Shown here: positions 1-64,000 of the stretch, one piece after another
Layout of the letters: each line of letters opens with the position of its first letter
Position numbering within the stretch: the first letter of the stretch is position 1
Assembly: GCF_016695175.1 (NCBI RefSeq)
Contig: NZ_CP068023.1
Coordinates: 1,558,501-1,622,500, forward strand
DNA: 64,000 nt
Direction of reading: 5' to 3'
Source of the DNA: Pseudoalteromonas sp. GCY
GTDB lineage: Bacteria; Pseudomonadota; Gammaproteobacteria; Enterobacterales; Alteromonadaceae
Notes under the pieces: generated by a model
The model's input: only the letters and a program-made list of their open reading frames with translations
Databases searched by the model: none
Told to the model about the DNA's origin: nothing
Translations under genes and position numbers: made by a program

Positions 1-606
1 GCCTACACGCGTAGGCGTTGTCCTGCGTAAAACGGCATTCGCCTCTACTGAGGCTATTCAACCTCAACCGGTGCCTAGCGCACATGGTTGTCGTGCTCCT
101 CCTTTTGGGTACCGCTGTCTGTTTGCGTAATCGCAATATTTGAGCCAGTGCGTTTAATACCAATTTGTCTTAATACTTGTTCAATTTTTAGGAGTAATCC
201 TGACGCTAACTGCATTAAAAATTTCTTATTTAGAACAATTAAATAACAAATTTTTTGCCTGGTTATCGACAAGATTTTTTCGCCTCAAAATAGACCACTT
301 AATTAAGCAGATAGGAATAATTTGCACCTTGTGGATCAGCAGTCAGCAATTCAGTTTCAATTGCATTAATTGGCTACTTACAGTCCTTTTAGGGCGAATT
401 GTAAGTTTAGCAAATGTGATTGTCCGTTTACTGTATCGATTATTTGGTAAATGGTTAGTGACTGGTATCAAAGGAGCGTTTCCCTTCACTAATGTATTTT
501 CCCTGATGGATACAGTGCAATTCGAACTTGTGCAGCATAGCTTGCACAAATAGATACTCAGCGTGCTTAACAAATAAGCCGCAGCTTATCGTTGAAGGGT
601 AATCAA
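1..606. other. Region upstream of cyo operon, no confident gene
   Basis: No gene can be supported here. One plus-strand frame is open from the window edge to a TAA ending at 131 and could be the last ~42 codons of an upstream gene, but nothing in it is recognisable. The first 16 bases form a small hairpin (GCCTAC/GTAGGC). Short frames at about 75-272 (minus) and 329-646 (both strands) lack ribosome sites and resemble no family. A dispersed repeat copy lies at 156-187. The cyo promoter presumably lies between about 300 and 590, but I cannot place it. Confidence 0.4.
156..187 (-). repeat. Dispersed palindromic repeat, copy A
   Basis: Read on the minus strand, this 32-bp stretch matches the copy at 34109-34140 at 30 of 32 positions by eye. 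Related copies lie at 25724-25755 and 47205-47235. All four are intergenic. The shared core reads AAATTGARCAAGTATTAAG followed by a CAAATTGGTATT end. It is probably a REP-like or MITE-like element. Confidence 0.6.
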
Positions 607-1515
607 TTGAATAAACGTAGTGTTGTGAATTATGCGTTCGCTTCATTGGGGCTTATGCTCACCGGCTGTAGTGGTGGCATTTTAGATCCCAAGGGGCAAA
701 TTGGCATGGATGAGAAGTCCTTGATCATCATTGCCACTGTACTGATGTTACTCGTTGTAGTACCAGTTATTATTCTTACCTTATATTTTGCGTGGAAGTA
801 CCGAGACGGTCGAGACCACGAGATCTATGCACCTAAATGGGCTCACTCTAACAAAATAGAAGCCGTGGTTTGGACCATTCCGATTGTGATTATTATTGTA
901 CTTGGGGTGATCACTTGGCGCTCTACACAATCACTGGATCCGTACAAGCCGTTGGAGGGTAAGGGTGAACACCTCACTGTTCAGGTGGTATCGCTAAACT
1001 GGAAGTGGTTATTTATCTATCCAGAGCAAGGCATTGCTACAGTGAATGAGCTGGTGTTTCCAGCGAATGTACCAGTGGAGTACAAAATCACTTCCGAAAG
1101 CACCATGAACTCTTTCTTTATTCCGCAGCTTGGTAGCCAAATTTACTCGATGGCCGGAATGGAAACACAGCTTCACCTGATTGCCAACGAGCCGGGGACG
1201 TTCAAAGGCTTTTCTGCTAACTACAGTGGAGCGGGCTTTACGGGTATGAAGTTCGATGCCATTGCGACCAAAGATAAAGCAAGTTTTGATAACTGGGTTG
1301 CCGATGTCAAAGCAAACGGCGAAGCCTTAACCGCACGTCGTTACACGCAACTGGCTGAGCCTTCGGAATATCACCCCGTTGAATATTTTGGCTCGGTAGA
1401 GCAGGGCTTATTCCACACCATAGTTATGAAGTACATGCAGGGCCATGGCGAAATGAGTTACTACGCCAAACCAGAGCATGCTGCGCATCCACATCACGGC
1501 AAGGCTGAGGAGTAA
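607..1515 (+). CDS. cyoA: Cytochrome bo3 ubiquinol oxidase subunit II
   Basis: Subunit II of the proton-pumping quinol oxidase, which oxidises ubiquinol in the cytoplasmic membrane. The chosen start is the TTG at 607 because GAAGGG lies 7 nt before it; a TTG at 592 would overlap that site. The product (302 aa) begins with a lipoprotein signal whose lipobox LTGC predicts lipidation of the cysteine after about 20 residues. Two membrane segments follow (about residues 40-65 and 85-105), then a periplasmic cupredoxin domain. The Cys/His ligands of a CuA centre are not evident, as expected for a quinol rather than a cytochrome c oxidase. The C-terminus is His-rich. It is the first gene of cyoABCDE. 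Its last codons carry GAGGAG, which serves as the ribosome site of cyoB. Confidence 0.95.
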
Positions 1516-1517
1516 TT

Positions 1518-3500
1518 ATGTCGTTGTTTGGTAAATTATCCATTGAGGCAATCCCCTATCACGAACCCATCATTATGGTGACGTTAGCTGTGGTGGCGAT
1601 TGTTGGTCTAATTGTGGCGGCAATGGTCACAAAGCACAAAAAATGGGGCGTGCTGTGGCACGATTGGATCACTTCAATCGATCATAAACGCCTAGGCGTG
1701 ATGTACATTATCTTGGCATTAATTATGTTAATGCGTGGTTTTGCCGACGCCATCATGATGCGTACACAGTTGGCGATGGCCACAAGCGGCGCAGCCGGTT
1801 ACTTACCTCCTGAGCACTATGACCAAATCTTCACCGCGCACGGGGTGATCATGATCATCTTTATGGCGATGCCATTTATGATAGGTTTGATGAATATCAT
1901 CTTGCCACTGCAAATTGGTGCTAGAGATGTTGCCTTTCCGTTTTTGAATAACCTCAGTTTTTGGTTGACGGCGGGCGGGGCAATTCTGATCAATTTATCC
2001 TTGGCATTTGGTGAGTTTGCAAAAACCGGTTGGGTGGCGTATCCGCCATTGTCTGAGTTGTCGTTTAGTCCGGGTGTTGGGGTGGATTACTATATTTGGG
2101 CACTGCAAATATCCGGACTTGGGACATTGCTCACCGCCGTGAATTTCTTGGTAACCGTATTTAAGATGCGTGCACCTGGCATGACGCTAATGAAAATGCC
2201 TATTTTTACTTGGACTTGTACTTGGGCAAATATCCTAGTTGCGGCGTCTTTCCCAATTCTTACTGCGGTGCTAGCGATGCTAACGCTTGACCGTTATATG
2301 GATTTCCACTTCTTCACCAATGAAGCCGGTGGTAATGCCATGATGTATATCAATCTGTTCTGGGCATGGGGTCACCCTGAAGTTTATATTTTGATTTTGC
2401 CTGCGTTTGGGATTTTCTCAGAAATTATTTCAACCTTTACAGGCAAACGCCTGTTTGGCTATAAGTCGATGGTGTATGCCAGCGGTGCGATTTCTATTTT
2501 GGGCTTTATTGTTTGGCTACATCACTTCTTTACTATGGGTTCAAGCGCCAATGTTAATGCTTTCTTTGGGGTCATGACGATGGTCATTGCGGTCCCGACG
2601 GGAGTAAAACTCTTCAACTGGTTATTTACCATGTATCGCGGTCGTTTGCGGATCACGGTGCCGGTCCTTTGGACGTTAGGGTTTATGGTGACCTTTACCG
2701 TAGGTGGGATGACCGGCGTACTGCTTGCAATTCCTGGCGCGGACTATGTGCTGCACAACAGTCTTTTTCTTATCGCACACTTTCATAACACCATTATCGG
2801 TGGGGCGGTGTTTGGTTATCTAGCGGGTTTTGCTTACTGGTTCCCTAAAGTAATGGGTTACAAGCTTGATGAGCGTTGGGGTAAAGCCTCATTCTGGTGC
2901 TGGCTGGTTGGCTTTTTTGTGGCCTTTATGCCGCTTTATGTGCTTGGCTTCTTAGGCATGACACGTCGCCTTAATCATACCAACACGCCAGAGTGGAACA
3001 TTTGGCTATACATCGCGTGTATTGGTGCCTTTATCATTATGTTTGGGATAGTTTTCCAAGTGGTACAGCTAGTGGTGAGCTACAAAAACCGCGAGCAATT
3101 GCAAGACACTACCGGCGATCCGTGGAACGGGCATACGCTGGAATGGTCTACGGACTCTCCACCGCAGTACTACAACTTCGCGAAAACCCCTGTAGTTGAC
3201 GACATTGACGCTTGGACGGAAATGAAAGAGCAGGGACAGGCATACCAAAAGCCTGCACAGTATCAACCTATTCACATGCCAAAAAATACCCCGGCTGGAG
3301 TGCTTATCAGCGCGTCATTGACCGTGTTTTGCTTTGCCATGATTTGGCATATTTGGTGGTTAGCGGCGGTTGGTTTTGTCAGTGCTATCGCGGTATTTAT
3401 TAAGCGTTGTTACACCCGAGACGTTGATTATTATGTTCAGGTTGACGAGATTGAGCAGATTGAGTCTGCCCACCTTTCTCGCGCATTACAGGAGGGTTAA
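1518..3500 (+). CDS. cyoB: Cytochrome bo3 ubiquinol oxidase subunit I
   Basis: Catalytic heme-copper subunit (660 aa, the usual length for CyoB). It reduces O2 to water at the heme o3-CuB centre and pumps protons. Visible signatures are the GHPEVY motif carrying the CuB histidine and the cross-linked tyrosine, the paired CuB histidines in WLHHFF, and the AHFHN segment with the heme o3 and heme b histidines. About fifteen membrane helices are expected. It starts 2 nt after the cyoA stop, so translation is probably coupled. The end of the gene carries AGGAGG before cyoC. Confidence 0.98.
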
Positions 3501-3503
3501 TTC

Positions 3504-4124
3504 ATGAGTGCAATTACTCCCGCTACGCTGCATGCATTAGAAGATGCTCACGAGCATGCAGATCATGACACAGGTTCAAATACCGTATTCGGTTTTTGGC
3601 TATATCTGATGACGGACTGTTTGTTGTTTGCTTCTTTCTTTGCCACTTATGCCGTGTTGTACATGAACACGGCAGGTGGCGTGTCTGGCAAAGACATATT
3701 CGAGCTGGGCTTTGTTGCGGTTGAAACCGCGGCCCTACTGTTAAGTAGTATTACCTTTGGGTTTGCCATGATAGCGGCAAACAAACAGAAAAAGTCGCAA
3801 ACCTTATCTTGGCTTGCGGTGACATTTGCCTTTGGTGCGGTGTTTATTGGTATGGAAGTATATGAATTCCATCACTTAATAGTACATGGTCATGGACCAC
3901 AGCATAGTGCTTTTCTGACTTCTTTCTTCTCATTGGTAGGTCTGCACGGCATGCACGTGACGGCAGGCTTGATTTGGATGACTGTGATGATGATTGAAGT
4001 GACACGTCGTGGTCTTAAGCCACAAACGGTAACGCGTTTGAGCTGCTTAAGCTTGTTCTGGCACTTTTTAGATATCGTGTGGATCTGTGTATTTACCGTT
4101 GTTTATTTAATGGGGGCAATGTAA
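3504..4124 (+). CDS. cyoC: Cytochrome bo3 ubiquinol oxidase subunit III
   Basis: Subunit III of the bo3 oxidase (206 aa), with five hydrophobic segments after a His/Asp-rich N-terminus. It belongs to the heme-copper oxidase subunit III family, which packs against subunit I and stabilises the complex without binding redox metals. The conserved [16 protein letters not shown] and [10 protein letters not shown] segments are present. AGGAGG at the end of cyoB lies just before its ATG. The stop TAA overlaps the cyoD start as TAATG. Confidence 0.97.
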
Positions 4125-4483
4125 TGAGCCATAGTGAATCTCAAGCGTTAGCACAGATGGATGTTCACGAGCATGAACACGACAGCCACGGTAGTGTGAA
4201 GTCGTATCTAATTGGTTTTGTGCTATCCGTTATTTTGACAGCCATTCCTTTTGCTGCCGTGATGAGTGGCGGCTTGTCATCTAGCACGACATTTTGGACG
4301 TTAGTGACAACGGCGTTAGTGCAAATTTGGGTGCACCTGAAGTACTTTTTACACCTGAATTTTGTGACGGAAGAAGGCAAGGCAAGCACGCTTTCCTTTA
4401 TCTTTAGTGCGTTGATTATTGTGATGGTAGTGGGGCTGTCGGTCTGGATCATCTACGAATCGAACGCCATGATGATGTATTAA
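4124..4483 (+). CDS. cyoD: Cytochrome bo3 ubiquinol oxidase subunit IV
   Basis: Small subunit IV (119 aa) with a His-rich cytoplasmic N-terminus and three membrane helices. In E. coli CyoD assists assembly of the CuB site. The start is the ATG overlapping the cyoC stop by one base (TAATG); a longer in-frame reading from 4079 runs inside cyoC and is not credible. The conserved segment [12 protein letters not shown] is present. The gap to cyoE is 13 bp and contains AGGAGAG. Confidence 0.95.
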
Positions 4484-4496
4484 CAGGAGAGTAGTC

Positions 4497-5375
4497 ATGC
4501 TGCGTCGTTATTTTCAGGTGACAAAACCTGGGATCATTATGGGAAACTTGATTTCAGTCGCAGGAGGCTTTTTATTGGCCTCTCGAGGTGAAGTTGATTG
4601 GCTGCTATTTGCCTTGACTCTACTGGGGCTATCTTTAGTCGTTGCGTCAGGTTGTGTAGTTAACAATGTCATCGACAGGGATATCGATGCGGCAATGGCT
4701 CGCACTAAAACTCGTGTGACAGTAACTGGGGAAATTTCCTCAGCTGCTGCACTGTCACATAGTCTGGTACTCGGATTATCTGGCTTTGGGCTCTTAGCCT
4801 ATTTCACCAATTGGATTGCGCTGAGTTTTGCCGCATTTGGGTTTTTTATTTATGTCGGTGTTTACAGCTTATACATGAAACGAAACTCAGTGTATGGCAC
4901 GGTGGTTGGTAGCCTGTCTGGGGCAGTGCCTCCTGTGGTTGGTTACTGCGCAGTAAGCGGGGTGTTTGACTCTGGCGCTGCCATTTTATTATTGATGTTT
5001 TGTCTTTGGCAAATGCCGCACTCTTATGCCATTGCGATTTTCCGTTTTGAAGATTACCGGGCCGCGAATATTCCGGTGTTGCCAGTCGCGCAAGGTGTTG
5101 AAAAGGCCAAGCATCATATTGTTTTGTATATCGCCATTTATGCACTCGTGGTGATGTTACTGCCGCTTAGCGGTTATACCGGCATAGCATTTATGGCGGT
5201 GGCCTGTACAACCAGTTTTTGGTGGTTATTGATGGCGCTAAAAGGATACCAAAGAGACTTAGATTTACATGGTTGGGCGAGGCAAGTATTTGCATTCTCA
5301 ATAGTCAATATCACAGTTCTAAGTATTGCGATGGCGATTGATAATCACAGCACAGTTTCTGCGATGCTGTACTGA
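4497..5375 (+). CDS. cyoE: Protoheme IX farnesyltransferase (heme o synthase)
   Basis: UbiA-family membrane prenyltransferase (292 aa) that adds a farnesyl group to protoheme IX, making the heme o used by CyoB. The prenyl-diphosphate/Mg binding motif appears as NNVIDRDID at about residues 57-65, followed by MARTKTR. A second conserved region contains [20 protein letters not shown]. Around nine hydrophobic segments are visible. It is the last gene of the cyo operon and is followed by a strong intrinsic terminator, so the five genes probably form one transcript. Confidence 0.97.
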
Positions 5376-5405
5376 TCGCAGATTATCCCAAAGTAACTAA
5401 AATCC

Positions 5406-5427
5406 AAAGGCCCGATGGGCCTTTTTT
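5406..5427 (+). terminator. Intrinsic terminator after cyoABCDE
   Basis: AAAGGCCC, a short AT loop and GGGCC lead directly into a run of six T. It lies 30 bp after the cyoE stop and closes the cyo operon. Confidence 0.9.
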
Positions 5428-5513
5428 CGTTCTTATTTTATTTGTCTTACATCGCTTGCTTTTTACCCGTTTTATCTCCATATCCAGCTTATTGAATAGG
5501 TGAGAACATAATA

Positions 5514-5741
5514 ATGGATATAGGGATCACAGAGGTATTGTTGTTATTTACGGCGATTTTTATCGCGTCCTTTTTACTTTTTAAGGTCGTGCTGTGGGCC
5601 AAAAAAATGCCAAAAGGCGCCTATCTATTTTTGGCTTTAATGCCGCTCATTTCTCTTTTTCCTATTCCACCACCCGTTTTTAAAAATGTCGCGAAAGCCA
5701 AACAAGAACAACGTAAAAAAGCACCTAAATCAGAACCATAA
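5514..5741 (+). CDS. Small membrane protein of unknown function
   Basis: A 75-aa product with two hydrophobic stretches: about residues 7-28, and 37-55, the latter ending in the Pro-rich run PIPPP. The C-terminal tail is strongly basic (KQEQRKKAPK) and likely cytoplasmic. I recognise no family. The ribosome site is weak (AGGTGAG about 10 nt upstream). It precedes the YciI-like gene by 20 bp on the same strand, so the two may be cotranscribed. The coding call rests on the regular membrane-protein composition and the packing. Confidence 0.6.
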   Translation: MDIGITEVLLLFTAIFIASFLLFKVVLWAKKMPKGAYLFLALMPLISLFPIPPPVFKNVAKAKQEQRKKAPKSEP

Positions 5742-5761
5742 TCACACAGGAAAATAGCTTA

Positions 5762-6073
5762 ATGTCAGCTTCGATATTTATTGTTAACCTTACTTATGTT
5801 ACCGAAATTGAACAGGTAGAGCCGCTGCTCGCCCCTCACATTGCGTTTTTAGATCGCTTCTATGGCAATGGTACTTTTATCGCCTCTGGCAGAAAAATCC
5901 CACGAACTGGTGGAGTTATTTTGGCAAAGGCGAGTAGTGAAGCTGAGCTACTTGATATTGTTCGTCAAGATCCCTTTTATGTCGCCGAAGTGGCTCGGTA
6001 TGACATTATCGAGTTTGTGCCAAGCAAGTTTTCATCTTGCTTTACAGAGGTGGAGAAATACCTTAATTCTTGA
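5762..6073 (+). CDS. YciI-like protein
   Basis: A 103-aa protein of the YciI-like family (dimeric alpha-beta ferredoxin-like fold). The family pattern is visible: an N-terminal strand, a helix with PHIAFLDRFY containing the conserved His, a central SGRKIPRTGGVIL strand pair, and DPFYVAEVARYDIIEF near the end. Family members have been proposed to be small enzymes or stress-related proteins; the substrate is not predictable. Its 3' end overlaps the convergent TetR gene by 11 bp, a tight packing that suggests mutual interference in transcription. Confidence 0.85.
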   Translation: MSASIFIVNLTYVTEIEQVEPLLAPHIAFLDRFYGNGTFIASGRKIPRTGGVILAKASSEAELLDIVRQDPFYVAEVARYDIIEFVPSKFSSCFTEVEKYLNS

Positions 6074-6587
6074 GTGCCCGCTTGGCCACGTCCGTATCGT
6101 GACAGGTATAGGCCGTTGAAATAATCCCTTCGCTCAATAGAAACAGGCGCTCGACAGCGGCATCGTCGTTGAGCGATTGTTTAAGTAACGCTTTTACCGC
6201 AAGTTTGTGCCGCTGGCATAGTTGATTAATTGGATTGGTGAGCTCACCAAATTCTGCCGCCGTGTTGATAAAGTAACAACCACGGAAATCGCCCAGCACC
6301 TCCACTTTATTATTAATCCACTGATCTAGCGCTAAAAACAGCTGCTTTTCGAGCAGTTCATTCGTTTGAGCATTTTCAAGGCAACGAGATAACCAAGACA
6401 TAAATAGGTGATGCCGCTGTTCAAGTGTTGCAAGCACCAGCGCCTCTTTACTCTCAAAATGGTTGTACAGGGTTTTTTTAGCAATGCCAGATGATTTTAA
6501 TACTTCGTTTATGCCAATGGCATGAATGCCATGTTGATAGAATAGTGCCATTGCGCAATCGATCAGTTGTTGTCTTTTTGTACTCAT
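6063..6587 (-). CDS. TetR-family transcriptional regulator
   Basis: A 174-aa TetR/AcrR-type repressor. The N-terminal helix-turn-helix spans about residues 5-50 with the typical IAKKTLYNHFESKEALV recognition segment. The ligand domain contains FRGCYFIN, a cysteine-containing segment common to a TetR subgroup related to NemR/AcuR-type sensors; electrophile or redox sensing is possible but is inference. It is divergent from the HPP membrane protein across the perfect inverted repeat at 6628-6675, which is the likely operator and would allow autoregulation. Confidence 0.9.
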   Translation of the reverse strand: MSTKRQQLIDCAMALFYQHGIHAIGINEVLKSSGIAKKTLYNHFESKEALVLATLEQRHHLFMSWLSRCLENAQTNELLEKQLFLALDQWINNKVEVLGDFRGCYFINTAAEFGELTNPINQLCQRHKLAVKALLKQSLNDDAAVERLFLLSEGIISTAYTCHDTDVAKRALKN

Positions 6588-6627
6588 CAGTCAGCCATGT
6601 TTATTACCGTGATTATAGGTTGACAGA

Positions 6628-6675
6628 AGTAGACCAACTTGTCTACTATTTGTGTGGTAGACAAGTTGGTCTACT
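6628..6675. promoter_or_regulatory. Double TetR-type operator, perfect 19-bp inverted repeat
   Basis: Arms at 6628-6646 and 6657-6675 are exact reverse complements of each other, separated by 10 bp. Each arm also contains a near-palindrome of its own, TAGACCAACTTGTCTA (TAGAC/GTCTA ends). The structure therefore reads as two TetR boxes in opposite orientation between the TetR gene and the HPP gene. The half-site resembles TAGACC/GGTCTA boxes known for NemR-like regulators. Confidence 0.75.
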
Positions 6676-6697
6676 TTTTGGAAAGGGAAAGAATACA

Positions 6698-7159
6698 ATG
6701 AGAGAAGTACAACTTGCTTTAATTGCTGGAGCGGGAGCGTTTATCGCAATTGCAATATTGGCGTTTAGTCAAACGATAAGTGCTGAGCATATTTTTTTAA
6801 TGGCACCTTTGGGCGCAACGGCAGTGCTGGTATTTGGCGTGCCCGAAAGTCCACTTGCACAGCCTAAAAACGTCATCTTTGGACATATCATTACCGCAAT
6901 AATCGGGATTATTTTTGCGCAGTATATCGGTGTTAACGAATTCACTTTGGCATTAGCAACGGGGCTTGGCGTATTTAGTATGCTAGTAACAAAAACTACC
7001 CACCCACCGGCTGGCGCGAATCCAATACTGATCATGTTGGCACTAGAGGGATGGAGCTTTTTATTTACGCCTGTGATTATTGGTGCAGTGGTGCTTGTGC
7101 TGGTTGGTAAAGCAACGTTAGCGGCTAAAACAAAGCTGACGACCATAACAGCAGCTTAA
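6698..7159 (+). CDS. HPP-family integral membrane protein
   Basis: A 153-aa protein with four to five hydrophobic segments. The signature TTHPPAGANP, from which the HPP family takes its name, is at about residues 107-116. HPP proteins are small membrane proteins; plant and cyanobacterial members have been linked to nitrite transport, but the bacterial role is generally unknown. The ATG at 6698 is chosen because GAAAGGGAAAG lies just upstream and an earlier start would cross the operator. Regulation by the divergent TetR repressor is likely, since the operator ends 22 bp before the start. Confidence 0.85.
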   Translation: MREVQLALIAGAGAFIAIAILAFSQTISAEHIFLMAPLGATAVLVFGVPESPLAQPKNVIFGHIITAIIGIIFAQYIGVNEFTLALATGLGVFSMLVTKTTHPPAGANPILIMLALEGWSFLFTPVIIGAVVLVLVGKATLAAKTKLTTITAA

Positions 7160-7310
7160 TATGTTAATGTGCAGGCTTCATTCGCCTGCTTTCTTAATCA
7201 TTAAGTCGCAGAATCTTTTAGCTACACATTAGATTAGTTCATTGAAATTAATAAAAAATAAATAGCGATGACAAAATTTCATTAAGCGCGCTTTTGGGTT
7301 TCGTGCTAGC

Positions 7311-9284
7311 ATGACTGCAACGGAATTACTTTGTCTGATTTACCAATTGATAGCATTACATCTCTTTAGTCGGTTGTTTTATGGGGTACGTGGTGCCAAA
7401 TGTACGAAAGAAGGCCTTCACCTCAAGTCGAAATCTGCCGACAGGTTCATCCCCTTTAGCGCTATGACAGTCCCGCCAGCACCTCAGCCTGGTTGGCTTG
7501 CCCAAAAAGTCCTGATTAAACAGGGTCACGAGACCTTTGTGTTAAGTGTTAAAAATCAAGGTGCAGATGAGTTAGTTCAACAATTGCAACGACTGTGGAT
7601 TTTACACCATGGGAAGCACTTGCAAGTCAAAGTTCGTAAAATTGAGCAATTATTAACGCGTCGATATCTCAGCCATCATAATCAAAGTCTAGTGCATCAT
7701 GTTTGCAGTGCCTTATGGTCCAGCTGGCAGCACCTAGATGACAATGTCGTGCCAAGTTCGTTAAAGCCTCAAGTAGCAACGGTACGAGAAATTGCACTTT
7801 GGAATGAGCGTGATATTGCAAAGTTTCAGTCTGCTTTTGTCGATCACTACTTGGCAAAAGACGCTAACTATTTTGACAGCATTGAATCAAATCCCCTTAC
7901 ATTAGCTCAACGTAAGGCTTGTGTGATCCAGGATGACAGGCAATTACTGCTTGCTGGCGCAGGCACGGGTAAGACAAGCGTTATCAAGGCCAAAGTTGGG
8001 TATCTCTTGCATCGCAAATTAGCTCGGGCGAATGAGCTGTTATTGCTTGCGTATGGTAATGATGCTGCGACGGAGATGCGTCAGCGCTGTCAGTCTCTCT
8101 GTGACACCTTAAATTGCTCTACCTTTCATTCGCTCGGCATGCAGATCATCGAAGCGGTTACAGGGGCAAAGCCGACAATTTCAAATCTAGCAACGGATAA
8201 AAAACTATTTAAACAATTTATTGCAGACACTGTGCATACGTTGCGACAAGAAAGCCACTTTGAGCGAGACTTTGCGCTATTTCTGAAAAGTTCGAGCACA
8301 CAGCAAGCGTCACAGGCGATAGACTTAATAAGTCAGGTATTACCACTGATGAAGCATGCTCAAATAATGGGAGAGGTTGAGCAACTGCTGACGCAATTTA
8401 GCAATCAAATGAGTGTGATCATGCCAGTTCTTGCGGAATATCAGCTGTATTTAACCAATGAATCTAGCATCGATTTCGATGATATGCTGGAGCGGGCTAT
8501 TTATTACGTAGAGTCTGGTCAGTTTATTTCACCGTGGAAGTTCATCTTGGTCGACGAATTTCAAGACATCTCCCGTGTGCGGGCAAAGCTCATTCAAGTG
8601 CTGCTAGATAAAAAAGCCGGATCGCAATTGTTCGCCGTTGGTGATGATTGGCAGGCTATTTATCGCTTTAGTGGTGGCGATATGCGCCTAACAACCGAAT
8701 TTACTCGCTATTTTGGTAAGTCGACGACCACATACTTGGATAAAACATTCCGTTATCCTCAAACCATTTTAGACACGGCGAGTGAGTTTATTTGCCGCAA
8801 TCCAGAACAAATAACCAAGCATATCACTTCTCACACCACAGGCGTGGCGGGGCAGGGCGTGGTGAAAGTTGTGGCGGATGACGAACTGTCGCAGGCGCAA
8901 CAACTGCTCAATCTTATCGAGCAGCGTAACGAAGGAAAAACCACCGTTGCCTTACTGGCGAGAAATCACAGGGCATTACCTGATAAATCAAAGATTGCGC
9001 AGTGGCGGCAGCTCTATCCAGAGCTTATTCTTTCACATAACACCTTTCACGGTGCTAAAGGGACTGAAGCAGACTTCACAATAGTATTTGGTCTCAAGCA
9101 TAGAAACTTTCCGTCGCAGGTAAAAACGCCAGCATTTGTCGATGCGCTTTTACCAGCACAAGGGGCATTTCCTGACGCAGAAGAGCGGCGTTTATTCTAT
9201 GTGGCGTTAACCAGAGCGAAGAAACAATGCTTTTTATTAGCGCCAAACGACGCACCTTCCTACTTCTTAGAGGAAATCGCATAA
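7311..9284 (+). CDS. helD: DNA helicase IV (UvrD/Rep superfamily 1)
   Basis: A 657-aa superfamily 1 helicase unwinding DNA 3' to 5' with ATP. The N-terminal ~190 residues match the accessory region of helicase IV rather than UvrD. Walker A is GAGTGKTS at 216-223. Further motifs are LLLAYGNDAATEM (Ia), LVDEFQDIS (II, Walker B), FAVGDDWQAIYRFSGG (III), TFRYPQTI (IV), TFHGAKGTEADF (V) and LFYVALTRAKK (VI). The FISPWK-ILVDEFQDIS and GDDWQAIYRFSG blocks are nearly identical to E. coli HelD (684 aa). The role is probably recombination and repair. No strong ribosome site precedes the ATG, so the exact start is less certain. Confidence 0.9.
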   Translation: MTATELLCLIYQLIALHLFSRLFYGVRGAKCTKEGLHLKSKSADRFIPFSAMTVPPAPQPGWLAQKVLIKQGHETFVLSVKNQGADELVQQLQRLWILHHGKHLQVKVRKIEQLLTRRYLSHHNQSLVHHVCSALWSSWQHLDDNVVPSSLKPQVATVREIALWNERDIAKFQSAFVDHYLAKDANYFDSIESNPLTLAQRKACVIQDDRQLLLAGAGTGKTSVIKAKVGYLLHRKLARANELLLLAYGNDAATEMRQRCQSLCDTLNCSTFHSLGMQIIEAVTGAKPTISNLATDKKLFKQFIADTVHTLRQESHFERDFALFLKSSSTQQASQAIDLISQVLPLMKHAQIMGEVEQLLTQFSNQMSVIMPVLAEYQLYLTNESSIDFDDMLERAIYYVESGQFISPWKFILVDEFQDISRVRAKLIQVLLDKKAGSQLFAVGDDWQAIYRFSGGDMRLTTEFTRYFGKSTTTYLDKTFRYPQTILDTASEFICRNPEQITKHITSHTTGVAGQGVVKVVADDELSQAQQLLNLIEQRNEGKTTVALLARNHRALPDKSKIAQWRQLYPELILSHNTFHGAKGTEADFTIVFGLKHRNFPSQVKTPAFVDALLPAQGAFPDAEERRLFYVALTRAKKQCFLLAPNDAPSYFLEEIA

Positions 9285-9369
9285 TCATTAATCCCCGTTG
9301 ACGGACTTGATCTTTTTGCACTGTGCACTCATACAATTACTTGTTGAATTAAAAATAAGCGAGGAAAGG

Positions 9370-10659
9370 ATGAGTACGGATCTACTAAAAGACGCATTGA
9401 AAAGATTAAATCACATAGTCGAAAAGACAGGAATTAATGAGTCTACCTATCAAGCGCTAGCCCAGCCTCAAAGAACGCTGTCGAGCAACATCTCAATTCG
9501 TCGTGACAACGGTAAGCTCGATTATTTTAAGGCGTATCGTTGTCAATACAATGATTTGCTAGGTCCAACAAAAGGCGGAATACGCTTTCACCAAGGAGCT
9601 GATATGAGTGAGGTGCAAGCTTTAGCCCTTTGGATGACGCTAAAGTGTGCAGCGGTTGGCGTGCCATTTGGCGGCGGTAAAGGTGCCGTAACCGTTGACC
9701 CTAAATCACTGAGTCCCATGGAGCTTGAGCGCCTTGCTCGAGCATATATTAGAGCTAATGCTGATTTTATCGGACCCGATCAAGATATTCCCGCACCTGA
9801 TGTGTACACCAATGCCAGGATTATGGGCTGGATGATGGACGAATACGAGAAAATCGTCCGTAAAAAAAGTCCTGCCGTGATCACCGGTAAACCGCTTATT
9901 TTTGGTGGTAGTGAAGGGCGAGAGTCTGCCACGGGTCGCGGTGCATTTTTAATGATAGAGCGGCTTAGTGAAAAAAATAATTGGAATAAAGCGGAACAAA
10001 CGATAGCTATTCAAGGCTTTGGCAATGGTGGTTATCACTGCGCAAGGCTGTTGCAGCAAGCGGGTTATAAAGTCGTTGCAGTAAGCGATTCAAAAGGCGG
10101 GATTTACTGTAAAGATGGCTTAGATATAGAAAGTATTTATCAAGAAAAGCAACGCAACAAGGCGCTTAAAGCAGTGTACTGTGATGATTCAGTATGTGAA
10201 AGCGTTGAACATAAAGTACTGAGCAATGAAGAGCTGCTCGCGCTGGATGTGGACATTTTGGTGCCCGCAGCTTTATCTGGCGCAATCACCCGGGATAACG
10301 CCAAAGCAGTTTCGGCAAAATATATCGTAGAAATTGCCAATGGACCCATCGAGGCGGACGCAGACGAAATCTTGCATGAACAAGGCGTGATAGTTATTCC
10401 AGATATTTTAGCTAATGCAGGCGGCGTCATCGTAAGCTACTTTGAGTGGTGTCAGAATCGCCAAGGAGAGGCTTGGGACGAACACACTGTGCAAGATAAG
10501 TTGGCGCAATATTTATCGAATGCATTTGAAGCGGCGTGGCAGCTGCGAAGTGATGAAGGGCTTGAGATGCGAGATGCCGTATACAAACTGGCATTAAGAC
10601 GTATTGAAAGCGCCTTGGAAGCCCACGGGACACAATCTTACTTTGAAAATCGCGAGTAG
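9370..10659 (+). CDS. Glutamate dehydrogenase (Glu/Leu/Phe/Val family)
   Basis: A 429-aa NAD(P)-dependent enzyme interconverting 2-oxoglutarate plus ammonia and glutamate. The start is the ATG at 9370 preceded by GAGGAAAGG; an upstream reading from 9298 lacks such a site. The dimerisation and substrate domain holds KGGIRFH and PFGGGKGAVTVDP with the catalytic lysine region. PDVYTNARIMGWMMDEY follows, then the Rossmann fold IAIQGFGNGG (about residues 210-230). The length fits the small hexameric class. Leucine or phenylalanine dehydrogenase is less likely because these are shorter. The downstream gene encodes a glutamate ligase. Confidence 0.9.
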   Translation: MSTDLLKDALKRLNHIVEKTGINESTYQALAQPQRTLSSNISIRRDNGKLDYFKAYRCQYNDLLGPTKGGIRFHQGADMSEVQALALWMTLKCAAVGVPFGGGKGAVTVDPKSLSPMELERLARAYIRANADFIGPDQDIPAPDVYTNARIMGWMMDEYEKIVRKKSPAVITGKPLIFGGSEGRESATGRGAFLMIERLSEKNNWNKAEQTIAIQGFGNGGYHCARLLQQAGYKVVAVSDSKGGIYCKDGLDIESIYQEKQRNKALKAVYCDDSVCESVEHKVLSNEELLALDVDILVPAALSGAITRDNAKAVSAKYIVEIANGPIEADADEILHEQGVIVIPDILANAGGVIVSYFEWCQNRQGEAWDEHTVQDKLAQYLSNAFEAAWQLRSDEGLEMRDAVYKLALRRIESALEAHGTQSYFENRE

Positions 10660-10828
10660 TTTTTTAGATTGTGTCGATAAATTTTTTTTGCTGTACTGTT
10701 TTCGGGTGAGTCCACATAATCGCGCTTTTGTTTGGGGGCCGCTGATACACGAACCCGCTTAGGTGTTTTCACTTAACTATTCGTGTCGACAGCGATCCTC
10801 TTATTCCGCTACTCAAGGGGCAATTCGT

Positions 10829-11800
10829 ATGCGCGGTTGGATCATTTACAAAGACTCTGCCAGTTTGTTAAAACCTGAAATTTATGAAATAGATAGATTG
10901 ATGGCGGTGGCAAAGGAAGAAGGTATTGATCTTCAAGTTTACTCACCTGATCAATTTGATCTATTGGTAACCAGAGAAGACGAAGAAAGTATTCTAATCG
11001 ATGGTCAACCGGTTGCGTTACCTGACTTTGTACTACCGCGTATGGGTGCAGGCACGACTTACTTTACGCTTGCGATTATCCGTCACCTTGAACGTTTAGG
11101 CGTACATTGTTTTAACTCTTCGCAGTCTATCGAAACTGTAAAAGATAAGCTGTATGCGCAGCAGATCCTTGCAGAGCAAAACTTACCAACACCAAAAACC
11201 ATGTTGGTTAAGTTCCCTGTAAATATTGAACTGGTAGAGAAGCAAATTGGTTTCCCGGTGGTGATTAAAACGCTATCAGGCTCGCAGGGCAGCGGCGTAT
11301 TTTTGTCGAAATCACGCGGTGAATTTGATGATTTGATGCAACTCATTGAAGCAACAAATCCAAAAGCAAATATCATTTTGCAGCGTTTTGTGAAGTCGAG
11401 TCATGGTCGAGACTTACGTGTGTTGACCATTGGTGGGCGTGCTGTTGCTTGTATGGAGCGTAATTCAGGCGGTAAAAACTTTAAGGCGAACGTAAGTTTA
11501 GGTGCAAAAGGTAGCCCACACCCGATCACCCCTGAAATCGAATGGTTAGCAACGCAAACGGCAAATATTCTGAACCTAGATGTCGCTGGCATCGACTTAT
11601 TATTCGATGAAGAGCATTTTAAAATTTGTGAAGCAAACTCAAGTCCTGGCTTTGAAGGGCTTGAACAGGCTGTCGATATTGATGTGGCGAGAGAAATTTT
11701 GCACTTTATACGCATTCGCTTAGGTATCTTTAATCGCACTGGTCAATCAAAGAAGAACAGTAACGGCACTAAAGCGAGCAAAGAAAAAGCAGCGGAATAA
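10829..11800 (+). CDS. RimK-family alpha-L-glutamate ligase (ATP-grasp)
   Basis: A 323-aa ATP-grasp ligase. The start ATG at 10829 follows AAGGGG by 8 nt. Residues 1-100 form the N-terminal domain with LPRMGAGTTYF, equivalent to PRIGTAITFY of RimK. The ATP-grasp core includes VVIKTLSGSQGSGVFL, IILQRFVKSSHGRDLRVL, the DVAGIDLLF strand and the metal-binding ICEANSSPGFEGLE. RimK adds glutamates to the C-terminus of ribosomal protein S6, but paralogues act on other acceptors, so rimK itself is not assigned. The last ~25 residues are a Lys/Ser-rich tail absent from E. coli RimK. A bidirectional hairpin follows. Confidence 0.85.
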   Translation: MRGWIIYKDSASLLKPEIYEIDRLMAVAKEEGIDLQVYSPDQFDLLVTREDEESILIDGQPVALPDFVLPRMGAGTTYFTLAIIRHLERLGVHCFNSSQSIETVKDKLYAQQILAEQNLPTPKTMLVKFPVNIELVEKQIGFPVVIKTLSGSQGSGVFLSKSRGEFDDLMQLIEATNPKANIILQRFVKSSHGRDLRVLTIGGRAVACMERNSGGKNFKANVSLGAKGSPHPITPEIEWLATQTANILNLDVAGIDLLFDEEHFKICEANSSPGFEGLEQAVDIDVAREILHFIRIRLGIFNRTGQSKKNSNGTKASKEKAAE

Positions 11801-11821
11801 TACTGCTGAGTCATAACGAGG

Positions 11822-11843
11822 AAGGAGCTAGGTCAAGCTCCTT
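11822..11843 (+). terminator. Intrinsic terminator after the RimK-like gene
   Basis: AAGGAGCT, loop AGGTC and AGCTCCTT are followed by a T run. It sits between convergent genes and ends just before the stop of the minus-strand kinase. Confidence 0.85.
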
Positions 11844-11845
11844 TT

Positions 11846-13873
11846 TTATTGCGTGAACGGCTCAAGTGCGCCTCTTAGTGCATCAAGCTGAATCGGCTTA
11901 GACAGAAAGTTATTCATGCCGGCTTCATAACAGGCTGCCTTATCGGACTCTGAAGTATTGGCAGTCAATGCAATAATATGCGGCCCTTGGTACTTATCTT
12001 TTGAAAGCCTACGAATACTTCGAGTGGCTTCAAAGCCATCCATAATCGGCATGACGCAGTCCATAAACACAATATCAAAGGTTTTATCTTGGCATGATTT
12101 TACGGCTTGCTCGCCGTTATAGACTTTGTCGATGTGAGTTGCACCAAACTGATTCAGTAACTTTTCCATCACCAGCACATTGATTTGATTATCATCTACA
12201 AGCAAGATTTTACATTCTGATAAGGAGATAGGCTGCTCTTCAGCCTTTTGGTTTTGCACATCGCCTGTTTCTTCTGCAAACTCTATTGGGAAGGTAACGA
12301 TAAAGGTACTCCCTTTACCCAACTCACTTTCTACCTGTACTTCGCCTTGCAACAAATTACAAAGCTCAAATACGATTGAAAGGCCAAGACCAGTGCCACC
12401 AAAATGCCGACTTACACTCGCATCGCCTTGGCTAAATGGTTGAAAAAGATGTACTTGATTGGTCTTAGCAATACCTATGCCTGTGTCTGAGACACTTAAT
12501 TGTAGAACAGGTGAAGTCTCACTCCCCAGCACATCGGCATAAATATCGATACTACCTGTTGGCGTAAATTTGATGGCGTTACTAACGAGGTTTGCAATAA
12601 TTTGCTTAACTCGAGTTGGATCTGAATAGAGCCAATTTGTGCCTTGTTTATGAATATGGAAGTTGATTGAGAGTCCTTTTTCGCGACAGGCTGGACTGTA
12701 CAAGCCTACAACTTGTTCAACTAGCTGATGAAGATCAAACGCGGTATTGTCTAGCTTCAAGTTATTACTATCTAGCTTGCTGAAGTCTAATACGTCGTTT
12801 ATCAACGTGATCAACATATCTGCACTGTTGACTGCGACGCTCAGGTTATTCTTGATTTCTTTTATGTCGGTTTCTTTTCTGCACGCTTGAAGCATGCCGA
12901 CTAAACCATTCAGCGGGGTTCTCAATTCATGGCTGATTTTGGCGATAAATTCACTCCGGGTCTTAAGAAGTTGTTCCGCTTCTTCGCGCTTTTGCTCTAA
13001 TGCAATACGCATTTTGACTTGTTCATCGATATCTTGAATTGCGCCAAAAACCCGAACGCATTCACCATTTTCATATTCACCTTGACCGTGAGAGGCGACC
13101 CACTTTTCGTTGCCGTTGGCATCAATAATAATGGATTCTATGTCCCATTTGGTTTTGGAGGTGATGGCGTCGTCTATGGCTTGTTTAATGTTTCCTTGGT
13201 GAATGCCGGGTTTGTAGAAGCTGATGGCATTGTCGAGAGTTGGTGTAAAGTTATCATCAACGCCATGAATGAGTCGTGTTTGTTGGCTCCAATACACTTT
13301 GTTCTTTTTAAAATCGACTTCCCATGAGCCAATATCAGCAAGACGGCTCATCGCTGCTAATGCTTGTGAACGGTGTTGTATTTTCTTCAACGCCTTTTGC
13401 CGAGAAATTTCAACACCAATCCATTGACCTAATAAACTCACGTAATCTAAGTGTTCTTGACTGAACGCCTGAGCTTTGGCGCTGGATGCGGAAAAGTTGA
13501 CGGTACCATAGCGTTTACCATCAACAATAATCGGCGCACCAATGTAGCTCTCTAGGCCAAAGTTTGCGTAGCAAGGGTGAGTGGCAATTTCGCTGATACC
13601 GGCATGATGAAAGGATAGTGCGCTGTCTGCTTGTAAAGTGTGCCAGCAATAGGTGTTTGCCAGTTCAAAATCCGTACCTGCCAATAAAGAGTTATCTGGG
13701 GTGATCACATGTCTAACCGTGTACACATCAGCATGAATTTCACTGACAATGGCAATATCAAGCTCAAAAACATCTAGACCAAGCGTTAGCAGCGCCGTCA
13801 CTTTTTCTTCAAATGTGGTGTCTTGGTTAGTGGTGATGAGGTGTAATCGTTTTAAAATACTCACAAATTTCAC
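11846..13873 (-). CDS. Soluble hybrid sensor histidine kinase (GAF-PAS-HisKA-HATPase-REC)
   Basis: A 675-aa protein starting at GTG. A GAF domain occupies about residues 20-155 and a PAS/PAC domain about 175-285 (VNFS-type and FGAIQDIDEQ segments). HisKA has the phosphorylated His315 in SEFIAKISHELRTP. The HATPase domain shows NLVSNAIKFT, DTGIGI and GGTGLGLSI. A C-terminal receiver carries Asp605 in FDIVFMD. No membrane segment or signal peptide is visible, so it should sense a cytoplasmic signal. No response-regulator or HPt gene is adjacent; phosphate must leave through an unlinked HPt protein or the receiver is self-regulatory. The start lacks a good ribosome site. Confidence 0.92.
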   Translation of the reverse strand: MKFVSILKRLHLITTNQDTTFEEKVTALLTLGLDVFELDIAIVSEIHADVYTVRHVITPDNSLLAGTDFELANTYCWHTLQADSALSFHHAGISEIATHPCYANFGLESYIGAPIIVDGKRYGTVNFSASSAKAQAFSQEHLDYVSLLGQWIGVEISRQKALKKIQHRSQALAAMSRLADIGSWEVDFKKNKVYWSQQTRLIHGVDDNFTPTLDNAISFYKPGIHQGNIKQAIDDAITSKTKWDIESIIIDANGNEKWVASHGQGEYENGECVRVFGAIQDIDEQVKMRIALEQKREEAEQLLKTRSEFIAKISHELRTPLNGLVGMLQACRKETDIKEIKNNLSVAVNSADMLITLINDVLDFSKLDSNNLKLDNTAFDLHQLVEQVVGLYSPACREKGLSINFHIHKQGTNWLYSDPTRVKQIIANLVSNAIKFTPTGSIDIYADVLGSETSPVLQLSVSDTGIGIAKTNQVHLFQPFSQGDASVSRHFGGTGLGLSIVFELCNLLQGEVQVESELGKGSTFIVTFPIEFAEETGDVQNQKAEEQPISLSECKILLVDDNQINVLVMEKLLNQFGATHIDKVYNGEQAVKSCQDKTFDIVFMDCVMPIMDGFEATRSIRRLSKDKYQGPHIIALTANTSESDKAACYEAGMNNFLSKPIQLDALRGALEPFTQ

Positions 13874-14031
13874 ATTGACAGTACAAGGCAGTTAATCATT
13901 TAACTTTAACCGCTCTTTGCTAACTTGCCAACATTAAATCTTTTGAGTCCGTCGAGATAATTTCCGTTTTTCAAAGGATTATGAATAAAATAGACATCGC
14001 GGGATTTATCACAATTTTTTAAGGCAAGTCT

Positions 14032-15189
14032 ATGAAATATGTAGGTCTACTTTTTTTATTAATGACAACGGTAGTAAGTGCACAAACACTTCGTGTTGCT
14101 ACCTTTAATGTCAGTATGGAAGCAACGAATTATCAACAAAAAGGGCAAGCGCTTGACCCTCAAAAGCTCAGTAAATTGCTACAGAATGGTCAACATCAAC
14201 AAATCAAAAATATTGCCGAAATCATTCAGCGTGTTCGCCCAGATGTGATTCTACTCAATGAATTTGATTACATCGCTGAACCAAATAAAGGTGTACAGGC
14301 ATTTGTAAATAACTATCTAGCACAACCTCAAGCGGATCAGCAGCCTATATCGTACCCTTACTTTTATATTGCGCCAGTCAATACTGGATTACCAACACCG
14401 TATGATTTAGATAATGACGGTAAGCAATCTAACTATGGCGGTGATGCCCAAGGGTTTGGTTTATATGAGGGGCAATATGGGATGGTTGTGCTGTCAAAGT
14501 ACCCGATTAAAAAAGAGCATGCCCGAACTCTGCAGGCATTTCTTTGGAAAGATATGCCAGATCATATGGTGACAATGGATCCGACGACGAGACAGCCTTG
14601 GTATAGTGAGCAAGAGTGGCAAAGCTTGAGGCTAAGCTCAAAATCTCACTGGGATCTGCCAATTGAAGTGAATGGTAAATTGTTTCACCTGTTGGCGATG
14701 CACCCAACGCCCCCTGTCTTTGATGGTGAAGAGGATAGGAATGGCAACAGAAATCACGATGAGATCCGCTTAATGGCCGATTATATCGACCCTAAACGTA
14801 GCCAGTACATTTATGATGACAATGGCGTTAAAGGTGGCCTTAAAAATGATACACGATTTATCATCGTCGGTGATTTAAACGCTGCTGATAAAGGCGATAA
14901 ACATAGACCTGGCGTGATAGAACAATTATTAGATAACCCTAAAGTATTCTCGAACTTTACGCCAAAAAGCAGAGGGGGAAGTGAACATAGCAAGGAAAGT
15001 GAGAGTCGCAGTTATACTGCACATTGGGGGGCTCGTGTAGATTACGTATTGCCATCCAAGTTCGGCTTTCGAGTGGTTAGCAGCGGGGTTTTCTGGCCAA
15101 GCAAAGAAGATGAATTATTCCGTTTAGTGGAAAGTCGTCATGCCAGCTCCGATCACCGTTTAGTTTGGGTAGACGTGGAAGTTAAGTGA
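14032..15189 (+). CDS. Secreted endonuclease/exonuclease/phosphatase-family protein
   Basis: A 385-aa protein with a clear signal peptide (cleavage near VVSAQ, residue ~18), so periplasmic or extracellular. EEP-fold motifs occur in order: ATFNVSMEA, the metal-binding glutamate in ILLNEFDY, a LLAMHPTPP strand with the conserved histidine, IIVGDLNAAD with the Asp/Asn pair, and the terminal SSDHRLVWVDV with the catalytic Asp-His. These residues are intact, so Mg-dependent phosphodiester or phosphomonoester cleavage is expected. The substrate could be DNA, a phospholipid or a phosphorylated sugar. It is likely monocistronic; phosphate scavenging is inference. Confidence 0.88.
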   Translation: MKYVGLLFLLMTTVVSAQTLRVATFNVSMEATNYQQKGQALDPQKLSKLLQNGQHQQIKNIAEIIQRVRPDVILLNEFDYIAEPNKGVQAFVNNYLAQPQADQQPISYPYFYIAPVNTGLPTPYDLDNDGKQSNYGGDAQGFGLYEGQYGMVVLSKYPIKKEHARTLQAFLWKDMPDHMVTMDPTTRQPWYSEQEWQSLRLSSKSHWDLPIEVNGKLFHLLAMHPTPPVFDGEEDRNGNRNHDEIRLMADYIDPKRSQYIYDDNGVKGGLKNDTRFIIVGDLNAADKGDKHRPGVIEQLLDNPKVFSNFTPKSRGGSEHSKESESRSYTAHWGARVDYVLPSKFGFRVVSSGVFWPSKEDELFRLVESRHASSDHRLVWVDVEVK

Positions 15190-15295
15190 CCGCAGTGATT
15201 GGTCAATTGTGTCGCTTATTACAAATTTAAACAATGACTAACGGAACTAAACCGAAATAACCCCTAAGCTTGCGCTTAATGAATAGGAGAGTGTG

Positions 15296-15706
15296 ATGAA
15301 AAGAATTCTATTAAGTGTTGGTTTAGCGGTTTGGTTATCCGGGTGTGCTCATCATGATGATGTGCGTCCATCGTCTGATGGTGTGCATAATATTATGTTA
15401 TTTTCCGACAGCCGTGATGCGGGTAGTAAAGAGGCATTAAAGCAGGCCAGGCACTATTGCAAACAAGCCGATATGGTCGCGTATGTTGTGAATCTAGATA
15501 TCATTTATAACAGCGATACGCCTGAAAGTACTTATATCACGCAAAAAGGCGTAGCTAACGCCGTTGAGGCTGCCGGTATGGCGATGTGGATTTTCGGTCG
15601 AAATAGTGTCGATGATGCTGGGGCTGCAATGACCATAGGTGGAGGGATAGCCGATGGTGCGCTCGGTAAGCCTTATGATGTGCGATTAAATTTCAAATGT
15701 GAATGA
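15296..15706 (+). CDS. Predicted lipoprotein of unknown function
   Basis: A 136-aa product with a lipoprotein signal ending in the lipobox LSGC (Cys at about residue 17), followed by AHHDD. Residue +2 is Ala, so outer-membrane sorting is expected. The ATG is preferred over the GTG 3 nt upstream because AGGAGA then has a 5-nt spacing. The mature part has two further cysteines (HYC and FKCE) and a Gly/Ala-rich stretch (AAMTIGGGIADGALG). I recognise no family. It stands alone between the EEP gene and a convergent DUF2897 gene. Confidence 0.7.
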   Translation: MKRILLSVGLAVWLSGCAHHDDVRPSSDGVHNIMLFSDSRDAGSKEALKQARHYCKQADMVAYVVNLDIIYNSDTPESTYITQKGVANAVEAAGMAMWIFGRNSVDDAGAAMTIGGGIADGALGKPYDVRLNFKCE

Positions 15707-15741
15707 ATGATTAGTCAGCTCGTCTAACGTCGCAACATGCT

Positions 15742-15948
15742 TCAATCTTCATCCTTTTTTGGATTATTTTGAGGCCTGTTGTTTTTGGACGTTACCTTAT
15801 CTTTGTCAAAAGGCGCCGTCTGCTCGTCGATTTTCTTTTTCATTTCAAATTTGGCGGAATACTTTAATAACGCAATATTGCTCCAAATCACCCCTAACAC
15901 GCCAACAATGATCAAGATCACTTGCCATGTCTCTAATTGATTACCCAT
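15742..15948 (-). CDS. DUF2897-type small membrane protein
   Basis: A 68-aa protein with one membrane helix (about residues 9-30, VILIIVGVLGVIWSNIALL) followed by KYSAKFEMKKK and a charged, Asn/Lys/Asp-rich tail. The helix plus LLKYSAKF pattern fits the DUF2897 family of Vibrio and Alteromonadales, whose function is unknown. The tail is longer than in most members. It is convergent with the preceding lipoprotein gene. Confidence 0.65.
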   Translation of the reverse strand: MGNQLETWQVILIIVGVLGVIWSNIALLKYSAKFEMKKKIDEQTAPFDKDKVTSKNNRPQNNPKKDED

Positions 15949-16093
15949 TCTAGCTCCTCAAAAAAGCCCTATTTTTTAAATTTGTCCTGAAATAGGTGAG
16001 CATTTTAGCGCGACTGTTGATATTATTCACCACCTAGTCATTTCGCGATAATTATGCTGCATATATTTACATTCTGAGGATAATAGCGCATTC

Positions 16094-17428
16094 ATGGAAC
16101 AAGTGTTAATTTGGCCTGCCCAGTATCCCATGCTGTTAAAGGGGTTAATCGAACAAAACGGTGCTTACATTCTAGATGCCATAGAGGCATGGCCGAATTG
16201 CCAACAAATGAAAGATGAGCAGGGCGTAACGACCACTGTTCTACCTCCTTTATTTTACCTCGCTTGGTTACGACCGCTAGAGCCGTTCGAAGCCTGTTAT
16301 TTTCAGCATATTGATGACTATGACGATAAACAGCGTCAATACGTTAATAGCGTAATTCAACACATTGAGGAAAATGATACTGATCAGGATGAGCTAATAA
16401 AAACACTTATTCAGCGTCTTGGTCAATACTCGAATATTCAAGCCCAAATACAAGACCAAAATCAATCGTTTGTTGAACTGCTTTGTAGCAAACAGTATGA
16501 AAAGACCTTGATTTGGTTAATGGAAATGGGAGTGAAATTTAGCGCGAAAGAAATCGTTTCTCTGTGGTGCAATAGTTCGCAAGAAACTCATACCGCCCTG
16601 TTAACTCACCTTGATACATGTCTGCTTGACCGGGCCGCCACCGCTAAACTTGCTACGGATAGTTTGTTAGATGGGCAGCTGACTTTTGAGCTGCTTTGTG
16701 CCATGTGTGACAAAGACGAGGTGACGAGTCTTTTGGAACAGGCGCTATTGTTCCAGCTAACCCAGCAACAAGTTAAGCAGTCTGCAATTATTACTTTAGT
16801 CACACAGGGCGCGAAAGGAACGGCAAGAGATAGCAGTGGGCGATCTGCCATTATGTTAGCGGTTGAAAATGGCTTTGTGAGTGCGGTTGAAACTATGTTG
16901 CCACATCACAATGTTAATGAGCTGGATGAGTCGGGCAGGAACTTAATGCACTATGCGGCGGCATCGAACTCTGCTGCTATGATCGAAATGATTTTTGAAC
17001 ATGGTGATGACCCGACGCTTGCGGATATTCATGGTGACACCCCTTACCGTGTGGCTATGAAAAATCAGGCGCTTACTTCTAAGCAAACATTTGAACAGCA
17101 CGGTATTATCGAGCTTTCTAATGAAGCAAAGTATCAAAAAATAAAAACCGTCCATATTCTTTATGCCTTTGCTGCTATTTTGCTACCACTTCAGTTATTT
17201 TTATTTTTTACTGATGAGGTGGATGAAAAAACTATCGCAACACTTGTCACTACGGCTGCTTCTATCGCAATTTTTGTTTTTGCGAAGCGTAAACGCAGTA
17301 ACCCTCTATACCCAAACAGCTCAACGCCATGGTCACTGATCGGGGTAAATGCGTTAGCATGGCTTAGTATTGGTGTGCAGGTATTGTTTTCAGTATTGGT
17401 GTTGATAGCCGTACTCTCGTTGCAGTAG
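16094..17428 (+). CDS. Ankyrin-repeat protein with C-terminal membrane segments
   Basis: A 444-aa protein. Residues ~1-230 are helical and acidic with no clear family. About three ankyrin repeats span residues 245-345 (DSSGRSAIMLAVENGF, DESGRNLMHYAAASNS, DIHGDTPYRVAMKNQ). The last ~97 residues hold three hydrophobic segments separated by the basic stretch KRKRSN. There is no signal peptide, so the ankyrin part should face the cytoplasm. Ankyrin repeats imply protein binding, but the partner is unknown. A strong terminator follows, and the gene appears monocistronic. Confidence 0.75.
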   Translation: MEQVLIWPAQYPMLLKGLIEQNGAYILDAIEAWPNCQQMKDEQGVTTTVLPPLFYLAWLRPLEPFEACYFQHIDDYDDKQRQYVNSVIQHIEENDTDQDELIKTLIQRLGQYSNIQAQIQDQNQSFVELLCSKQYEKTLIWLMEMGVKFSAKEIVSLWCNSSQETHTALLTHLDTCLLDRAATAKLATDSLLDGQLTFELLCAMCDKDEVTSLLEQALLFQLTQQQVKQSAIITLVTQGAKGTARDSSGRSAIMLAVENGFVSAVETMLPHHNVNELDESGRNLMHYAAASNSAAMIEMIFEHGDDPTLADIHGDTPYRVAMKNQALTSKQTFEQHGIIELSNEAKYQKIKTVHILYAFAAILLPLQLFLFFTDEVDEKTIATLVTTAASIAIFVFAKRKRSNPLYPNSSTPWSLIGVNALAWLSIGVQVLFSVLVLIAVLSLQ

Positions 17429-17466
17429 CTTACCGTAACGAACTAAGCTGATGACGGATTGATGCT

Positions 17467-17505
17467 AAAAAGCGCAGTTACTTCATTGAGAACTGCGCTT
17501 TTTTA
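17467..17505 (+). terminator. Intrinsic terminator, probably bidirectional
   Basis: AAAAAGCGCAGTT and AACTGCGCTTTTTT pair perfectly around an 11-nt loop. T runs flank both sides, so it can serve the ankyrin gene and the convergent DUF2069 gene. Confidence 0.92.
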
Positions 17506-17525
17506 ATGTAGTTACGCAAGCGAGA

Positions 17526-17963
17526 TTATGGCTCTTTATGTTCGTGAGCTGCCTTTTCGTCAGCGAGGTCTTCTTTTAACTTGCGGATCTTCAATCCTAA
17601 CTCTTGGCCTCTGTGTCTCGCATAGTAAGTGCAACCAATAAACATGGATGTTGCAAAGCCAATCTCTAGCAGGACTAACAATAGCTCGTCTGGAGATGTC
17701 CACAAAAGGGTAAAGCCGTGGATAAAATAAAACATCACGACAAAGTTTGCCCACGCATAAGTGTATGGCTTATCCTGTAAAATACCTTTAAGCGGGAGTA
17801 ATAAAGGTAAAACGTACACCACAAAGACAAAGCCCAAGCTGTAACCTTCTCTTGGTGCAAGCACAAAGAGCCACAGTGGCATCAGGATCAGGAGACCAAA
17901 ATACCCGACTAGCGCAAAGAGTTGAAAGCGTCTAGTGATAGGCTTTTTTGCAATTTCATTCAT
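17526..17963 (-). CDS. DUF2069-family membrane protein
   Basis: A 145-aa protein with four hydrophobic segments and a charged helical C-terminus (KIRKLKEDLADEKAAHEHKEP). The DUF2069 pattern (FALVGYFGLL, YTYAWANFVVMFYFIHG) is visible. Function is unknown. The ATG at 17963 overlaps the stop of the wrbA-like gene as ATGA, which decides the start: a longer frame reaching upstream would lie within wrbA. It is the third gene of the yfgD-wrbA-DUF2069 operon. Confidence 0.8.
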   Translation of the reverse strand: MNEIAKKPITRRFQLFALVGYFGLLILMPLWLFVLAPREGYSLGFVFVVYVLPLLLPLKGILQDKPYTYAWANFVVMFYFIHGFTLLWTSPDELLLVLLEIGFATSMFIGCTYYARHRGQELGLKIRKLKEDLADEKAAHEHKEP

Positions 17964-18511
17964 GTTAACTTTTCCGCGACGTGTAGCAGTCGACTCGCTG
18001 CTGCACGACAAATTTTGATTTCTGTTTGAGTGAGTGAAGTATTGTTTTGGCTGCCCGCAACGTGTGTTGCACCGTAGGGCGTCCCGCCCATGTTGGTCGC
18101 CAAAAGCTCTGGAACATCATAGGGGATACCTAACAACATCATGCCGTGGTGTAATAACGGTAACGAGAGGTTAAGTAGGGTAGCCTCATTGCCACCGTGC
18201 ATACTGCTTGAAGACGAAAATACGCAGGCTGGTTTATCAATGAGTGCGCCTTTAAGCCACAAATCGCTGGTGGTTTCCCAAAACGCTTTCGCTTGAGCTG
18301 CCATCATACCAAAGCGTGTAGGAGTGCCAAACGCCAAACCGTCGCACTCTACTAAATCTTGCTTTGTTACTACCACATCATGGTCTTGACGTTTCTCAAA
18401 AACGCGTACTATAGCTTCACCGCCTTGTGACACTATGGTGTCTGCAAATTCGTGCGCCATATTCGCCACGGAGCCATGACTGGAGTGGTATAAAATAAGA
18501 ATTTTACTCAT
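17960..18511 (-). CDS. wrbA: NAD(P)H:quinone oxidoreductase, WrbA family
   Basis: A 183-aa flavodoxin-fold protein, probably FMN-dependent two-electron quinone reductase. The FMN phosphate loop is ILYHSSHGSVANMA at residues 5-18. The second loop is AFGTPTRFGMMAAQAKAFWE, and FSSSSSMHGG follows. It is slightly shorter than E. coli WrbA (198 aa), and the family also contains shorter paralogues. It overlaps its upstream neighbour by one base (TAATG) and the downstream gene by four (ATGA), so translation is likely coupled. It probably protects against quinone redox cycling. Confidence 0.85.
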   Translation of the reverse strand: MSKILILYHSSHGSVANMAHEFADTIVSQGGEAIVRVFEKRQDHDVVVTKQDLVECDGLAFGTPTRFGMMAAQAKAFWETTSDLWLKGALIDKPACVFSSSSSMHGGNEATLLNLSLPLLHHGMMLLGIPYDVPELLATNMGGTPYGATHVAGSQNNTSLTQTEIKICRAAASRLLHVAEKLT

Positions 18512-18858
18512 TACAGGATATCAAGCACTGACTCTGGGGGTCTACCAATCGCTGCCTTGTCACCTTTGACAACGATAGGACGCTCAATCAGTTTAGGGTT
18601 TTCAAGCATGGTTGTGCGCAGTGTTGCTTCGTCCGAGTCTTTCGATAGCCCAAGCTCTTTGTAGAGCGTTTCTTTGCTGCGGACGAGCTGGTGAGCAGAA
18701 CTAAATCCAAGTTTAGAAAGTAAATTAGCCAAAGTGCCACTATCGATTGGCGTCTTTAGGTATTCAATAACGGTAGGATTAACGCCATTGGACTCTAGTA
18801 AAGCTAAGGTTTCACGTGATTTTGAACAGCGCGGGTTGTGATAGATTTCTACTGACAT
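18511..18858 (-). CDS. yfgD: ArsC-family (YfgD-like) glutaredoxin-type reductase
   Basis: A 115-aa protein of the glutaredoxin-linked ArsC family. The redox cysteine is Cys11 in YHNPRCSKSRET. The family's conserved arginines occur near NPKLIERPIV and IGRPPESV. No other arsenic resistance genes are nearby. E. coli yfgD sits beside bepA, as here, so this is more likely a YfgD orthologue than a dedicated arsenate reductase; its true substrate is uncertain. It is the first gene of a three-gene minus-strand operon with overlapping stops and starts. Confidence 0.85.
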   Translation of the reverse strand: MSVEIYHNPRCSKSRETLALLESNGVNPTVIEYLKTPIDSGTLANLLSKLGFSSAHQLVRSKETLYKELGLSKDSDEATLRTTMLENPKLIERPIVVKGDKAAIGRPPESVLDIL

Positions 18859-18978
18859 GATTTTGCTCTAATTCGTAATGTAAACGGATCATAGCTTAAT
18901 GTAGAGGTGACGAAAAGTGATGTGCAAGAAAATTGGCTTAAATACGTTTCTACTATCGCTGTAAGCAATCGCTAAGCA

Positions 18979-20430
18979 TTACAGCTTAGCGATTTCTTTT
19001 TGCATATTACGATATTGGCTAAGTAGTGCCTTTAACCTTGTACGCTTGATATCCTCTTTGTCTTCGACATGATTGAGTGCACGTTGTACTTCGTCTGCTG
19101 CCTTATTAAATGCACCGTACTGGGCATAGACACTCGCTTTTGACTCGTGGTAAGCCGCCTTGTTTTCTTGGGCTTCATAGGCTTGTGTGAGTAAATCACG
19201 AGCAATGATATGATCTGGTTTATCAAGCAAAAAGATCTTAAGCAATTGCTCGGCAACTTCATACTGTTTTGCTTTTATGGCGGCATTAGCATAATTCAGC
19301 GTGATAACTTGGTTATTGGGCCTAAGTTGATGTTGAGCTTGAAGCATCTCAACGGCTTTGCCAGAGTGCTCTGTCGCAATTAAATAATCGGTATATACAT
19401 CAAGATAAAACAGGTTATTCGGATCTTTTTCTAACAACTCATCCAATAGTTTGCCAGCTTCCTCGTATTTTTTTTGATCGAGTAACGTGATTGCTAATCC
19501 GTATTGTAGGGCGCGCTTGTCGAGTTCTGCTGAGCGCTTTAGAGAATTTCTGAAAAAGGCTTCTCCTGCATCTTCGGAATAATAGTATCGAGCAAGCACA
19601 CGGCTTTTAGCTAACGCGTAGGAAAGGCTTGAGGGGTAATGCTTTTTCTCGAATTGTTGTGCTCTAAGTCTAACGTCCGATACTCGGCTGTCGGGTAACG
19701 GGTGCGTAAGCAAAAACGCAGGGGGCTTATTTTTAAAGCGAATTTGATCCGAGAGCTTAGTTAAAAACTCACTGGCCGCATAGGGGTCAAAGCCTGCTTT
19801 ATGTAGTGTATTCATACCAAATCGGTCGGCTTCTTGCTCTGCTTTTCGGCTATGCGTTAGTTGGTTCAACGATGATTGTGTTTGGCTTGCGGATAAAATG
19901 GCGATACCTGCATCTGGGGCAACAACGGTTGCTAAAATACCAGTAATAAGCCCCGCGATGGTCAAGGCACTGTTGTCTTTTGCGTTTTGTACGCGGCGTG
20001 CTAAATGGCGTTGAGTAACGTGTGCAATTTCGTGGCCAATTACGGACGCTAATTGACTCTCGTTATCGGATTGCGCAATGAGTCCCGTATGTACACCTAC
20101 ATGACCCCCGTAAAAAGCGAAGGCATTAATATCTTTGTTATTTATCCAAAAAAAGGTAAATGGAAAGCGTACGTCATTGGCATTGGCGACGAGGCGATTG
20201 CCCAGGCTAGTTAAGTACTCTTCAAGTACCGGATCGCCAACCACAGGGGAGCGCGAGCGCAGCTGCATCATCATGACTTCGCCGATCGCTTGCTCTTTTT
20301 CAATAGGTAGTACTTGTAGAGCCGAAGTGCCTAAATCTGGTAGCTTTAGCTCTGTTTGTGCATTAGTGCTGCTTGATGTTGCGAGCGCAAATGTTAAAAC
20401 GATTGAATTTAATAGGGGTTTTAACCGCAT
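18979..20430 (-). CDS. bepA: Periplasmic M48 metalloprotease/chaperone BepA
   Basis: A 483-aa zinc protease with a signal peptide (about residues 1-24, ending NAQ). The zinc motif HEIAH is at residues 133-137, and the third-ligand region is SRKAEQEADRFG. The C-terminal ~200 residues are TPR repeats. In E. coli BepA (YfgC) acts in the periplasm, promoting assembly of LptD and degrading stalled outer-membrane proteins at the BAM complex. The length matches (487 aa). It begins 2 bp after the unknown gene upstream, so the two are probably cotranscribed. The divergent perM nearby conserves E. coli gene order. Confidence 0.93.
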   Translation of the reverse strand: MRLKPLLNSIVLTFALATSSSTNAQTELKLPDLGTSALQVLPIEKEQAIGEVMMMQLRSRSPVVGDPVLEEYLTSLGNRLVANANDVRFPFTFFWINNKDINAFAFYGGHVGVHTGLIAQSDNESQLASVIGHEIAHVTQRHLARRVQNAKDNSALTIAGLITGILATVVAPDAGIAILSASQTQSSLNQLTHSRKAEQEADRFGMNTLHKAGFDPYAASEFLTKLSDQIRFKNKPPAFLLTHPLPDSRVSDVRLRAQQFEKKHYPSSLSYALAKSRVLARYYYSEDAGEAFFRNSLKRSAELDKRALQYGLAITLLDQKKYEEAGKLLDELLEKDPNNLFYLDVYTDYLIATEHSGKAVEMLQAQHQLRPNNQVITLNYANAAIKAKQYEVAEQLLKIFLLDKPDHIIARDLLTQAYEAQENKAAYHESKASVYAQYGAFNKAADEVQRALNHVEDKEDIKRTRLKALLSQYRNMQKEIAKL

Positions 20431-20431
20431 T

Positions 20432-21097
20432 TTAATCCCTTTTAAGGTCTTCTCCGAGCATGATCCTAGCTAAGTCGACTTCATCATTGCATGCTCGAGC
20501 ATCTTTTTCACAAAGTTGGTAAAAATCTTTTATTGAGACCCCACCAACGCTGGTGATGTTCAATTCTTTTTGCAAAAATGTCACTGTCATATGCAGCACT
20601 TTATGCGCGTGAAGTATTAAAGCTTTGTCTGCTATATCACCGCGCTCAAAGTAAAACGCAATGAATTTATGGAGCTGGTTGATGCGCAGTAAGTTTTTCA
20701 TCGTATGCGGATCCCATACTCGAAACTCCAAAAAACGATTGTCTTTAACATAGGCATCAATCTTGGTGCCTTTGGCTATTGGGTAAGCCCAAAGCTCAAA
20801 GCCTCTATCAGTAAATGCTTGATGTAATGCTATTTGAGGTTTATTGTCACAGTGGATTAGGCCACTGTCATCTTCATAACCACCTAATAGTTCTATATTC
20901 CAATTTCGCTTATCTAGCAAACGCTTTACCGCATTATCAAAGCCGTGATGGAGCAGACCTTCACATTCACTTACCGCTGAGGCAACAAGGTGATAAAACG
21001 GCGGAAGTTCACCCCAATTAATTTGCTTTTTGTACCAATTTATTTCTTTTAGTGTTGGATTGGCTGGCAATCGGGCCTTATTATTAACGCCTGGCAT
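20432..21097 (-). CDS. Unknown protein cotranscribed with bepA
   Basis: A 221-aa protein I do not recognise. The ATG at 21097 is chosen because GGGA lies 6 nt upstream; a TTG 12 nt earlier is possible. There is no signal peptide or membrane segment. Residues 60-130 look alpha/beta (WNIELLGGYEDDSGLIHC, FELWAYPIAKGTKIDAYV). The last ~80 residues are helical, ending in a Cys/Asp/Glu-rich part (YQLCEKDARACNDEVDLARIML). The stop lies 1 bp before the bepA start, so translation is probably coupled. A role in envelope quality control is only suggested by position. Confidence 0.7.
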   Translation of the reverse strand: MPGVNNKARLPANPTLKEINWYKKQINWGELPPFYHLVASAVSECEGLLHHGFDNAVKRLLDKRNWNIELLGGYEDDSGLIHCDNKPQIALHQAFTDRGFELWAYPIAKGTKIDAYVKDNRFLEFRVWDPHTMKNLLRINQLHKFIAFYFERGDIADKALILHAHKVLHMTVTFLQKELNITSVGGVSIKDFYQLCEKDARACNDEVDLARIMLGEDLKRD

Positions 21098-21162
21098 TAA
21101 GATTCCCAAGAAGTAGAGTATGCTATTAAGAATAAACCATCAACGCCTTGAGGGCTACCGCA

Positions 21163-21414
21163 TTGAGTGATTTGTGTGGAGACAAGACAACAAAATTTGT
21201 ACATGATTTGCGAGAATTTACCTGTCCCGCATTATTTGTTCAGTTTAAGTGGCGGTTAAAGCGCCATGACTATACTCTAGGCAAACTAAAATTGCTGATG
21301 AGTCAGGATCAAAGCTTGTTAGACATAAAAAAATATTTGGATGGTAACTCGGTGAGTTACCAAATTATTGAAATTGAAAGCGGTGAAGTTTGTTTGGAGA
21401 TCATGGATGTTTGA
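21163..21414 (+). CDS. TusA/SirA-family protein, variant active site
   Basis: An 83-aa protein with the TusA-fold pattern: VHDLREFTCPALFVQFKWRL matches the N-terminal strand and Cys-Pro loop, then SLLDIKKYLDGN and a terminal strand. TusA proteins carry persulfide sulfur on that cysteine. The usual CPxP motif is CPAL here, so the second proline is missing. No ATG exists in frame; the TTG at 21163 is favoured because GAGGG lies 8 nt upstream, with TTG 21148 and 21172 as alternatives. Its stop overlaps the perM start by 8 nt, so the pair is translationally coupled. Confidence 0.75.
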   Translation: MSDLCGDKTTKFVHDLREFTCPALFVQFKWRLKRHDYTLGKLKLLMSQDQSLLDIKKYLDGNSVSYQIIEIESGEVCLEIMDV

Positions 21415-22474
21415 GTTAGTAAAAGCGTGGTATATCAAAAAGTTTTCAGATCCACATTCCGTTACTCTATTGCTGATGCTAGTTGCCACGGTTGCTTTAC
21501 TGTACTTTTTTGGCAGTTACGTCATGCCGGTACTGGTCGCAATTGTGATCGCCTATTTACTGGAATGGCCAGTGAACAAGCTCACCCGAGTGACTGGCAG
21601 TAGGATGTTATCAGCAGTAGTCGTAATGGCAGTATTTGTGGGCGTCGCTTTGGGGCTAGTCTTTGGTATCGTTCCTGTTCTGTGGCAACAGTTAAGTAAC
21701 CTGCTCCAAGAAAGTCCAACCATGGTAGAAGAGGGTAAGGACTTCCTTTTACATTTACCTGAATACTATCCGACTCTGATCTCTACGACTCAGGTACAAG
21801 CCATTGTGAGCTCTGTGGAAAGCAAGTTACTAGAGCTTGGTGAAGTCATTGTGTCAGCCTCATTAACTTCATTAAAAGACGTTGTCGCATGGATGATTTA
21901 TTTGGTCTTAGTGCCGCTGCTTGCTTTTTTCATGTTGAAAGACAAGTCAGAGCTTACATATGGAATTTCAAAAATTATACCCAAAGACAGAAAACTCATT
22001 TCACAAGTGTGGTACGAGATGGACCAACAAATCATGAATTATATTCGTGGTAAAGTTTTTGAGATTGTCATCGTTGGTGTAGTGAGCTTTGTGACCTTTT
22101 CCATTTTGGATTTACGTTATGCCGCACTACTAGGTACGTTGGTTGGGCTCTCTGTACTTATCCCATTTATTGGTGCTGCACTCGTTACCTTACCCGTTGC
22201 CGCAGTTGCTTTGTTTCAATTTGGTCTTGCACCAGAATTTTGGACTATCCTCATTGCGTACGGCGTTATTCAAGCATTAGATGGTAATGTTTTAGTGCCA
22301 TTATTGTTTTCTGAAGCTGTGGATCTCAACCCTGTTTATATCATTGTTGCAGTGTTGTTTTTTGGTGGTTTATGGGGTTTTTGGGGTGTGTTCTTTGCGA
22401 TTCCACTTGCATCTCTCGTCAAGGCGCTGATCAATGCATGGTCGAGTAAAAGTGAAGAATTATTGGCCAAATAG
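21407..22474 (+). CDS. perM: AI-2E family transporter, PerM-like permease
   Basis: A 355-aa membrane protein with about seven to eight hydrophobic segments. It shows the family's central amphipathic region (residues ~70-150) and the C-terminal block around YGVIQALDGNVLVPLLFSEAVDLNP, WGFWGVFFAIPLASLVKA. The ATG at 21407 has GGAGA 6 nt upstream, located inside the TusA-like gene. The family includes TqsA-type exporters and Na/H antiporters; the substrate of PerM is unknown. bepA lying divergent beside perM matches E. coli, suggesting an envelope role. Confidence 0.88.
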   Translation: MFELVKAWYIKKFSDPHSVTLLLMLVATVALLYFFGSYVMPVLVAIVIAYLLEWPVNKLTRVTGSRMLSAVVVMAVFVGVALGLVFGIVPVLWQQLSNLLQESPTMVEEGKDFLLHLPEYYPTLISTTQVQAIVSSVESKLLELGEVIVSASLTSLKDVVAWMIYLVLVPLLAFFMLKDKSELTYGISKIIPKDRKLISQVWYEMDQQIMNYIRGKVFEIVIVGVVSFVTFSILDLRYAALLGTLVGLSVLIPFIGAALVTLPVAAVALFQFGLAPEFWTILIAYGVIQALDGNVLVPLLFSEAVDLNPVYIIVAVLFFGGLWGFWGVFFAIPLASLVKALINAWSSKSEELLAK

Positions 22475-22490
22475 TGAAAGTTTTTTGATG

Positions 22491-22514
22491 TTAGTCGGCC
22501 CGAGAGCCGACTAA
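22491..22514. terminator. Hairpin between convergent perM and lacI-type genes
   Basis: TTAGTCGGC and GCCGACTAA pair perfectly around a 6-nt loop. Neither side has a strong T run, so termination would be weak or Rho-assisted. The position between two convergent stops supports a terminator role. Confidence 0.55.
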
Positions 22515-22522
22515 ATAAATAG

Positions 22523-23560
22523 CTATTGTGTGATCCTACCCGTGCTTTCACGAACTACCATACTCGGTGTGAACACATGTGAGACTTCTTTATCATTTTT
22601 TCGATGTCCACGTGTTTTAGAAAACAATAAACGCGCAGCATGCTCAGAAATAATGTTGTTAGCCTGATGTGCAGTCGTAAGCTTTGGCCAAGTTTGGCGG
22701 GAGAATGGAGAGTCCTCAAAGCCACTGATAGACAATTGACCCGGGATCTCTATATTCATCAGCCGCGCAGCAAATAAAGCTCCAGCGGCTACCTCATCGT
22801 TACCACCTAAAATCGCAGTGATTTGGTTTGGATTACCATCGGCCAGCAGCGCTTTAGCGCCTTTTACCCCAGATTCAAATGAGTACGTACCGTGATAGAG
22901 CAGCGTATCGTCTTGTTTTATATCGTGTGCTTTCAGGGCATCGCGATATCCGGCTAACCGTTCCGTCGTTGATTTGTGCTCTTCATCCCCAAGTACAAAA
23001 GCAATTTTTTTATGTCCAAGTTGGATTAAATGCTCAGTAATTTCATAGGCTGCAGCGTAGTCGTCAACAAAGATACAGTTATTTGCGCTATTTTTCGCTT
23101 CTTGCGCTCGACCAGAAAGTAGACGCACGTAATGTATGCCCAGCTCATCTAGCATATCAATAATGGCTTGTTGCTCGGATAGAGGAGGAGTCAAGACCAA
23201 ACCTGCAAGACGTGAGCGTTTGATCATAGTGACGAATTCTTCGGCCATATTTTCCGAATTGGATTCACAGGGGTGGATGACGAGCTCATACCCTTCATCT
23301 CTACAGCGAGATAACACCCCGTTTTGCATATCAATGACATAATACGCATTGGGATTGTCGTAGACCAAGCCAATTGCAAATGAAGAAGTACCAGCTAAGT
23401 TTCTCGCAGCAATATTAGGTTGATAATTAAGCTCTTTTACAGCCTGCATTACTTGATCGTAGGTTTTTTTTCTAACCGAAGGTTCTTTATTGATTACCCG
23501 CGATACGGTTTTCATAGATACGCCAGCTAGCTTGGCAACATCATTAATAGTGACTTTCAT
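22523..23560 (-). CDS. LacI-family transcriptional regulator
   Basis: A 345-aa regulator. The helix-turn-helix and hinge helix are at residues 1-60 (TINDVAKLAGVSMKTVSRVIN, YQPNIAARNL). The periplasmic-binding-protein-like effector domain follows, with typical ILGGNDEVAAGALFAARL, SISGFEDSPFSRQTWPKLTT and VVRESTG segments. It is divergent from pgi. The sequence TGACAGCGTTGTCA, a LacI-type box with central CG, occurs before pgi and twice before the TonB-dependent receptor, making these likely targets. I see no matching box directly before its own start. The effector is likely a sugar or sugar phosphate, but this is inference. Confidence 0.93.
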   Translation of the reverse strand: MKVTINDVAKLAGVSMKTVSRVINKEPSVRKKTYDQVMQAVKELNYQPNIAARNLAGTSSFAIGLVYDNPNAYYVIDMQNGVLSRCRDEGYELVIHPCESNSENMAEEFVTMIKRSRLAGLVLTPPLSEQQAIIDMLDELGIHYVRLLSGRAQEAKNSANNCIFVDDYAAAYEITEHLIQLGHKKIAFVLGDEEHKSTTERLAGYRDALKAHDIKQDDTLLYHGTYSFESGVKGAKALLADGNPNQITAILGGNDEVAAGALFAARLMNIEIPGQLSISGFEDSPFSRQTWPKLTTAHQANNIISEHAARLLFSKTRGHRKNDKEVSHVFTPSMVVRESTGRITQ

Positions 23561-23832
23561 GTAGTTGTTCTTCTATTTACAGGTCTGTATCGATCATTAT
23601 TAAGCACAGAGGAATAGTAGCGCTTTATGTATGCAGAAGCTAGCGCCCAATTTCTGAGATATTTAGCCGCTCAGGCGACCATCGGCTTAATAAAAGGATC
23701 ATCTGTTTTTCTTAGTCTATCTAATAAGTACAGAATTTAGCACTACAATTCGCAGAAATAAATGAATGATACCGGTGTCAAAAATTTTATTTTAGGTTAT
23801 TATTCGCAATGTAAAATTGAAAAGAAGCAATT

Positions 23833-23846
23833 TGACAGCGTTGTCA
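23833..23846. promoter_or_regulatory. Predicted LacI-type operator before pgi
   Basis: TGACAGCGTTGTCA, palindromic except for one mismatched pair near the centre. It is 97 bp before the pgi start. TTGACA overlaps it at 23832-23837 and a second TTGACA lies at 23849-23854; either could be the -35 hexamer, so binding would block the promoter. The region 23561-23942 holds no gene and no other clear site. Confidence 0.75.
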
Positions 23847-23942
23847 TTTTGACATAATGTGCTTGTTTAATAATGTTTCTTTGTTGTTACTACCTGAAAA
23901 GTAAGGTAACTAACAATCACTTACGTCTTAGGGGAATATGTA

Positions 23943-25589
23943 ATGGGTGGTCGTGTAGATTTGGATAGTTGGCAAAAGCTCAATGGTTCTGCGCAGCGAG
24001 TAAAGCAACAGCATTTAAAAACGATGTTTGCAAACGATGCACAAAGGTTTGAAAAGTTCTCTCGTCAAATCCCAGGTGTATTGTTCGACTTTTCCAAGCA
24101 ACGCATTGACGACCAAACATTCTCTGAGATGATGCAGCTCGCAAAAGAGAGCGATATTGCGCTTTGGCGAGAAAAGATGTTCTCAGGTGAAAAAATAAAT
24201 ATCACTGAGGACCGAGCGGTTTTACATACGGCGCTGCGTAACCGTGTTAATACACCTATTTATGTGGATGGTGTAAATGTTACTGAACAAGTCAATGCGG
24301 AATTAGAAAAACTACAAGCATTTAGTAACCGAGTTCGTTCAGGCGAATGGCAAGGGTATACAGGCAAAGCCGTAAAAGATGTGGTTGCGATTGGCGTTGG
24401 TGGTTCTAACTTAGGCCCGCAAATGGTAACTGATGCGCTTGCTGCGTATGCAGATGACACGCTAAACGTGCATTATGTTTCGAATGTTGACGGTGTACAG
24501 ATTGCTTCAGTATTAAAAGGTTTGGACGCAGAAACAACCCTGTTTGTTGTGTCATCAAAAACGTTCACAACCTCTGAAACCATGACTAATGCAAAGACTG
24601 CCGTTGAGTGGTTTTTGAATGCTGCAAATGATAGAGCAGCAATCGCCAAGCATTTTGTCGCGGTGAGCACCAACCTTGAGAAGACCAGAGCGTTTGGTAT
24701 TAGCGATGACAACGTGTTCACGATGTGGGACTGGGTTGGCGGTCGTTTCTCGCTTTGGAGCGCAATCGGATTACCAATCGCACTTTATTTAGGCTTCGAT
24801 AAGTTTGTCGAAGTGCTTGAAGGTGCGTTTGAAATTGACGAGCATTTTAAAACGGCAAACAACGAAGACAATATTCCATTGTTGATGGCGTTGCTTAGTG
24901 TATGGAATACCAGCTTCTTGGGGTATCAAGCACAAGCGATTTTGCCTTATGATCAGGCGCTTCATATGCTGCCTGCGTATTTACAACAAGGTGAAATGGA
25001 AAGTAATGGTAAGCATGTTACTTTTGCAGGAGAGCAGGTAAACTATACGACTGTGCCAATTATTTGGGGCATGACAGGGATAAATGGCCAGCACGCTTTT
25101 TACCAGTGTTTACACCAAGGTAATGTGATTGTACCGGCTGATTTTATCGCTTCGATTGAACCGCAAAACAAAGTAGGCCAGCATCACGATATTTTACTGT
25201 CTAACTTCTTCGCGCAAACGGAAGCAATGATGGCAGGTGTAGATGCACAGCAGGTTCGTGAAGATTTAACGGCTAAAGGTAAGTCGGATGCGGAAATCGA
25301 CAAGTTGATCCCGCATAAAATACACCAAGGTAACCGTCCAACTTCTTCATTTATCTTAGATAAGGTAGATGCAAAAGCTGTGGGTCGACTAATTGCCTTG
25401 TATGAACACAAAATTTTCTGCCAAGGCATTATTTTGGATGTGTGTTCATTTGACCAGTGGGGTGTTGAGCTTGGTAAAGGGCTTGCTTCAAATATTGAAG
25501 CCGAGCTAACACAAGAAGGCGTTACTAACCCTCATGATAGCTCAACGGCGGGTCTAATCGCTTATTACAAGCAAAAGAGAACAAATTAA
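23943..25589 (+). CDS. pgi: Glucose-6-phosphate isomerase
   Basis: A 548-aa enzyme (usual bacterial length ~549) interconverting glucose-6-phosphate and fructose-6-phosphate in the cytoplasm. The substrate-binding motifs are clear: VGVGGSNLGPQM, VVSSKTFTTSETM, WDWVGGRFSLWSAIGLP (PGI signature 1), GQHAFYQCLHQG and the final signature GVELGKGLA. It starts at ATG after AGGGGAATATGTA. The LacI-type operator lies in its promoter region. It is the first of three sugar-phosphate genes (pgi, zwf, pgl) on this strand; a 288-bp gap separates it from zwf, so zwf may have its own promoter. Confidence 0.98.
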   Translation: MGGRVDLDSWQKLNGSAQRVKQQHLKTMFANDAQRFEKFSRQIPGVLFDFSKQRIDDQTFSEMMQLAKESDIALWREKMFSGEKINITEDRAVLHTALRNRVNTPIYVDGVNVTEQVNAELEKLQAFSNRVRSGEWQGYTGKAVKDVVAIGVGGSNLGPQMVTDALAAYADDTLNVHYVSNVDGVQIASVLKGLDAETTLFVVSSKTFTTSETMTNAKTAVEWFLNAANDRAAIAKHFVAVSTNLEKTRAFGISDDNVFTMWDWVGGRFSLWSAIGLPIALYLGFDKFVEVLEGAFEIDEHFKTANNEDNIPLLMALLSVWNTSFLGYQAQAILPYDQALHMLPAYLQQGEMESNGKHVTFAGEQVNYTTVPIIWGMTGINGQHAFYQCLHQGNVIVPADFIASIEPQNKVGQHHDILLSNFFAQTEAMMAGVDAQQVREDLTAKGKSDAEIDKLIPHKIHQGNRPTSSFILDKVDAKAVGRLIALYEHKIFCQGIILDVCSFDQWGVELGKGLASNIEAELTQEGVTNPHDSSTAGLIAYYKQKRTN

Positions 25590-25723
25590 TACTTCGAGTG
25601 GAACTGGAAGTGAACAGAATACCTTTGAACGGGTAGCGCTGGAGTACTTAGAACCTGTATTTTTGTGAGAGGAAATACAGGTTTCTAAGACTCATTTATA
25701 CCAACTTACTTAATTAATCCCTC

Positions 25724-25755
25724 AAATTGGGCAGGTATTAAGTCGAATTGATATT
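25724..25755 (+). repeat. Dispersed palindromic repeat, copy B
   Basis: This is the most diverged full-length core copy (about 27-28 of 32 matches to copy C by eye). The left flank ATACCAACTTACTTAAT is an imperfect inverted match to the right end ATTAAGTCGAATTGATAT, so a longer element of about 60 bp (roughly 25699-25757) is present. It lies in the 288-bp pgi-zwf gap, which otherwise shows no gene or clear terminator. Confidence 0.55.
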
Positions 25756-25877
25756 ACTAGTGCATTGCAATCGAAATCATCACCCGTTACATAATGAGTT
25801 TGGTAGGCTTTGGAGTGGCTCCAAATCGAATAAACACTGCGTGCTTGTAGTGCACGCCTAACTTATGAGAGTGAACT

Positions 25878-27347
25878 ATGCTTAATCCTTTTGACATCGT
25901 AATTTTTGGTGGGGGAGGCGATTTAGCTCTTCGCAAACTCCTACCTGCTTTGTATCGTGCATATCAAGAAGGTAATCTACCTGAAGGCACTCGCATCTTA
26001 CCGACCGTTCGTGAACAAAACAAACAACAAGAATTTATCGAAACGGCACATATCGCATTACAAACTCACCTTGGCAAAGGCGAATACAACAAGAAAGATT
26101 GGTCCGCATTTGAACAGTTTTTAGTGCCTGTGGTAGTCAATGTTACTGAAGAAGACGAACACTGGGATACGCTAAAGAATATTTTGGCAGATGGGGAAGA
26201 TAAGTCTCGTGTATTCTATTTGTCACTTCCACCTGCGGTTTATGGCCGTTGTTGTGAGTTACTATCAATCAAAGGGCTAATCACTGAGCAATCACGTGTA
26301 GTTGTTGAAAAGCCTATTGGTTATTGTGGTAAATCTGCAGAAGAAATCAATGCCAAAATAGGTGAGTTCTTCTCGGAAGAGCAAGTATTCCGTATCGATC
26401 ATTACCTAGGTAAAGAAACGGTTCAAAACCTGATGGCGCTAAGATTCTCAAACGCACTTTTTGAGAATTTATGGGATGCTAAAGCCATAGATAATATTCA
26501 GATCAGTATCTCTGAAACGGTAGGTCTTGAAAGCCGAGCTGGTTTTTACGACAAAGCGGGTGCACTTCGTGATATGGTGCAAAATCACTTATTGCAACTA
26601 CTTTGCTTGGTTGCGATGGAGTCACCACATAAACTTAATGCGAATAGCATCCGCACTGAAAAGCTTAAAGTATTAGAAGCGCTTAGACCGCTAATAGACG
26701 CTGATGTAGATAATAATGTTGTGCGTGGTCAATATGTGCCAGGCGACCTTGAAGGTAAGCTGGTACCTGGTTACTTAGAAGAGCTGGGCGAAGGGTCGAG
26801 TAAAACAGAAACATTTGTTGCTATTCGTGCTCACATTGATAACTGGCGTTGGTCTGGCGTGCCTTTCTATTTAAGAACAGGGAAGCGTATGAAAAAGCGT
26901 TGTGCTGAAATTGTGGTTGAGTACAAGCCTGTTTCTCACAATGTTTATGGTGATGCGGCGGGTCCAATTCAGCCAAACCGTCTGGTAATAAGATTACAAC
27001 CTGAAGAAAGTATTCAGTTAACGCTAATGTCTAAGCGTCTAGATAACCTTGAAATGCAACTAGAGCCGGTGACGCTAAATATCTCATTGAGTGAAAAGTA
27101 TAACAATGGCTATCATTCAGATGCATATAAGCGCTTAATGCTTGACGCAGCTGCAAATAATCCTGCTTTATTTATTCACCGTGACGAAGTGCGCCAAGCA
27201 TGGCAATGGATTGATCCAATCATTGAGCGTTGGCAGAGCAAAGGGGCTCCGTCACTTTATCGTGCTGGTTCTTGGGGCCCTGAAGATGCCGATGAACTGT
27301 TAGAAGAAAACAAACATGTTTGGTTCAACGCGGGAGAGCAAGCGTAA
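25878..27347 (+). CDS. zwf: Glucose-6-phosphate 1-dehydrogenase
   Basis: A 489-aa enzyme oxidising glucose-6-phosphate to 6-phosphogluconolactone with NADP. The N-terminal dinucleotide motif is FGGGGDLALRKLLPALY, the catalytic signature RIDHYLGKE is near residue 173, and the VVEKPIG segment is present. The length equals E. coli Zwf (491 aa). It feeds the pentose phosphate or Entner-Doudoroff pathway. Its stop overlaps the pgl start as TAATG. No HexR-type palindrome was recognised in the pgi-zwf gap, so control may be through the LacI regulator or an unseen site. Confidence 0.97.
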   Translation: MLNPFDIVIFGGGGDLALRKLLPALYRAYQEGNLPEGTRILPTVREQNKQQEFIETAHIALQTHLGKGEYNKKDWSAFEQFLVPVVVNVTEEDEHWDTLKNILADGEDKSRVFYLSLPPAVYGRCCELLSIKGLITEQSRVVVEKPIGYCGKSAEEINAKIGEFFSEEQVFRIDHYLGKETVQNLMALRFSNALFENLWDAKAIDNIQISISETVGLESRAGFYDKAGALRDMVQNHLLQLLCLVAMESPHKLNANSIRTEKLKVLEALRPLIDADVDNNVVRGQYVPGDLEGKLVPGYLEELGEGSSKTETFVAIRAHIDNWRWSGVPFYLRTGKRMKKRCAEIVVEYKPVSHNVYGDAAGPIQPNRLVIRLQPEESIQLTLMSKRLDNLEMQLEPVTLNISLSEKYNNGYHSDAYKRLMLDAAANNPALFIHRDEVRQAWQWIDPIIERWQSKGAPSLYRAGSWGPEDADELLEENKHVWFNAGEQA

Positions 27348-28057
27348 TGGCACAGTTAACAGAAAGAAATTTCAGCTCCAAAGACGAGATGACAGCAGCG
27401 CTTGCAGAGCTACTTCAAGCTGGGCTCAGTCAAGGTATTGAGCAGGACGGTGAAGCTGTGCTGTTAGTATCTGGTGGTTCATCACCGGCTCCAGCGTATC
27501 GTTACCTTTCTGGTGTTGAACTAGGCTGGGACAAAATTACGGTTGCTATGGTTGATGAACGCTGGGTCGAACCGGAACACGAAAAGTCTAACGAAGCATT
27601 TATCAAGTCGACATTACTGCAAGACAAAGCGGCAAATGCTCGATTTGTGACGATGAAGAATGCGGCAGTGTCAGCAGAAGAGGGCGCTGATTTATGTGAG
27701 TCTGCTTATGCAGCGTTGAAAAAACCGTTCGATGTTACTATTTTGGGAATGGGACCTGATGGTCATACCGCCAGTTTATTTCCAAATGCAAAGGGCCTAG
27801 AGCACGCGTTAACGACCACAAACACTGTGTGCGCAATTAATGCTCATCAAAGCGAAGTGACAGGTGAGATCACAGAACGTATGAGTCTGTCCCTCGCGGG
27901 GATTGCTAATGCTAAGACGGTAGTGTTATTGATCTCTGGTGATGAAAAAAAAGCGGTGTATGAAGCGGCAAAACAATCCGGCTCAGAGTATGAAGTACCA
28001 CTGCGCGCTGTATTAAATCACCCTGATATTAATTTGACCGTATTTTGGTGCCCGTAA
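27347..28057 (+). CDS. pgl: 6-phosphogluconolactonase
   Basis: A 236-aa DevB-type lactonase hydrolysing 6-phosphogluconolactone to 6-phosphogluconate. The motifs VSGGSSPAPAYRYLS, VAMVDERWVEPEHEKSNE and LGMGPDGHTASLFPN are intact. The start is the ATG at 27347 overlapping the zwf stop by one base, with GGGAGAG about 9 nt upstream. The following step (edd/eda or gnd) is not encoded next to it; a tandem repeat and the TonB-dependent receptor come next. Confidence 0.95.
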   Translation: MAQLTERNFSSKDEMTAALAELLQAGLSQGIEQDGEAVLLVSGGSSPAPAYRYLSGVELGWDKITVAMVDERWVEPEHEKSNEAFIKSTLLQDKAANARFVTMKNAAVSAEEGADLCESAYAALKKPFDVTILGMGPDGHTASLFPNAKGLEHALTTTNTVCAINAHQSEVTGEITERMSLSLAGIANAKTVVLLISGDEKKAVYEAAKQSGSEYEVPLRAVLNHPDINLTVFWCP

Positions 28058-28176
28058 CCCGAGTGCATCTACTAGAAATAGTAAAATGTAAGGCTGGCGT
28101 GATAGCTAGCCTTGTCTCGATATTATTTGAGTCAACTGATTGAATATCTCTGGACATTCAGCTCGAAGCGACAACA

Positions 28177-28274
28177 CTTCTTACTTCTTACTTCTTACTT
28201 CTTACTTCTTACTTCTTACTTCTTACTTCTTACTTCTTACTTCTTACTTCTTACTTCTTACTTCTTACTTCTTA
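28177..28274. repeat. Tandem heptamer array, 14 x CTTCTTA
   Basis: Fourteen uninterrupted copies of the 7-bp unit CTTCTTA span 98 bp, 120 bp after the pgl stop. A perfect array of this kind is prone to slippage and is probably variable in length between strains. It lies in a 787-bp intergenic region that also contains two LacI-type operators and an inverted repeat. The frame running through it would give a repeated LLLTSYF peptide, which I regard as an artefact. Confidence 0.95.
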
Positions 28275-28461
28275 CGAATAAAAGCAATAAATTTTACTGA
28301 TTCAATATACGATCATTAGAAAATCAATAAGTCCCGTAATAGGGTATTCAAATTTGTGCAAAAGATAGTGATAGCTAACTCGCTAATCGTAGATTTTATA
28401 AGCCTTTGTCATAAAAAATTCTCCTAAAAGAACTAGACAGTACTTACAGATAAATCTATAA

Positions 28462-28475
28462 TGACAGCGTTGTCA
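28462..28475. promoter_or_regulatory. Predicted LacI-type operator, distal copy
   Basis: TGACAGCGTTGTCA again, extended to the 18-bp AATGACAGCGTTGTCATT with only the central pair mismatched. It lies 370 bp before the TonB-dependent receptor start and 313 bp from the proximal copy, about thirty helical turns, a spacing compatible with DNA looping. Confidence 0.75.
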
Positions 28476-28524
28476 TTGATATTGATTCTCATCTTTAGCT
28501 TCTGCCCAAGCTTGATGAGGGAGT

Positions 28525-28552
28525 TGAATACACATCCCCTTGTGTGTATTCA
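28525..28552. promoter_or_regulatory. Perfect 10-bp inverted repeat upstream of receptor gene
   Basis: TGAATACACA and TGTGTATTCA are exact reverse complements around an 8-nt spacer. No T run follows on either strand, so a binding site or RNA hairpin is more likely than a terminator. Confidence 0.5.
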
Positions 28553-28774
28553 GATAATTAAAATGTCCCTTTATTGAGACAATTCCATCTTAAAACCCTA
28601 CAGCAGCAAAATTTTTTGTGCTATTCTCCAATCGTTTTTGTAACAAACCATATCTTGGCCATATTTAAATTTATATTTATCAATAAGATATATGTCTATA
28701 TGAATATTTTTTGAATAACAGGCCAAAAAAATTGTAGCGAATATGTAATTTAGGGTGTATGGTTTGTTATTAGA

Positions 28775-28788
28775 TGACAGCGTTGTCA
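28775..28788. promoter_or_regulatory. Predicted LacI-type operator, proximal copy
   Basis: TGACAGCGTTGTCA within GATGACAGCGTTGTCATC, 18 bp palindromic except the central pair. It ends 56 bp before the GTG start of the receptor gene, the usual place for repression of a promoter. Confidence 0.78.
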
Positions 28789-28844
28789 TCATCACTGGGC
28801 AGAAGTGATTTAAAAAACCAACAAAATGATTCAAGGGGAATCCT

Positions 28845-31586
28845 GTGTTAGCTAATAATTTCAAAAAAAGCTTACTTGCAGTTAACGTCAGCATCGCACT
28901 AGGTGCGGGCTTTTCAGGCGTTGTAGTTGCAGAAGAAAGTCAAAATCAAGTACAAGAAAACGTAGAAGTCATTGAAGTTCGTGGCTTGCGAGCATCAAAC
29001 AAAGAGAATATTAATACAAAAAGATTCGCGACTGCAGTTGTTGATGCAGTGAGCGCTGAAGATATTGGTAAATTTCCTGATTCAGACGTGGGTCAAGCGT
29101 TAGGGCGTATTCCAGGTATTAGCGTTGGACGAGCTTTTGGTCAAGGTAGTTCTGTATCAATTAGAGGTACTGATCCTTCTATGACGTTGACTACGTTAAA
29201 CGGCCAGAATGTGGCTTCAACTGGTTGGTATGATCAAATGAATTTAGACCGTTCATTTAATTATTCTATGTTACCGTCACAGCTGATAGGCGGAATTGAA
29301 GTTTATAAAGCGACACAGGCGAATCTGGTTGAAGGTGGTATCGGTGGTACAGTAATCGTAAAAACACGCAAGCCTCTTGATTTAGAATCTAATACATCGT
29401 TTCTTTCGCTAAAAGGCGAGTATGGTACCCTAAACGAGGAGATATCTCCTGAAGTTTCTGGGCTATACAGTTGGAAAAACAAAGATGAAACTTTTGGTGT
29501 ACTTGTAGCCGCTGCATACATCGATCGTGAATATCTTCGTCAAGGCACCGAAGCCGATCTTGATTGGGGTGGAAACTCATCAGTACAACCTTCAAGTTTT
29601 TTACAAGATCAAGAGCGCACAGCTATAGATGTAACGCTTCAATATCGTCCAACAGAAAAGCTTGAATTGGGTATTCACGCACTTTCATTAGAGCTCGGCG
29701 CTGACAGCACTGGTGCTAATATGTACTTTGGTACTGATAATAACTGGGGCGCTTGGACACCGGAAGAATCAGTATGTAAAACTTACAATGCTGCTGGCGT
29801 CTGTACATATAGCGATACGCCAAAAGATAGAGGAAGCAACGTATTTTTCCAAAATTGGGCTCGCCAAGGAGAAATGACTTCAGACACTCTAGAATTTAAC
29901 TGGAAGTACCAGTCTGATACTTATGAAATCTCAGGTGTTCTTGGTCATTCGAAAGCGGAAGGTGGTACAGACATGAGTGCTAACTTTGGTTTTGGTTGGT
30001 GGGGAAATGCTTATGTTGATGGAAATGGACTAAAGCAAACGTCCGATGCTAACTTCGACCAAGTAAACTGGTGGGGGGTCGTAGATGCAACTGGTAAACA
30101 AATAAAACTTGATGGTGCTGATCTTGGCTTTACCGTTGAACAGCTACCTGCATATGGTACAACATCTACTTGGACAGGTATAAAGGGTCCAAATAAAGAT
30201 GAGGAAGTGTATGGTCAAGTTGATTTTGATTACTACGTTGACTTTGGCGCGATCAACAAACTTGAGTTTGGGGTAAGATATACTGAACATGAATTTGAGA
30301 AAAAGCTATATACGGCTGTATACGACCAGTCAAAAATAACAGCCCCAGCAGATGGTGAAAATGCAGGAGGTTTTGCCAACTATTTTAGTGTTCAGGATTT
30401 ATATAGCGGTACAATGCCAATTGGCTATGATGGTTGGACTATTCCTCGTGCAAACCGAGATGCAATGATTAATGCTACATTGTCTCTAATCGATCAGTTT
30501 GCTTATAACCGTTCGGGCTACGGAAAAATAGAAGAAGACAATCTGTCATTGTATGCTATGGCGTCTTTTGAAGGCGAAGGTTTCCGGGGTAACTTCGGGC
30601 TAAGATATGTCAGTACAGATGTGACTTCAAAAGGTCATATCATCGATAATAGCCCAGCTGATATTCTTGCAAATAACAATGGTTGGAGCGAAGCTCCAGT
30701 AGGTGTTGATGGTGATTACAATGATGTGTTGCCAAGTGCTAATATTACCTTTGACCTATCTGAAGACTTAATTCTTCGCGTTTCAGCTGGTCAAGCTATT
30801 ACTCGTCCAAACTACGATAACTTACTACTTTCAAAAGTAACTGGTTATCCTGATGACCGTATTGGTAATGAGGAGATTACTTACGGTAATCCTGACCTGA
30901 AACCAATGAAATCATCTCAAGCTGATGTTAGTTTAGAGTATTATTATGGTGAAGATGGCCTATTTGCCGTAACTTACTTTATAAAGGATGTGAGTAATTT
31001 TATTGTTGCGACGACTGATTTTAATCAACAAATTGGTGTAATTAATAATGACCTTACTACACCAGCTGATGATTGGACCGTAAATCGCTATAAAAATGCA
31101 GGTGGCGGCGAGATTGATGGCGTTGAATTCCAGTGGAATCATGCTTGGGATAATGGGTTTGGTATAAACGCTAACTACACATACACAGATGCAGGTGCAC
31201 CAGCAGAGGTTTATACTGATAATCTATCCCGTTTTACCGAGTCATCAGAGCATATGCTAAATCTAGTTGGCTATTGGGAAAATGATGAATTCTCGGCGAG
31301 AGCAGCGTATAACTGGAGATCTGAATACATGATTCGTGAATATGGTAACTATTACGGAAACCGTATGCACGATGACTTTGGTACACTTGATTTAACTTTC
31401 GGTTGGCAAGTTACAGACTACGCAGCGTTGACATTTGAAGTCGTAAATGTTACCGAGGAAGATGATGTTCAGTATGGTGCGGCAGAGGTTGGTGCTGATG
31501 TTAAGCCTGCGCTTCAGGATGGTTTCCCAACATGGTCTTTCCGTGGCGAAGCAACTTATAGATTAGGTGTTAATTTTAACTTCTAA
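28845..31586 (+). CDS. TonB-dependent outer-membrane receptor, probably for a glycan
   Basis: A 913-aa receptor of the TonB-Xanth-Caul type. It starts at GTG with AAGGGGA about 6 nt upstream. A signal peptide ends near VVVAEE (residue ~30). The TonB box region is VEVIEVRG. The plug domain contains IGKFPDSDVGQALGRIPGISV, SVSIRGTDPSMTLTTLNGQ and the VEGGIGGTVIVKTRKPLDL end. A long beta-barrel follows, ending in YRLGVNFNF with the C-terminal phenylalanine needed for BAM insertion. This subfamily typically imports oligosaccharides, and linkage to pgi-zwf-pgl and a LacI regulator supports a sugar. The ligand is unknown. Confidence 0.93.
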   Translation: MLANNFKKSLLAVNVSIALGAGFSGVVVAEESQNQVQENVEVIEVRGLRASNKENINTKRFATAVVDAVSAEDIGKFPDSDVGQALGRIPGISVGRAFGQGSSVSIRGTDPSMTLTTLNGQNVASTGWYDQMNLDRSFNYSMLPSQLIGGIEVYKATQANLVEGGIGGTVIVKTRKPLDLESNTSFLSLKGEYGTLNEEISPEVSGLYSWKNKDETFGVLVAAAYIDREYLRQGTEADLDWGGNSSVQPSSFLQDQERTAIDVTLQYRPTEKLELGIHALSLELGADSTGANMYFGTDNNWGAWTPEESVCKTYNAAGVCTYSDTPKDRGSNVFFQNWARQGEMTSDTLEFNWKYQSDTYEISGVLGHSKAEGGTDMSANFGFGWWGNAYVDGNGLKQTSDANFDQVNWWGVVDATGKQIKLDGADLGFTVEQLPAYGTTSTWTGIKGPNKDEEVYGQVDFDYYVDFGAINKLEFGVRYTEHEFEKKLYTAVYDQSKITAPADGENAGGFANYFSVQDLYSGTMPIGYDGWTIPRANRDAMINATLSLIDQFAYNRSGYGKIEEDNLSLYAMASFEGEGFRGNFGLRYVSTDVTSKGHIIDNSPADILANNNGWSEAPVGVDGDYNDVLPSANITFDLSEDLILRVSAGQAITRPNYDNLLLSKVTGYPDDRIGNEEITYGNPDLKPMKSSQADVSLEYYYGEDGLFAVTYFIKDVSNFIVATTDFNQQIGVINNDLTTPADDWTVNRYKNAGGGEIDGVEFQWNHAWDNGFGINANYTYTDAGAPAEVYTDNLSRFTESSEHMLNLVGYWENDEFSARAAYNWRSEYMIREYGNYYGNRMHDDFGTLDLTFGWQVTDYAALTFEVVNVTEEDDVQYGAAEVGADVKPALQDGFPTWSFRGEATYRLGVNFNF

Positions 31587-31606
31587 TTATAAATTGTGTA
31601 AGCTAT

Positions 31607-31631
31607 AGCCCAGTTTTTACTGGGCTTTTTT
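31607..31631 (+). terminator. Intrinsic terminator between receptor and halogenase-like gene
   Basis: AGCCCAG and CTGGGCT pair around a 6-nt T/A loop and run into six T. It sits 21 bp after the receptor stop and 17 bp before the next start, so it may act as a leaky terminator that lowers expression of the two downstream genes. Confidence 0.85.
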
Positions 31632-31647
31632 ATTTCAAGAGGGCGAG

Positions 31648-33162
31648 ATGAATATAACCAAGATCGCAATTGTTGGTGGGGGCACAGCTGGTTGGCTAGC
31701 AGCTAATCATCTCGGCTTAGCGCTTTCTTCAAATAGCAATGTCGAGATTACAGTAATTGAATCTTTAGATATACCAAGTATTGGTGTTGGAGAAGGTACA
31801 GTTCCTTACATAGTTAAAAGCCTAAAAAAATTTGGTATTTCTGAAGCGGAGCTTTTGGGGAGCTGTGATGCTACCTTCAAGCAGGGGATAAGATTTGTTT
31901 CGTGGCTTGATGAAAAAGTTCATGGAGCACATAACTTTTATTATCACCCATTTGAAGCGCCATATCCCGAAGGACTGGATATAACTAATATATGGTTAAA
32001 TTTAGGGAAAAAAATACCGTTTGATTACGTTGGGATACAATCAAGGGTCTGTGAATCGGGGCTTGCACCTAAACTAAAAACCGATGGCAACTATCAAGGT
32101 GTGCTACCATACGCATATCATTTCGATGCAGCAAAATTCGCAAAATTGCTCAAACGTAATGCCCTAGATAGATTTAATGTCAGAGTTTTAAATGGAACAG
32201 TTGATGAATCTAAACTAGATCAAACAGGACATATTGAATCTCTTTGCATGACAAATGGAGACATACTGCATTTTGACTTTTACGTAGATTGTACTGGTTT
32301 TTCAGCGAAGCTAATAAGCTCAGTTTCTAATGACAGTTTTCAGGATAAAAGTGAGCAGTTGTTGGTAGATACAGCGCTAGTACAGCAGATAGAAAGAGAT
32401 GATCCAAGCAGCTTGAATCCTTACACAACGGCAACCGCACATAAAGCTGGCTGGATGTGGGAAATCCCCCTTACTTCCCGTACTGGAACTGGTTTTGTTT
32501 ATGCGTCTAAATATATGTCACATAAAGAGGCTTTAGAAACGTATGCAAGAATGCTGAATGTTGACTCTGTGAATCCTAGAAAAATAGAAATGAGAGTGGG
32601 CTATAGGAATCAAAGCTGGAGTAAAAATTGTGTAGCGCTAGGACTAGCGCAGGGGTTTGTCGAGCCTTTGGAAGCAACATCTATTTTACTAACAGACTTT
32701 TCTGCGGAATTCTTGTCGAAGAATTTCCCACTTTCTAGAGCTGAGATATCGGTATTCAGTGACCACTATAATGATGCAGTGAACTGCGCATGGGAAAGTA
32801 CAATCGATTTCATCCAGTTGCATTATATCCTTTCTGACAGGGTTGATAGTGACTTTTGGGTAGAGTATCGAAGCGATGTAAAGCTCTCAGACTCTCTAGA
32901 GCGGAAGCTTGCAAAATTTAGGCTACGTTCGCCCCAACAAATGGATTTTTGGAGTCGCTTTGAGCTATTTAATGAAAAGAACTTTTTATATGTTCTGTAT
33001 GGAATGAAATTTAACACTCACCCGCAAACGACGTCTCAAGCAGAGTTTGATATTGGGCTTAAATTATTAGATAAGAACAATGAGCAACTAAGGCGAGCTA
33101 AAGGAGCTCTTTTAGATCATGGAGAGTGGCTTAAACAATTTAAGCAATATATGTCATCGTAA
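31648..33162 (+). CDS. Flavin-dependent tryptophan halogenase-like protein
   Basis: A 504-aa FAD protein of the PrnA/RebH family. The FAD motif is GGGTAGWLAAN (residues 10-20). The GVGEGTVP segment and Lys78 in DATFKQGIRF correspond to the conserved region with the catalytic lysine. WMWEIP (269-274) fits the WxWxIP halogenase motif, and GFVEPLEATS (336-345) carries the conserved glutamates. Halogenase chemistry is therefore possible. However, genes of this family commonly accompany TonB-dependent receptors and SapC in Alteromonadales and Caulobacterales without any natural-product cluster, and their function there is unknown. No flavin reductase gene is adjacent. Ribosome site: GAGGGCGAG. Confidence 0.88.
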   Translation: MNITKIAIVGGGTAGWLAANHLGLALSSNSNVEITVIESLDIPSIGVGEGTVPYIVKSLKKFGISEAELLGSCDATFKQGIRFVSWLDEKVHGAHNFYYHPFEAPYPEGLDITNIWLNLGKKIPFDYVGIQSRVCESGLAPKLKTDGNYQGVLPYAYHFDAAKFAKLLKRNALDRFNVRVLNGTVDESKLDQTGHIESLCMTNGDILHFDFYVDCTGFSAKLISSVSNDSFQDKSEQLLVDTALVQQIERDDPSSLNPYTTATAHKAGWMWEIPLTSRTGTGFVYASKYMSHKEALETYARMLNVDSVNPRKIEMRVGYRNQSWSKNCVALGLAQGFVEPLEATSILLTDFSAEFLSKNFPLSRAEISVFSDHYNDAVNCAWESTIDFIQLHYILSDRVDSDFWVEYRSDVKLSDSLERKLAKFRLRSPQQMDFWSRFELFNEKNFLYVLYGMKFNTHPQTTSQAEFDIGLKLLDKNNEQLRRAKGALLDHGEWLKQFKQYMSS

Positions 33163-33299
33163 TGATAAAGCAGACAATTCAAATGTATGAAAGATCTGTA
33201 ATGCTTAAATAAATATTTAACTTCCAATTTGCCCGGAAAACCGCTAGCCTTAGGGGCAATAAATAAAGTAACAAATACGTAAAATAATGGAGCAGTATT

Positions 33300-34010
33300 A
33301 TGGCGGAACAACAAGTGCAGCCTTTACACAACGAAAAGCACGCTAATATCAAAGTAAAAAATGGCGTGAACGTTGATTTCCTTAAAACTCAGCACTTAAT
33401 GCCTGTAGTGGCGCATGAGTTTGCGCGTGTAGCGACAGAATTCCCAATGGCGTTTGTTAAAAACACTGAGTCAGGTCAATTTCAAGCGGTTGCTATGTTT
33501 GGTCTTCAGCCTGGTGAAAACCTATTTGTTGATGGTGATAAGTGGACTGGCAGCTTTGTGCCAATGGCCGCTGCACGTTACCCGTTTGGTTTGGTTAAGC
33601 ACCCAGAGCAAGATCAGTTTGGTATTGTTATTGATGAAGCAAGTCCGCTAGTTGGTGAAGAAGAAGGCAATGCGCTTTTCGAAGACGGTAAAGAAACTGA
33701 ATACCTAGGTCGTCGTAAAGAAGCGTTAGTTAGCTATGTTGAGTTTGCTCGCGTAACTGAAGCGTTTACTCAGTATCTTGCTGACAAAGAGCTTCTAGTT
33801 CAACAAACGCTAACGGTAGAAATCCGTGGTGAGAAAAAAGACATCAACGGTATCTACCTTGTGGATGAGCGTAAGCTAAACGAATTAGGTGACGAAGATT
33901 TCCTAGAGCTACGTAAACGTGGCTATTTAGCACCGATCTTCGCATTCTTAACTTCTACGCATCAAGTTGCGAGTCTTGCACGTATGAAGGCACAGCGCGA
34001 AGCGAGCTAA
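33300..34010 (+). CDS. SapC-family protein
   Basis: A 236-aa protein of the SapC family (named after a Campylobacter S-layer-linked protein). Recognisable parts are MPVVAHEFARVATEFPMAFVKN, the NLFVDGDKWTGSFVPMAAARYPF block and the final LRKRGYLAPIFAFLTSTHQVASLARMK. There is no signal peptide, so it is probably cytoplasmic. SapC genes recur next to TonB-dependent receptors and halogenase-like genes; the biochemical role is unknown. It is 137 bp after the halogenase-like gene and is followed by a strong terminator that ends the cassette. Confidence 0.88.
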   Translation: MAEQQVQPLHNEKHANIKVKNGVNVDFLKTQHLMPVVAHEFARVATEFPMAFVKNTESGQFQAVAMFGLQPGENLFVDGDKWTGSFVPMAAARYPFGLVKHPEQDQFGIVIDEASPLVGEEEGNALFEDGKETEYLGRRKEALVSYVEFARVTEAFTQYLADKELLVQQTLTVEIRGEKKDINGIYLVDERKLNELGDEDFLELRKRGYLAPIFAFLTSTHQVASLARMKAQREAS

Positions 34011-34040
34011 TCGCTTTTAGATATAAAACGATTCGATAGA

Positions 34041-34067
34041 AGCGCTTCCAGAGGAAGCGCTTTTTTT
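34041..34067 (+). terminator. Intrinsic terminator after sapC-like gene
   Basis: AGCGCTTCC, loop AGA and GGAAGCGCT are followed by a run of T. It ends the receptor-halogenase-SapC cassette. Confidence 0.93.
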
Positions 34068-34092
34068 GTGCATGCTATTTTATAACTGCTAC

Positions 34093-34140
34093 ACCAATTT
34101 GCTCCTTCAAATTGAGCAAGTATTAAGGCAAATTGGTATT
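34093..34140 (+). repeat. Dispersed palindromic repeat, copy C
   Basis: ACCAATTTG at 34093-34101 and CAAATTGGT at 34129-34137 are perfect inverted arms. The 32-bp core shared with copies A, B and D is at 34109-34140. CTCCTTCAAATTGAGCAAGT is also found in copy D apart from small differences. It touches the stop of the secreted-protein gene on the minus strand. Confidence 0.65.
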
Positions 34141-34615
34141 ACTTAGCGTTTGGAATAGGGCAGTATGAACCGCCACGAGGGATCCAAACCGAGCGTGTTT
34201 CCCAACGACAGTTATAAGCTACTCGGCGTTCTTCTTGTTGAGTTGAGTAGGTATTGTGTTGATGTATATATTGACCTCGGGGATGATAACCATGAGGATC
34301 AGGAATAGTCCAACCTCCGGGGCAGCTTTGTGTCGCGAGTACGGTTTTAGTTTCCCATAAAGTGTAGGGACCGTAAGGTTCACCGTACATTAATTTGTAG
34401 TGGCAAGTCTTATAACTAACATCAACGAGCTCTGTACGGTAGTCACATACCCACACACGTCGCTCATCCCAGTAGCCACCGCAGTCAACATTGTTTACTT
34501 GGGTGTCATAAAAAGTGTTGTAATCAATAACTTTAATTTGCTCTTGAGTAGCGGCGGCTTGAGCAGTACCAAGTAGTAGTGTGCTAAAAGCTGCAATTTT
34601 TAGAATGTTTTTCAT
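34139..34615 (-). CDS. Secreted Cys- and aromatic-rich protein of unknown function
   Basis: A 158-aa product with a signal peptide (cleavage near AQAAA, about residue 21). The mature part has six cysteines, as expected for disulfides, and many Tyr/Trp. Two stretches look related to each other: ERRVWVCDYRTELVDV and ERRVAYNCRWETRSVW, suggesting an internal duplication. His/Gly/Pro-rich DPHGYHPRGQYIHQH lies between them. I recognise no family. Upstream (34616-34868, 253 bp) I see no further gene or clear site. Confidence 0.65.
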   Translation of the reverse strand: MKNILKIAAFSTLLLGTAQAAATQEQIKVIDYNTFYDTQVNNVDCGGYWDERRVWVCDYRTELVDVSYKTCHYKLMYGEPYGPYTLWETKTVLATQSCPGGWTIPDPHGYHPRGQYIHQHNTYSTQQEERRVAYNCRWETRSVWIPRGGSYCPIPNAK

Positions 34616-34868
34616 ATCGATTCCTGTCGAATTTCGTTATTTTATTACTTTGAGTTATTTCAAAGTAATGAATATGTTTCCATTTTGTGGTCGAAATAAC
34701 AACCATAAATTGATTGAAAAATATTCAAATTTGCTGTTGTGCCGTGCAGCTCATGAGTTTCTTTCAACCATACTGTAAATCAGTTAGCTTGACAATTTTA
34801 ACGCGAAAGCTTGCATCGTTCTAAAATTCACCTCATGCTGAAGTTTAACAACGAACCAAGGTATAAAA

Positions 34869-35897
34869 ATGAAAAAAATCTCTTTGCTAGTAGCGTTATT
34901 AGCCTTGTCGGCGACGGCTGCTGTCGCTGACGAGAAAGCGCCCCCATTTGCGATCGCTATTCATGGGGGAGCTGGTACGATTGAGCGTAGTAACTTCACA
35001 CCAGAAAAAGAAAAACAATACAAAGCTAAATTAGAAGAAGCCGTTGAGGCGGGCTATAAGGTACTAGAACAAGGTGGAGAAAGCCTTGATGCGGTAACGG
35101 TAGCCATTAACATCCTTGAAGACTCGCCTTTTTTTAATGCTGGTAAGGGGGCCGTGTACACTTATGATGAAGGACATGAGCTAGATGCATCAATCATGGA
35201 TGGTCGTAATCGCCAAGCGGGCGCTGTGGCGGGGGTGAAGCACATTAAAAACCCAATCAACCTGGCAAAAGAAGTAATGCAACACTCAGTACACGTCATG
35301 CTAAGTGGCGAAGGTGCGGAAGACTTTGCTAAGAAACGCGGCTTTACGTTAGTGGAAAACAACTACTTTGACACCGATGCTCGCTATCAATCGCTCCTAA
35401 AGGCGAAAAAGCGATTGCAGATGAAAGAAGCGGCAACCAAAGACTATCAGGCGGCACACCAACAATTAGAGAGCCAATATAAGATGGGAACTGTGGGGGC
35501 TGTCGCACTCGATAAGCAGGGGAATTTAGCGGCTGGAACGTCAACAGGTGGCATGACGGCTAAACGCTTCGGACGGATAGGTGACTCACCGGTGATTGGT
35601 GCGGGCACATTTGCGGATAACCGCTCTTGTGCTGTGTCAGCAACGGGACATGGCGAGTATTTTATTCGATATAATGTCGCAGCTGATATTTGTGCTCGTG
35701 TCGCTTATCAAAACAAGTCGATTGAAAAAGCGGGACAAGAAGTGATTTTTGATACACTTTATCCAATTGGTGGCACGGGAGGGGTGATCATCGTTGACCC
35801 TAAAGGAAATATTAGCATGCCATTTAATACCGCAGGAATGTATCGTGCGAGCAAGTCGTCAACAACACAGACCTATGTTGGTATTTATAGCGAGTAA
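34869..35897 (+). CDS. iaaA: Isoaspartyl peptidase/L-asparaginase, exported (Ntn hydrolase)
   Basis: A 342-aa plant-type asparaginase of the Ntn-hydrolase family, which cleaves beta-aspartyl peptides and asparagine. The nucleophile is Thr208 in QYKMGTVGAVA, where autoproteolysis should separate alpha and beta subunits. GTSTGGMTAKRFGRIGDSP and GTFADNRSCAVSATGHGEYFIR supply substrate-binding residues. An N-terminal signal peptide (about residues 1-20, ending VADEK) predicts a periplasmic location, unlike cytoplasmic E. coli IaaA. It is monocistronic, with a terminator 34 bp after the stop. Confidence 0.92.
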   Translation: MKKISLLVALLALSATAAVADEKAPPFAIAIHGGAGTIERSNFTPEKEKQYKAKLEEAVEAGYKVLEQGGESLDAVTVAINILEDSPFFNAGKGAVYTYDEGHELDASIMDGRNRQAGAVAGVKHIKNPINLAKEVMQHSVHVMLSGEGAEDFAKKRGFTLVENNYFDTDARYQSLLKAKKRLQMKEAATKDYQAAHQQLESQYKMGTVGAVALDKQGNLAAGTSTGGMTAKRFGRIGDSPVIGAGTFADNRSCAVSATGHGEYFIRYNVAADICARVAYQNKSIEKAGQEVIFDTLYPIGGTGGVIIVDPKGNISMPFNTAGMYRASKSSTTQTYVGIYSE

Positions 35898-35930
35898 AAC
35901 AATATTTCGTTGAGATTAAGCAAGTTCTTC

Positions 35931-35968
35931 AAACGCCAGCTACTATTATCATGATAGCTGGCGTTTTT
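35931..35968 (+). terminator. Intrinsic terminator after asparaginase gene
   Basis: AAACGCCAGCTA and TAGCTGGCGTTT pair perfectly around a 12-nt loop and end in T. It lies 14 bp before the CBS-domain gene. Confidence 0.9.
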
Positions 35969-35982
35969 AATGGAGATGAGCA

Positions 35983-36411
35983 ATGCAATCAATAAAAGTC
36001 GCAGACTACTTAAATCATCGCCCCGTAACATTCAAACAGGATATGCGCGTAGAATCAGCTGTAGAAAAGCTGCTACAAAGCGGCCAGTCGGGCGGGCCGG
36101 TTATAGACGAAGCAAGGCGGGTTATTGGGTTTTTATCTGAGCAAGATTGTCTCAAAAAAATGTTAGAGGCGACCTATCAAAATGAGTCTCATAGCGTGGT
36201 GTCCGATGTGATGACAAAAGCGCCTCTGTGTGTAAAACGTGAAGATAGCATAGTGCAAATGGCAGATTTGATGACTTGCAATAAGCCCAAAGTGTACCCG
36301 GTAGTTGACGATGAAGGGCGCTTACTTGGGGTTATCAGTCGTGCAAACGTGTTATTAGCGTTGGATAAGCATTTACATGATGCTTATGTCTCTGGACACC
36401 GCTACGTATGA
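35983..36411 (+). CDS. Two-CBS-domain protein
   Basis: A 142-aa protein made of a CBS pair: residues ~8-60 (VADYLNHRPVTFKQDMRVESAVE, GGPVIDEARRVIGFLSEQD) and ~75-128 (VSDVMTKAPLCVKREDSIVQMADLM, YPVVDDEGRLLGVISRANVL). CBS pairs bind adenine nucleotides, and stand-alone ones act as energy or nucleotide sensors through unknown partners. The ATG follows GGAGATGAGCA. The next gene, hrpA, is on the same strand but 153 bp away. Confidence 0.88.
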   Translation: MQSIKVADYLNHRPVTFKQDMRVESAVEKLLQSGQSGGPVIDEARRVIGFLSEQDCLKKMLEATYQNESHSVVSDVMTKAPLCVKREDSIVQMADLMTCNKPKVYPVVDDEGRLLGVISRANVLLALDKHLHDAYVSGHRYV

Positions 36412-36564
36412 CGTGATGAAATTTACGAGCTATTAAGGTAACTCACGAGGAGTTGCCTTGTGAATAACAGCAAAAATCTCAATTCCTAACCAAATTTAGG
36501 TGGGTTCGCCTAATCTGTTTTGATAAACTACACGGCGTTTTATGTAATCACAAGGTGTCGTGTA

Positions 36565-39500
36565 GTGCAGGTTGACTCGCTGTTCAAAGAGCTAAATTCA
36601 TGTCTTAAAAAGGATCACTTCATCCTCAAAAAGCGCCTTCATGGTGCGAAAAAAATTACCGATCAAGAAAAGCAAAAGCAGGTAGTCGCAAAAGTAGCGG
36701 CTGCGATAGCAAAAAGCCAAGCATTAAAGGTAACAAGAAGTGCCAATATTCCAGCAGTAGAGTATCCTGAGCAACTACCCGTCAGCCAGAAAAAAGACGA
36801 CATCAAAGCAGCCATTGCGAATAACCAGGTGGTTATTGTTGCCGGCGAAACGGGCTCGGGGAAGACCACGCAGCTGCCTAAGATTTGCTTAGAGCTTGGT
36901 CGAGGCGTGGATGGTTATATTGGTCATACACAACCAAGAAGACTAGCGGCAAGAAGCGTATCCACCCGTATCGCAGAGGAGATTGGCTGTGAGATGGGGC
37001 AAGAAGTAGGGTTTAAAATTCGCTTCTCAGATCAAGTCTCTGACAATACATACGTAAAACTGATGACCGACGGTATTTTGCTCTCGGAAATTCAACAAGA
37101 CAGATTTCTCAACCAGTACGACACAATCATAATTGATGAAGCGCACGAGCGTAGCCTGAATATTGATTTTATTCTGGGTTATTTAAAGCAGTTATTGCCG
37201 AAGCGTCCAGATCTAAAAGTTATTATTACCTCAGCAACCATTGACCCAGAGCGTTTTTCAAAACATTTTAATGACGCACCTATTATTGAGGTGTCAGGGC
37301 GAACTTATCCAGTAGAGGTGAGATATCGTCCAGTTGAAGATGTAGACTCACAAAATGGCGAAGCAGAAAACGACCAGTTGCAGGGCATTTTTGATGCGGT
37401 TGATGAGCTTTGTGCCGAAGGACCAGGGGATATTTTGGTATTTATGAACGGTGAGCGTGAAATTCGTGACACCGCTGATGCGCTGGCAAAACGCAATTTA
37501 AAAGGCGTTGAGATTTTACCTTTGTATGCGCGCCTGTCTAATGCCGAACAAAATCGCATTTTTGCGCCCCATAGCCAACGGCGCATCGTATTGTCTACAA
37601 ACGTTGCAGAAACGTCATTGACCGTACCAGGTATTCGCTATGTTATCGACCCGGGTACTGCGAGAATAAGCCGCTACAGTTATCGAACCAAAGTGCAACG
37701 CTTACCGATTGAAGCGGTATCACAAGCCAGTGCAAACCAGCGTAAAGGTCGATGTGGGCGTGTGGCATCCGGTATTTGTATTCGTTTATATTCTGAAGAC
37801 GACTTTTTAGGGCGCCCTGAGTTTACCGATCCTGAAATTCTAAGAACCAATTTAGCTTCGGTTATTTTGCAAATGCTCGCACTTGGACTTGGTGATATAA
37901 GTCAATTCCCATTTGTACAAGCGCCTGATAGCCGTAATATCAAAGATGGTATGTCTTTACTTGAAGAGCTGGAGGCGATAGTTCCTGCTAAGCGCAGAGA
38001 AAAAGCCAAGCTCACAGAATCAGGTCGTAAACTAAGCCGCTTACCCATAGATCCAAGGCTTGCCAAGATGGTGATGTCAGGGGCACAAAACAATGCGCTT
38101 TGGGAAGCGATAGTGATCACCGCGGCACTGTCTATTCAAGATCCAAGAGAGCGTCCTCAAGACAAACGTGCAGCAGCTGACGAAAAACACAATCGCTTTG
38201 AGTGCGAACACTCTGACTTTGTTGCATATCTAAATCTATGGAATTATATCGAAGCGCAGCAGCAAGCACTGACGCGCAACCAGTTTAGAAAGCAATGCCA
38301 AAAAGACTTTTTGGCCTATATGCGCGTACGTGAGTGGCAAGATATTGTATATCAGCTGACCACGGTGTGTGAGGAGCTCGGCTTTAAAATAAATAGCAGT
38401 CCTGCAAGCGATGAAGCTGTCCATCAATCATTGCTAAGCGGCATGCTTAGCCATATTGGTGTAAAAGACGAAAAGCAAAAGCAAGTGTTTAAAGGCGCAC
38501 GTAACAGCCAATTTCATATTTTCCCAGGTTCAACACTGTTTAAGAAAAGCCCTAAGTGGCTGATGTCCGCAGAGCTTGTGGAAACGAGTAAACTTTATGC
38601 TCGGGTTAATGCCAAAATCGATGTAAATTGGATTGCGCCGCTCGCTAAGCATTTAATTAATAGCAGCTATAGCGAACCGCATTGGGAGAAAAAGGCTGGA
38701 GCGGTTATCGCATTTGAACAACAAACCTTATACGGCTTGATCATCGTTGGCCGCAAACGCACGGTGTATAGCGATATTGATCCTGTTGTTAGCCGAGAGA
38801 TATTTATTCGTGAAGCGCTGGCAAACGGTCAACTCGGCCAAAGCGAAGGCTTTTTAAGCGCAAACCAAAAATTGGTTGAAGAAGTGCAGGCGCTTGAAGA
38901 TAAAGCTAGGCGTCGCGATATCCTAGTCGACGAAGAAGATGTGGTTGCGTTTTATAACGATCGAATTCCACAAGATGTAAATAATCGTGCTGCGTTTAGC
39001 AAATGGTGGCGTTCACAAAAGCAAAAAGACAAGCGTTTTTTGCATATGACGCGCGATCTGTTAATGAAGCATGACGCTGAACATATCACGGATATCCACT
39101 ACCCTGATACGTGGCAGCAAGGGAATTTGATCTTGCCTCTCAGTTATCACTTTGACCCAGGCCAAGCACTAGACGGCGTGGTGGTCAATATTCCTCTGGC
39201 ACTATTAAACCAAGTTCAAGATGAAGGTTTTGATTGGCATATTCCTGCGCTCAGACATGAGCTGGTTTGTGGGCTTATTAAGTCACTGCCGAAGACCTTA
39301 AGACGTAACTTTGTGCCAGCACCAAATTATGCCGATGCGGTGCTTGCCGCCGTTGAGGTAATGCAAGGCTCATTTATAGAAGCAGTGGCCAATCGTTTAC
39401 TCAGAATGACAGGTGTCAAAGTCGCCGAGTCGGATTGGGACGTTAGTGCACTTGAGCCGCACTTAAAAATGCAATTTCAGGTAGTTGATGACAAAGGTAA

Positions 39501-40458
39501 GGTGATAGACCATGGCTTTGATTTATTGGCACTTAAGGCAAAGTTGCAAGGGCAAGTGACCGAGACGCTTTCGCAAGTGGCAGAGCAAGGGATCGAGCAG
39601 ACGGATATTCAGCAGTGGGATTTTGGCGAGCTGCCAGAGCAATATACTAAAAAGCAAGGAAACTATGAGATTAAGGCTTTCCCAGCATTAGTCGATAAAA
39701 AGCAAAGTACGGCTATAGAACTGTTTGATAACGAAATAAAAGCCCAAGCGGCGCATCAAGCAGGATTGCGCCGTCTTGTGCTACTCAATGTTCCTTCGCC
39801 TGTTAAATACCTGCAGCAACACTTGCCAAATAAGGCTAAGTTAGGATTGTACTTTAACCCCTTTGGTAAAGTGCATGACTTAGTTGATGACTGTACAGAA
39901 GCTGGGGTTGATAAACTGCTGCGTGCATTTGGCGAGATCAGAGATGATGTCGCGTTTGAAAAAGCCAAAGAGCACATTCGAGCTGAGCTAGGCGACACCG
40001 TAGTTGAAATTGCGAAGCAAGTTGAAGCTGTGCTTAGCATTGCACACAGTATTAACAAGCGCATGAAAGGCAGAGTGGATCTCACGATGATCACCGCACA
40101 CGGCGACATAAAATCTCAGTTGTCCAGTCTTATCTTTAGAGGCTTTGTCACCGCTCATGGTGCTGATAAAATCGCTGATATTTTGCGCTACATGAAAGCG
40201 ATTGAAAAAAGGCTTGAAAAACTTGCGGTAGATCCAAACAGAGATAGGCTGTGTGTACTAGAATTGGAAAAAGTAGCTACGGCCTATCAAGACAAGTTGG
40301 AAAAAATTCCTTCTGGATTACCTGTACCAGAGTCGCTTATAAATATTTTTTGGATGCAACAGGAACTTCGTGTGTCTTTGTTTGCTCAAACATTAGGAAC
40401 GGCTTATCCGATTTCGGCTAAACGTGTTCTGAATTCGATAAAAGAGTGCGAAATATAA
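36565..40458 (+). CDS. hrpA: ATP-dependent RNA helicase HrpA (DEAH box)
   Basis: A 1297-aa DEAH-box helicase (E. coli HrpA 1300 aa). The start is the GTG at 36565, which gives DSLFKELNSCLKKDHFILKKRLHG, aligning with the E. coli N-terminus; AAGG lies 10 nt upstream. The motifs are GETGSGKTTQLPK (I), TQPRRLAARSV (Ia), DEAHERS (II), ITSATID (III) and QRKGRCGRVASG (VI). After them come the ratchet and OB-like region and the long HrpA-specific C-terminal part. HrpA unwinds RNA and has been linked to mRNA processing and rescue of stalled ribosomes. Confidence 0.95.
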   Translation: MQVDSLFKELNSCLKKDHFILKKRLHGAKKITDQEKQKQVVAKVAAAIAKSQALKVTRSANIPAVEYPEQLPVSQKKDDIKAAIANNQVVIVAGETGSGKTTQLPKICLELGRGVDGYIGHTQPRRLAARSVSTRIAEEIGCEMGQEVGFKIRFSDQVSDNTYVKLMTDGILLSEIQQDRFLNQYDTIIIDEAHERSLNIDFILGYLKQLLPKRPDLKVIITSATIDPERFSKHFNDAPIIEVSGRTYPVEVRYRPVEDVDSQNGEAENDQLQGIFDAVDELCAEGPGDILVFMNGEREIRDTADALAKRNLKGVEILPLYARLSNAEQNRIFAPHSQRRIVLSTNVAETSLTVPGIRYVIDPGTARISRYSYRTKVQRLPIEAVSQASANQRKGRCGRVASGICIRLYSEDDFLGRPEFTDPEILRTNLASVILQMLALGLGDISQFPFVQAPDSRNIKDGMSLLEELEAIVPAKRREKAKLTESGRKLSRLPIDPRLAKMVMSGAQNNALWEAIVITAALSIQDPRERPQDKRAAADEKHNRFECEHSDFVAYLNLWNYIEAQQQALTRNQFRKQCQKDFLAYMRVREWQDIVYQLTTVCEELGFKINSSPASDEAVHQSLLSGMLSHIGVKDEKQKQVFKGARNSQFHIFPGSTLFKKSPKWLMSAELVETSKLYARVNAKIDVNWIAPLAKHLINSSYSEPHWEKKAGAVIAFEQQTLYGLIIVGRKRTVYSDIDPVVSREIFIREALANGQLGQSEGFLSANQKLVEEVQALEDKARRRDILVDEEDVVAFYNDRIPQDVNNRAAFSKWWRSQKQKDKRFLHMTRDLLMKHDAEHITDIHYPDTWQQGNLILPLSYHFDPGQALDGVVVNIPLALLNQVQDEGFDWHIPALRHELVCGLIKSLPKTLRRNFVPAPNYADAVLAAVEVMQGSFIEAVANRLLRMTGVKVAESDWDVSALEPHLKMQFQVVDDKGKVIDHGFDLLALKAKLQGQVTETLSQVAEQGIEQTDIQQWDFGELPEQYTKKQGNYEIKAFPALVDKKQSTAIELFDNEIKAQAAHQAGLRRLVLLNVPSPVKYLQQHLPNKAKLGLYFNPFGKVHDLVDDCTEAGVDKLLRAFGEIRDDVAFEKAKEHIRAELGDTVVEIAKQVEAVLSIAHSINKRMKGRVDLTMITAHGDIKSQLSSLIFRGFVTAHGADKIADILRYMKAIEKRLEKLAVDPNRDRLCVLELEKVATAYQDKLEKIPSGLPVPESLINIFWMQQELRVSLFAQTLGTAYPISAKRVLNSIKECEI

Positions 40459-40539
40459 ACTTGCATTTTAGAGTACGGCAGTTACTTTATTATATGAGGA
40501 AGTAAAGTTTTGGATTGTGAGAAGGAAGCGGCATTGAAT

Positions 40540-40923
40540 ATGTCCACACGAGAGAAAAGGAAAAATGCACCGCACCTGCTGGTGGTTGACGACGAGTATT
40601 TTAACTATGAAATGCTTGAGGTGGCGCTGTCAGGGGCGTTTGAGCTGAGCTATGCAAACTCTGGTACGAGCTGTTTATCTAATGCGATTGCTGATCCTCC
40701 AGATGCTATTTTGCTTGATGTGTGTATGCCGGGTCTTGACGGTTACGACACCTGTCGAATGTTGAAAAATACACCAGAGACGAAGGACATTCCTGTATTA
40801 ATGGTGTCTGGTTTAGAGTCCGAAAAAGAACAAAAAGCGGGATTCGATGCAGGCTGCGATGCCTATGTGGTAAAGCCATTTTCAATGCAATCGCTATTAG
40901 AAAAAATAAAATCAATGGTGTAG
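40540..40923 (+). CDS. Single-domain response regulator (receiver only)
   Basis: A receiver domain without an output domain (127 aa from the ATG at 40540). The phospho-acceptor is Asp60 in PDAILLDVCMPGLDGYD. The acidic pair is in LLVVDDE, the Ser/Thr switch is in VLMVSG, and the lysine is in YVVKPF. The start is uncertain: TTG at 40510 has GAGGAAG 7 nt upstream, and a TTG at 40534 is also possible. The stop codon TAG is part of the ribosome site TAGGAG of the PilZ gene, so the two are coupled. The receiver could signal through the PilZ protein or another partner. Confidence 0.85.
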   Translation: MSTREKRKNAPHLLVVDDEYFNYEMLEVALSGAFELSYANSGTSCLSNAIADPPDAILLDVCMPGLDGYDTCRMLKNTPETKDIPVLMVSGLESEKEQKAGFDAGCDAYVVKPFSMQSLLEKIKSMV

Positions 40924-40932
40924 GAGCATTAT

Positions 40933-41223
40933 ATGATCAATGAAGATAAACGCCGTTTTATGCGTATGGCGGTGGATGCAGTAGCAAAATTAACTGAACT
41001 TGAGTCGGGTAAAGTGCATCAAGGAATTTGTCACGATTTAAGTGCTACGGGGTTGTCGGTGACGGTGAGCGACCCAATTGAAGCAAATTCAACCGTTGAC
41101 ATTTTCATTGATTCCAGTGGCGATATGATCCAGCCACTTAGTGCTCATGCAACCGTGATCCGCTGTAGTCAAGAGCAGGACGAGCAGTGGGTTGTAGGAC
41201 TTGAAATCACCAAGTTCAATTAG
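40933..41223 (+). CDS. PilZ-domain protein, likely c-di-GMP receptor
   Basis: A 96-aa stand-alone PilZ domain. The c-di-GMP-binding signatures are visible as KRRFMRM (RxxxR type) near the N-terminus and DLSATG (D/NxSxxG) at about residues 36-41. The remaining strands (VDIFIDSSGD, ATVIRCSQEQDEQWVVGLEI) complete the barrel. It begins 9 bp after the receiver gene, whose stop forms part of its ribosome site. A phosphorylation plus c-di-GMP signalling pair affecting motility or biofilm is plausible but inferred. Confidence 0.85.
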   Translation: MINEDKRRFMRMAVDAVAKLTELESGKVHQGICHDLSATGLSVTVSDPIEANSTVDIFIDSSGDMIQPLSAHATVIRCSQEQDEQWVVGLEITKFN

Positions 41224-41284
41224 ATTAATTAAAGCCCTAAAGGTGGTATTGAAGTTTCCTCCGATACCACTGTAAATTGCTAAA

Positions 41285-42475
41285 TCAATAGACCTTACAA
41301 ATTAGGCCTTTTAGGTAAAAGCCTTCTGGATAATTGCCCGCAATTGGGTGGTCGGCTGCCTGATTTAGCCTTTCCATTATCAACAATTCTTTACCAGCAT
41401 CGAGCGCAGCGTCTGCAACGACTTTCTGGAACAGGTTTTGTTCCATAAGGCCAGAACATGAGAAAGTTAGTAACGTGCCACCTGGCTTTAATATTTGCAT
41501 GGCAATCATATTGATATCTTTATAGCCACGACAAGCACCGTTAAGCTGCGCCTTACTTTCTGCAAACTTTGGCGGATCCATCACGATAGTATCGAATTGA
41601 CGACCCTCATCACGATATTGTCTTAGTAGTTTGAACACGTCTTGCTTAACAAACTCAGCCTTCGATAAGTCTAGTTCATTATGTTCTACATTGCGTTTAG
41701 CTGTGTCGAGTGCTGGCTGCGATACGTCAACGTTGATTACTTTACTACAGCCACCGCGCAGCGCATAAAGGCCAAATGTACCGGTGTAGCAGAAGCAGTT
41801 AAGCACTTCTTTATCTTTTACAAAGCGTTCTAACGCGGCTCGACTGTCGCGTTGATCTAGATAAAAGCCAGTTTTATGGCCGCCGATGATATCGACTTCA
41901 ATCTTTAAACCATTTTCGCTTATAAGGACTGGTGCGGTTGGTGCGTCGCCTGCAAGCGGTCCGGTAATTTTATCAAGGCCTTCTTTTTTGCGCACATCAA
42001 CATCTGAGCGCTCGTAAACATGACAATCAGGAAATAGTGATTGCAATGCCATTACTATTTCACCCTTGTGGCGCTCGGCACCAGCGCTTAGCAACTGACA
42101 AACCAAGTAGTTATCAAACTTATCAATTGTTACACCTGGCAGACCATCTGACTCTGCGGCACACAATCTAAAGCCAGTTAAACCACCTTCAGCGATAACA
42201 TATTCTCTGGCTGCTAATGCTCGTGCAAGCTTTTGCTCAAAGAACGCTTGGTCGATATGCTGTGATTCATCAAATGTCCAAATTCTGGCTCTGATCTGAG
42301 AGTCTGGACTGTAAGCGGCTGTGGCGAGGTATTTCCCCTCATTGCTGTAAATCTTGACGGTATCGCCGAGGGCAGGTTTACCTTTTACTTTTTTAATGGC
42401 TTTTGAGAAAACCCAAGGGTGTTTTCTGTTAAGGGATTTTTCTCTGCCTGATTGCAGATATAGCGCGCAAGTCAT
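41285..42475 (-). CDS. rlmI: 23S rRNA m5C1962 methyltransferase RlmI-like
   Basis: A 396-aa SAM-dependent methyltransferase of the YccW/RlmI type (E. coli 396 aa). The N-terminal PUA domain (about residues 1-80) contains [18 protein letters not shown]. The middle domain leads to the Rossmann core with [16 protein letters not shown], and the catalytic motif is [18 protein letters not shown] carries the second conserved cysteine. It should methylate C1962 of 23S rRNA. It is convergent with the PilZ gene; a 7-bp stem at 41243-41270 without a T run lies between them. Confidence 0.92.
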
Positions 42476-42602
42476 ATATTTTCTCTAATCTTTCCTGATA
42501 GCTGCCATTTTAGTGAAGGGTGTGGCAACATACAATCAGTAATGCCTTTCCCGCTGAATTTGTGTGGGCTTATTTGTCGGATATTAATAAAAGTTGAGCT
42601 TA

Positions 42603-43244
42603 ATGACGTTAAAAATGCATGAATTAGAAAAAGCATGTGAAGAGTTTATGCTGTCGACACCATGTGCAGATACTGCCCATGATTTGTCTCATATCAAGCG
42701 TGTAGTTAAAGTCGCAAAGTCGCTTTGCGAAGCCGAGTGTGCGGACCCTGCTGTGGTGATCCCTGCCGCTTGGTTACATGATTGTGTTGCCGTAGCAAAA
42801 AATCATCCAGATAGGCCGCTGGCGTCGAAATTAGCTGCAGATAAGGCGGTTGCCTTCCTAACAGAGTTGAAGTACGACACGGATAAACTCGAGGCGATTC
42901 ACCACGCCATTGTTGCACACAGTTTTAGCGCCGGTGTCACACCCAAGACATTAGAAGCCAAAATTGTCCAAGATGCAGACAGAATGGATGCGTTAGGGGC
43001 GATAGGTGTTAGCCGCTGTATGAAAGTAGGTGGGGCGATAGCGCGCAATCTCTACAATGTAGAAGACCCTTTTTGTGAGTACCGGAAAGCTGACGATACC
43101 AAATATACCTTAGATCACTTTTTCATTAAATTGCTGCATATTAAAGATAACATGCATACGACCGCAGCCCGTGAGCAGGCACAAGCCCGTACTCGGTATA
43201 TGCTGGATTTTTTAGAACAACTGAAATCAGAAATCGCGGATTAA
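42603..43244 (+). CDS. HD-domain phosphohydrolase (YedJ/YpgQ type)
   Basis: A 213-aa metal-dependent hydrolase. The metal ligands are visible: His in AHDLSHIKRVVKVA, the HD pair in PAAWLHDCV, and the distal Asp in IVQDADRMDALGAIG. The final helix THTT-type region is HTTAAREQAQART. Related bacterial proteins hydrolyse nucleotides, including pyrophosphohydrolase activity for YpgQ; the substrate here is unknown. The ATG at 42603 has no good ribosome site and a TTG 9 nt upstream is possible. It is divergent from rlmI. Confidence 0.85.
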   Translation: MTLKMHELEKACEEFMLSTPCADTAHDLSHIKRVVKVAKSLCEAECADPAVVIPAAWLHDCVAVAKNHPDRPLASKLAADKAVAFLTELKYDTDKLEAIHHAIVAHSFSAGVTPKTLEAKIVQDADRMDALGAIGVSRCMKVGGAIARNLYNVEDPFCEYRKADDTKYTLDHFFIKLLHIKDNMHTTAAREQAQARTRYMLDFLEQLKSEIAD

Positions 43245-43261
43245 AAATGACGAGATGAGTA

Positions 43262-44242
43262 TTACCTCGTCATTTGCTTTACAAAAACCACCACAAATAG
43301 CGCTAATGAAAAGCTGCCGGTAAACGCTTCTACCGCTGCGATCAGTCGTGAGATCCCCACTGGCGTAATGTCCCCGTACCCCAAAGTTGTGAAGGTAACG
43401 ACACTAAAATAAAAGCTGTTCAGCAGCGCCATCACGTTTTCAGATACACTGTTGTTTAAGTCCAGCTGCATTATCTGATCTTGAAACGAAACGCCGAATA
43501 GAAAATAGCAAAATGCACAGGTGACTATCATACCTAGGCTGAAGCGAATGACATTTTCCGGCTTTTCTCCATACCCACACAGTAAGTCGACAAAACTTGA
43601 AATAAGATGGCGTTTTGAAAATCGCGGATACTGGGCATGTCGCATGCGCAGCTCTTTGTATGTAAAGCGCCCAACCATTTCAAATAATCCTTGGTTTTCT
43701 GCGCCTTTACGTAGTAAACGATAGATCTCTTCGGACTGTAGGAACAGGTCTTCCGCGTCTTCTTTCGCTCGGTTTCTACGAGCTTCAAAAGCTTGCTGCT
43801 CTTGTAGTAATTGCTCGCCGAGTTCCATATTATCGATACGGGTGTTTTCCAGCTTTATGCCAAGCAAATTGGTGCTTTCTAAATTACAGCAGTGCAGACT
43901 TGCTTCTCTCAAATCCGCCTTCATTAGCGACGCATGCTTAATGGTATTATTAAACAGGTGCGCCCCTTTCAAATTGGCACGATAAAAGTTGCTATAAGAT
44001 AGATCATAGCCATGATGATTTTCAAAGTTAACAAGATTGAGCCCTTCTAAATTGGCTCGCTTCAACTCTAAGCCTTGCAGCAAACCGCCGCGCTTGGCGT
44101 AGCGTTCAAGCTTTTGGCTTAGCTCTAAGCCACCTTTATCGAATTTATTGTCATGCCAAAAGCAGTAACCTGAGCCCATATCGATTTCACTGCATTTTTT
44201 TCCCTCAGGTGACACATATTGGCAAATGGGTTTATCAGCCAT
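43262..44242 (-). CDS. Potassium-channel-like protein with pentapeptide repeats and Cys3His N-terminus
   Basis: A 326-aa fusion. Residues 1-30 carry Cys7, Cys17, Cys27 and His30, a pattern suggesting a small zinc site. Residues ~55-145 contain pentapeptide repeats of the A(D/N)LxX type (LKRANLEGLNLVNF, FYRANLKGAHLF, MKADLREASL). A charged helix follows, then two membrane helices flanking a pore loop with the K+ filter TLGYGDITP near residue 290. The pore part fits the two-helix Ion_trans_2 family, probably a tetrameric K+ channel. The cytoplasmic pentapeptide domain could gate or anchor it. Confidence 0.85.
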   Translation of the reverse strand: MADKPICQYVSPEGKKCSEIDMGSGYCFWHDNKFDKGGLELSQKLERYAKRGGLLQGLELKRANLEGLNLVNFENHHGYDLSYSNFYRANLKGAHLFNNTIKHASLMKADLREASLHCCNLESTNLLGIKLENTRIDNMELGEQLLQEQQAFEARRNRAKEDAEDLFLQSEEIYRLLRKGAENQGLFEMVGRFTYKELRMRHAQYPRFSKRHLISSFVDLLCGYGEKPENVIRFSLGMIVTCAFCYFLFGVSFQDQIMQLDLNNSVSENVMALLNSFYFSVVTFTTLGYGDITPVGISRLIAAVEAFTGSFSLALFVVVFVKQMTR

Positions 44243-44468
44243 AGCTTGCCTAAATCAAAATGCCTTTTTCATTAAGCGTAGCAGCAAAAATAATAAATAC
44301 GGTGATTTAACGAAAAAATCTTTCTAATTTATAGAGTGTTAGAAACCACACTATTGATGAGTTTAATGTCATCGTTGGTCAAATTCATTATCTTACATGG
44401 CGTTTGCAGTGACTCTGATAAGTTGCTCATATTATAATGCATGCTTTAGTGACTAAGAATTTGTTACC

Positions 44469-45125
44469 TTGCAATATCAATTGAAGAAAAGCCGAAAGCG
44501 TAAGAGCGTTGCGATAAAAATAAAAGCTGGCCAAGTATTTGTTTATGCACCAGAGCAAATTTGCGAGCGCTGGTTACATAATTGGGTAGAAAGCAAATCC
44601 GATTGGATAAAATCAAAGCTTGCTCTAAAAATCATACCTGAGAGCCCTCGGCCACTGGAAACAGGAACTGTGCAAGTATTCGGCGAGACCTTTATCATTC
44701 AAAGAGGCGAAAGTACGACCTCTGTAATTGATTTTGATAACAAAAAGGTTTTACTTAAGGCTGTCAAAAATGAATGGCGTGAATTAGTTGCGCTGTTAAG
44801 CGAAACGCTAAATGACTATTTAGATATGGTTATTGCCCGGTATCAACCTGATATTCAAGCTCGCTTCGATACGCTAAAAATACGCGTTTACAAAAGCCGC
44901 TGGGGCAGTTTTTCATCTAAAGGCGTGCTTGCGTTTAATACGTTTTTGATTGGTGCGCCTAAGTGGGTAATTGATTATGTGGTAGTGCACGAACTTTGCC
45001 ATTTTCATGTCATGGCACACAATAGCGCATTTTGGCATTTGGTAACAAAGCACTATGGCCACGACCATAAGATGGCTCGGCGTTATTTACGTGACCACGG
45101 TCGTGACTTGATGATTGAGCATTAG
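44469..45125 (+). CDS. YgjP-like metallopeptidase (DUF45)
   Basis: A 218-aa zinc metallopeptidase. The catalytic motif HELCH sits in VVHELCHFHVMAHNSAFW, and the family segment VYKSRWGSFSSKGVLAFN precedes it. The N-terminal half (QYQLKKSRKRKSVAIKIK) is typical of the DUF45/YgjP group. Targets are unknown. No ATG is available: the start is TTG at 44469 or 44481, with no strong ribosome site, so the N-terminus is uncertain. The 226-bp gap upstream (44243-44468) shows nothing I can name. Confidence 0.85.
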   Translation: MQYQLKKSRKRKSVAIKIKAGQVFVYAPEQICERWLHNWVESKSDWIKSKLALKIIPESPRPLETGTVQVFGETFIIQRGESTTSVIDFDNKKVLLKAVKNEWRELVALLSETLNDYLDMVIARYQPDIQARFDTLKIRVYKSRWGSFSSKGVLAFNTFLIGAPKWVIDYVVVHELCHFHVMAHNSAFWHLVTKHYGHDHKMARRYLRDHGRDLMIEH

Positions 45126-45147
45126 CATACTGTTCTGTTTATGCCTA

Positions 45148-45543
45148 TTATTTGTCGGGCCTCGCTTTTGCCGCCCGTTTTAACAGCTTTTGAAATGTAG
45201 GACATTCAAAATGGCTTGGCGCAGGGCATTTTGCAGCATGATAGAGGCCATCTCGCATTGCAGTTAAATGCTTAATGGTTTCATTTAATTGATCCGCTTT
45301 GGATTGTAACTTCACCCTATCAATATCCGCTTTACCCTCGGGGGTAAACATGTCTGCTATTTCATCTAACGAAAAGCCTGCGTTTCTGCCAAGTGTAATA
45401 AGTGCTAGACGTTCAAGTATCGAAGGGGGGAAAACACGTTTGAGCCCTTGTCGACCAATCGATCGGATCAGCCCTTTTTCTTCATAATATCTAAGCGTGG
45501 AAGCGGGTAAACCTGACTTCTTTGCAACTTCACTGATATCCAT
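45148..45543 (-). CDS. MerR-family transcriptional regulator
   Basis: A 131-aa MerR-type regulator. The N-terminal winged helix contains ISEVAKKSGLPASTLRYYEEKGLI, and a long dimerisation helix follows. Two cysteines near the C-terminus (KCPAPSHFECP) could bind metal or sense redox state. It is divergent from the DUF2938 gene. The intervening DNA has a promoter with the 19-bp spacer that MerR proteins untwist, so activation of that gene is likely. The inducer cannot be told from sequence. Confidence 0.92.
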   Translation of the reverse strand: MDISEVAKKSGLPASTLRYYEEKGLIRSIGRQGLKRVFPPSILERLALITLGRNAGFSLDEIADMFTPEGKADIDRVKLQSKADQLNETIKHLTAMRDGLYHAAKCPAPSHFECPTFQKLLKRAAKARPDK

Positions 45544-45551
45544 TCTTGCCC

Positions 45552-45582
45552 TTGACTTAAAGTTAACTTGAACTAGTAGGAT
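45552..45582 (+). promoter_or_regulatory. MerR-type promoter with 19-bp spacer
   Basis: TTGACT at 45552-45557 and TAGGAT at 45577-45582 are separated by exactly 19 bp, as in MerR-activated promoters. The spacer contains the perfect palindrome AAGTTAACTT (45560-45569), part of a 14-of-16 dyad TTAAAGTTAACTTGAA. The arrangement drives the DUF2938 gene. Confidence 0.8.
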
Positions 45583-45615
45583 AGCGGCTATCAGTAAAAA
45601 AGAGGAGTAAAAGTA

Positions 45616-46113
45616 GTGGAAAACCTATATTCGATGTTAATGCCAGCAGTCGTGATTGGCGTAGGTGCAACGATCGTTATGGATTTGTGGGCAGTTGTGC
45701 TAAGTCGCTTGTTTGCCATAAAGGGCTTAGATTATGCGTTGGTTGGTAGGTGGATTGGACACTTGTGTCAAGGTCAACTCACGCATCAAGGTATCGGGCG
45801 TAGTAAACCAATATCTGGTGAACGTGTCATTGGCTGGGGCATGCATTATCTCACCGGGATTTTATTCACCTTGGTGCTACTGCTGAGCGTGGGTAAGCCT
45901 TGGTTGATTGAGCCTAGCCTTTTGATTGCGTTAGTTTTTGGCTTAATAACGTGTGTTTTTCCATTTTTTATTATGCAACCCTGTTTTGGCGCAGGGATCG
46001 CAGCATCTAAATTACCAGAGCCGAATAAGGCAAGGGTAAAAAGTATGGCAGCACATTTGATTTTTGGCTTTGGATTGTTTTTAAGCTCGTTTATATATGT
46101 AAGCTTATGGTGA
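45616..46113 (+). CDS. DUF2938-family membrane protein
   Basis: A 165-aa protein with four hydrophobic segments (about residues 8-30, 75-95, 100-122 and 145-163). The DUF2938 pattern is seen in GVGATIVMDLWAVVLSRLF, the QGIGRSKPISGERVIGWGMHY loop and FIMQPCFGAGIAASKLPEPN. The function of the family is unknown. It starts at GTG with AGAGGAG 8 nt upstream. The MerR-type promoter just upstream makes it an inducible gene. Its stop lies 17 bp before the convergent tRNA-Tyr array. Confidence 0.85.
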   Translation: MENLYSMLMPAVVIGVGATIVMDLWAVVLSRLFAIKGLDYALVGRWIGHLCQGQLTHQGIGRSKPISGERVIGWGMHYLTGILFTLVLLLSVGKPWLIEPSLLIALVFGLITCVFPFFIMQPCFGAGIAASKLPEPNKARVKSMAAHLIFGFGLFLSSFIYVSLW

Positions 46114-46130
46114 GGTAACACAATAGAAGG

Positions 46131-46215
46131 TGGTGGAGGGAGCTGGATTCGAACCAGCGAAGGCTGAGCCGTCAGATTTACAGTCTGATCCCTTTGGCCG
46201 CTCGGGAACCCCTCC
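46131..46215 (-). tRNA. tRNA-Tyr (GTA), copy 4 in transcription order
   Basis: 85 nt including an encoded CCA. Read on the minus strand, the acceptor GGAGGGG pairs with UCCCUCC, the anticodon loop is CTGTAAA with GTA, there is a long variable arm, and the T loop is TTCGAAT. It appears identical to the next three copies. No clear hairpin terminator is seen to its left. Confidence 0.97.
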
Positions 46216-46241
46216 ATCATTTGGAGCGTTTACTTTAAAAG

Positions 46242-46326
46242 TGGTGGAGGGAGCTGGATTCGAACCAGCGAAGGCTGAGCCGTCAGATTTACAGTCTGAT
46301 CCCTTTGGCCGCTCGGGAACCCCTCC
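46242..46326 (-). tRNA. tRNA-Tyr (GTA), copy 3
   Basis: Identical by eye to the neighbouring copies, 85 nt with encoded CCA and GTA anticodon. A 26-bp spacer separates it from copy 4. Confidence 0.97.
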
Positions 46327-46355
46327 ATACATTTTAAAGCGTTACAATTTGAAAG

Positions 46356-46440
46356 TGGTGGAGGGAGCTGGATTCGAACCAGCGAAGGCTGAGCCGTCAG
46401 ATTTACAGTCTGATCCCTTTGGCCGCTCGGGAACCCCTCC
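46356..46440 (-). tRNA. tRNA-Tyr (GTA), copy 2
   Basis: Identical by eye to the neighbouring copies, 85 nt with encoded CCA and GTA anticodon. The spacer to copy 3 is 29 bp. Confidence 0.97.
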
Positions 46441-46460
46441 GAAATTGTAACTGTTGTTTA

Positions 46461-46545
46461 TGGTGGAGGGAGCTGGATTCGAACCAGCGAAGGCTGAGCC
46501 GTCAGATTTACAGTCTGATCCCTTTGGCCGCTCGGGAACCCCTCC
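46461..46545 (-). tRNA. tRNA-Tyr (GTA), copy 1 (promoter-proximal)
   Basis: The first transcribed copy, 85 nt with encoded CCA and GTA anticodon. The spacer to copy 2 is 20 bp. The putative promoter lies just to its right. Confidence 0.97.
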
Positions 46546-46560
46546 TAAACAACGGCGGTG

Positions 46561-46588
46561 ATAATAACAAAGTTTTTTTCGAAGTAAA
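46561..46588 (-). promoter_or_regulatory. Putative promoter of the tRNA-Tyr array
   Basis: On the minus strand TTTACT (46588-46583) and TATTAT (46566-46561) are spaced 16 bp, followed by the GC-rich CACCGCCG, a discriminator typical of stringently controlled tRNA promoters. Confidence 0.6.
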
Positions 46589-46657
46589 GAAAACTACTAA
46601 AGTTTTTCGGAAAAAGGCCGATAAATTCATAATTAGCAAAATAATCGGTTGGAATAC

Positions 46658-47179
46658 ATGCAAATTGATGGCGTTTTAATCAGTGAGTCGCAATTAGGAT
46701 CCGCATTGAACATTAGTGTTCATGAGACGCGCTCTGCCGATTTTGCCATGCTGTTATCTATGCTATCAACCGATGCATTAGATTTTAGCCAATTTCACCT
46801 ACCAAAATCTGAAGCTGCCGCAAAAGATAACTCAGAAGAAACACTAAAAAAGCAATTTGAAATAGGTCCACAAAAGCCGCTTGCGCCAAAAGAGTACAAT
46901 ATGCTTATTGGTCAGCATAACGCGCAGCTGGTATCTATGGGGGCGATGGCGACTTTGCGATTGCAGGAAAATTTAAATCCAGAACCTTTTGCTGCACGAA
47001 ATGATAAAAAGCATATTCCACTCGACGTTGTAGAAAATTTGGAACCAGCGGTTAAAAGACGTTTGGCGAGCGCGCAAGGTAAACTGGCCTTAGTTGCTGA
47101 TAAAGCAATGGATGCGGCTGGTTTCTATGATCAAATTGCAACGGGAGATATGCAGAGTATGTTACGCGCGACGGCGTAA
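46658..47179 (+). CDS. Conserved protein, VC2046/SO_2500-like
   Basis: A 173-aa soluble protein without signal peptide or membrane segment. Features are MQIDGVLISESQLGSALN, ADFAMLLSMLSTDALDF and, in the second half, LAPKEYNMLIGQHNAQLVSMG and VKRRLASAQGKLALVADKAMD. This resembles an uncharacterised family of Vibrio and Shewanella (VC2046/SO_2500), a match from memory. Function is unknown. The ATG at 46658 is chosen over a TTG 9 nt upstream. It is divergent from the tRNA-Tyr array. Confidence 0.7.
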   Translation: MQIDGVLISESQLGSALNISVHETRSADFAMLLSMLSTDALDFSQFHLPKSEAAAKDNSEETLKKQFEIGPQKPLAPKEYNMLIGQHNAQLVSMGAMATLRLQENLNPEPFAARNDKKHIPLDVVENLEPAVKRRLASAQGKLALVADKAMDAAGFYDQIATGDMQSMLRATA

Positions 47180-47204
47180 CAACATCAGCAGCTTTTACTC
47201 CTTC

Positions 47205-47235
47205 AAATTGAGCAAGTATAAGTCAAACTGGTATT
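47205..47235 (+). repeat. Dispersed palindromic repeat, copy D
   Basis: A 31-bp core with one base fewer than copy C (AAGTATAAGTCAAACTGG against AAGTATTAAGGCAAATTGG). CTCCTTCAAATTGAGCAAGT precedes and overlaps it, as in copy C. It lies in the 209-bp gap between two convergent genes, where I see nothing else. Confidence 0.55.
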
Positions 47236-47388
47236 AAACTTGCCATTTTACAGCTATTCGCTTCGTTATGACATTAAACGCCATGCTTATCGCGCTTCAT
47301 GTTTAAGCTGAATGGCCCTTAATCATCCTTAGCTCGCTTCTTCAAGCCTTTTTTATTGCCTTGTATCTAATCTCTAATTCAGGTTACT

Positions 47389-47850
47389 TTAGCTACCGTG
47401 GCACTTTTTGTACTTTTTATCACTGCCGCACGGACAGACGTCATTTCTGCCTACTTTGGTTGTAGGCGTATCGTACAATTCGCCATCTAAGTAATACCAT
47501 CTGCCTGCTTCGGTAATAAAATTTGACCGCTCATGGAGTATATAATGCGTGTTTTCCGCGATATAGTGCGCCTTAAACTCAACGATCCCCTGAGTAGCTT
47601 CTACTACTTCTTCTAGCACTTCCAATTTTATAAAGTGTGCGTAATTAGCAAATGCAGCAATATCGTTGACATTGTTTTGTGCTTGTTCAGCATGGGCGTA
47701 GGTGTCATGAATATACTTTGCATCTTTTAAGCAGTATGCAGTATAGCGAGAGCGCATGAGTATTTGTGGACGCTCTGCGAATTTTTGTCCCTTAAGATAA
47801 GGCTCACAACATTGTGAATAGGGAAGAGATGAATTGCAATAACAAGACAT
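47389..47850 (-). CDS. YchJ/UPF0225-family protein with SEC-C motifs
   Basis: A 153-aa protein with a cysteine cluster at each end: CYCNSSLPYSQCC at the N-terminus and CPCGSDKKYKKCHG at the C-terminus, both SEC-C-type zinc motifs. Between them is a cystatin/NTF2-like region with LMRSRYTAYCLKDAKYIHDTY and VEFKAHY. The family is widespread and its function uncertain; the SEC-C motif of SecA binds SecB and ribosomes. Confidence 0.9.
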   Translation of the reverse strand: MSCYCNSSLPYSQCCEPYLKGQKFAERPQILMRSRYTAYCLKDAKYIHDTYAHAEQAQNNVNDIAAFANYAHFIKLEVLEEVVEATQGIVEFKAHYIAENTHYILHERSNFITEAGRWYYLDGELYDTPTTKVGRNDVCPCGSDKKYKKCHGS

Positions 47851-47895
47851 AAAAACTTCAGTTTTAACAAATTTATATCCTGTTATTGTAGCTTG

Positions 47896-48291
47896 TTAAG
47901 CGCTTTGAAAACAGTGGATCGCAACGTCAGATACCGGCAGTTCCATTTTGTTGATAGTTTGCACAGAAGCAATATCTGTCCAAATCACCACAGCAGCGAA
48001 ATTACCATTGCTGATAGCACTTTTAAGTACATACTCAAGGTCGTATATGTGCTTTTGCCTAATGACGAGCAACTTGCTTGCATCAACTGAAGCGCTTTCT
48101 AGTAGTGACTTGTTTGGTACATTATCGGGTGCAACGAGTAGCGTCCAGCCTTGTTTATGCTGACATTTATGTAAAACTTTAAGTAACTCTAAGCTAGCGA
48201 CGATCTCATCTTCAGCTATTACATTATTGATTTCGTTAAGTGTGTAATAAGTTGAATTGTTTGGCTGTAGAAGTGCATTGCTGTGTAACAT
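47896..48291 (-). CDS. SulA-like cell division inhibitor
   Basis: A 131-aa protein resembling SulA, which blocks FtsZ polymerisation during the SOS response. The similar parts are LLKVLHKCQHKQGWTLLVAP, the KLLVIRQKHIYDLEYVLKSAISNGNFAAVVIW block (like MRALRTGNYSVVIGW of E. coli SulA) and IHCFQS near the end. It is shorter than E. coli SulA (169 aa). A LexA-like box immediately upstream supports SOS control. The call is by pattern and context; a RecA-like paralogue is an alternative. Confidence 0.65.
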   Translation of the reverse strand: MLHSNALLQPNNSTYYTLNEINNVIAEDEIVASLELLKVLHKCQHKQGWTLLVAPDNVPNKSLLESASVDASKLLVIRQKHIYDLEYVLKSAISNGNFAAVVIWTDIASVQTINKMELPVSDVAIHCFQSA

Positions 48292-48301
48292 AATTGTCTC
48301 A

Positions 48302-48317
48302 CTGGTTATCTATACAG
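48302..48317. promoter_or_regulatory. LexA-like box before the SulA-like gene
   Basis: On the minus strand CTGT-N8-CCAG, one mismatch from the LexA core CTGT-N8-ACAG, 11 bp before the start. TATACAGT is repeated directly at 48311, 48324 and 48336 (periods 13 and 12 bp), giving overlapping degenerate boxes. Confidence 0.6.
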
Positions 48318-48474
48318 TATGTGTATACAGTAGTTTATACAGTGTGTGAATGCAAGGGAAATTGCTAGCTTTTTAATCAATATTTAAGCTTAATTTTTAT
48401 GTAGTTTAAATTTTCAATATAAAACAATAGGTTGTGATTTTTTGAAATGAAAGCTTAATTGACGAAAGTTCAGT

Positions 48475-48570
48475 ATGAGTAAAGCAATAGTAAGTTTTCC
48501 TACTGTATCTATTTTAATCGTCGCAGAGGGAAAGCGTAAGTTTACTTTAGAGAGGCTTGGCTACGCTTAG
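48475..48570 (+). CDS. Possible 31-residue small protein
   Basis: An ATG-started frame encoding 31 residues (MSKAIVSFPTVSILIVAEGK then RKFTLERLGYA). No convincing ribosome site precedes it and no family is recognisable. Its end overlaps a TTGGCT/AGCCAA stem followed by a T run (about 48557-48580), which may be a terminator. It is in the 309-bp gap between the SulA-like and Sel1 genes, where nothing else is seen. Confidence 0.2.
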   Translation: MSKAIVSFPTVSILIVAEGKRKFTLERLGYA

Positions 48571-48600
48571 CCAACATTTTTTGGGTGAGTAAGATTTAAT

Positions 48601-49050
48601 TTACTGGCTAATATGCTGTAGTTGATGGATTTGCTCGTAAAGTGTTGCAGCATAGCACTGTGCATCTCTAAAGCGCTTAGTTGTAAGGAAGCGACGTACA
48701 TCTAGTAGTACCTGTTCGGCGCCTTTGTGCCCTTGGCTGCTGGCCAAACTTAACCAAGCGGCTGCATGAAAGGGGCTGGGTGGCACTCCTTGACCTTTCA
48801 TAAACAACAAACCTAAAAAAAACTGTGCCTTTAAATCACCAGACATCGCCGCCAGTCTTAGCCATTTTGCCGCGAGCGGAAAAGATTTTTCTTTTAGGTA
48901 ATAGAGGCCTTTTTTCAAAGCTTGGGTATTGTCGTGAAGATCTGGAAATTTTGCGTCCGCTTTTAATGGCGACGTTACAAATTCAAGCACATTCAGCAGC
49001 TGCTGTTCTAAGTCATGATTTGCTGAGTTGTCGGTGCTATTTTGATCCAT
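48601..49050 (-). CDS. Sel1-repeat (tetratricopeptide-like) protein
   Basis: A 149-aa protein with about two Sel1-like repeats: FPLAAKWLRLAAMSGDLKAQ then FLGLLFMKGQGVPPSPFHAAAWLSLASSQGHKGAEQ. These helical repeats mediate protein contacts. There is no signal peptide. The partner is unknown. It is divergent from the purine permease gene. Confidence 0.8.
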   Translation of the reverse strand: MDQNSTDNSANHDLEQQLLNVLEFVTSPLKADAKFPDLHDNTQALKKGLYYLKEKSFPLAAKWLRLAAMSGDLKAQFFLGLLFMKGQGVPPSPFHAAAWLSLASSQGHKGAEQVLLDVRRFLTTKRFRDAQCYAATLYEQIHQLQHISQ

Positions 49051-49171
49051 ATCTTTATTCGCAATAATGTTGATAAGCAGAGTGTAGCTGAATTTTAACT
49101 ATTTTGTCCGAGTTTTAAAGTGATTCGTGTTAAAATCCAACCACTTGTTCCTCAAATTTGTAATTTTAGTT

Positions 49172-50461
49172 ATGCTCGAGCGGTTATTTTCACTGCAAGC
49201 TATGCACACCAATGTAAGAACCGAGGTGATTGCTGGCTTGACGACATTCGTTACTATGGTTTACATCGTTTTCGTAAACCCTGCAATGCTAGCAGAAGCT
49301 GGTATGGATCACGGCGCTGCTTTTGTAGCAACTTGTATCGCAGCCGCAATCGGCTGTTTTATTATGGGGCTATGGGCAAACTATCCTTTAGCGCTTGCGC
49401 CTGGAATGGGCTTAAACGCCTTTTTTACCTATGGTGTTGTGCTTGGCATGGGTTATACATGGCAAAGTGCATTAGGCGCGGTATTTATGTCGGGCTGTTT
49501 ATTTCTATTTTTGAGCGTATTCAAGGTTCGTGAGTGGGTGATCCAAGCTATACCTATCGTGCTAAAGCGTGCGATCGCGGCAGGTATTGGCGCATTCTTA
49601 GCGTTAATCGCGCTAAAGAACGCGAAAATTGTTATCGCAAGCGATGCTACATTAGTACAACTTGGTGATATCACTTCTCCCGGCCCGCTATTAGCCATTG
49701 CGAGCTTTTTTGTGATTGCGGCGCTCATGTACCGTGAAGTAAAAAGTGGCGTGCTTATCAGCATTTTAATGGTAACGGGTATTGCGTGGGGGCTTGGGCT
49801 TGTAGATTATCACGGGGTTGTTGATATGCCCCCAAGCATCGCGCCGACCTATATGCAGTTGGATTTGAGCGGAATTTTTGAGCTGTCCATGCTCAGTGTT
49901 GTGTTTGCATTTTTATTTGTCGATTTATTTGATACCAGTGGCACATTGGTTGCGGTGACGCAAAAGGCCGGATTATCTGACGAGCATGGTCGTATGCCAA
50001 GACTGGGTAGAGCACTGTCAGCTGATAGTACAGCGACGATTGCAGGCTCAGTGCTCGGTACCTCAACGACAACTTCATACATTGAATCAGTGTCAGGTGT
50101 ATCCGTTGGTGGCCGAACAGGATTGACAGCCGTGGTTGTGGGGACCTGCTTCTTACTCATGATGTTCTTTGCGCCACTGGCACAAATGGTTCCCGCTTAT
50201 GCAACAGCAGGCGCGATACTGTATGTGTCGGTATTAATGCTGCAAAACCTAAAGTTGATTAACTGGGATGAGATGAGCGATGCTATTCCGGTCAGTGTTG
50301 TGTTATTGATGACACCGCTTACGTTTTCAATCGCACATGGTATTGCTTTGGGTTTTATTTCTTATACGGCAGTTAAATTGGCGTGTAACAAAGCAAATGA
50401 AATCAGTATCAGCGTTTGGGTACTGACAGTACTCTTTATCGTTAAGTTTGCTTTTGGTTAA
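49172..50461 (+). CDS. NCS2-family purine permease (AzgA/PurP type)
   Basis: A 429-aa membrane transporter, probably a proton symporter for adenine, guanine or hypoxanthine. The ATG at 49172 gives LERLFSL near the N-terminus as in homologues; an upstream GTG at 49127 would add 15 residues. The signatures are RTEVIAGLTTFVTMVYIVFVNP, APGMGLNAFF, LFVDLFDTSGTLVAVT and GTSTTTSYIESVSGVSVGGRTGLTA. About twelve to fourteen membrane segments are expected. No purine riboswitch or PurR-type palindrome was recognised in the short upstream gap. Confidence 0.92.
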   Translation: MLERLFSLQAMHTNVRTEVIAGLTTFVTMVYIVFVNPAMLAEAGMDHGAAFVATCIAAAIGCFIMGLWANYPLALAPGMGLNAFFTYGVVLGMGYTWQSALGAVFMSGCLFLFLSVFKVREWVIQAIPIVLKRAIAAGIGAFLALIALKNAKIVIASDATLVQLGDITSPGPLLAIASFFVIAALMYREVKSGVLISILMVTGIAWGLGLVDYHGVVDMPPSIAPTYMQLDLSGIFELSMLSVVFAFLFVDLFDTSGTLVAVTQKAGLSDEHGRMPRLGRALSADSTATIAGSVLGTSTTTSYIESVSGVSVGGRTGLTAVVVGTCFLLMMFFAPLAQMVPAYATAGAILYVSVLMLQNLKLINWDEMSDAIPVSVVLLMTPLTFSIAHGIALGFISYTAVKLACNKANEISISVWVLTVLFIVKFAFG

Positions 50462-50488
50462 GCAAGTGGGTTTACTTCACTTGTAATA

Positions 50489-50512
50489 AAAAGGCTGGGA
50501 GACCAGCCTTTT
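50489..50512. terminator. Bidirectional intrinsic terminator
   Basis: AAAAGGCTGG, loop GAGA and CCAGCCTTTT. It lies between convergent stops of the permease gene and the membrane-anchored coiled-coil gene and has T runs in both directions. Confidence 0.9.
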
Positions 50513-50527
50513 ATGTAAATTGTGGTG

Positions 50528-51289
50528 TTACCACTTTTTCTTCGGTGCAAACAATACGTCCAAGTCGTCTTGTTCTTGCTCTGCTTTCTTTTTCACCGCT
50601 GATGCGTTAGACGCTCTAAGTTCACTGCTGATCTCTTCTAAATAACCTTCCAGTTGTGCTTTTTTCTCTTTTACATAGTCATCATTATATGAGACAGCGC
50701 AAATTGTAGCGTAAGCTTTTTCAAAGTATTGTCTTGCTGAACCGACCATATTTGCGGTCCTCGCTGAAAGCCCTCGTTTTATCTGGCTTTCAACATTGAT
50801 TTTAAGCTGAAATCGCTCGAGCCTACGGTCTTCATTAACGAACAGTTGAGTGTCTACTTTGCCTTTACTATGCTCAGAGCGAAGCAGTTGGCGTAATTTC
50901 TTTATGCCTTGAACTAATGCGATAATTTGTTTGTCGTTGTCAGGAAGTGCAATCGAGTCTGAGTCTGCTGTTTTTTCAGGCTGAGTATTTAAGCGCTCTT
51001 GCGACTCGTGTAAACGACTTTTTAATTCTCTCGAAGTCGGAGACAACTCCACCATCGCGGCTAAAGCGTCATGCACGCGGCGCTGAATAATACGGATCAT
51101 GACTTCAGACATCGGAATATTGCTGCCATTCATGATGACGTCTTCTGCTTCTTCTATTACGCGCTTTTGCTTAGCAAGTTCTTTGCGTCTCTCTGCTTCT
51201 TGTTTCTCTTTATGTTGCTGGATCGCGCTTACCCAAACTGCTATGACGATAAGTGCAACAATCAACATTATTATAATAGAAACAAACAT
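50528..51289 (-). CDS. Membrane-anchored coiled-coil protein of unknown function
   Basis: A 253-aa protein. One N-terminal membrane helix (residues ~3-22, VSIIIMLIVALIVIAVWVSA) is followed by a long charged helical region, likely coiled coil (QQHKEKQEAERRKELAKQKR), then helical segments around 60-100 and 115-240. It ends in a Lys-rich tail after DDLDVLFAPKKKW. The orientation is probably N-out with a cytoplasmic body. I recognise no catalytic motif. Confidence 0.75.
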   Translation of the reverse strand: MFVSIIIMLIVALIVIAVWVSAIQQHKEKQEAERRKELAKQKRVIEEAEDVIMNGSNIPMSEVMIRIIQRRVHDALAAMVELSPTSRELKSRLHESQERLNTQPEKTADSDSIALPDNDKQIIALVQGIKKLRQLLRSEHSKGKVDTQLFVNEDRRLERFQLKINVESQIKRGLSARTANMVGSARQYFEKAYATICAVSYNDDYVKEKKAQLEGYLEEISSELRASNASAVKKKAEQEQDDLDVLFAPKKKW

Positions 51290-52680
<1,391 letters not shown>

Positions 52681-52699
52681 AGCACTTGAAAAGCATATG

Positions 52700-52725
52700 A
52701 AAAAGGCCTCAACAGAGGCCTTTTT
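52700..52725. terminator. Bidirectional intrinsic terminator
   Basis: AAAAAGGCCTC, loop AACA and GAGGCCTTTTT. It sits between convergent cysB and queC and can serve both. Confidence 0.93.
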
Positions 52726-52733
52726 CGATACGA

Positions 52734-53390
52734 TTATTCGTACGGGAGCGGATCTGTCGCGTGGTTTAGTTCAAACGCTTCGAGACGCTCTTGGCAAGCA
52801 CCACACTTACCACATGCTTTTTCGCGGCCGTTGTAACACGTCCAAGTGTCAGCGTAATCTAATCCCATTTTTAGACCGTCAGTCAGGATATCAATTTTTG
52901 AGTTGTTAAGGTAAGGACTCACAATTTCAACGGCGTCGTAGTTCGCAATGCGACAAACATCATCCATCTTTTTAACGAACTCTGGGCGGCAATCTGGATA
53001 AATTGCATGATCGCCAGAGTGAGCACCGTAAAATACCTTATTTGCTTTTAGAGAGACAGCGTAACCTACCGCAAGAGAAAGCAAAATCATATTGCGATTA
53101 GGCACAATCGTGCTCTTCATGCTCTCTTCTTCATAGTGGCCTTCTGGCACATCGATGTCATCTGTTAGGCTAGAGCCTGACAATAATTGATTGATAGCAG
53201 AAATATCAACGACCTTATGAGCAACGCCGAGTTTTGCACATACGTCAGCGGCAACTTGTAGCTCTTTTACATGTCGCTGGCCATAGTTAAAAGACAGTGC
53301 ATAAACCTCATGGCCCTCGCGGACAGCCTTGTTTAATACAGTGTAAGAGTCCATTCCGCCGGAATAGATGACGACAACTTTTTCGCTCAT
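52734..53390 (-). CDS. queC: 7-cyano-7-deazaguanine synthase QueC
   Basis: A 218-aa ATP-dependent enzyme converting 7-carboxy-7-deazaguanine to preQ0 in queuosine synthesis. The PP-loop is [12 protein letters not shown]. The zinc cluster is [22 protein letters not shown], with four cysteines in two pairs plus neighbours. The start is the ATG at 53390; a longer in-frame reading adds 38 residues without homology. It is divergent from queE, which makes its substrate. Confidence 0.95.
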
Positions 53391-53513
53391 AGGTGATTTG
53401 CCTCGATTTTGATAGAGGTTTACTTCAGGGCGCGATATACTACACGGCCGCTGGAGAAATGACAATTTTCTCGCGGTATTTTTCGACAACTTTATCTTAA
53501 ACACGGGGCCATT

Positions 53514-54179
53514 TTGTACAAGGTTAACGAAATATTTGAAACAATTCAGGGTGAAGCAAGCTTCACTGGTACGCCTTCAATCTTTTTACGCTTGCAGGGC
53601 TGTCCAGTTGGTTGCGCTTGGTGTGATACCAAACAAACCTGGGAAACCAACGACACTTTTATTGTTTCATTGGATAACACTGTAGAAAAAAAGGCTGATT
53701 CAGAGTGGTGGGCGAACGCGAGTGCTGACGAGATCTTGGCGATTTTCGAGTCGCGGGGCTACCAAGCCAAGCATGTGGTGATCACCGGTGGTGAACCTTG
53801 TATGTTTGATCTTCGCCCGTTATGCGAGTTATTGCATAGTAAAGGGTACAGCACACAGATTGAAACCAGCGGTACATTTGAGATCCTCGCGCCAGCTGAA
53901 ACTTGGGTTACCGTGTCGCCAAAAGTTAATATGCGTGGAGGTTACAAAGTACTTCCAAGTGCGATGGCTCGTGCCGATGAGATAAAGCACCCCGTCGCGA
54001 TGCAAAAGCATATTGAGGAATTAGAGGCGTTATTTGCACAAACTGGAGTTGAGCCAAAGTTAGTGTACCTTCAGCCAATTAGCCAAAAAGCCAAGGCCAC
54101 TAAGCTTGCAATAGACAATTGCAAAGCGAAAAATTGGCGCTTATCAGTTCAAGTGCACAAGTATTTAGGGATTAACTAA
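53514..54179 (+). CDS. queE: 7-carboxy-7-deazaguanine synthase QueE
   Basis: A 221-aa radical-SAM enzyme that contracts 6-carboxytetrahydropterin to 7-carboxy-7-deazaguanine. The FeS cluster motif is CPVGCAWC (CX3CX2C). [12 protein letters not shown] binds substrate, and ITGGEP is the SAM-binding GGEP-type motif. It starts at TTG with GGGG about 6 nt upstream; no ATG is available near the conserved N-terminus. It is divergent from queC. queD and queF are not in the window. Confidence 0.94.
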
Positions 54180-54277
54180 AGCGATTTACCTAAGCGTATT
54201 TTAGCTAAAAATGCGGTGTGTTTAAGCTGAGGCATTGAACAAACCGCGGTGCTTAGGCGTTAATCTGTATGTAGAGG

Positions 54278-55180
54278 TTAATAACACTCGTTACTGACCA
54301 TTTCGATCATTCTTTGCGTTTCACCACTGTTCTCAAATTGATAGAGATTGCGATTGATATCTTTGAGCAATTCACGCCAATGTGGCTTTTGCTTGCTAAG
54401 CGCAAAGTAGAGGTGATTATACTTTATAGGCGGTGTCACGTTTTCTATGTTTCTCAGTAATTCAATTTTCTCAGCTCTAGGTAAGTCTGAATAATTGACC
54501 GTAAAGCGCAGCACTTTTGGATCGCCTATTACTAAATTTACGCGTTTACCGACGAGTAACTTCACCAGCTGTAAATCATTTACGGCTTCTACCGTTACAA
54601 ACTCACCGTTATCCATCATAGCATCAAACTCAGGGGTATTTTGATAGCCTCTCACGACACCAATGAGCTCATTCTTAACTGAGTTTAGATTACCGTCAAA
54701 GCGGTCTTCTTCACCTCTTCGCTTCAAAAAGCCGATTTCACCACCAGGAAAGGCATTAGATAAAGCAAGTAGCTCTCTGCGGGTTTTATTCTTGTGATTG
54801 TCAGACGGTGCTGAATCCTCAATATAGTATTCAGGGAATAAAATATCGGCTTTGCCCGTTTCCGCAGCCCTTACGGCACGAGCCCAAGGCAAAAATTCAA
54901 CATACACTTGATAATCTAAGTCTGTAAGCAGTGCGACAGCAAACTGAAAGGCCCAGCCTTTATTACAGAGGTTTGCACCGATATAAGGTGGCCAATCTAA
55001 TGTCACAATATGAATGAAGGCATTTTTGCCTTTCTTATTGTATAGATAGCCCCCTTGATACTTTTCTCCAGCAACAAGGCGAAATTCTCCACCCTTAAAG
55101 TAGGCAACGTTTAAATTCTCTCCATAGATGAAGCTACTAAACATGAGAAAGAATATGAATAATAAGGTCTTTACAATCAT
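54278..55180 (-). CDS. Periplasmic solute-binding-like protein (SBP_bac_3 type)
   Basis: A 300-aa protein with a signal peptide (cleavage near FIYGEN, residue ~22). The body resembles family 3 solute-binding proteins: TLDWPPYIGANLCNKGWAFQFA, YQVYVEFLPWARAVRAAETGKADILFP, then a hinge and VNDLQLVKLLVGKRVNLVIGD. No ABC transporter genes are adjacent, as with many orphan members in Alteromonadales, so the role may be in sensing or be non-transport. The ATG at 55180 is preferred over a TTG 9 nt upstream. It converges on queE; the 98-bp gap shows no clear terminator. Confidence 0.8.
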   Translation of the reverse strand: MIVKTLLFIFFLMFSSFIYGENLNVAYFKGGEFRLVAGEKYQGGYLYNKKGKNAFIHIVTLDWPPYIGANLCNKGWAFQFAVALLTDLDYQVYVEFLPWARAVRAAETGKADILFPEYYIEDSAPSDNHKNKTRRELLALSNAFPGGEIGFLKRRGEEDRFDGNLNSVKNELIGVVRGYQNTPEFDAMMDNGEFVTVEAVNDLQLVKLLVGKRVNLVIGDPKVLRFTVNYSDLPRAEKIELLRNIENVTPPIKYNHLYFALSKQKPHWRELLKDINRNLYQFENSGETQRMIEMVSNECY

Positions 55181-55248
55181 CGAAGTCAAAAAAACGTAGA
55201 GAATAGATAAAGTGTAGTGAAGGGAGGTGAAATTAAAAGGAATAATAT

Positions 55249-55276
55249 AAAAAACAAAGGGGCAGTGATGCCCCTT
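55249..55276 (-). terminator. Intrinsic terminator after cysK
   Basis: On the minus strand AAGGGGCA, loop TCAC and TGCCCCTT are followed by a T-rich tract. It lies 28 bp after the cysK stop. Confidence 0.9.
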
Positions 55277-55303
55277 GGTAATCTAGAATATGAAGCTCAA
55301 CTC

Positions 55304-56272
55304 TTATTGCACTAATTCTTGTTCAGAAAATGTGTCTGCAAATAGTGGGCTAGTTAGGTAACGTTCTGCAGCGCTTGGCAAAATAACCACGATGTTTTTA
55401 TCAGCATTTTCAGGTTGCTCGGCAATACGCTTTGCGGCAACTAGGGCAGCACCTGAAGAAATACCTACTAAAATACCTTCGTCTTTCATCAGCTGAAGTG
55501 CCATTGCAATTGCATCTTCATTAGACACCAACTCAACGCCATCAATAAGCTCAAGATCTAGGTTGCCCGGAATAAAGCCAGCGCCAATCCCTTGAATTTT
55601 GTGTGGACCCGGTTTTACTTCGTCGCCCGCAAGGGTTTGCGTGATAACTGGTGAGTCGACTGGCTCAACAGCGATTGACTTAACATTTAGGCCTTTTTCA
55701 TTTTTCAGATAGCGTGAAACACCGGTGATAGTGCCACCCGTACCAACGCCCGCAACGAAGTAATCGATATTACCTTCAAGTGCATCAAAAATTTCTGGAC
55801 CCGTTGTTTCAAAGTGGATCTTCGGGTTTGCTGGGTTTTCAAACTGTTGCAGTAACACATATTTTTCAGGGTTACTTGCTTGGATTTCATTTGCTTTTTC
55901 AATAGCGCCTTTCATGCCCTTAGCGCCTTCTGTTAGCACCAAATTTGCACCAAGTGCTTTTAGCAGTTTACGACGCTCAAGGCTCATCGTATTTGGCATT
56001 GTAAGCGTCAACTTATAACCACGAGAGGCTGCAACGAAAGCCAGTGCAATACCCGTGTTACCTGAAGTTGGTTCAATAAGCTCTTTACCTTCGCTAAGAA
56101 GACCCGCTTTTTCAGCTTCCCAGATCATAGATGCACCAATACGGCATTTAACGCTGAAGCTTGGGTTACGCGCTTCCACCTTTGCGTAAACATTGCCGCC
56201 AGAAACGCGATTGATTTTAACCAGCGGTGTATTACCGATAGTTAGACTGTTGTCTGCATATACTTTAGTCAT
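55304..56272 (-). CDS. cysK: Cysteine synthase A (O-acetylserine sulfhydrylase)
   Basis: A 322-aa PLP enzyme making cysteine from O-acetylserine and sulfide. The PLP lysine is Lys42 in [30 protein letters not shown] is the substrate loop, and the phosphate loop is [15 protein letters not shown]. The length matches E. coli CysK (323 aa). The product chemistry ties it to CysB upstream in the window. A 12-bp inverted repeat lies about 70 bp before its start and could be either the terminator of the previous gene or a regulatory site. Confidence 0.96.
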
Positions 56273-56342
56273 TTGTGTTCCCTAATCTAGGTTTGCTTGT
56301 ATTCCATCACTTTACTGCGCATTTCGCAAAACGAAAGGAAAG

Positions 56343-56380
56343 ATTGGCTATAAGATATATCAAATTTGCTTATAGCCAAT
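56343..56380. promoter_or_regulatory. Perfect 12-bp inverted repeat between DUF5916 gene and cysK
   Basis: ATTGGCTATAAG and CTTATAGCCAAT are exact reverse complements, 14 bp apart. On the minus strand the stem is followed by CTTTCCTTTCG, only moderately T-rich, so it may terminate the DUF5916 transcript or be a binding site before cysK. Confidence 0.55.
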
Positions 56381-56400
56381 AGTTATTTAAAGTTTGATAT

Positions 56401-58695
56401 TTAAATCAACCAGGCATAACTGAACTTCATAAATACCGTCTTTTCGTCTTTAGTTATCTTAGACAAATCATCGTCTTGATAACCATGATCGGAATAGCCT
56501 GCAAAGAAAACGGTTTGTGGGTTTAGTTTGTAGGAATAGAGCAGTTGGGTGCTGATACTTTTATATGTCGCATCAACATCATCGTTATAATTGCTCTGGT
56601 TTCGCGAAATATCCATGTTGATGATTGCCAATCTCAGATAGCTATTAATGTTGAATTGGTAAGTCAGGCGTATATCGCTCAGATTTGCCGTATAAACTTC
56701 CGCGCCATCCGCTTTCATTTTTTCGAATGTGTGACGGAATCTCACTTCAAAATGTTTGCCAAGATTGACGTTAATAACCGGGCGGGCGAAATACAAATCA
56801 CCAAGACGGTTGTTAGCAAGGTCAACGCGGTTTCCTTTCCTCAAGTTCAAGCCTGCAAAAACGCCAGCCATTGGCTTAAACTCCATATAGGTCCACTGTG
56901 AATTCTCGGTAAATAGATCGGTATTGCCGTCAATCGCTAAAAGGGTTTCATCATGTCGCAGTCCAGTACGTTTTCTATGTTCAACACCGAAATCAAGAAA
57001 ACTTTGCAACGGGCCGTCAACTGCAAAGTTGGTTTGCACTTCTTTTTCTAATAACTCGCCTTGCGCGTTGTGGGAAATATCCCAGTCGGCGTACCAACGT
57101 GCACGGTTCCACCAGTTGTTGTCATCACCATACCAACGGTACTCACCGCCGAAAAGAAATTTATTAAAGTCGACCTGAGTGATAAAGCCCATATCGGTTC
57201 TAAGTGCTGCATCGCGAGCTTGATAGCTGGTAAATGCCTTCCAATGCTTGCGATTGTGCTCATAATTAACGTAATAACCAGCACCACGGTCATCTTCGTC
57301 AATCACTCTGAGTACACTTTCGGTTAGGTCGCACTCAGCGAGCGTACTATCACATAACGCTTCAGCGAAAGCGCTATCATAGTCTGTATCTGAGCCAATT
57401 AACTGCACTTGTAGGGTATCGTTATCTGTTGGCTTGTATTTGGCGTCTATACTCGCAACTTGGTTGCGATAGTCGTCGCTTTGCCTAGTCGTCGATGTCA
57501 CGCCTACAGATAAGGTTTTATTTAGGTCATGACGATATCTAAGCGCCATGTTTTGGCTTTTTCTCTCTAATGAGACAACGCTCGAGCCCAAATTTCCGGG
57601 GACAACGACATTGAGTCTTTCATCGTTGGCAATAAATCCTGCAAAAGTGTGGCCGTTTTTATTACCGGTAAGCTTGAAGCCATAATCGGGTGCTGAAATG
57701 TTCCGAGTATGAATAAGGTTAAGGTGAGAAGAAAAGTAATCGGAATTATCTAAAAAGAACGCCCGTTTTTCAGGAAAAAATAGGCTAAAGCTATTGTTAA
57801 CGCTCAATTGTCCTGTGTCAGCTTCAACTTGTGAGAAATCAGGGTTTAGTGTTGCGTTTAGCGTCGTGTCTGGTGTGATAGCCCACTTTACGTCTAAACC
57901 TGGCTCGACATTATTGTCGGCTTGCCACGGCTCTGCGATACCATCATTAATGTCGCGAGATTCTTGTCTATTGGTGACAAGTGTTGGAATAACAGCAAAG
58001 TTACTACCTTGCTTAGCATTAGCAAATCCTTGATATTTTGGCATTTGACAGATCCAGCAAGAATTTGCATGTTGCAATTGCATGCTGGATATACGCAACC
58101 TTTCATTTCTTGGATAAAAACGCAGAAACTCTAAAGCCATGGTTTTGCTCTTGACGGAGTCGTTGAAATTCAATACACGAAGTGGGATTTCAACTTCAAC
58201 AACATAACCGTCTTTATTGATCTTTCCGACGCTATCCCAGATCCCATTCCAAGAACCATTCTCACTTTTAGTGAGTTCGTTTTCAATTGAGTCTTGTTGC
58301 ACACCTAATGGATTGATGAAAAACTGATAAGCGCTTTGGGCGTTGTTAAATGAATCAATTTTAATGCCGACAAGATCATCTTCCCAGGCGCGGTCACGGT
58401 CACGATAAAATGCGCGGATCAACTCAGGATTAGGGTCCTTTGCATCAAAAGCAATAAACAAAGATTGACCATTCTCATATACGTAGGCCTTAGTATGTAC
58501 TGGACTTGATTGGTTCTCGTATGGCCAAGTGATGTTGTTGATATCTATTTCTAATGCACGTTGCCAAATATCGGCTTCAAGTACACCATCAATTTTTGCA
58601 GAACTATCGATAAATGGGATTTTATTTGGGTCTAGTGCCCATGCTTGACTAGATAGACTAAGTGCGACAAAAGAGTAGGTTACAGCTTTAAGCAT
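56401..58695 (-). CDS. DUF5916 outer-membrane protein with CBM9-like domain
   Basis: A 764-aa exported protein. A signal peptide spans ~1-20 (ending SQAWA). Residues ~25-210 form a family-9 carbohydrate-binding-like beta domain (IDSSAKIDGVLEADIWQRA, KAYVYENGQSLFIAFDAKDP, YVVEVEIPLRVLNF). The remainder has alternating beta segments (FSQVEADTGQLSVNNSFSLFF, FPEKRAFFLDNSDYFSS), ending in KFSYAWLI and fitting a barrel. DUF5916 proteins are common in marine bacteria and of unknown function; glycan binding at the surface is inference. It is a lone gene divergent from the symporter; the 211-bp gap upstream shows no assigned site. Confidence 0.8.
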   Translation of the reverse strand: MLKAVTYSFVALSLSSQAWALDPNKIPFIDSSAKIDGVLEADIWQRALEIDINNITWPYENQSSPVHTKAYVYENGQSLFIAFDAKDPNPELIRAFYRDRDRAWEDDLVGIKIDSFNNAQSAYQFFINPLGVQQDSIENELTKSENGSWNGIWDSVGKINKDGYVVEVEIPLRVLNFNDSVKSKTMALEFLRFYPRNERLRISSMQLQHANSCWICQMPKYQGFANAKQGSNFAVIPTLVTNRQESRDINDGIAEPWQADNNVEPGLDVKWAITPDTTLNATLNPDFSQVEADTGQLSVNNSFSLFFPEKRAFFLDNSDYFSSHLNLIHTRNISAPDYGFKLTGNKNGHTFAGFIANDERLNVVVPGNLGSSVVSLERKSQNMALRYRHDLNKTLSVGVTSTTRQSDDYRNQVASIDAKYKPTDNDTLQVQLIGSDTDYDSAFAEALCDSTLAECDLTESVLRVIDEDDRGAGYYVNYEHNRKHWKAFTSYQARDAALRTDMGFITQVDFNKFLFGGEYRWYGDDNNWWNRARWYADWDISHNAQGELLEKEVQTNFAVDGPLQSFLDFGVEHRKRTGLRHDETLLAIDGNTDLFTENSQWTYMEFKPMAGVFAGLNLRKGNRVDLANNRLGDLYFARPVINVNLGKHFEVRFRHTFEKMKADGAEVYTANLSDIRLTYQFNINSYLRLAIINMDISRNQSNYNDDVDATYKSISTQLLYSYKLNPQTVFFAGYSDHGYQDDDLSKITKDEKTVFMKFSYAWLI

Positions 58696-58906
58696 GAATT
58701 TAATTATTTTACAGAGACTTTTGCCAGTATTAGATAATATGCAATGAGCTGAAACAATTTATTTTCGTCAAGTTGCAATTATTTACGTTAGGTGGCGAAT
58801 ATGTATACATAAAATGTACAAATCGATTTATCTCCATCGAATTAATAGCAAAGATGGTCAAAAACATGTTACAACAACGCCTTTGAAAATCTGCTAGGAA
58901 GTAACT

Positions 58907-60052
58907 ATGTCTCTTATATTGAAGCTAGTGGCGGGTATCGTCGCTGGTATGTTGGCGGGTCTGTACTTGCCAACTGTGTTAGTTGAGCTCTTATACACCT
59001 TCAAGGTGATCATAGGGCAACTTATCAGCTTTACTATTCCTCTGATAATCCTGCTTTTTATTGCTTCAGGTATAGCAGGCTTACCAAAGGGATCGGGCCA
59101 CTTGCTTGGTAAGACAGTCGGCTTTGCTTATGGTTCAACGATTATTGCTGGCACGTTAGCATTTTTATTAGTTAATGCTTTCATTCCATTTTTTGACGGT
59201 GGTGTTGCATATCAAGCCGTGGAAGAGTCTCATCTTAAGAGCTTTATTAATATCGAGATCCCTCCGCTCATGGGAGTGATGACGGCACTTGCAATGGCAT
59301 TTATCTTTGGTATTGGGATGAGCCAGTGCGGCTTAACTAAACTTAAAGGTGTCACTGACGAAGCGAGAGATGTGGTAGATGCACTGCTTGCGAAAGTCAT
59401 TATTCCAATATTACCGCTTTACATCGCAGGTGTTTTTGCTGAAATGGCAGTAGCAGGTACGGTATTTGATACTCTAAGTACATTTGGCGTGGTATTGCTT
59501 GCCGCGATTATTATGCATTGGTTATGGCTAAGCACCTTGTTTGTGGTGAGCGGCCTGTTACTTGGTAGAAATCCATTGGAATTAATCAAAAATATGCTAC
59601 CTGCGTATTTTACCGCTATTGGTACTATGTCGAGCGCGGCAACTATTCCAGTGTCTCTTCGTGCGAGTAAATCTAATAATGTTAACGAAGAGGTTGCGAA
59701 TTTTACCGTACCACTCTGTGCCACGATCCATTTGTCAGGGTCGACTATTACCATAGTGACTTGCGCAATGGCTGTGATGCTGCTTTCTCCTGAGATGGTT
59801 GTACCGTCATTGTCGGAAATGTTGCCATTTATATTTATGCTTGGTGTAGTAATGATTGCGGCTCCTGGTGCGCCGGGTGGCGCGGTTATGTCAGCGCTTG
59901 GATTATTGACCAGTATGCTTGGTTTTAATGAGGGCGCAGTGGCATTGATGATTGCTTTATATTTAGCGCAAGATAGTTTTGGCACAGCATGTAATGTAAC
60001 CGGTGATGGTGTGATTGCACTTTGGGTCGATAAATTTTCAAAGCAAAGCTGA
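58907..60052 (+). CDS. Dicarboxylate/amino acid:cation symporter (DAACS family)
   Basis: A 381-aa inner-membrane symporter, related to GltP/DctA, that takes up glutamate, aspartate or C4-dicarboxylates with Na+ or H+. It shows the family hallmarks: MSSAATIPVSLRAS (the serine-rich re-entrant loop), LSGSTITIVTCAMAV, MIAAPGAPGGAVMSALG and QDSFGTACNVTGDGV with the cation/substrate-binding Asn and Asp. It is shorter than E. coli GltP (437 aa). The substrate cannot be chosen from sequence. ATG after AGGAAGTAACT. Confidence 0.9.
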   Translation: MSLILKLVAGIVAGMLAGLYLPTVLVELLYTFKVIIGQLISFTIPLIILLFIASGIAGLPKGSGHLLGKTVGFAYGSTIIAGTLAFLLVNAFIPFFDGGVAYQAVEESHLKSFINIEIPPLMGVMTALAMAFIFGIGMSQCGLTKLKGVTDEARDVVDALLAKVIIPILPLYIAGVFAEMAVAGTVFDTLSTFGVVLLAAIIMHWLWLSTLFVVSGLLLGRNPLELIKNMLPAYFTAIGTMSSAATIPVSLRASKSNNVNEEVANFTVPLCATIHLSGSTITIVTCAMAVMLLSPEMVVPSLSEMLPFIFMLGVVMIAAPGAPGGAVMSALGLLTSMLGFNEGAVALMIALYLAQDSFGTACNVTGDGVIALWVDKFSKQS

Positions 60053-60311
60053 GTCATATAAAAATAAATCTACTATAAGTCGCTATGGCTAAAATGCCGT
60101 AGCGGCTGCCTTTAAAATCACAAAGCGATGAAATTATAATCAGTCAACTTCTTCCATTAATTAACTATTTGGTTAATTAATATCAAAATTGCATTTTTCT
60201 CTTGTTTCTATCGTTATGCTTTTAAAAAATATGTGGTAATCTCAAACATCTGGAAGCGGGGCTGTTGGTTGCTTCGCTCCTTTTACCAATATATATGTAG
60301 AGGGTGTGCCA

Positions 60312-60962
60312 TTGATTAATGTGCTTTTAGTTGATGATCATGAACTTGTCAGGACTGGCATAAAACGCATTTTAGATGATGTGCGTGGCTTTAAAGTGGT
60401 AGGAGAAGCCAAAACCGGTGAGGAAGCCGTAACCTTTTGTCGCCAAAGTGAGCCTGACATTGTGCTAATGGACATGAACATGCCTGGTATTGGTGGATTG
60501 GAAGCGACCAAAAAGATTTGCCGTTACTGTCCAGATGTAAAAGTTATTGTGCTTACCGTACATTGTGAAGATCCTTTCCCTAGCAAGGTAATGCAAATTG
60601 GTGCGCATGGTTACCTAACAAAAGGTGCAGGCCCTGATGAAATGATCAATGCAATACGTGCGGTTAATGCTGGCCAGCGTTATATTGCGCCAGAAATTGC
60701 TCAGCAAATTGCCCTTGCGCAATTTAGTGGTCGCAATGACGAAAACCCTTTCCAATCGCTATCGGAAAGAGAATTGCAGATCATGCTCATGATCACTAAA
60801 GGTGAGAAAGCACAAAATATTGCAGATCGCTTAAACCTGAGCTCTAAGACGGTAAATAGTTATCGCTATCGCATGTTTGAAAAGCTCAATGTGAGCGGTG
60901 ATGTGGAATTAACCCACTTGGCTATTCGCCATAAAATGATCGATATAGATAGCAGTCATTAA
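60312..60962 (+). CDS. uvrY: LuxR-type response regulator UvrY/GacA
   Basis: A 216-aa response regulator, the partner of BarA/GacS sensors controlling Csr small RNAs. The start is TTG at 60312: GAGGG lies 7 nt before it, and it gives MINVLLVDDHELVR as in E. coli UvrY, whereas GTG at 60306 would sit too close to that site. The receiver has Asp54 in VLMDMNMPGIGG. The NarL/LuxR helix-turn-helix is LSERELQIMLMITKGEKAQN to KTVNSYRYRMFEKL. It is in operon with uvrC (11 bp), as in many gammaproteobacteria. The 259-bp gap upstream shows no confident site. Confidence 0.95.
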   Translation: MINVLLVDDHELVRTGIKRILDDVRGFKVVGEAKTGEEAVTFCRQSEPDIVLMDMNMPGIGGLEATKKICRYCPDVKVIVLTVHCEDPFPSKVMQIGAHGYLTKGAGPDEMINAIRAVNAGQRYIAPEIAQQIALAQFSGRNDENPFQSLSERELQIMLMITKGEKAQNIADRLNLSSKTVNSYRYRMFEKLNVSGDVELTHLAIRHKMIDIDSSH

Positions 60963-60973
60963 GTTCTTTTTAA

Positions 60974-62797
60974 ATGACTGAATTTGACTACAAACCTTTC
61001 CTCAAGACATTAACAACAGAACCTGGTGTGTACCGCATGTACGATGTGGACGACCAGGTTATCTATGTTGGTAAAGCAAAAAACCTCAAAAAACGAGTTT
61101 CTAGCTACTTCCGTTCAAATATCACAGATAGTAAAACGCGAGTATTGGTCAGTAATATTGACCATATTGAAGTAACGTTAACGAATACCGAAACCGAAGC
61201 GCTGCTTTTAGAAAATAACTTAATTAAGAAATACCAACCACGATACAACATCCTCTTAAGAGATGATAAAAGTTATCCGTATATTTTCCTGAGCGCCCAT
61301 CAGCATCCAAGACTTGCATTTCATCGTGGTAGTAGAAAACAAAAAGGCGAATATTTTGGTCCTTTTCCGAGCAGTGCTGCGGTATCGGAAAGTCTGAGGT
61401 TAATGCAGAAGATTTTCCCTGTTAGGCAATGCGAAGATGCGTATTACCGCGCACGCAGCCGACCTTGTTTGCAGTATCAGCTAAAAAGATGTTCAGGACC
61501 ATGCGTTGGCAAGGTAAGCGACGAAGAATACCAAGAACAAGTTGCCATGGTTCGACAGTTTTTGACGGGACGCTCTCAGGACGTTATTTCAGCACTGGTG
61601 GAACGAATGGAAACCGCCAGTATGTCTTTGGATTTTGAGAAAGCAGCAAAACACAGAGATCAAATTGCTTTATTAAGGCAAATGCAAGAACAGCAGTCCA
61701 TTGCAGGGAACTTTGCAGAGCTTGATGTCATCGGTTATGAGCAGAAGAACGGTTTAGTGGCCATTCATGTACTGATGATAAGGGAACATAAGGTACTTGG
61801 GACGAAAACACATTTTCCAAAAGTACCAAAAGATTCTGGCGCAGATGAAGTGCTAACTTCTTTCCTTGGACAGTATTATATTTCAACGGGTAACCACTCT
61901 AGAATTGCTAAAGAAATTGTATTGCCATTCGAAATAGAAGAGGGAAGTGCATTAGAAGCCGCGCTGACTCAAGTTTCGAAGCGCAAAGTTAATTTCAAAT
62001 GTAACGTTCGTGGGGAACGAGCCCAATATCTTGCATTAGCAAATAAAAATGCGCAAAACAGTATTGAAGTTAAACAAAGTGCACAAGACTCAATCACCAA
62101 ACGATATGCCAAACTAAAAGCAGTGCTAGGGCTGTCAGACATTCAAAGAATGGAGTGTTTTGATATCAGCCATACCATGGGAGAAAACACGGTCGCATCG
62201 TGCGTTGTATTCGATGGTCAAGGGCCAAACAATAGAGAGTATCGCAGATATAACGTCACAGGGATCACCCCTGGGGATGATTACGCAGCGATGGATTTTG
62301 CATTAAATAAGCGCTACGGCAAAATGTCGGATGAAGCGAAAGTACCCGATATTATTTTTATTGATGGTGGTAAGGGACAGTTAGGTAGGGCGGAATCTTT
62401 CTTCGCTGATTGGCAACTCAATAAAATGCCGATACTGATAGGGGTTGCAAAAGGCACAAGCCGAAAGCCTGGATTAGAAACATTGCTAATAGATGGTGGT
62501 CGTAAAACGGTGAATGTCGAAAGTGATTCACCTGCATTACACCTTATCCAGCATATCCGCGACGAATCACATCGCTTTGCAATTGCAGGGCATCGTAATA
62601 AAAGACAAAAACAAAGAACGCAATCTGTGCTTGAAGAGATTGAAGGCGTAGGTCAGAAAAGACGTCAGGCACTACTTAAGTTTTTAGGAGGCATGCAGGG
62701 AGTTAAATCTGCAAATATACATCAATTAAAGCAAGTTCCTGGGATCAGCCCTGAAATGGCTGAAAAGATATTTAATCATTTGCATGACAAAGCTTAA
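60974..62797 (+). CDS. uvrC: Excinuclease ABC subunit C
   Basis: A 607-aa dual-incision nuclease of nucleotide excision repair (E. coli 610 aa). The GIY-YIG nuclease domain is at residues ~13-95 (PGVYRMYD, VIYVGKAKNLKKRVSSYF), the zinc-like CLQYQLKRCSGPC segment follows, and the UVR domain is near residue 205-240 (MSLDFEKAAKHRDQIALLR). The RNase H-like C-terminal nuclease region holds ECFDISHTMG and IFIDGGKGQ, then a helix-hairpin-helix pair (IEGVGQKRRQALLKFLGG). It is the second gene of uvrY-uvrC-pgsA. Confidence 0.97.
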   Translation: MTEFDYKPFLKTLTTEPGVYRMYDVDDQVIYVGKAKNLKKRVSSYFRSNITDSKTRVLVSNIDHIEVTLTNTETEALLLENNLIKKYQPRYNILLRDDKSYPYIFLSAHQHPRLAFHRGSRKQKGEYFGPFPSSAAVSESLRLMQKIFPVRQCEDAYYRARSRPCLQYQLKRCSGPCVGKVSDEEYQEQVAMVRQFLTGRSQDVISALVERMETASMSLDFEKAAKHRDQIALLRQMQEQQSIAGNFAELDVIGYEQKNGLVAIHVLMIREHKVLGTKTHFPKVPKDSGADEVLTSFLGQYYISTGNHSRIAKEIVLPFEIEEGSALEAALTQVSKRKVNFKCNVRGERAQYLALANKNAQNSIEVKQSAQDSITKRYAKLKAVLGLSDIQRMECFDISHTMGENTVASCVVFDGQGPNNREYRRYNVTGITPGDDYAAMDFALNKRYGKMSDEAKVPDIIFIDGGKGQLGRAESFFADWQLNKMPILIGVAKGTSRKPGLETLLIDGGRKTVNVESDSPALHLIQHIRDESHRFAIAGHRNKRQKQRTQSVLEEIEGVGQKRRQALLKFLGGMQGVKSANIHQLKQVPGISPEMAEKIFNHLHDKA

Positions 62798-62839
62798 GCA
62801 ATCATGCGAACATAGAAAAAAAGACAATACCAAGTAGTT

Positions 62840-63385
62840 ATGTGGAATATTCCAAATACGCTCACAACATTTAGATTGCTACTCATTCCCGTGTTTGCAG
62901 TCGTTTTTTATCTTCCTTATTCATGGGCGTTTTTTGCCGCCGCTTTTATTTTCTGGTTAGCTTCTGTTACCGATATCCTCGATGGCTATCTTGCTCGTAA
63001 GTTGGAACAGTCAACGCCATTTGGTGCTTTTTTAGATCCTGTTGCCGACAAGGTGATGGTCAGTGTTGCTTTAGTGATACTTGCTACACATTATGATAAT
63101 TATTTCATTACTATTTCTGCTGTTGTCATTATTAGTAGAGAAATAGTTATTTCTGCGCTGCGTGAATGGATGGCTGAACAAGGTAAAAGAGGTAGTGTTG
63201 CTGTATCTTGGCTGGGCAAATTCAAAACAGCTGCACAGATGTTAGCTATTATAGGTTTGATTTGGCAATTATCAGATTGGATGACAATGCTAAGTTACGC
63301 ACTTTTAGCTATCGCGACATTGCTAACATTAGTTTCTATGATCCAGTATCTCTATGCTGCAAAAGGAGAATTGACTAATTCTTGA
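62840..63385 (+). CDS. pgsA: Phosphatidylglycerophosphate synthase
   Basis: A 181-aa membrane enzyme that joins CDP-diacylglycerol and glycerol-3-phosphate, the committed step to phosphatidylglycerol and cardiolipin. The CDP-alcohol phosphotransferase motif is complete: DILDGYLARKLEQSTPFGAF then LDPVADK. About four to six membrane helices are visible. The length matches E. coli PgsA (182 aa). It lies 42 bp after uvrC, and the uvrC-pgsA order is the usual one. A tRNA cluster follows. Confidence 0.96.
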   Translation: MWNIPNTLTTFRLLLIPVFAVVFYLPYSWAFFAAAFIFWLASVTDILDGYLARKLEQSTPFGAFLDPVADKVMVSVALVILATHYDNYFITISAVVIISREIVISALREWMAEQGKRGSVAVSWLGKFKTAAQMLAIIGLIWQLSDWMTMLSYALLAIATLLTLVSMIQYLYAAKGELTNS

Positions 63386-63456
63386 CTTGAAATGATTATA
63401 AACCCAGCGGTTTAGATAAATTTTGAGCAAACGATTCAAAACATTCATTTTTTATG

Positions 63457-63484
63457 TTGACGCGTTCCAGAACTTCTGTAGAAT
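63457..63484 (+). promoter_or_regulatory. Promoter of the Gly-Cys-Leu-Gly tRNA operon
   Basis: TTGACG at 63457-63462 and TAGAAT at 63479-63484 are 16 bp apart and followed by the GC-rich GCGTCCG, typical of a stable-RNA promoter under stringent control. The first tRNA begins 109 bp downstream of the -10. Confidence 0.8.
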
Positions 63485-63593
63485 GCGTCCGTGTTGAGAG
63501 GGCAGTATGTCATCTAAATGAAATTTAGATAGCATCACCTAGCAAGTTAAAATTTAAAGATGCTTAGTAATAAGTAGATTTAAATAATGGAAC

Positions 63594-63669
63594 GCGAGTA
63601 TAGCTCAGCTGGTAGAGCGCGACCTTGCCAAGGTCGAGGTCACGAGTTCGAACCTCGTTACTCGCTCCA
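63594..63669 (+). tRNA. tRNA-Gly (GCC)
   Basis: 76 nt with encoded CCA. The acceptor GCGAGTA pairs with TACTCGC, the anticodon loop is TTGCCAA, and the T loop is TTCGAAC. It is the first tRNA of the operon and identical to the fourth gene as far as that is visible. Confidence 0.98.
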
Positions 63670-63676
63670 AATTTGC

Positions 63677-63750
63677 GGCGGAATGGCAGAGTGGCCATGC
63701 AGCGGATTGCAAATCCGTCCACCTCGGTTCGACTCCGGGTTCCGCCTCCA
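63677..63750 (+). tRNA. tRNA-Cys (GCA)
   Basis: 74 nt with encoded CCA. The acceptor GGCGGAA pairs with TTCCGCC, and the anticodon GCA lies in loop TTGCAAA. It is 7 bp after tRNA-Gly. Confidence 0.98.
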
Positions 63751-63786
63751 TTTCTCAACATATCCACATGCGAAAGCAGACCCGAT

Positions 63787-63873
63787 GCCCGGGTGGTGGA
63801 ATTGGTAGACACAAGGGATTTAAAATCCCTCGCTGGTAACAGCGTGCCGGTTCAAGTCCGGCCCCGGGCACCA
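63787..63873 (+). tRNA. tRNA-Leu (TAA)
   Basis: 87 nt with encoded CCA and a long variable arm. The acceptor GCCCGGG pairs with CCCGGGC, and the anticodon TAA lies in loop TTTAAAA. Confidence 0.98.
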
Positions 63874-63930
63874 TTTATATCGGGATTTGTATGTAACAAA
63901 TCTAAATGATTTTTATATACAAAACGGAAC

Positions 63931-64000
63931 GCGAGTATAGCTCAGCTGGTAGAGCGCGACCTTGCCAAGGTCGAGGTCACGAGTTCGAACCTCGTTACTC
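63931..64000 (+). tRNA. tRNA-Gly (GCC), second copy, cut by window end
   Basis: The first 70 nt match tRNA-Gly at 63594; the last 6 nt lie outside the window. Both copies are preceded by GGAAC, pointing to a duplicated unit. Confidence 0.95.

Follow-up and report, generated by a model that had tools for sequence, protein, structure and literature searches.

A probable N-acetylglucosamine (GlcNAc) repressor, NagR, which would be freed by GlcNAc, very likely governs pgi, a TonB-dependent receptor cassette, the nag genes and metE/metR in Pseudoalteromonas sp. GCY, with a paralogous regulator, LacI2, probably providing a second input at pgi. The evidence comes from a repeated 14-mer in the window (the whole stretch of DNA that was analysed, 64,000 nucleotides), its other copies in the genome, and its distribution among 60 genomes of the same genus and in more distant relatives.

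A repeated box at pgi and a TonB-dependent receptor

The sequence TGACAGCGTTGTCA (N-box) occurs without mismatch at 23833, 28462 and 28775, exactly as an earlier note on this DNA had reported, where about 0.0005 chance copies of one fixed 14-mer are expected by arithmetic on both strands of 64 kb. With up to three mismatches allowed, the window holds 15 matches against 5.5 expected, a count in which near-palindromes are scored on both strands, and none of 100 shuffles reached 15. The whole genome (5.47 Mb) contains eight exact copies and no copy of a reversed-pattern control. Five of these copies lie beyond the earlier note's three sites. A second palindrome that the note overlooked, TGATACCGGTGTCA, stands at 23767.

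The gene content that the note had assigned to the locus was borne out by profile matches. A LacI-family gene on the minus strand (22523–23560, 345 aa) is followed on the plus strand by pgi, glucose-6-phosphate isomerase (23943–25589; PRK00179, 787 bits), zwf, glucose-6-phosphate dehydrogenase (25878–27347; TIGR00871, 546 bits), and pgl, 6-phosphogluconolactonase (27347–28057; TIGR01198, 174 bits), the last three all above NCBIfam cut-offs. A 288-bp gap separates zwf from pgi, and zwf may have its own promoter. Further along the same strand are a TonB-dependent receptor of the TonB-Xanth-Caul subfamily with plug and barrel (28845–31586; TIGR01782, 614 bits), a tryptophan-halogenase-like flavoprotein (31648–33162; PF04820, 433 bits) and a SapC-family protein (33300–34010; PF07277, 237 bits). 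Box 1 (23833–23846) lies 5' of pgi, while upstream of the receptor stand the distal box 2 (28462–28475) and the proximal box 3 (28775–28788), the latter in a conserved context; all three are exact matches and predicted NagR sites. Between pgl and box 2 lies an (ACTTCTT)14 tandem array (28176–28275), whose copy number in three close relatives is 76, 10 and 17.

The TGACA of box 1 overlaps a TTGACA hexamer (23832–23837) pointing towards pgi. No −10 element was found by scanning 16–18 bp from this hexamer. A sigma-70 promoter for pgi was rejected, as the scan gave a single 9/12 match (23775–23803) where shuffled sequence averages 1.5. Upstream of the receptor, a promoter-like TAGACA-N17-TATAAT on the plus strand (28434–28462), identified purely by its 11/12 consensus match in a region where shuffles average 3.6 matches of at least 9/12, shares its last base with the first base of box 2.

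Identity of the regulator

The LacI-family protein carries a LacI helix-turn-helix and a periplasmic-binding-protein-like sensor (Pfam PF00356, PF00532, PF13377). Seventeen NCBIfam families of named LacI equivalogs (RbsR, PurR, GalR, CcpA and others) match it, and none of these names applies because the scores fall below the curated cut-offs (the highest is 187 bits, where 382 would be needed); searches of solved structures returned only LacI-family relatives of a generic kind, plus two receptors that are distant. The other copies of its box are more informative. Exact intergenic copies outside the window stand before nagK-nagA (starting 38 bp before nagK), before nagB (123 bp before the gene) and between metE and metR, where the box is conserved in the genus, and the adjacent LacI-family gene is therefore best read as a probable NagR, with the repeated box as its probable binding site, a prediction made from sequence. 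In other genera, relatives of the regulator adjoin nagK, nagA or TonB-dependent receptor genes, with the same box present. Among these are three Shewanella relatives (L248, L253 and L257; 57–58% identity) with a receptor and box at the locus, and a locus (L039) that the tree places with Shewanella and that contains nagK; this comparison covers Shewanella NagRs other than the S. oneidensis protein (SO3516).

Two of the eight exact genomic boxes sit within coding sequence. Exact intragenic boxes occur in a GH18 chitinase and in a second receptor, where the same DSVV-like peptide may force the letters. Of 20 further box loci picked in relatives, 12 were in a coding ORF and two of the eight intergenic ones had no visible amino-sugar link. 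A HexR-type regulator was also considered and rejected: RpiR-family matches were present in 48 of the 60 genus genomes (45 above the cut-off), with neither a HexR identity nor a HexR site established.

Conservation within and beyond the genus

The NagR type (55–100% identity), nagK and the N-box were found in the same 53 of 60 genomes and were all absent from the same seven, so that the box is present in 53/53 genomes with the regulator and 0/7 without it. The earlier note, which suggested a scan of related genomes for this co-occurrence, had named missing conservation as grounds for abandoning its reading; since the boxes are kept where the regulator orthologue exists, no such grounds arise. 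All 53 genomes having nagK contain an exact box there. At pgi, the box is present in all 47 genomes in which nagR adjoins pgi (46 exact, one with one mismatch) and in none of the 13 in which it does not, although these 13 may belong to one or a few clades and the contrast therefore represents fewer than 13 independent events. Across the 47 genomes, the box-1 footprint has a mean identity of 99.5%, compared to 71% and 61% for its 20-bp flanks.

The order nagR-box-pgi is not restricted to Pseudoalteromonas. Among 19 loci from order-level relatives, 16 had exact boxes, two had one-mismatch boxes only and one had none. In the 80 closest named loci, where the order recurs in Colwelliaceae, Alteromonadaceae, Microbulbifer, Aliikangiella and Kangiellaceae, 78 contained an exact box and 61 a divergent pgi; 60 of the latter carry an exact box in the gap that separates pgi from nagR. 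In the Microbulbifer, Aliikangiella and Kangiellaceae members of this set, the box heads pgi-edd-zwf-pgl-eda(-gapA) clusters (nine named loci of these groups and one MAG); at one Microbulbifer locus (L252), edd-zwf-pgl-eda-gapA lies beside nagR with no box of up to two mismatches in front. Because of the box-headed clusters, the earlier suggestion that the regulator perhaps also controls zwf-pgl gains weight; for the genome studied here such control is a prediction.

Since the gap between nagR and pgi is divergent, with nagR on the opposite side, the box in it might serve nagR autoregulation rather than pgi, the two genes being neighbours by descent only, and the six genomes with nagR elsewhere, which have no box at pgi, fit that reading. 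We regard it as unlikely, since in 47 genomes the box begins 94–181 bp ahead of where pgi starts and since it overlaps a TTGACA facing pgi, since Thalassotalea and Colwellia (among the 80 closest named loci) likewise have it between nagR and pgi, and since in five Microbulbifer loci of that set it heads the whole Entner-Doudoroff cluster. The box could also serve both genes.

A second box and the paralogue LacI2

The palindrome TGATACCGGTGTCA (G-box; 23767–23780), located 66 bp upstream of box 1, is probably a site of the central-carbon paralogue LacI2, as predicted from its conservation and shared motif. The pgi promoter thus contains a second LacI-type box and would have two inputs. The G-box at pgi is kept in 44 of the 47 genomes with nagR at pgi and in all 13 others, and its spacing to the N-box is 66 bp in 40 of the 44 genomes having both. 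A Pseudoalteromonas prydzensis locus (L210) likewise shows nagR, both boxes and pgi in the same order; gene deletions have been made in strain ACAM 620 of that species (PMC9537276). Other G-boxes in the same genome are located at glk, edd-eda-gapA (two), pykA/gnd, pckA (a pair) and gltB, and the LacI2 gene itself adjoins glk and edd-eda-gapA.

The proximity of the two boxes, together with the near-identical recognition helices (VSKKTVSRV in LacI2, VS[IM]KTVSRV in NagR) and the difference of one position per half-site between the LacI2 box (TGACACCGGTGTCA) and the N-box consensus, raises the question of whether LacI2 is the main reader of the N-boxes and the adjacent LacI gene incidental. This is very improbable: a LacI2-like paralogue (38–44% identity) occurs in all 60 genomes, including the seven without any N-box, all of which retain the G-box at pgi. 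LacI2 by itself thus fails to explain the N-box, whose distribution tracks NagR and nagK instead.

The receptor cassette and phosphofructokinase

The receptor is 69% identical to the TonB-dependent receptor adjoining NagR at another locus (L043) and is probably a GlcNAc or chitooligosaccharide receptor. Its two boxes are 313 bp apart, the distance given in the earlier note, which considered it compatible with looping. Two boxes precede the next large ORF at 39 of 47 loci (one box at two loci, none at six), and looping is not supported because across the 39 loci the distance between them has no fixed value, varying between 32 and 472 bp. The receptor behind the boxes varies between near relatives (36–38% identity in L057 and L058, compared to 97–99% for NagR), and the substrate at the locus may therefore vary; that NagR is instead a purely local regulator of receptor and pgi for another sugar is nevertheless highly unlikely, given that nagK-nagA and nagB of this chromosome are preceded by an identical box and that related regulators adjoin nagK/nagA in other genera.

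A metabolic necessity, whereby cells without phosphofructokinase must return fructose-6-phosphate through Pgi, was rejected as an explanation for this genome. The genome has a PfkA with a GGDGS motif, presumably of the ATP type, and PF00365, detected in 44 of the 60 genus genomes including this one, is absent from 10 of the 13 genomes without the pgi box compared to 6 of the 47 with it. The explanation may hold in other lineages.

Proposed model

We propose that NagR is a repressor released by GlcNAc or a derivative and that its dimers bind TGACARCGYTGTCA before pgi (and may thereby reach zwf-pgl), nagB, nagK-nagA and the receptor-halogenase-SapC cassette and, in Pseudoalteromonas, in the gap separating metE from metR. 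As long as GlcNAc is missing, these targets would all be held down. When chitin-derived GlcNAc is present, the receptor would take in chitooligosaccharide, NagK, NagA and NagB would yield fructose-6-phosphate, and more Pgi, with Zwf and Pgl, would carry this to glucose-6-phosphate and the Entner-Doudoroff/NADPH branch, while LacI2, which would serve central-carbon genes, would probably occupy the second box at pgi. The earlier note's proposal that the adjacent regulator couples pgi to the uptake cassette is supported by the co-occurrence of box and regulator (53/53 versus 0/7) and by the 47/47 versus 0/13 contrast at pgi; the probable signal is GlcNAc and not glucose, and with a probable NagR the coupling would join amino-sugar catabolism to fructose-6-phosphate and glucose-6-phosphate rather than concern glucose uptake as such. 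With the box before both pgi and an outer-membrane receptor, chitin use is probably tied to the sugar routing of the cell.

Whether NagR has grown beyond a local amino-sugar switch in several marine gammaproteobacterial lineages seems to us evenly balanced. In this reading it has taken over pgi, in Microbulbifer, Aliikangiella and Kangiellaceae the pgi-edd-zwf-pgl-eda(-gapA) cluster, and in Pseudoalteromonas metE/metR too, GlcNAc from chitin would set both carbon routing and methionine synthesis, and the Pseudoalteromonas pgi promoter would be a two-input gate for two LacI paralogues. If so, a pathway-specific repressor has captured the entry to the Entner-Doudoroff/NADPH branch, and central metabolism is directly joined to the amino sugar of chitin. 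Because its two LacI operators are nearly identical and nearly fixed in spacing, the pgi promoter would offer a clean natural system for studying signal separation between LacI paralogues, and the metE/metR box suggests an unexpected, testable link of chitin use with methionine synthesis.

Comparison with known systems

Control of pgi or metE by NagR does not appear in the available text of PMC4052901, PMC2996990, PMC5343134, PMC3223726, PMC9537276, PMC3400609, PMC5424254, PMC10549210, PMC13055268 or PMC4518329. The word pgi does not occur in the text consulted of the S. oneidensis study (PMC3223726), neither pgi nor Pseudoalteromonas in the main text of the comparative study of Leyn et al. 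(PMC5343134), whose Table S3 or RegPrecise may list pgi, and neither Pseudoalteromonas nor Alteromonas in the text consulted on PckR, GapR and GluR (PMC4052901). The priority of the NagR-pgi link is uncertain, as it was judged from texts apart from supplementary regulon tables and RegPrecise.

Leyn et al. 2016 described NagR regulons in 25 genomes of four taxa, with Xanthomonas NagR covering GlcNAc kinase and TonB-dependent receptors and the GlcNAc regulons of Proteobacteria extending to chitin genes (PMC5343134). As in Vibrionales NagC, a ROK-family protein whose targets include gapA, gapB, fbaA, pgk and eno, an amino-sugar regulator would here have spread to central genes; however, the protein family is unrelated and the central genes are others, with no pgi-zwf-pgl described for NagC in the text consulted (PMC5343134). 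The G-box set resembles the targets of the Alphaproteobacterial LacI-family regulators PckR, GapR and GluR (among glk, zwf-pgl, edd-eda, gap, pykA and pckA), a likeness of LacI2 to them by target sets (PMC4052901). The closest parallel is Shewanella NagR, a LacI-family repressor with GlcNAc as negative effector, for which EMSA and qPCR show control of nagP, nagK and omp_Nag, with zwf as a negative qPCR control; the S. oneidensis regulon includes nagP, omp_Nag, nagK-nagBII-nagA, mcp_Nag-hex and cbp (PMC3223726). Like that protein, the regulator described here is a LacI-family protein, probably a repressor, with predicted operators at nagK, nagA and a TonB-dependent receptor and a probable role in GlcNAc catabolism; unlike in the regulon described for S. 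oneidensis, its box also stands at pgi, with zwf-pgl behind, and at metE/metR (PMC3223726).

A probable NagR and its box in Pseudoalteromonas

The LacI-family regulator encoded at 22523-23560(-), divergently from pgi (23943-25589(+)), is probably NagR, as judged from the genes that share its putative binding site. The earlier note had reported three identical LacI-type boxes, and this 14-mer (the N-box) was found exactly at 23833 before pgi and at 28462 and 28775 before the TonB-dependent receptor gene (28845-31586(+)). The 5.47-Mb genome (two contigs of 4.18 and 1.29 Mb, the larger carrying the window) contains eight exact copies, versus none of the reversed pattern. On the same chromosome as the window, one copy starts 38 bp upstream of a BadF-type kinase gene followed by an amidohydrolase gene (nagK-nagA), and another 123 bp upstream of a glucosamine-6-phosphate isomerase-family gene (nagB). 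An exact copy lies in the metE/metR gap (C2:2895070, or L019:8071), and two of the eight are intragenic, in a GH18 chitinase gene adjoining a chitin LPMO gene and in a second receptor gene. The names nagK, nagA and nagX are presumptive, given from family, gene order and the Shewanella pathway; nagX had no Pfam matches at 1e-5.

None of the NCBIfam equivalogs tested against the window regulator scored above cut-off. Its nearest named relative among the best 80 of 545 was that of P. flavipulchra NCIMB 2033 (99% identity). At E <= 1e-60, matches were found in 30 of 148 genomes of the order, and 19 loci were examined from the upper part of the 40 listed non-own matches, all in other genera and two from one genome. 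In these, TGACARCGYTGTCA was exact in 16, present with one mismatch only in two and absent in one, usually adjoining nagK, nagA, receptor, Trp-halogenase-like or SapC genes.

Within the genus, 60 genomes were sampled from a larger group, all with regulator matches at 1e-50, which were sorted by identity rather than by a LacI2 tree into the NagR type (55-100%) and paralogues resembling LacI2, another LacI-family protein of this genome (about 38-44%). The NagR type, the N-box and nagK (scored at E <= 1e-60) were each found in 53 of 60 genomes and were absent from the identical seven (G154, G155, G157, G162, G168, G177 and G183), so that the co-occurrence of the 14-mer with the LacI orthologue, proposed earlier as a check, was borne out. 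The box was exact before nagK in 53/53 genomes containing that gene (30 + 18 + 5 in three scans) and was present in 28/28 loci containing nagB (27 exact, one with one mismatch). It is because of this co-occurrence, and of the boxes at nagK and nagB, that the regulator beside pgi is considered to be NagR, which in Shewanella is a LacI-family repressor, proven by EMSA and qPCR, with GlcNAc as negative effector (PMC3223726).

The box before pgi

nagR was divergent from pgi in 47 of the 60 genus genomes, and all 47 carried an N-box before pgi (TGACAGCGTTGTCA in 44, TGACAGCGCTGTCA in two and the one-mismatch form TGATAGCGTTGTCA in one), beginning 94-181 bp 5' of the start codon. Across the 47, mean identity to the window was 99.5% in the box, compared with 71% and 61% in the 20 bp on either side of it and 51% over the full 333 bp of the region. 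Allowing one mismatch, no N-box was found at pgi in the remaining 13 genomes (seven without NagR, six with nagR elsewhere); these are not 13 independent tests, since the presumed loss and re-acquisition events were few. In a tree of 79 NagR sequences and one outgroup, the six NagRs located elsewhere formed a separate clade among Colwelliaceae sequences, apart from the other sampled genus NagRs, although the fork joining them was weakly supported; the gene was apparently lost and then re-acquired. In these six genomes (L108-L113) nagR is Colwelliaceae-like and lies, with boxes, at a different locus; pgi has no N-box, and nagK adjoins nagR in five of the six stretches. The argument that Pgi falls under NagR where phosphofructokinase is missing fails in this genome, which encodes PfkA.

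For a wider comparison, named loci were taken from the best 80 of 545 relatives; they give counts rather than rates, and are kept separate from the genus set, with which they share genomes. pgi was divergent from nagR in 61 of these 80, with an exact intervening box in 60; the exception (L223) has a one-mismatch box in a locus ending at a contig edge. By lineage, the divergent nagR-pgi arrangement was observed in Pseudoalteromonas (38/39, the miss, L199, being a 3.4-kb contig), Thalassotalea (5/6), Colwellia (5/5), Thalassomonas (1/1), Alteromonadaceae without further name (3/4), Microbulbifer (5/7), Aliikangiella (2/2), Kangiellaceae (1/1) and gammaproteobacterial MAGs (1/2), and in none of three Shewanella, three Rheinheimera and seven other single loci. 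Also among the best 80, the order was pgi-edd-zwf-pgl-eda-gapA in these five Microbulbifer and two Aliikangiella loci, and pgi-edd-zwf-pgl-eda in one MAG and at the locus from Kangiellaceae. The other two Microbulbifer loci had edd-zwf-pgl-eda-gapA without pgi, preceded by an exact box in L242 and by no box in L252. Mapping the pgi label onto the tree of NagR sequences required 11 changes, at least seven forced by well-supported branches; the association was therefore gained or lost several times.

Receptor boxes and other genus sites

In the stretch from pgl to the following large ORF, 39 of the 47 genomes had two exact boxes, two had one and six had none; one of these six (L103) has a box pair farther along, and the other five have none there. 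The -10 hexamer in a TAGACA-N17-TATAAT match overlaps the distal receptor box by one base, and the box positions fit repression. The surroundings of the proximal box are conserved while the receptor behind it is variable, with receptors only 36% and 38% identical to the window's in two relatives that have a 97-99% identical NagR. In L043, whose NagR falls with Shewanella in the tree, the receptor adjoining NagR shares 69% identity with the window receptor.

Window 28845-34010 was compared with the close relatives L057, L058 and L182, in which the receptor differs (36-49% identity) and NagR is 97-99% identical; L057 retains the SapC gene at 99% despite its different receptor. This pattern is read as the swapping of a cassette behind a constant promoter. 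An (ACTTCTT) array 5' of the receptor promoter (28176-28275) has 14 copies, and 76, 10 and 17 in near relatives L056, L057 and L058; its length is therefore variable.

The metE/metR box was found in 42 of the 47 nagR-at-pgi genomes (37 exact, five with one mismatch; none in five) and, allowing one mismatch, in 0/13 others; the 14-mer is strongly conserved amid variable neighbouring bases. Either metE or metR would be controlled by NagR, or another protein would share the site. The literature search, as far as the retrieved text goes, found no tie between NagR and metE; the matching passage of PMC10549210 was an instrument name.

Further sites come from 20 hand-picked loci in eight of the 60 genomes and give no rates. 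Boxes within coding ORFs occurred in 12, mostly in GH18 chitinase and second receptor genes. Such intragenic boxes in these two genes, seen in several species (L016:5118 and 5193, the latter with one mismatch, L337, L339, L341, L345, L346, L351 and L353; L017:7233, L336, L338, L342 and L347), could reflect either protein constraint or true intragenic operators. The intergenic boxes lie near a NamZ exo-muramidase or look-alike (L334, L344), beside a receptor/D-serine-dehydratase/amidohydrolase cluster (L335, L343) that resembles the ong cluster described for P. prydzensis in PMC9537276, close to genes for AnmK and for an enzyme of family GH3 (L348), and 49 bp 5' of a distant nagX-like gene (L352); in two of the eight intergenic cases (L349, L350) no amino-sugar link was visible. 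The sites at L334, L335, L343, L344 and L348 suggest that, in some species, the use of muropeptides and of oxidised chitin may also come under NagR.

A second palindrome and LacI2

A second LacI-type palindrome, the G-box TGATACCGGTGTCA, lies at 23767, 66 bp 5' of the N-box. It is missing at pgi from three of the 47 nagR-at-pgi genomes and present at pgi in 13/13 genomes without a pgi N-box; in the 44 with both, the spacing was 66 bp in 40, 65 bp in two and 33 bp in two. The motif TGAYACCGGTGTCA was present in 60/60 genus genomes, and its sites in this genome are at glk, edd-eda-gapA (two), pgi, the pykA/gnd gap, pckA (a pair) and gltB (L036:7488, 9858 and 9891; window 23767; C2:1509664, 1981463 and 3839765/3839797). 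LacI2 is encoded between glk and edd and is 40-42% identical to the window NagR; its position and helix similarity make it the likely reader of the G-box. The TGAYACCGGTGTCA sites are probably the LacI2 regulon, which would mark LacI2 as a candidate regulator of central carbon metabolism in the genus. This target set is similar to the targets of PckR, GapR and GluR of Alphaproteobacteria, as those are described in PMC4052901.
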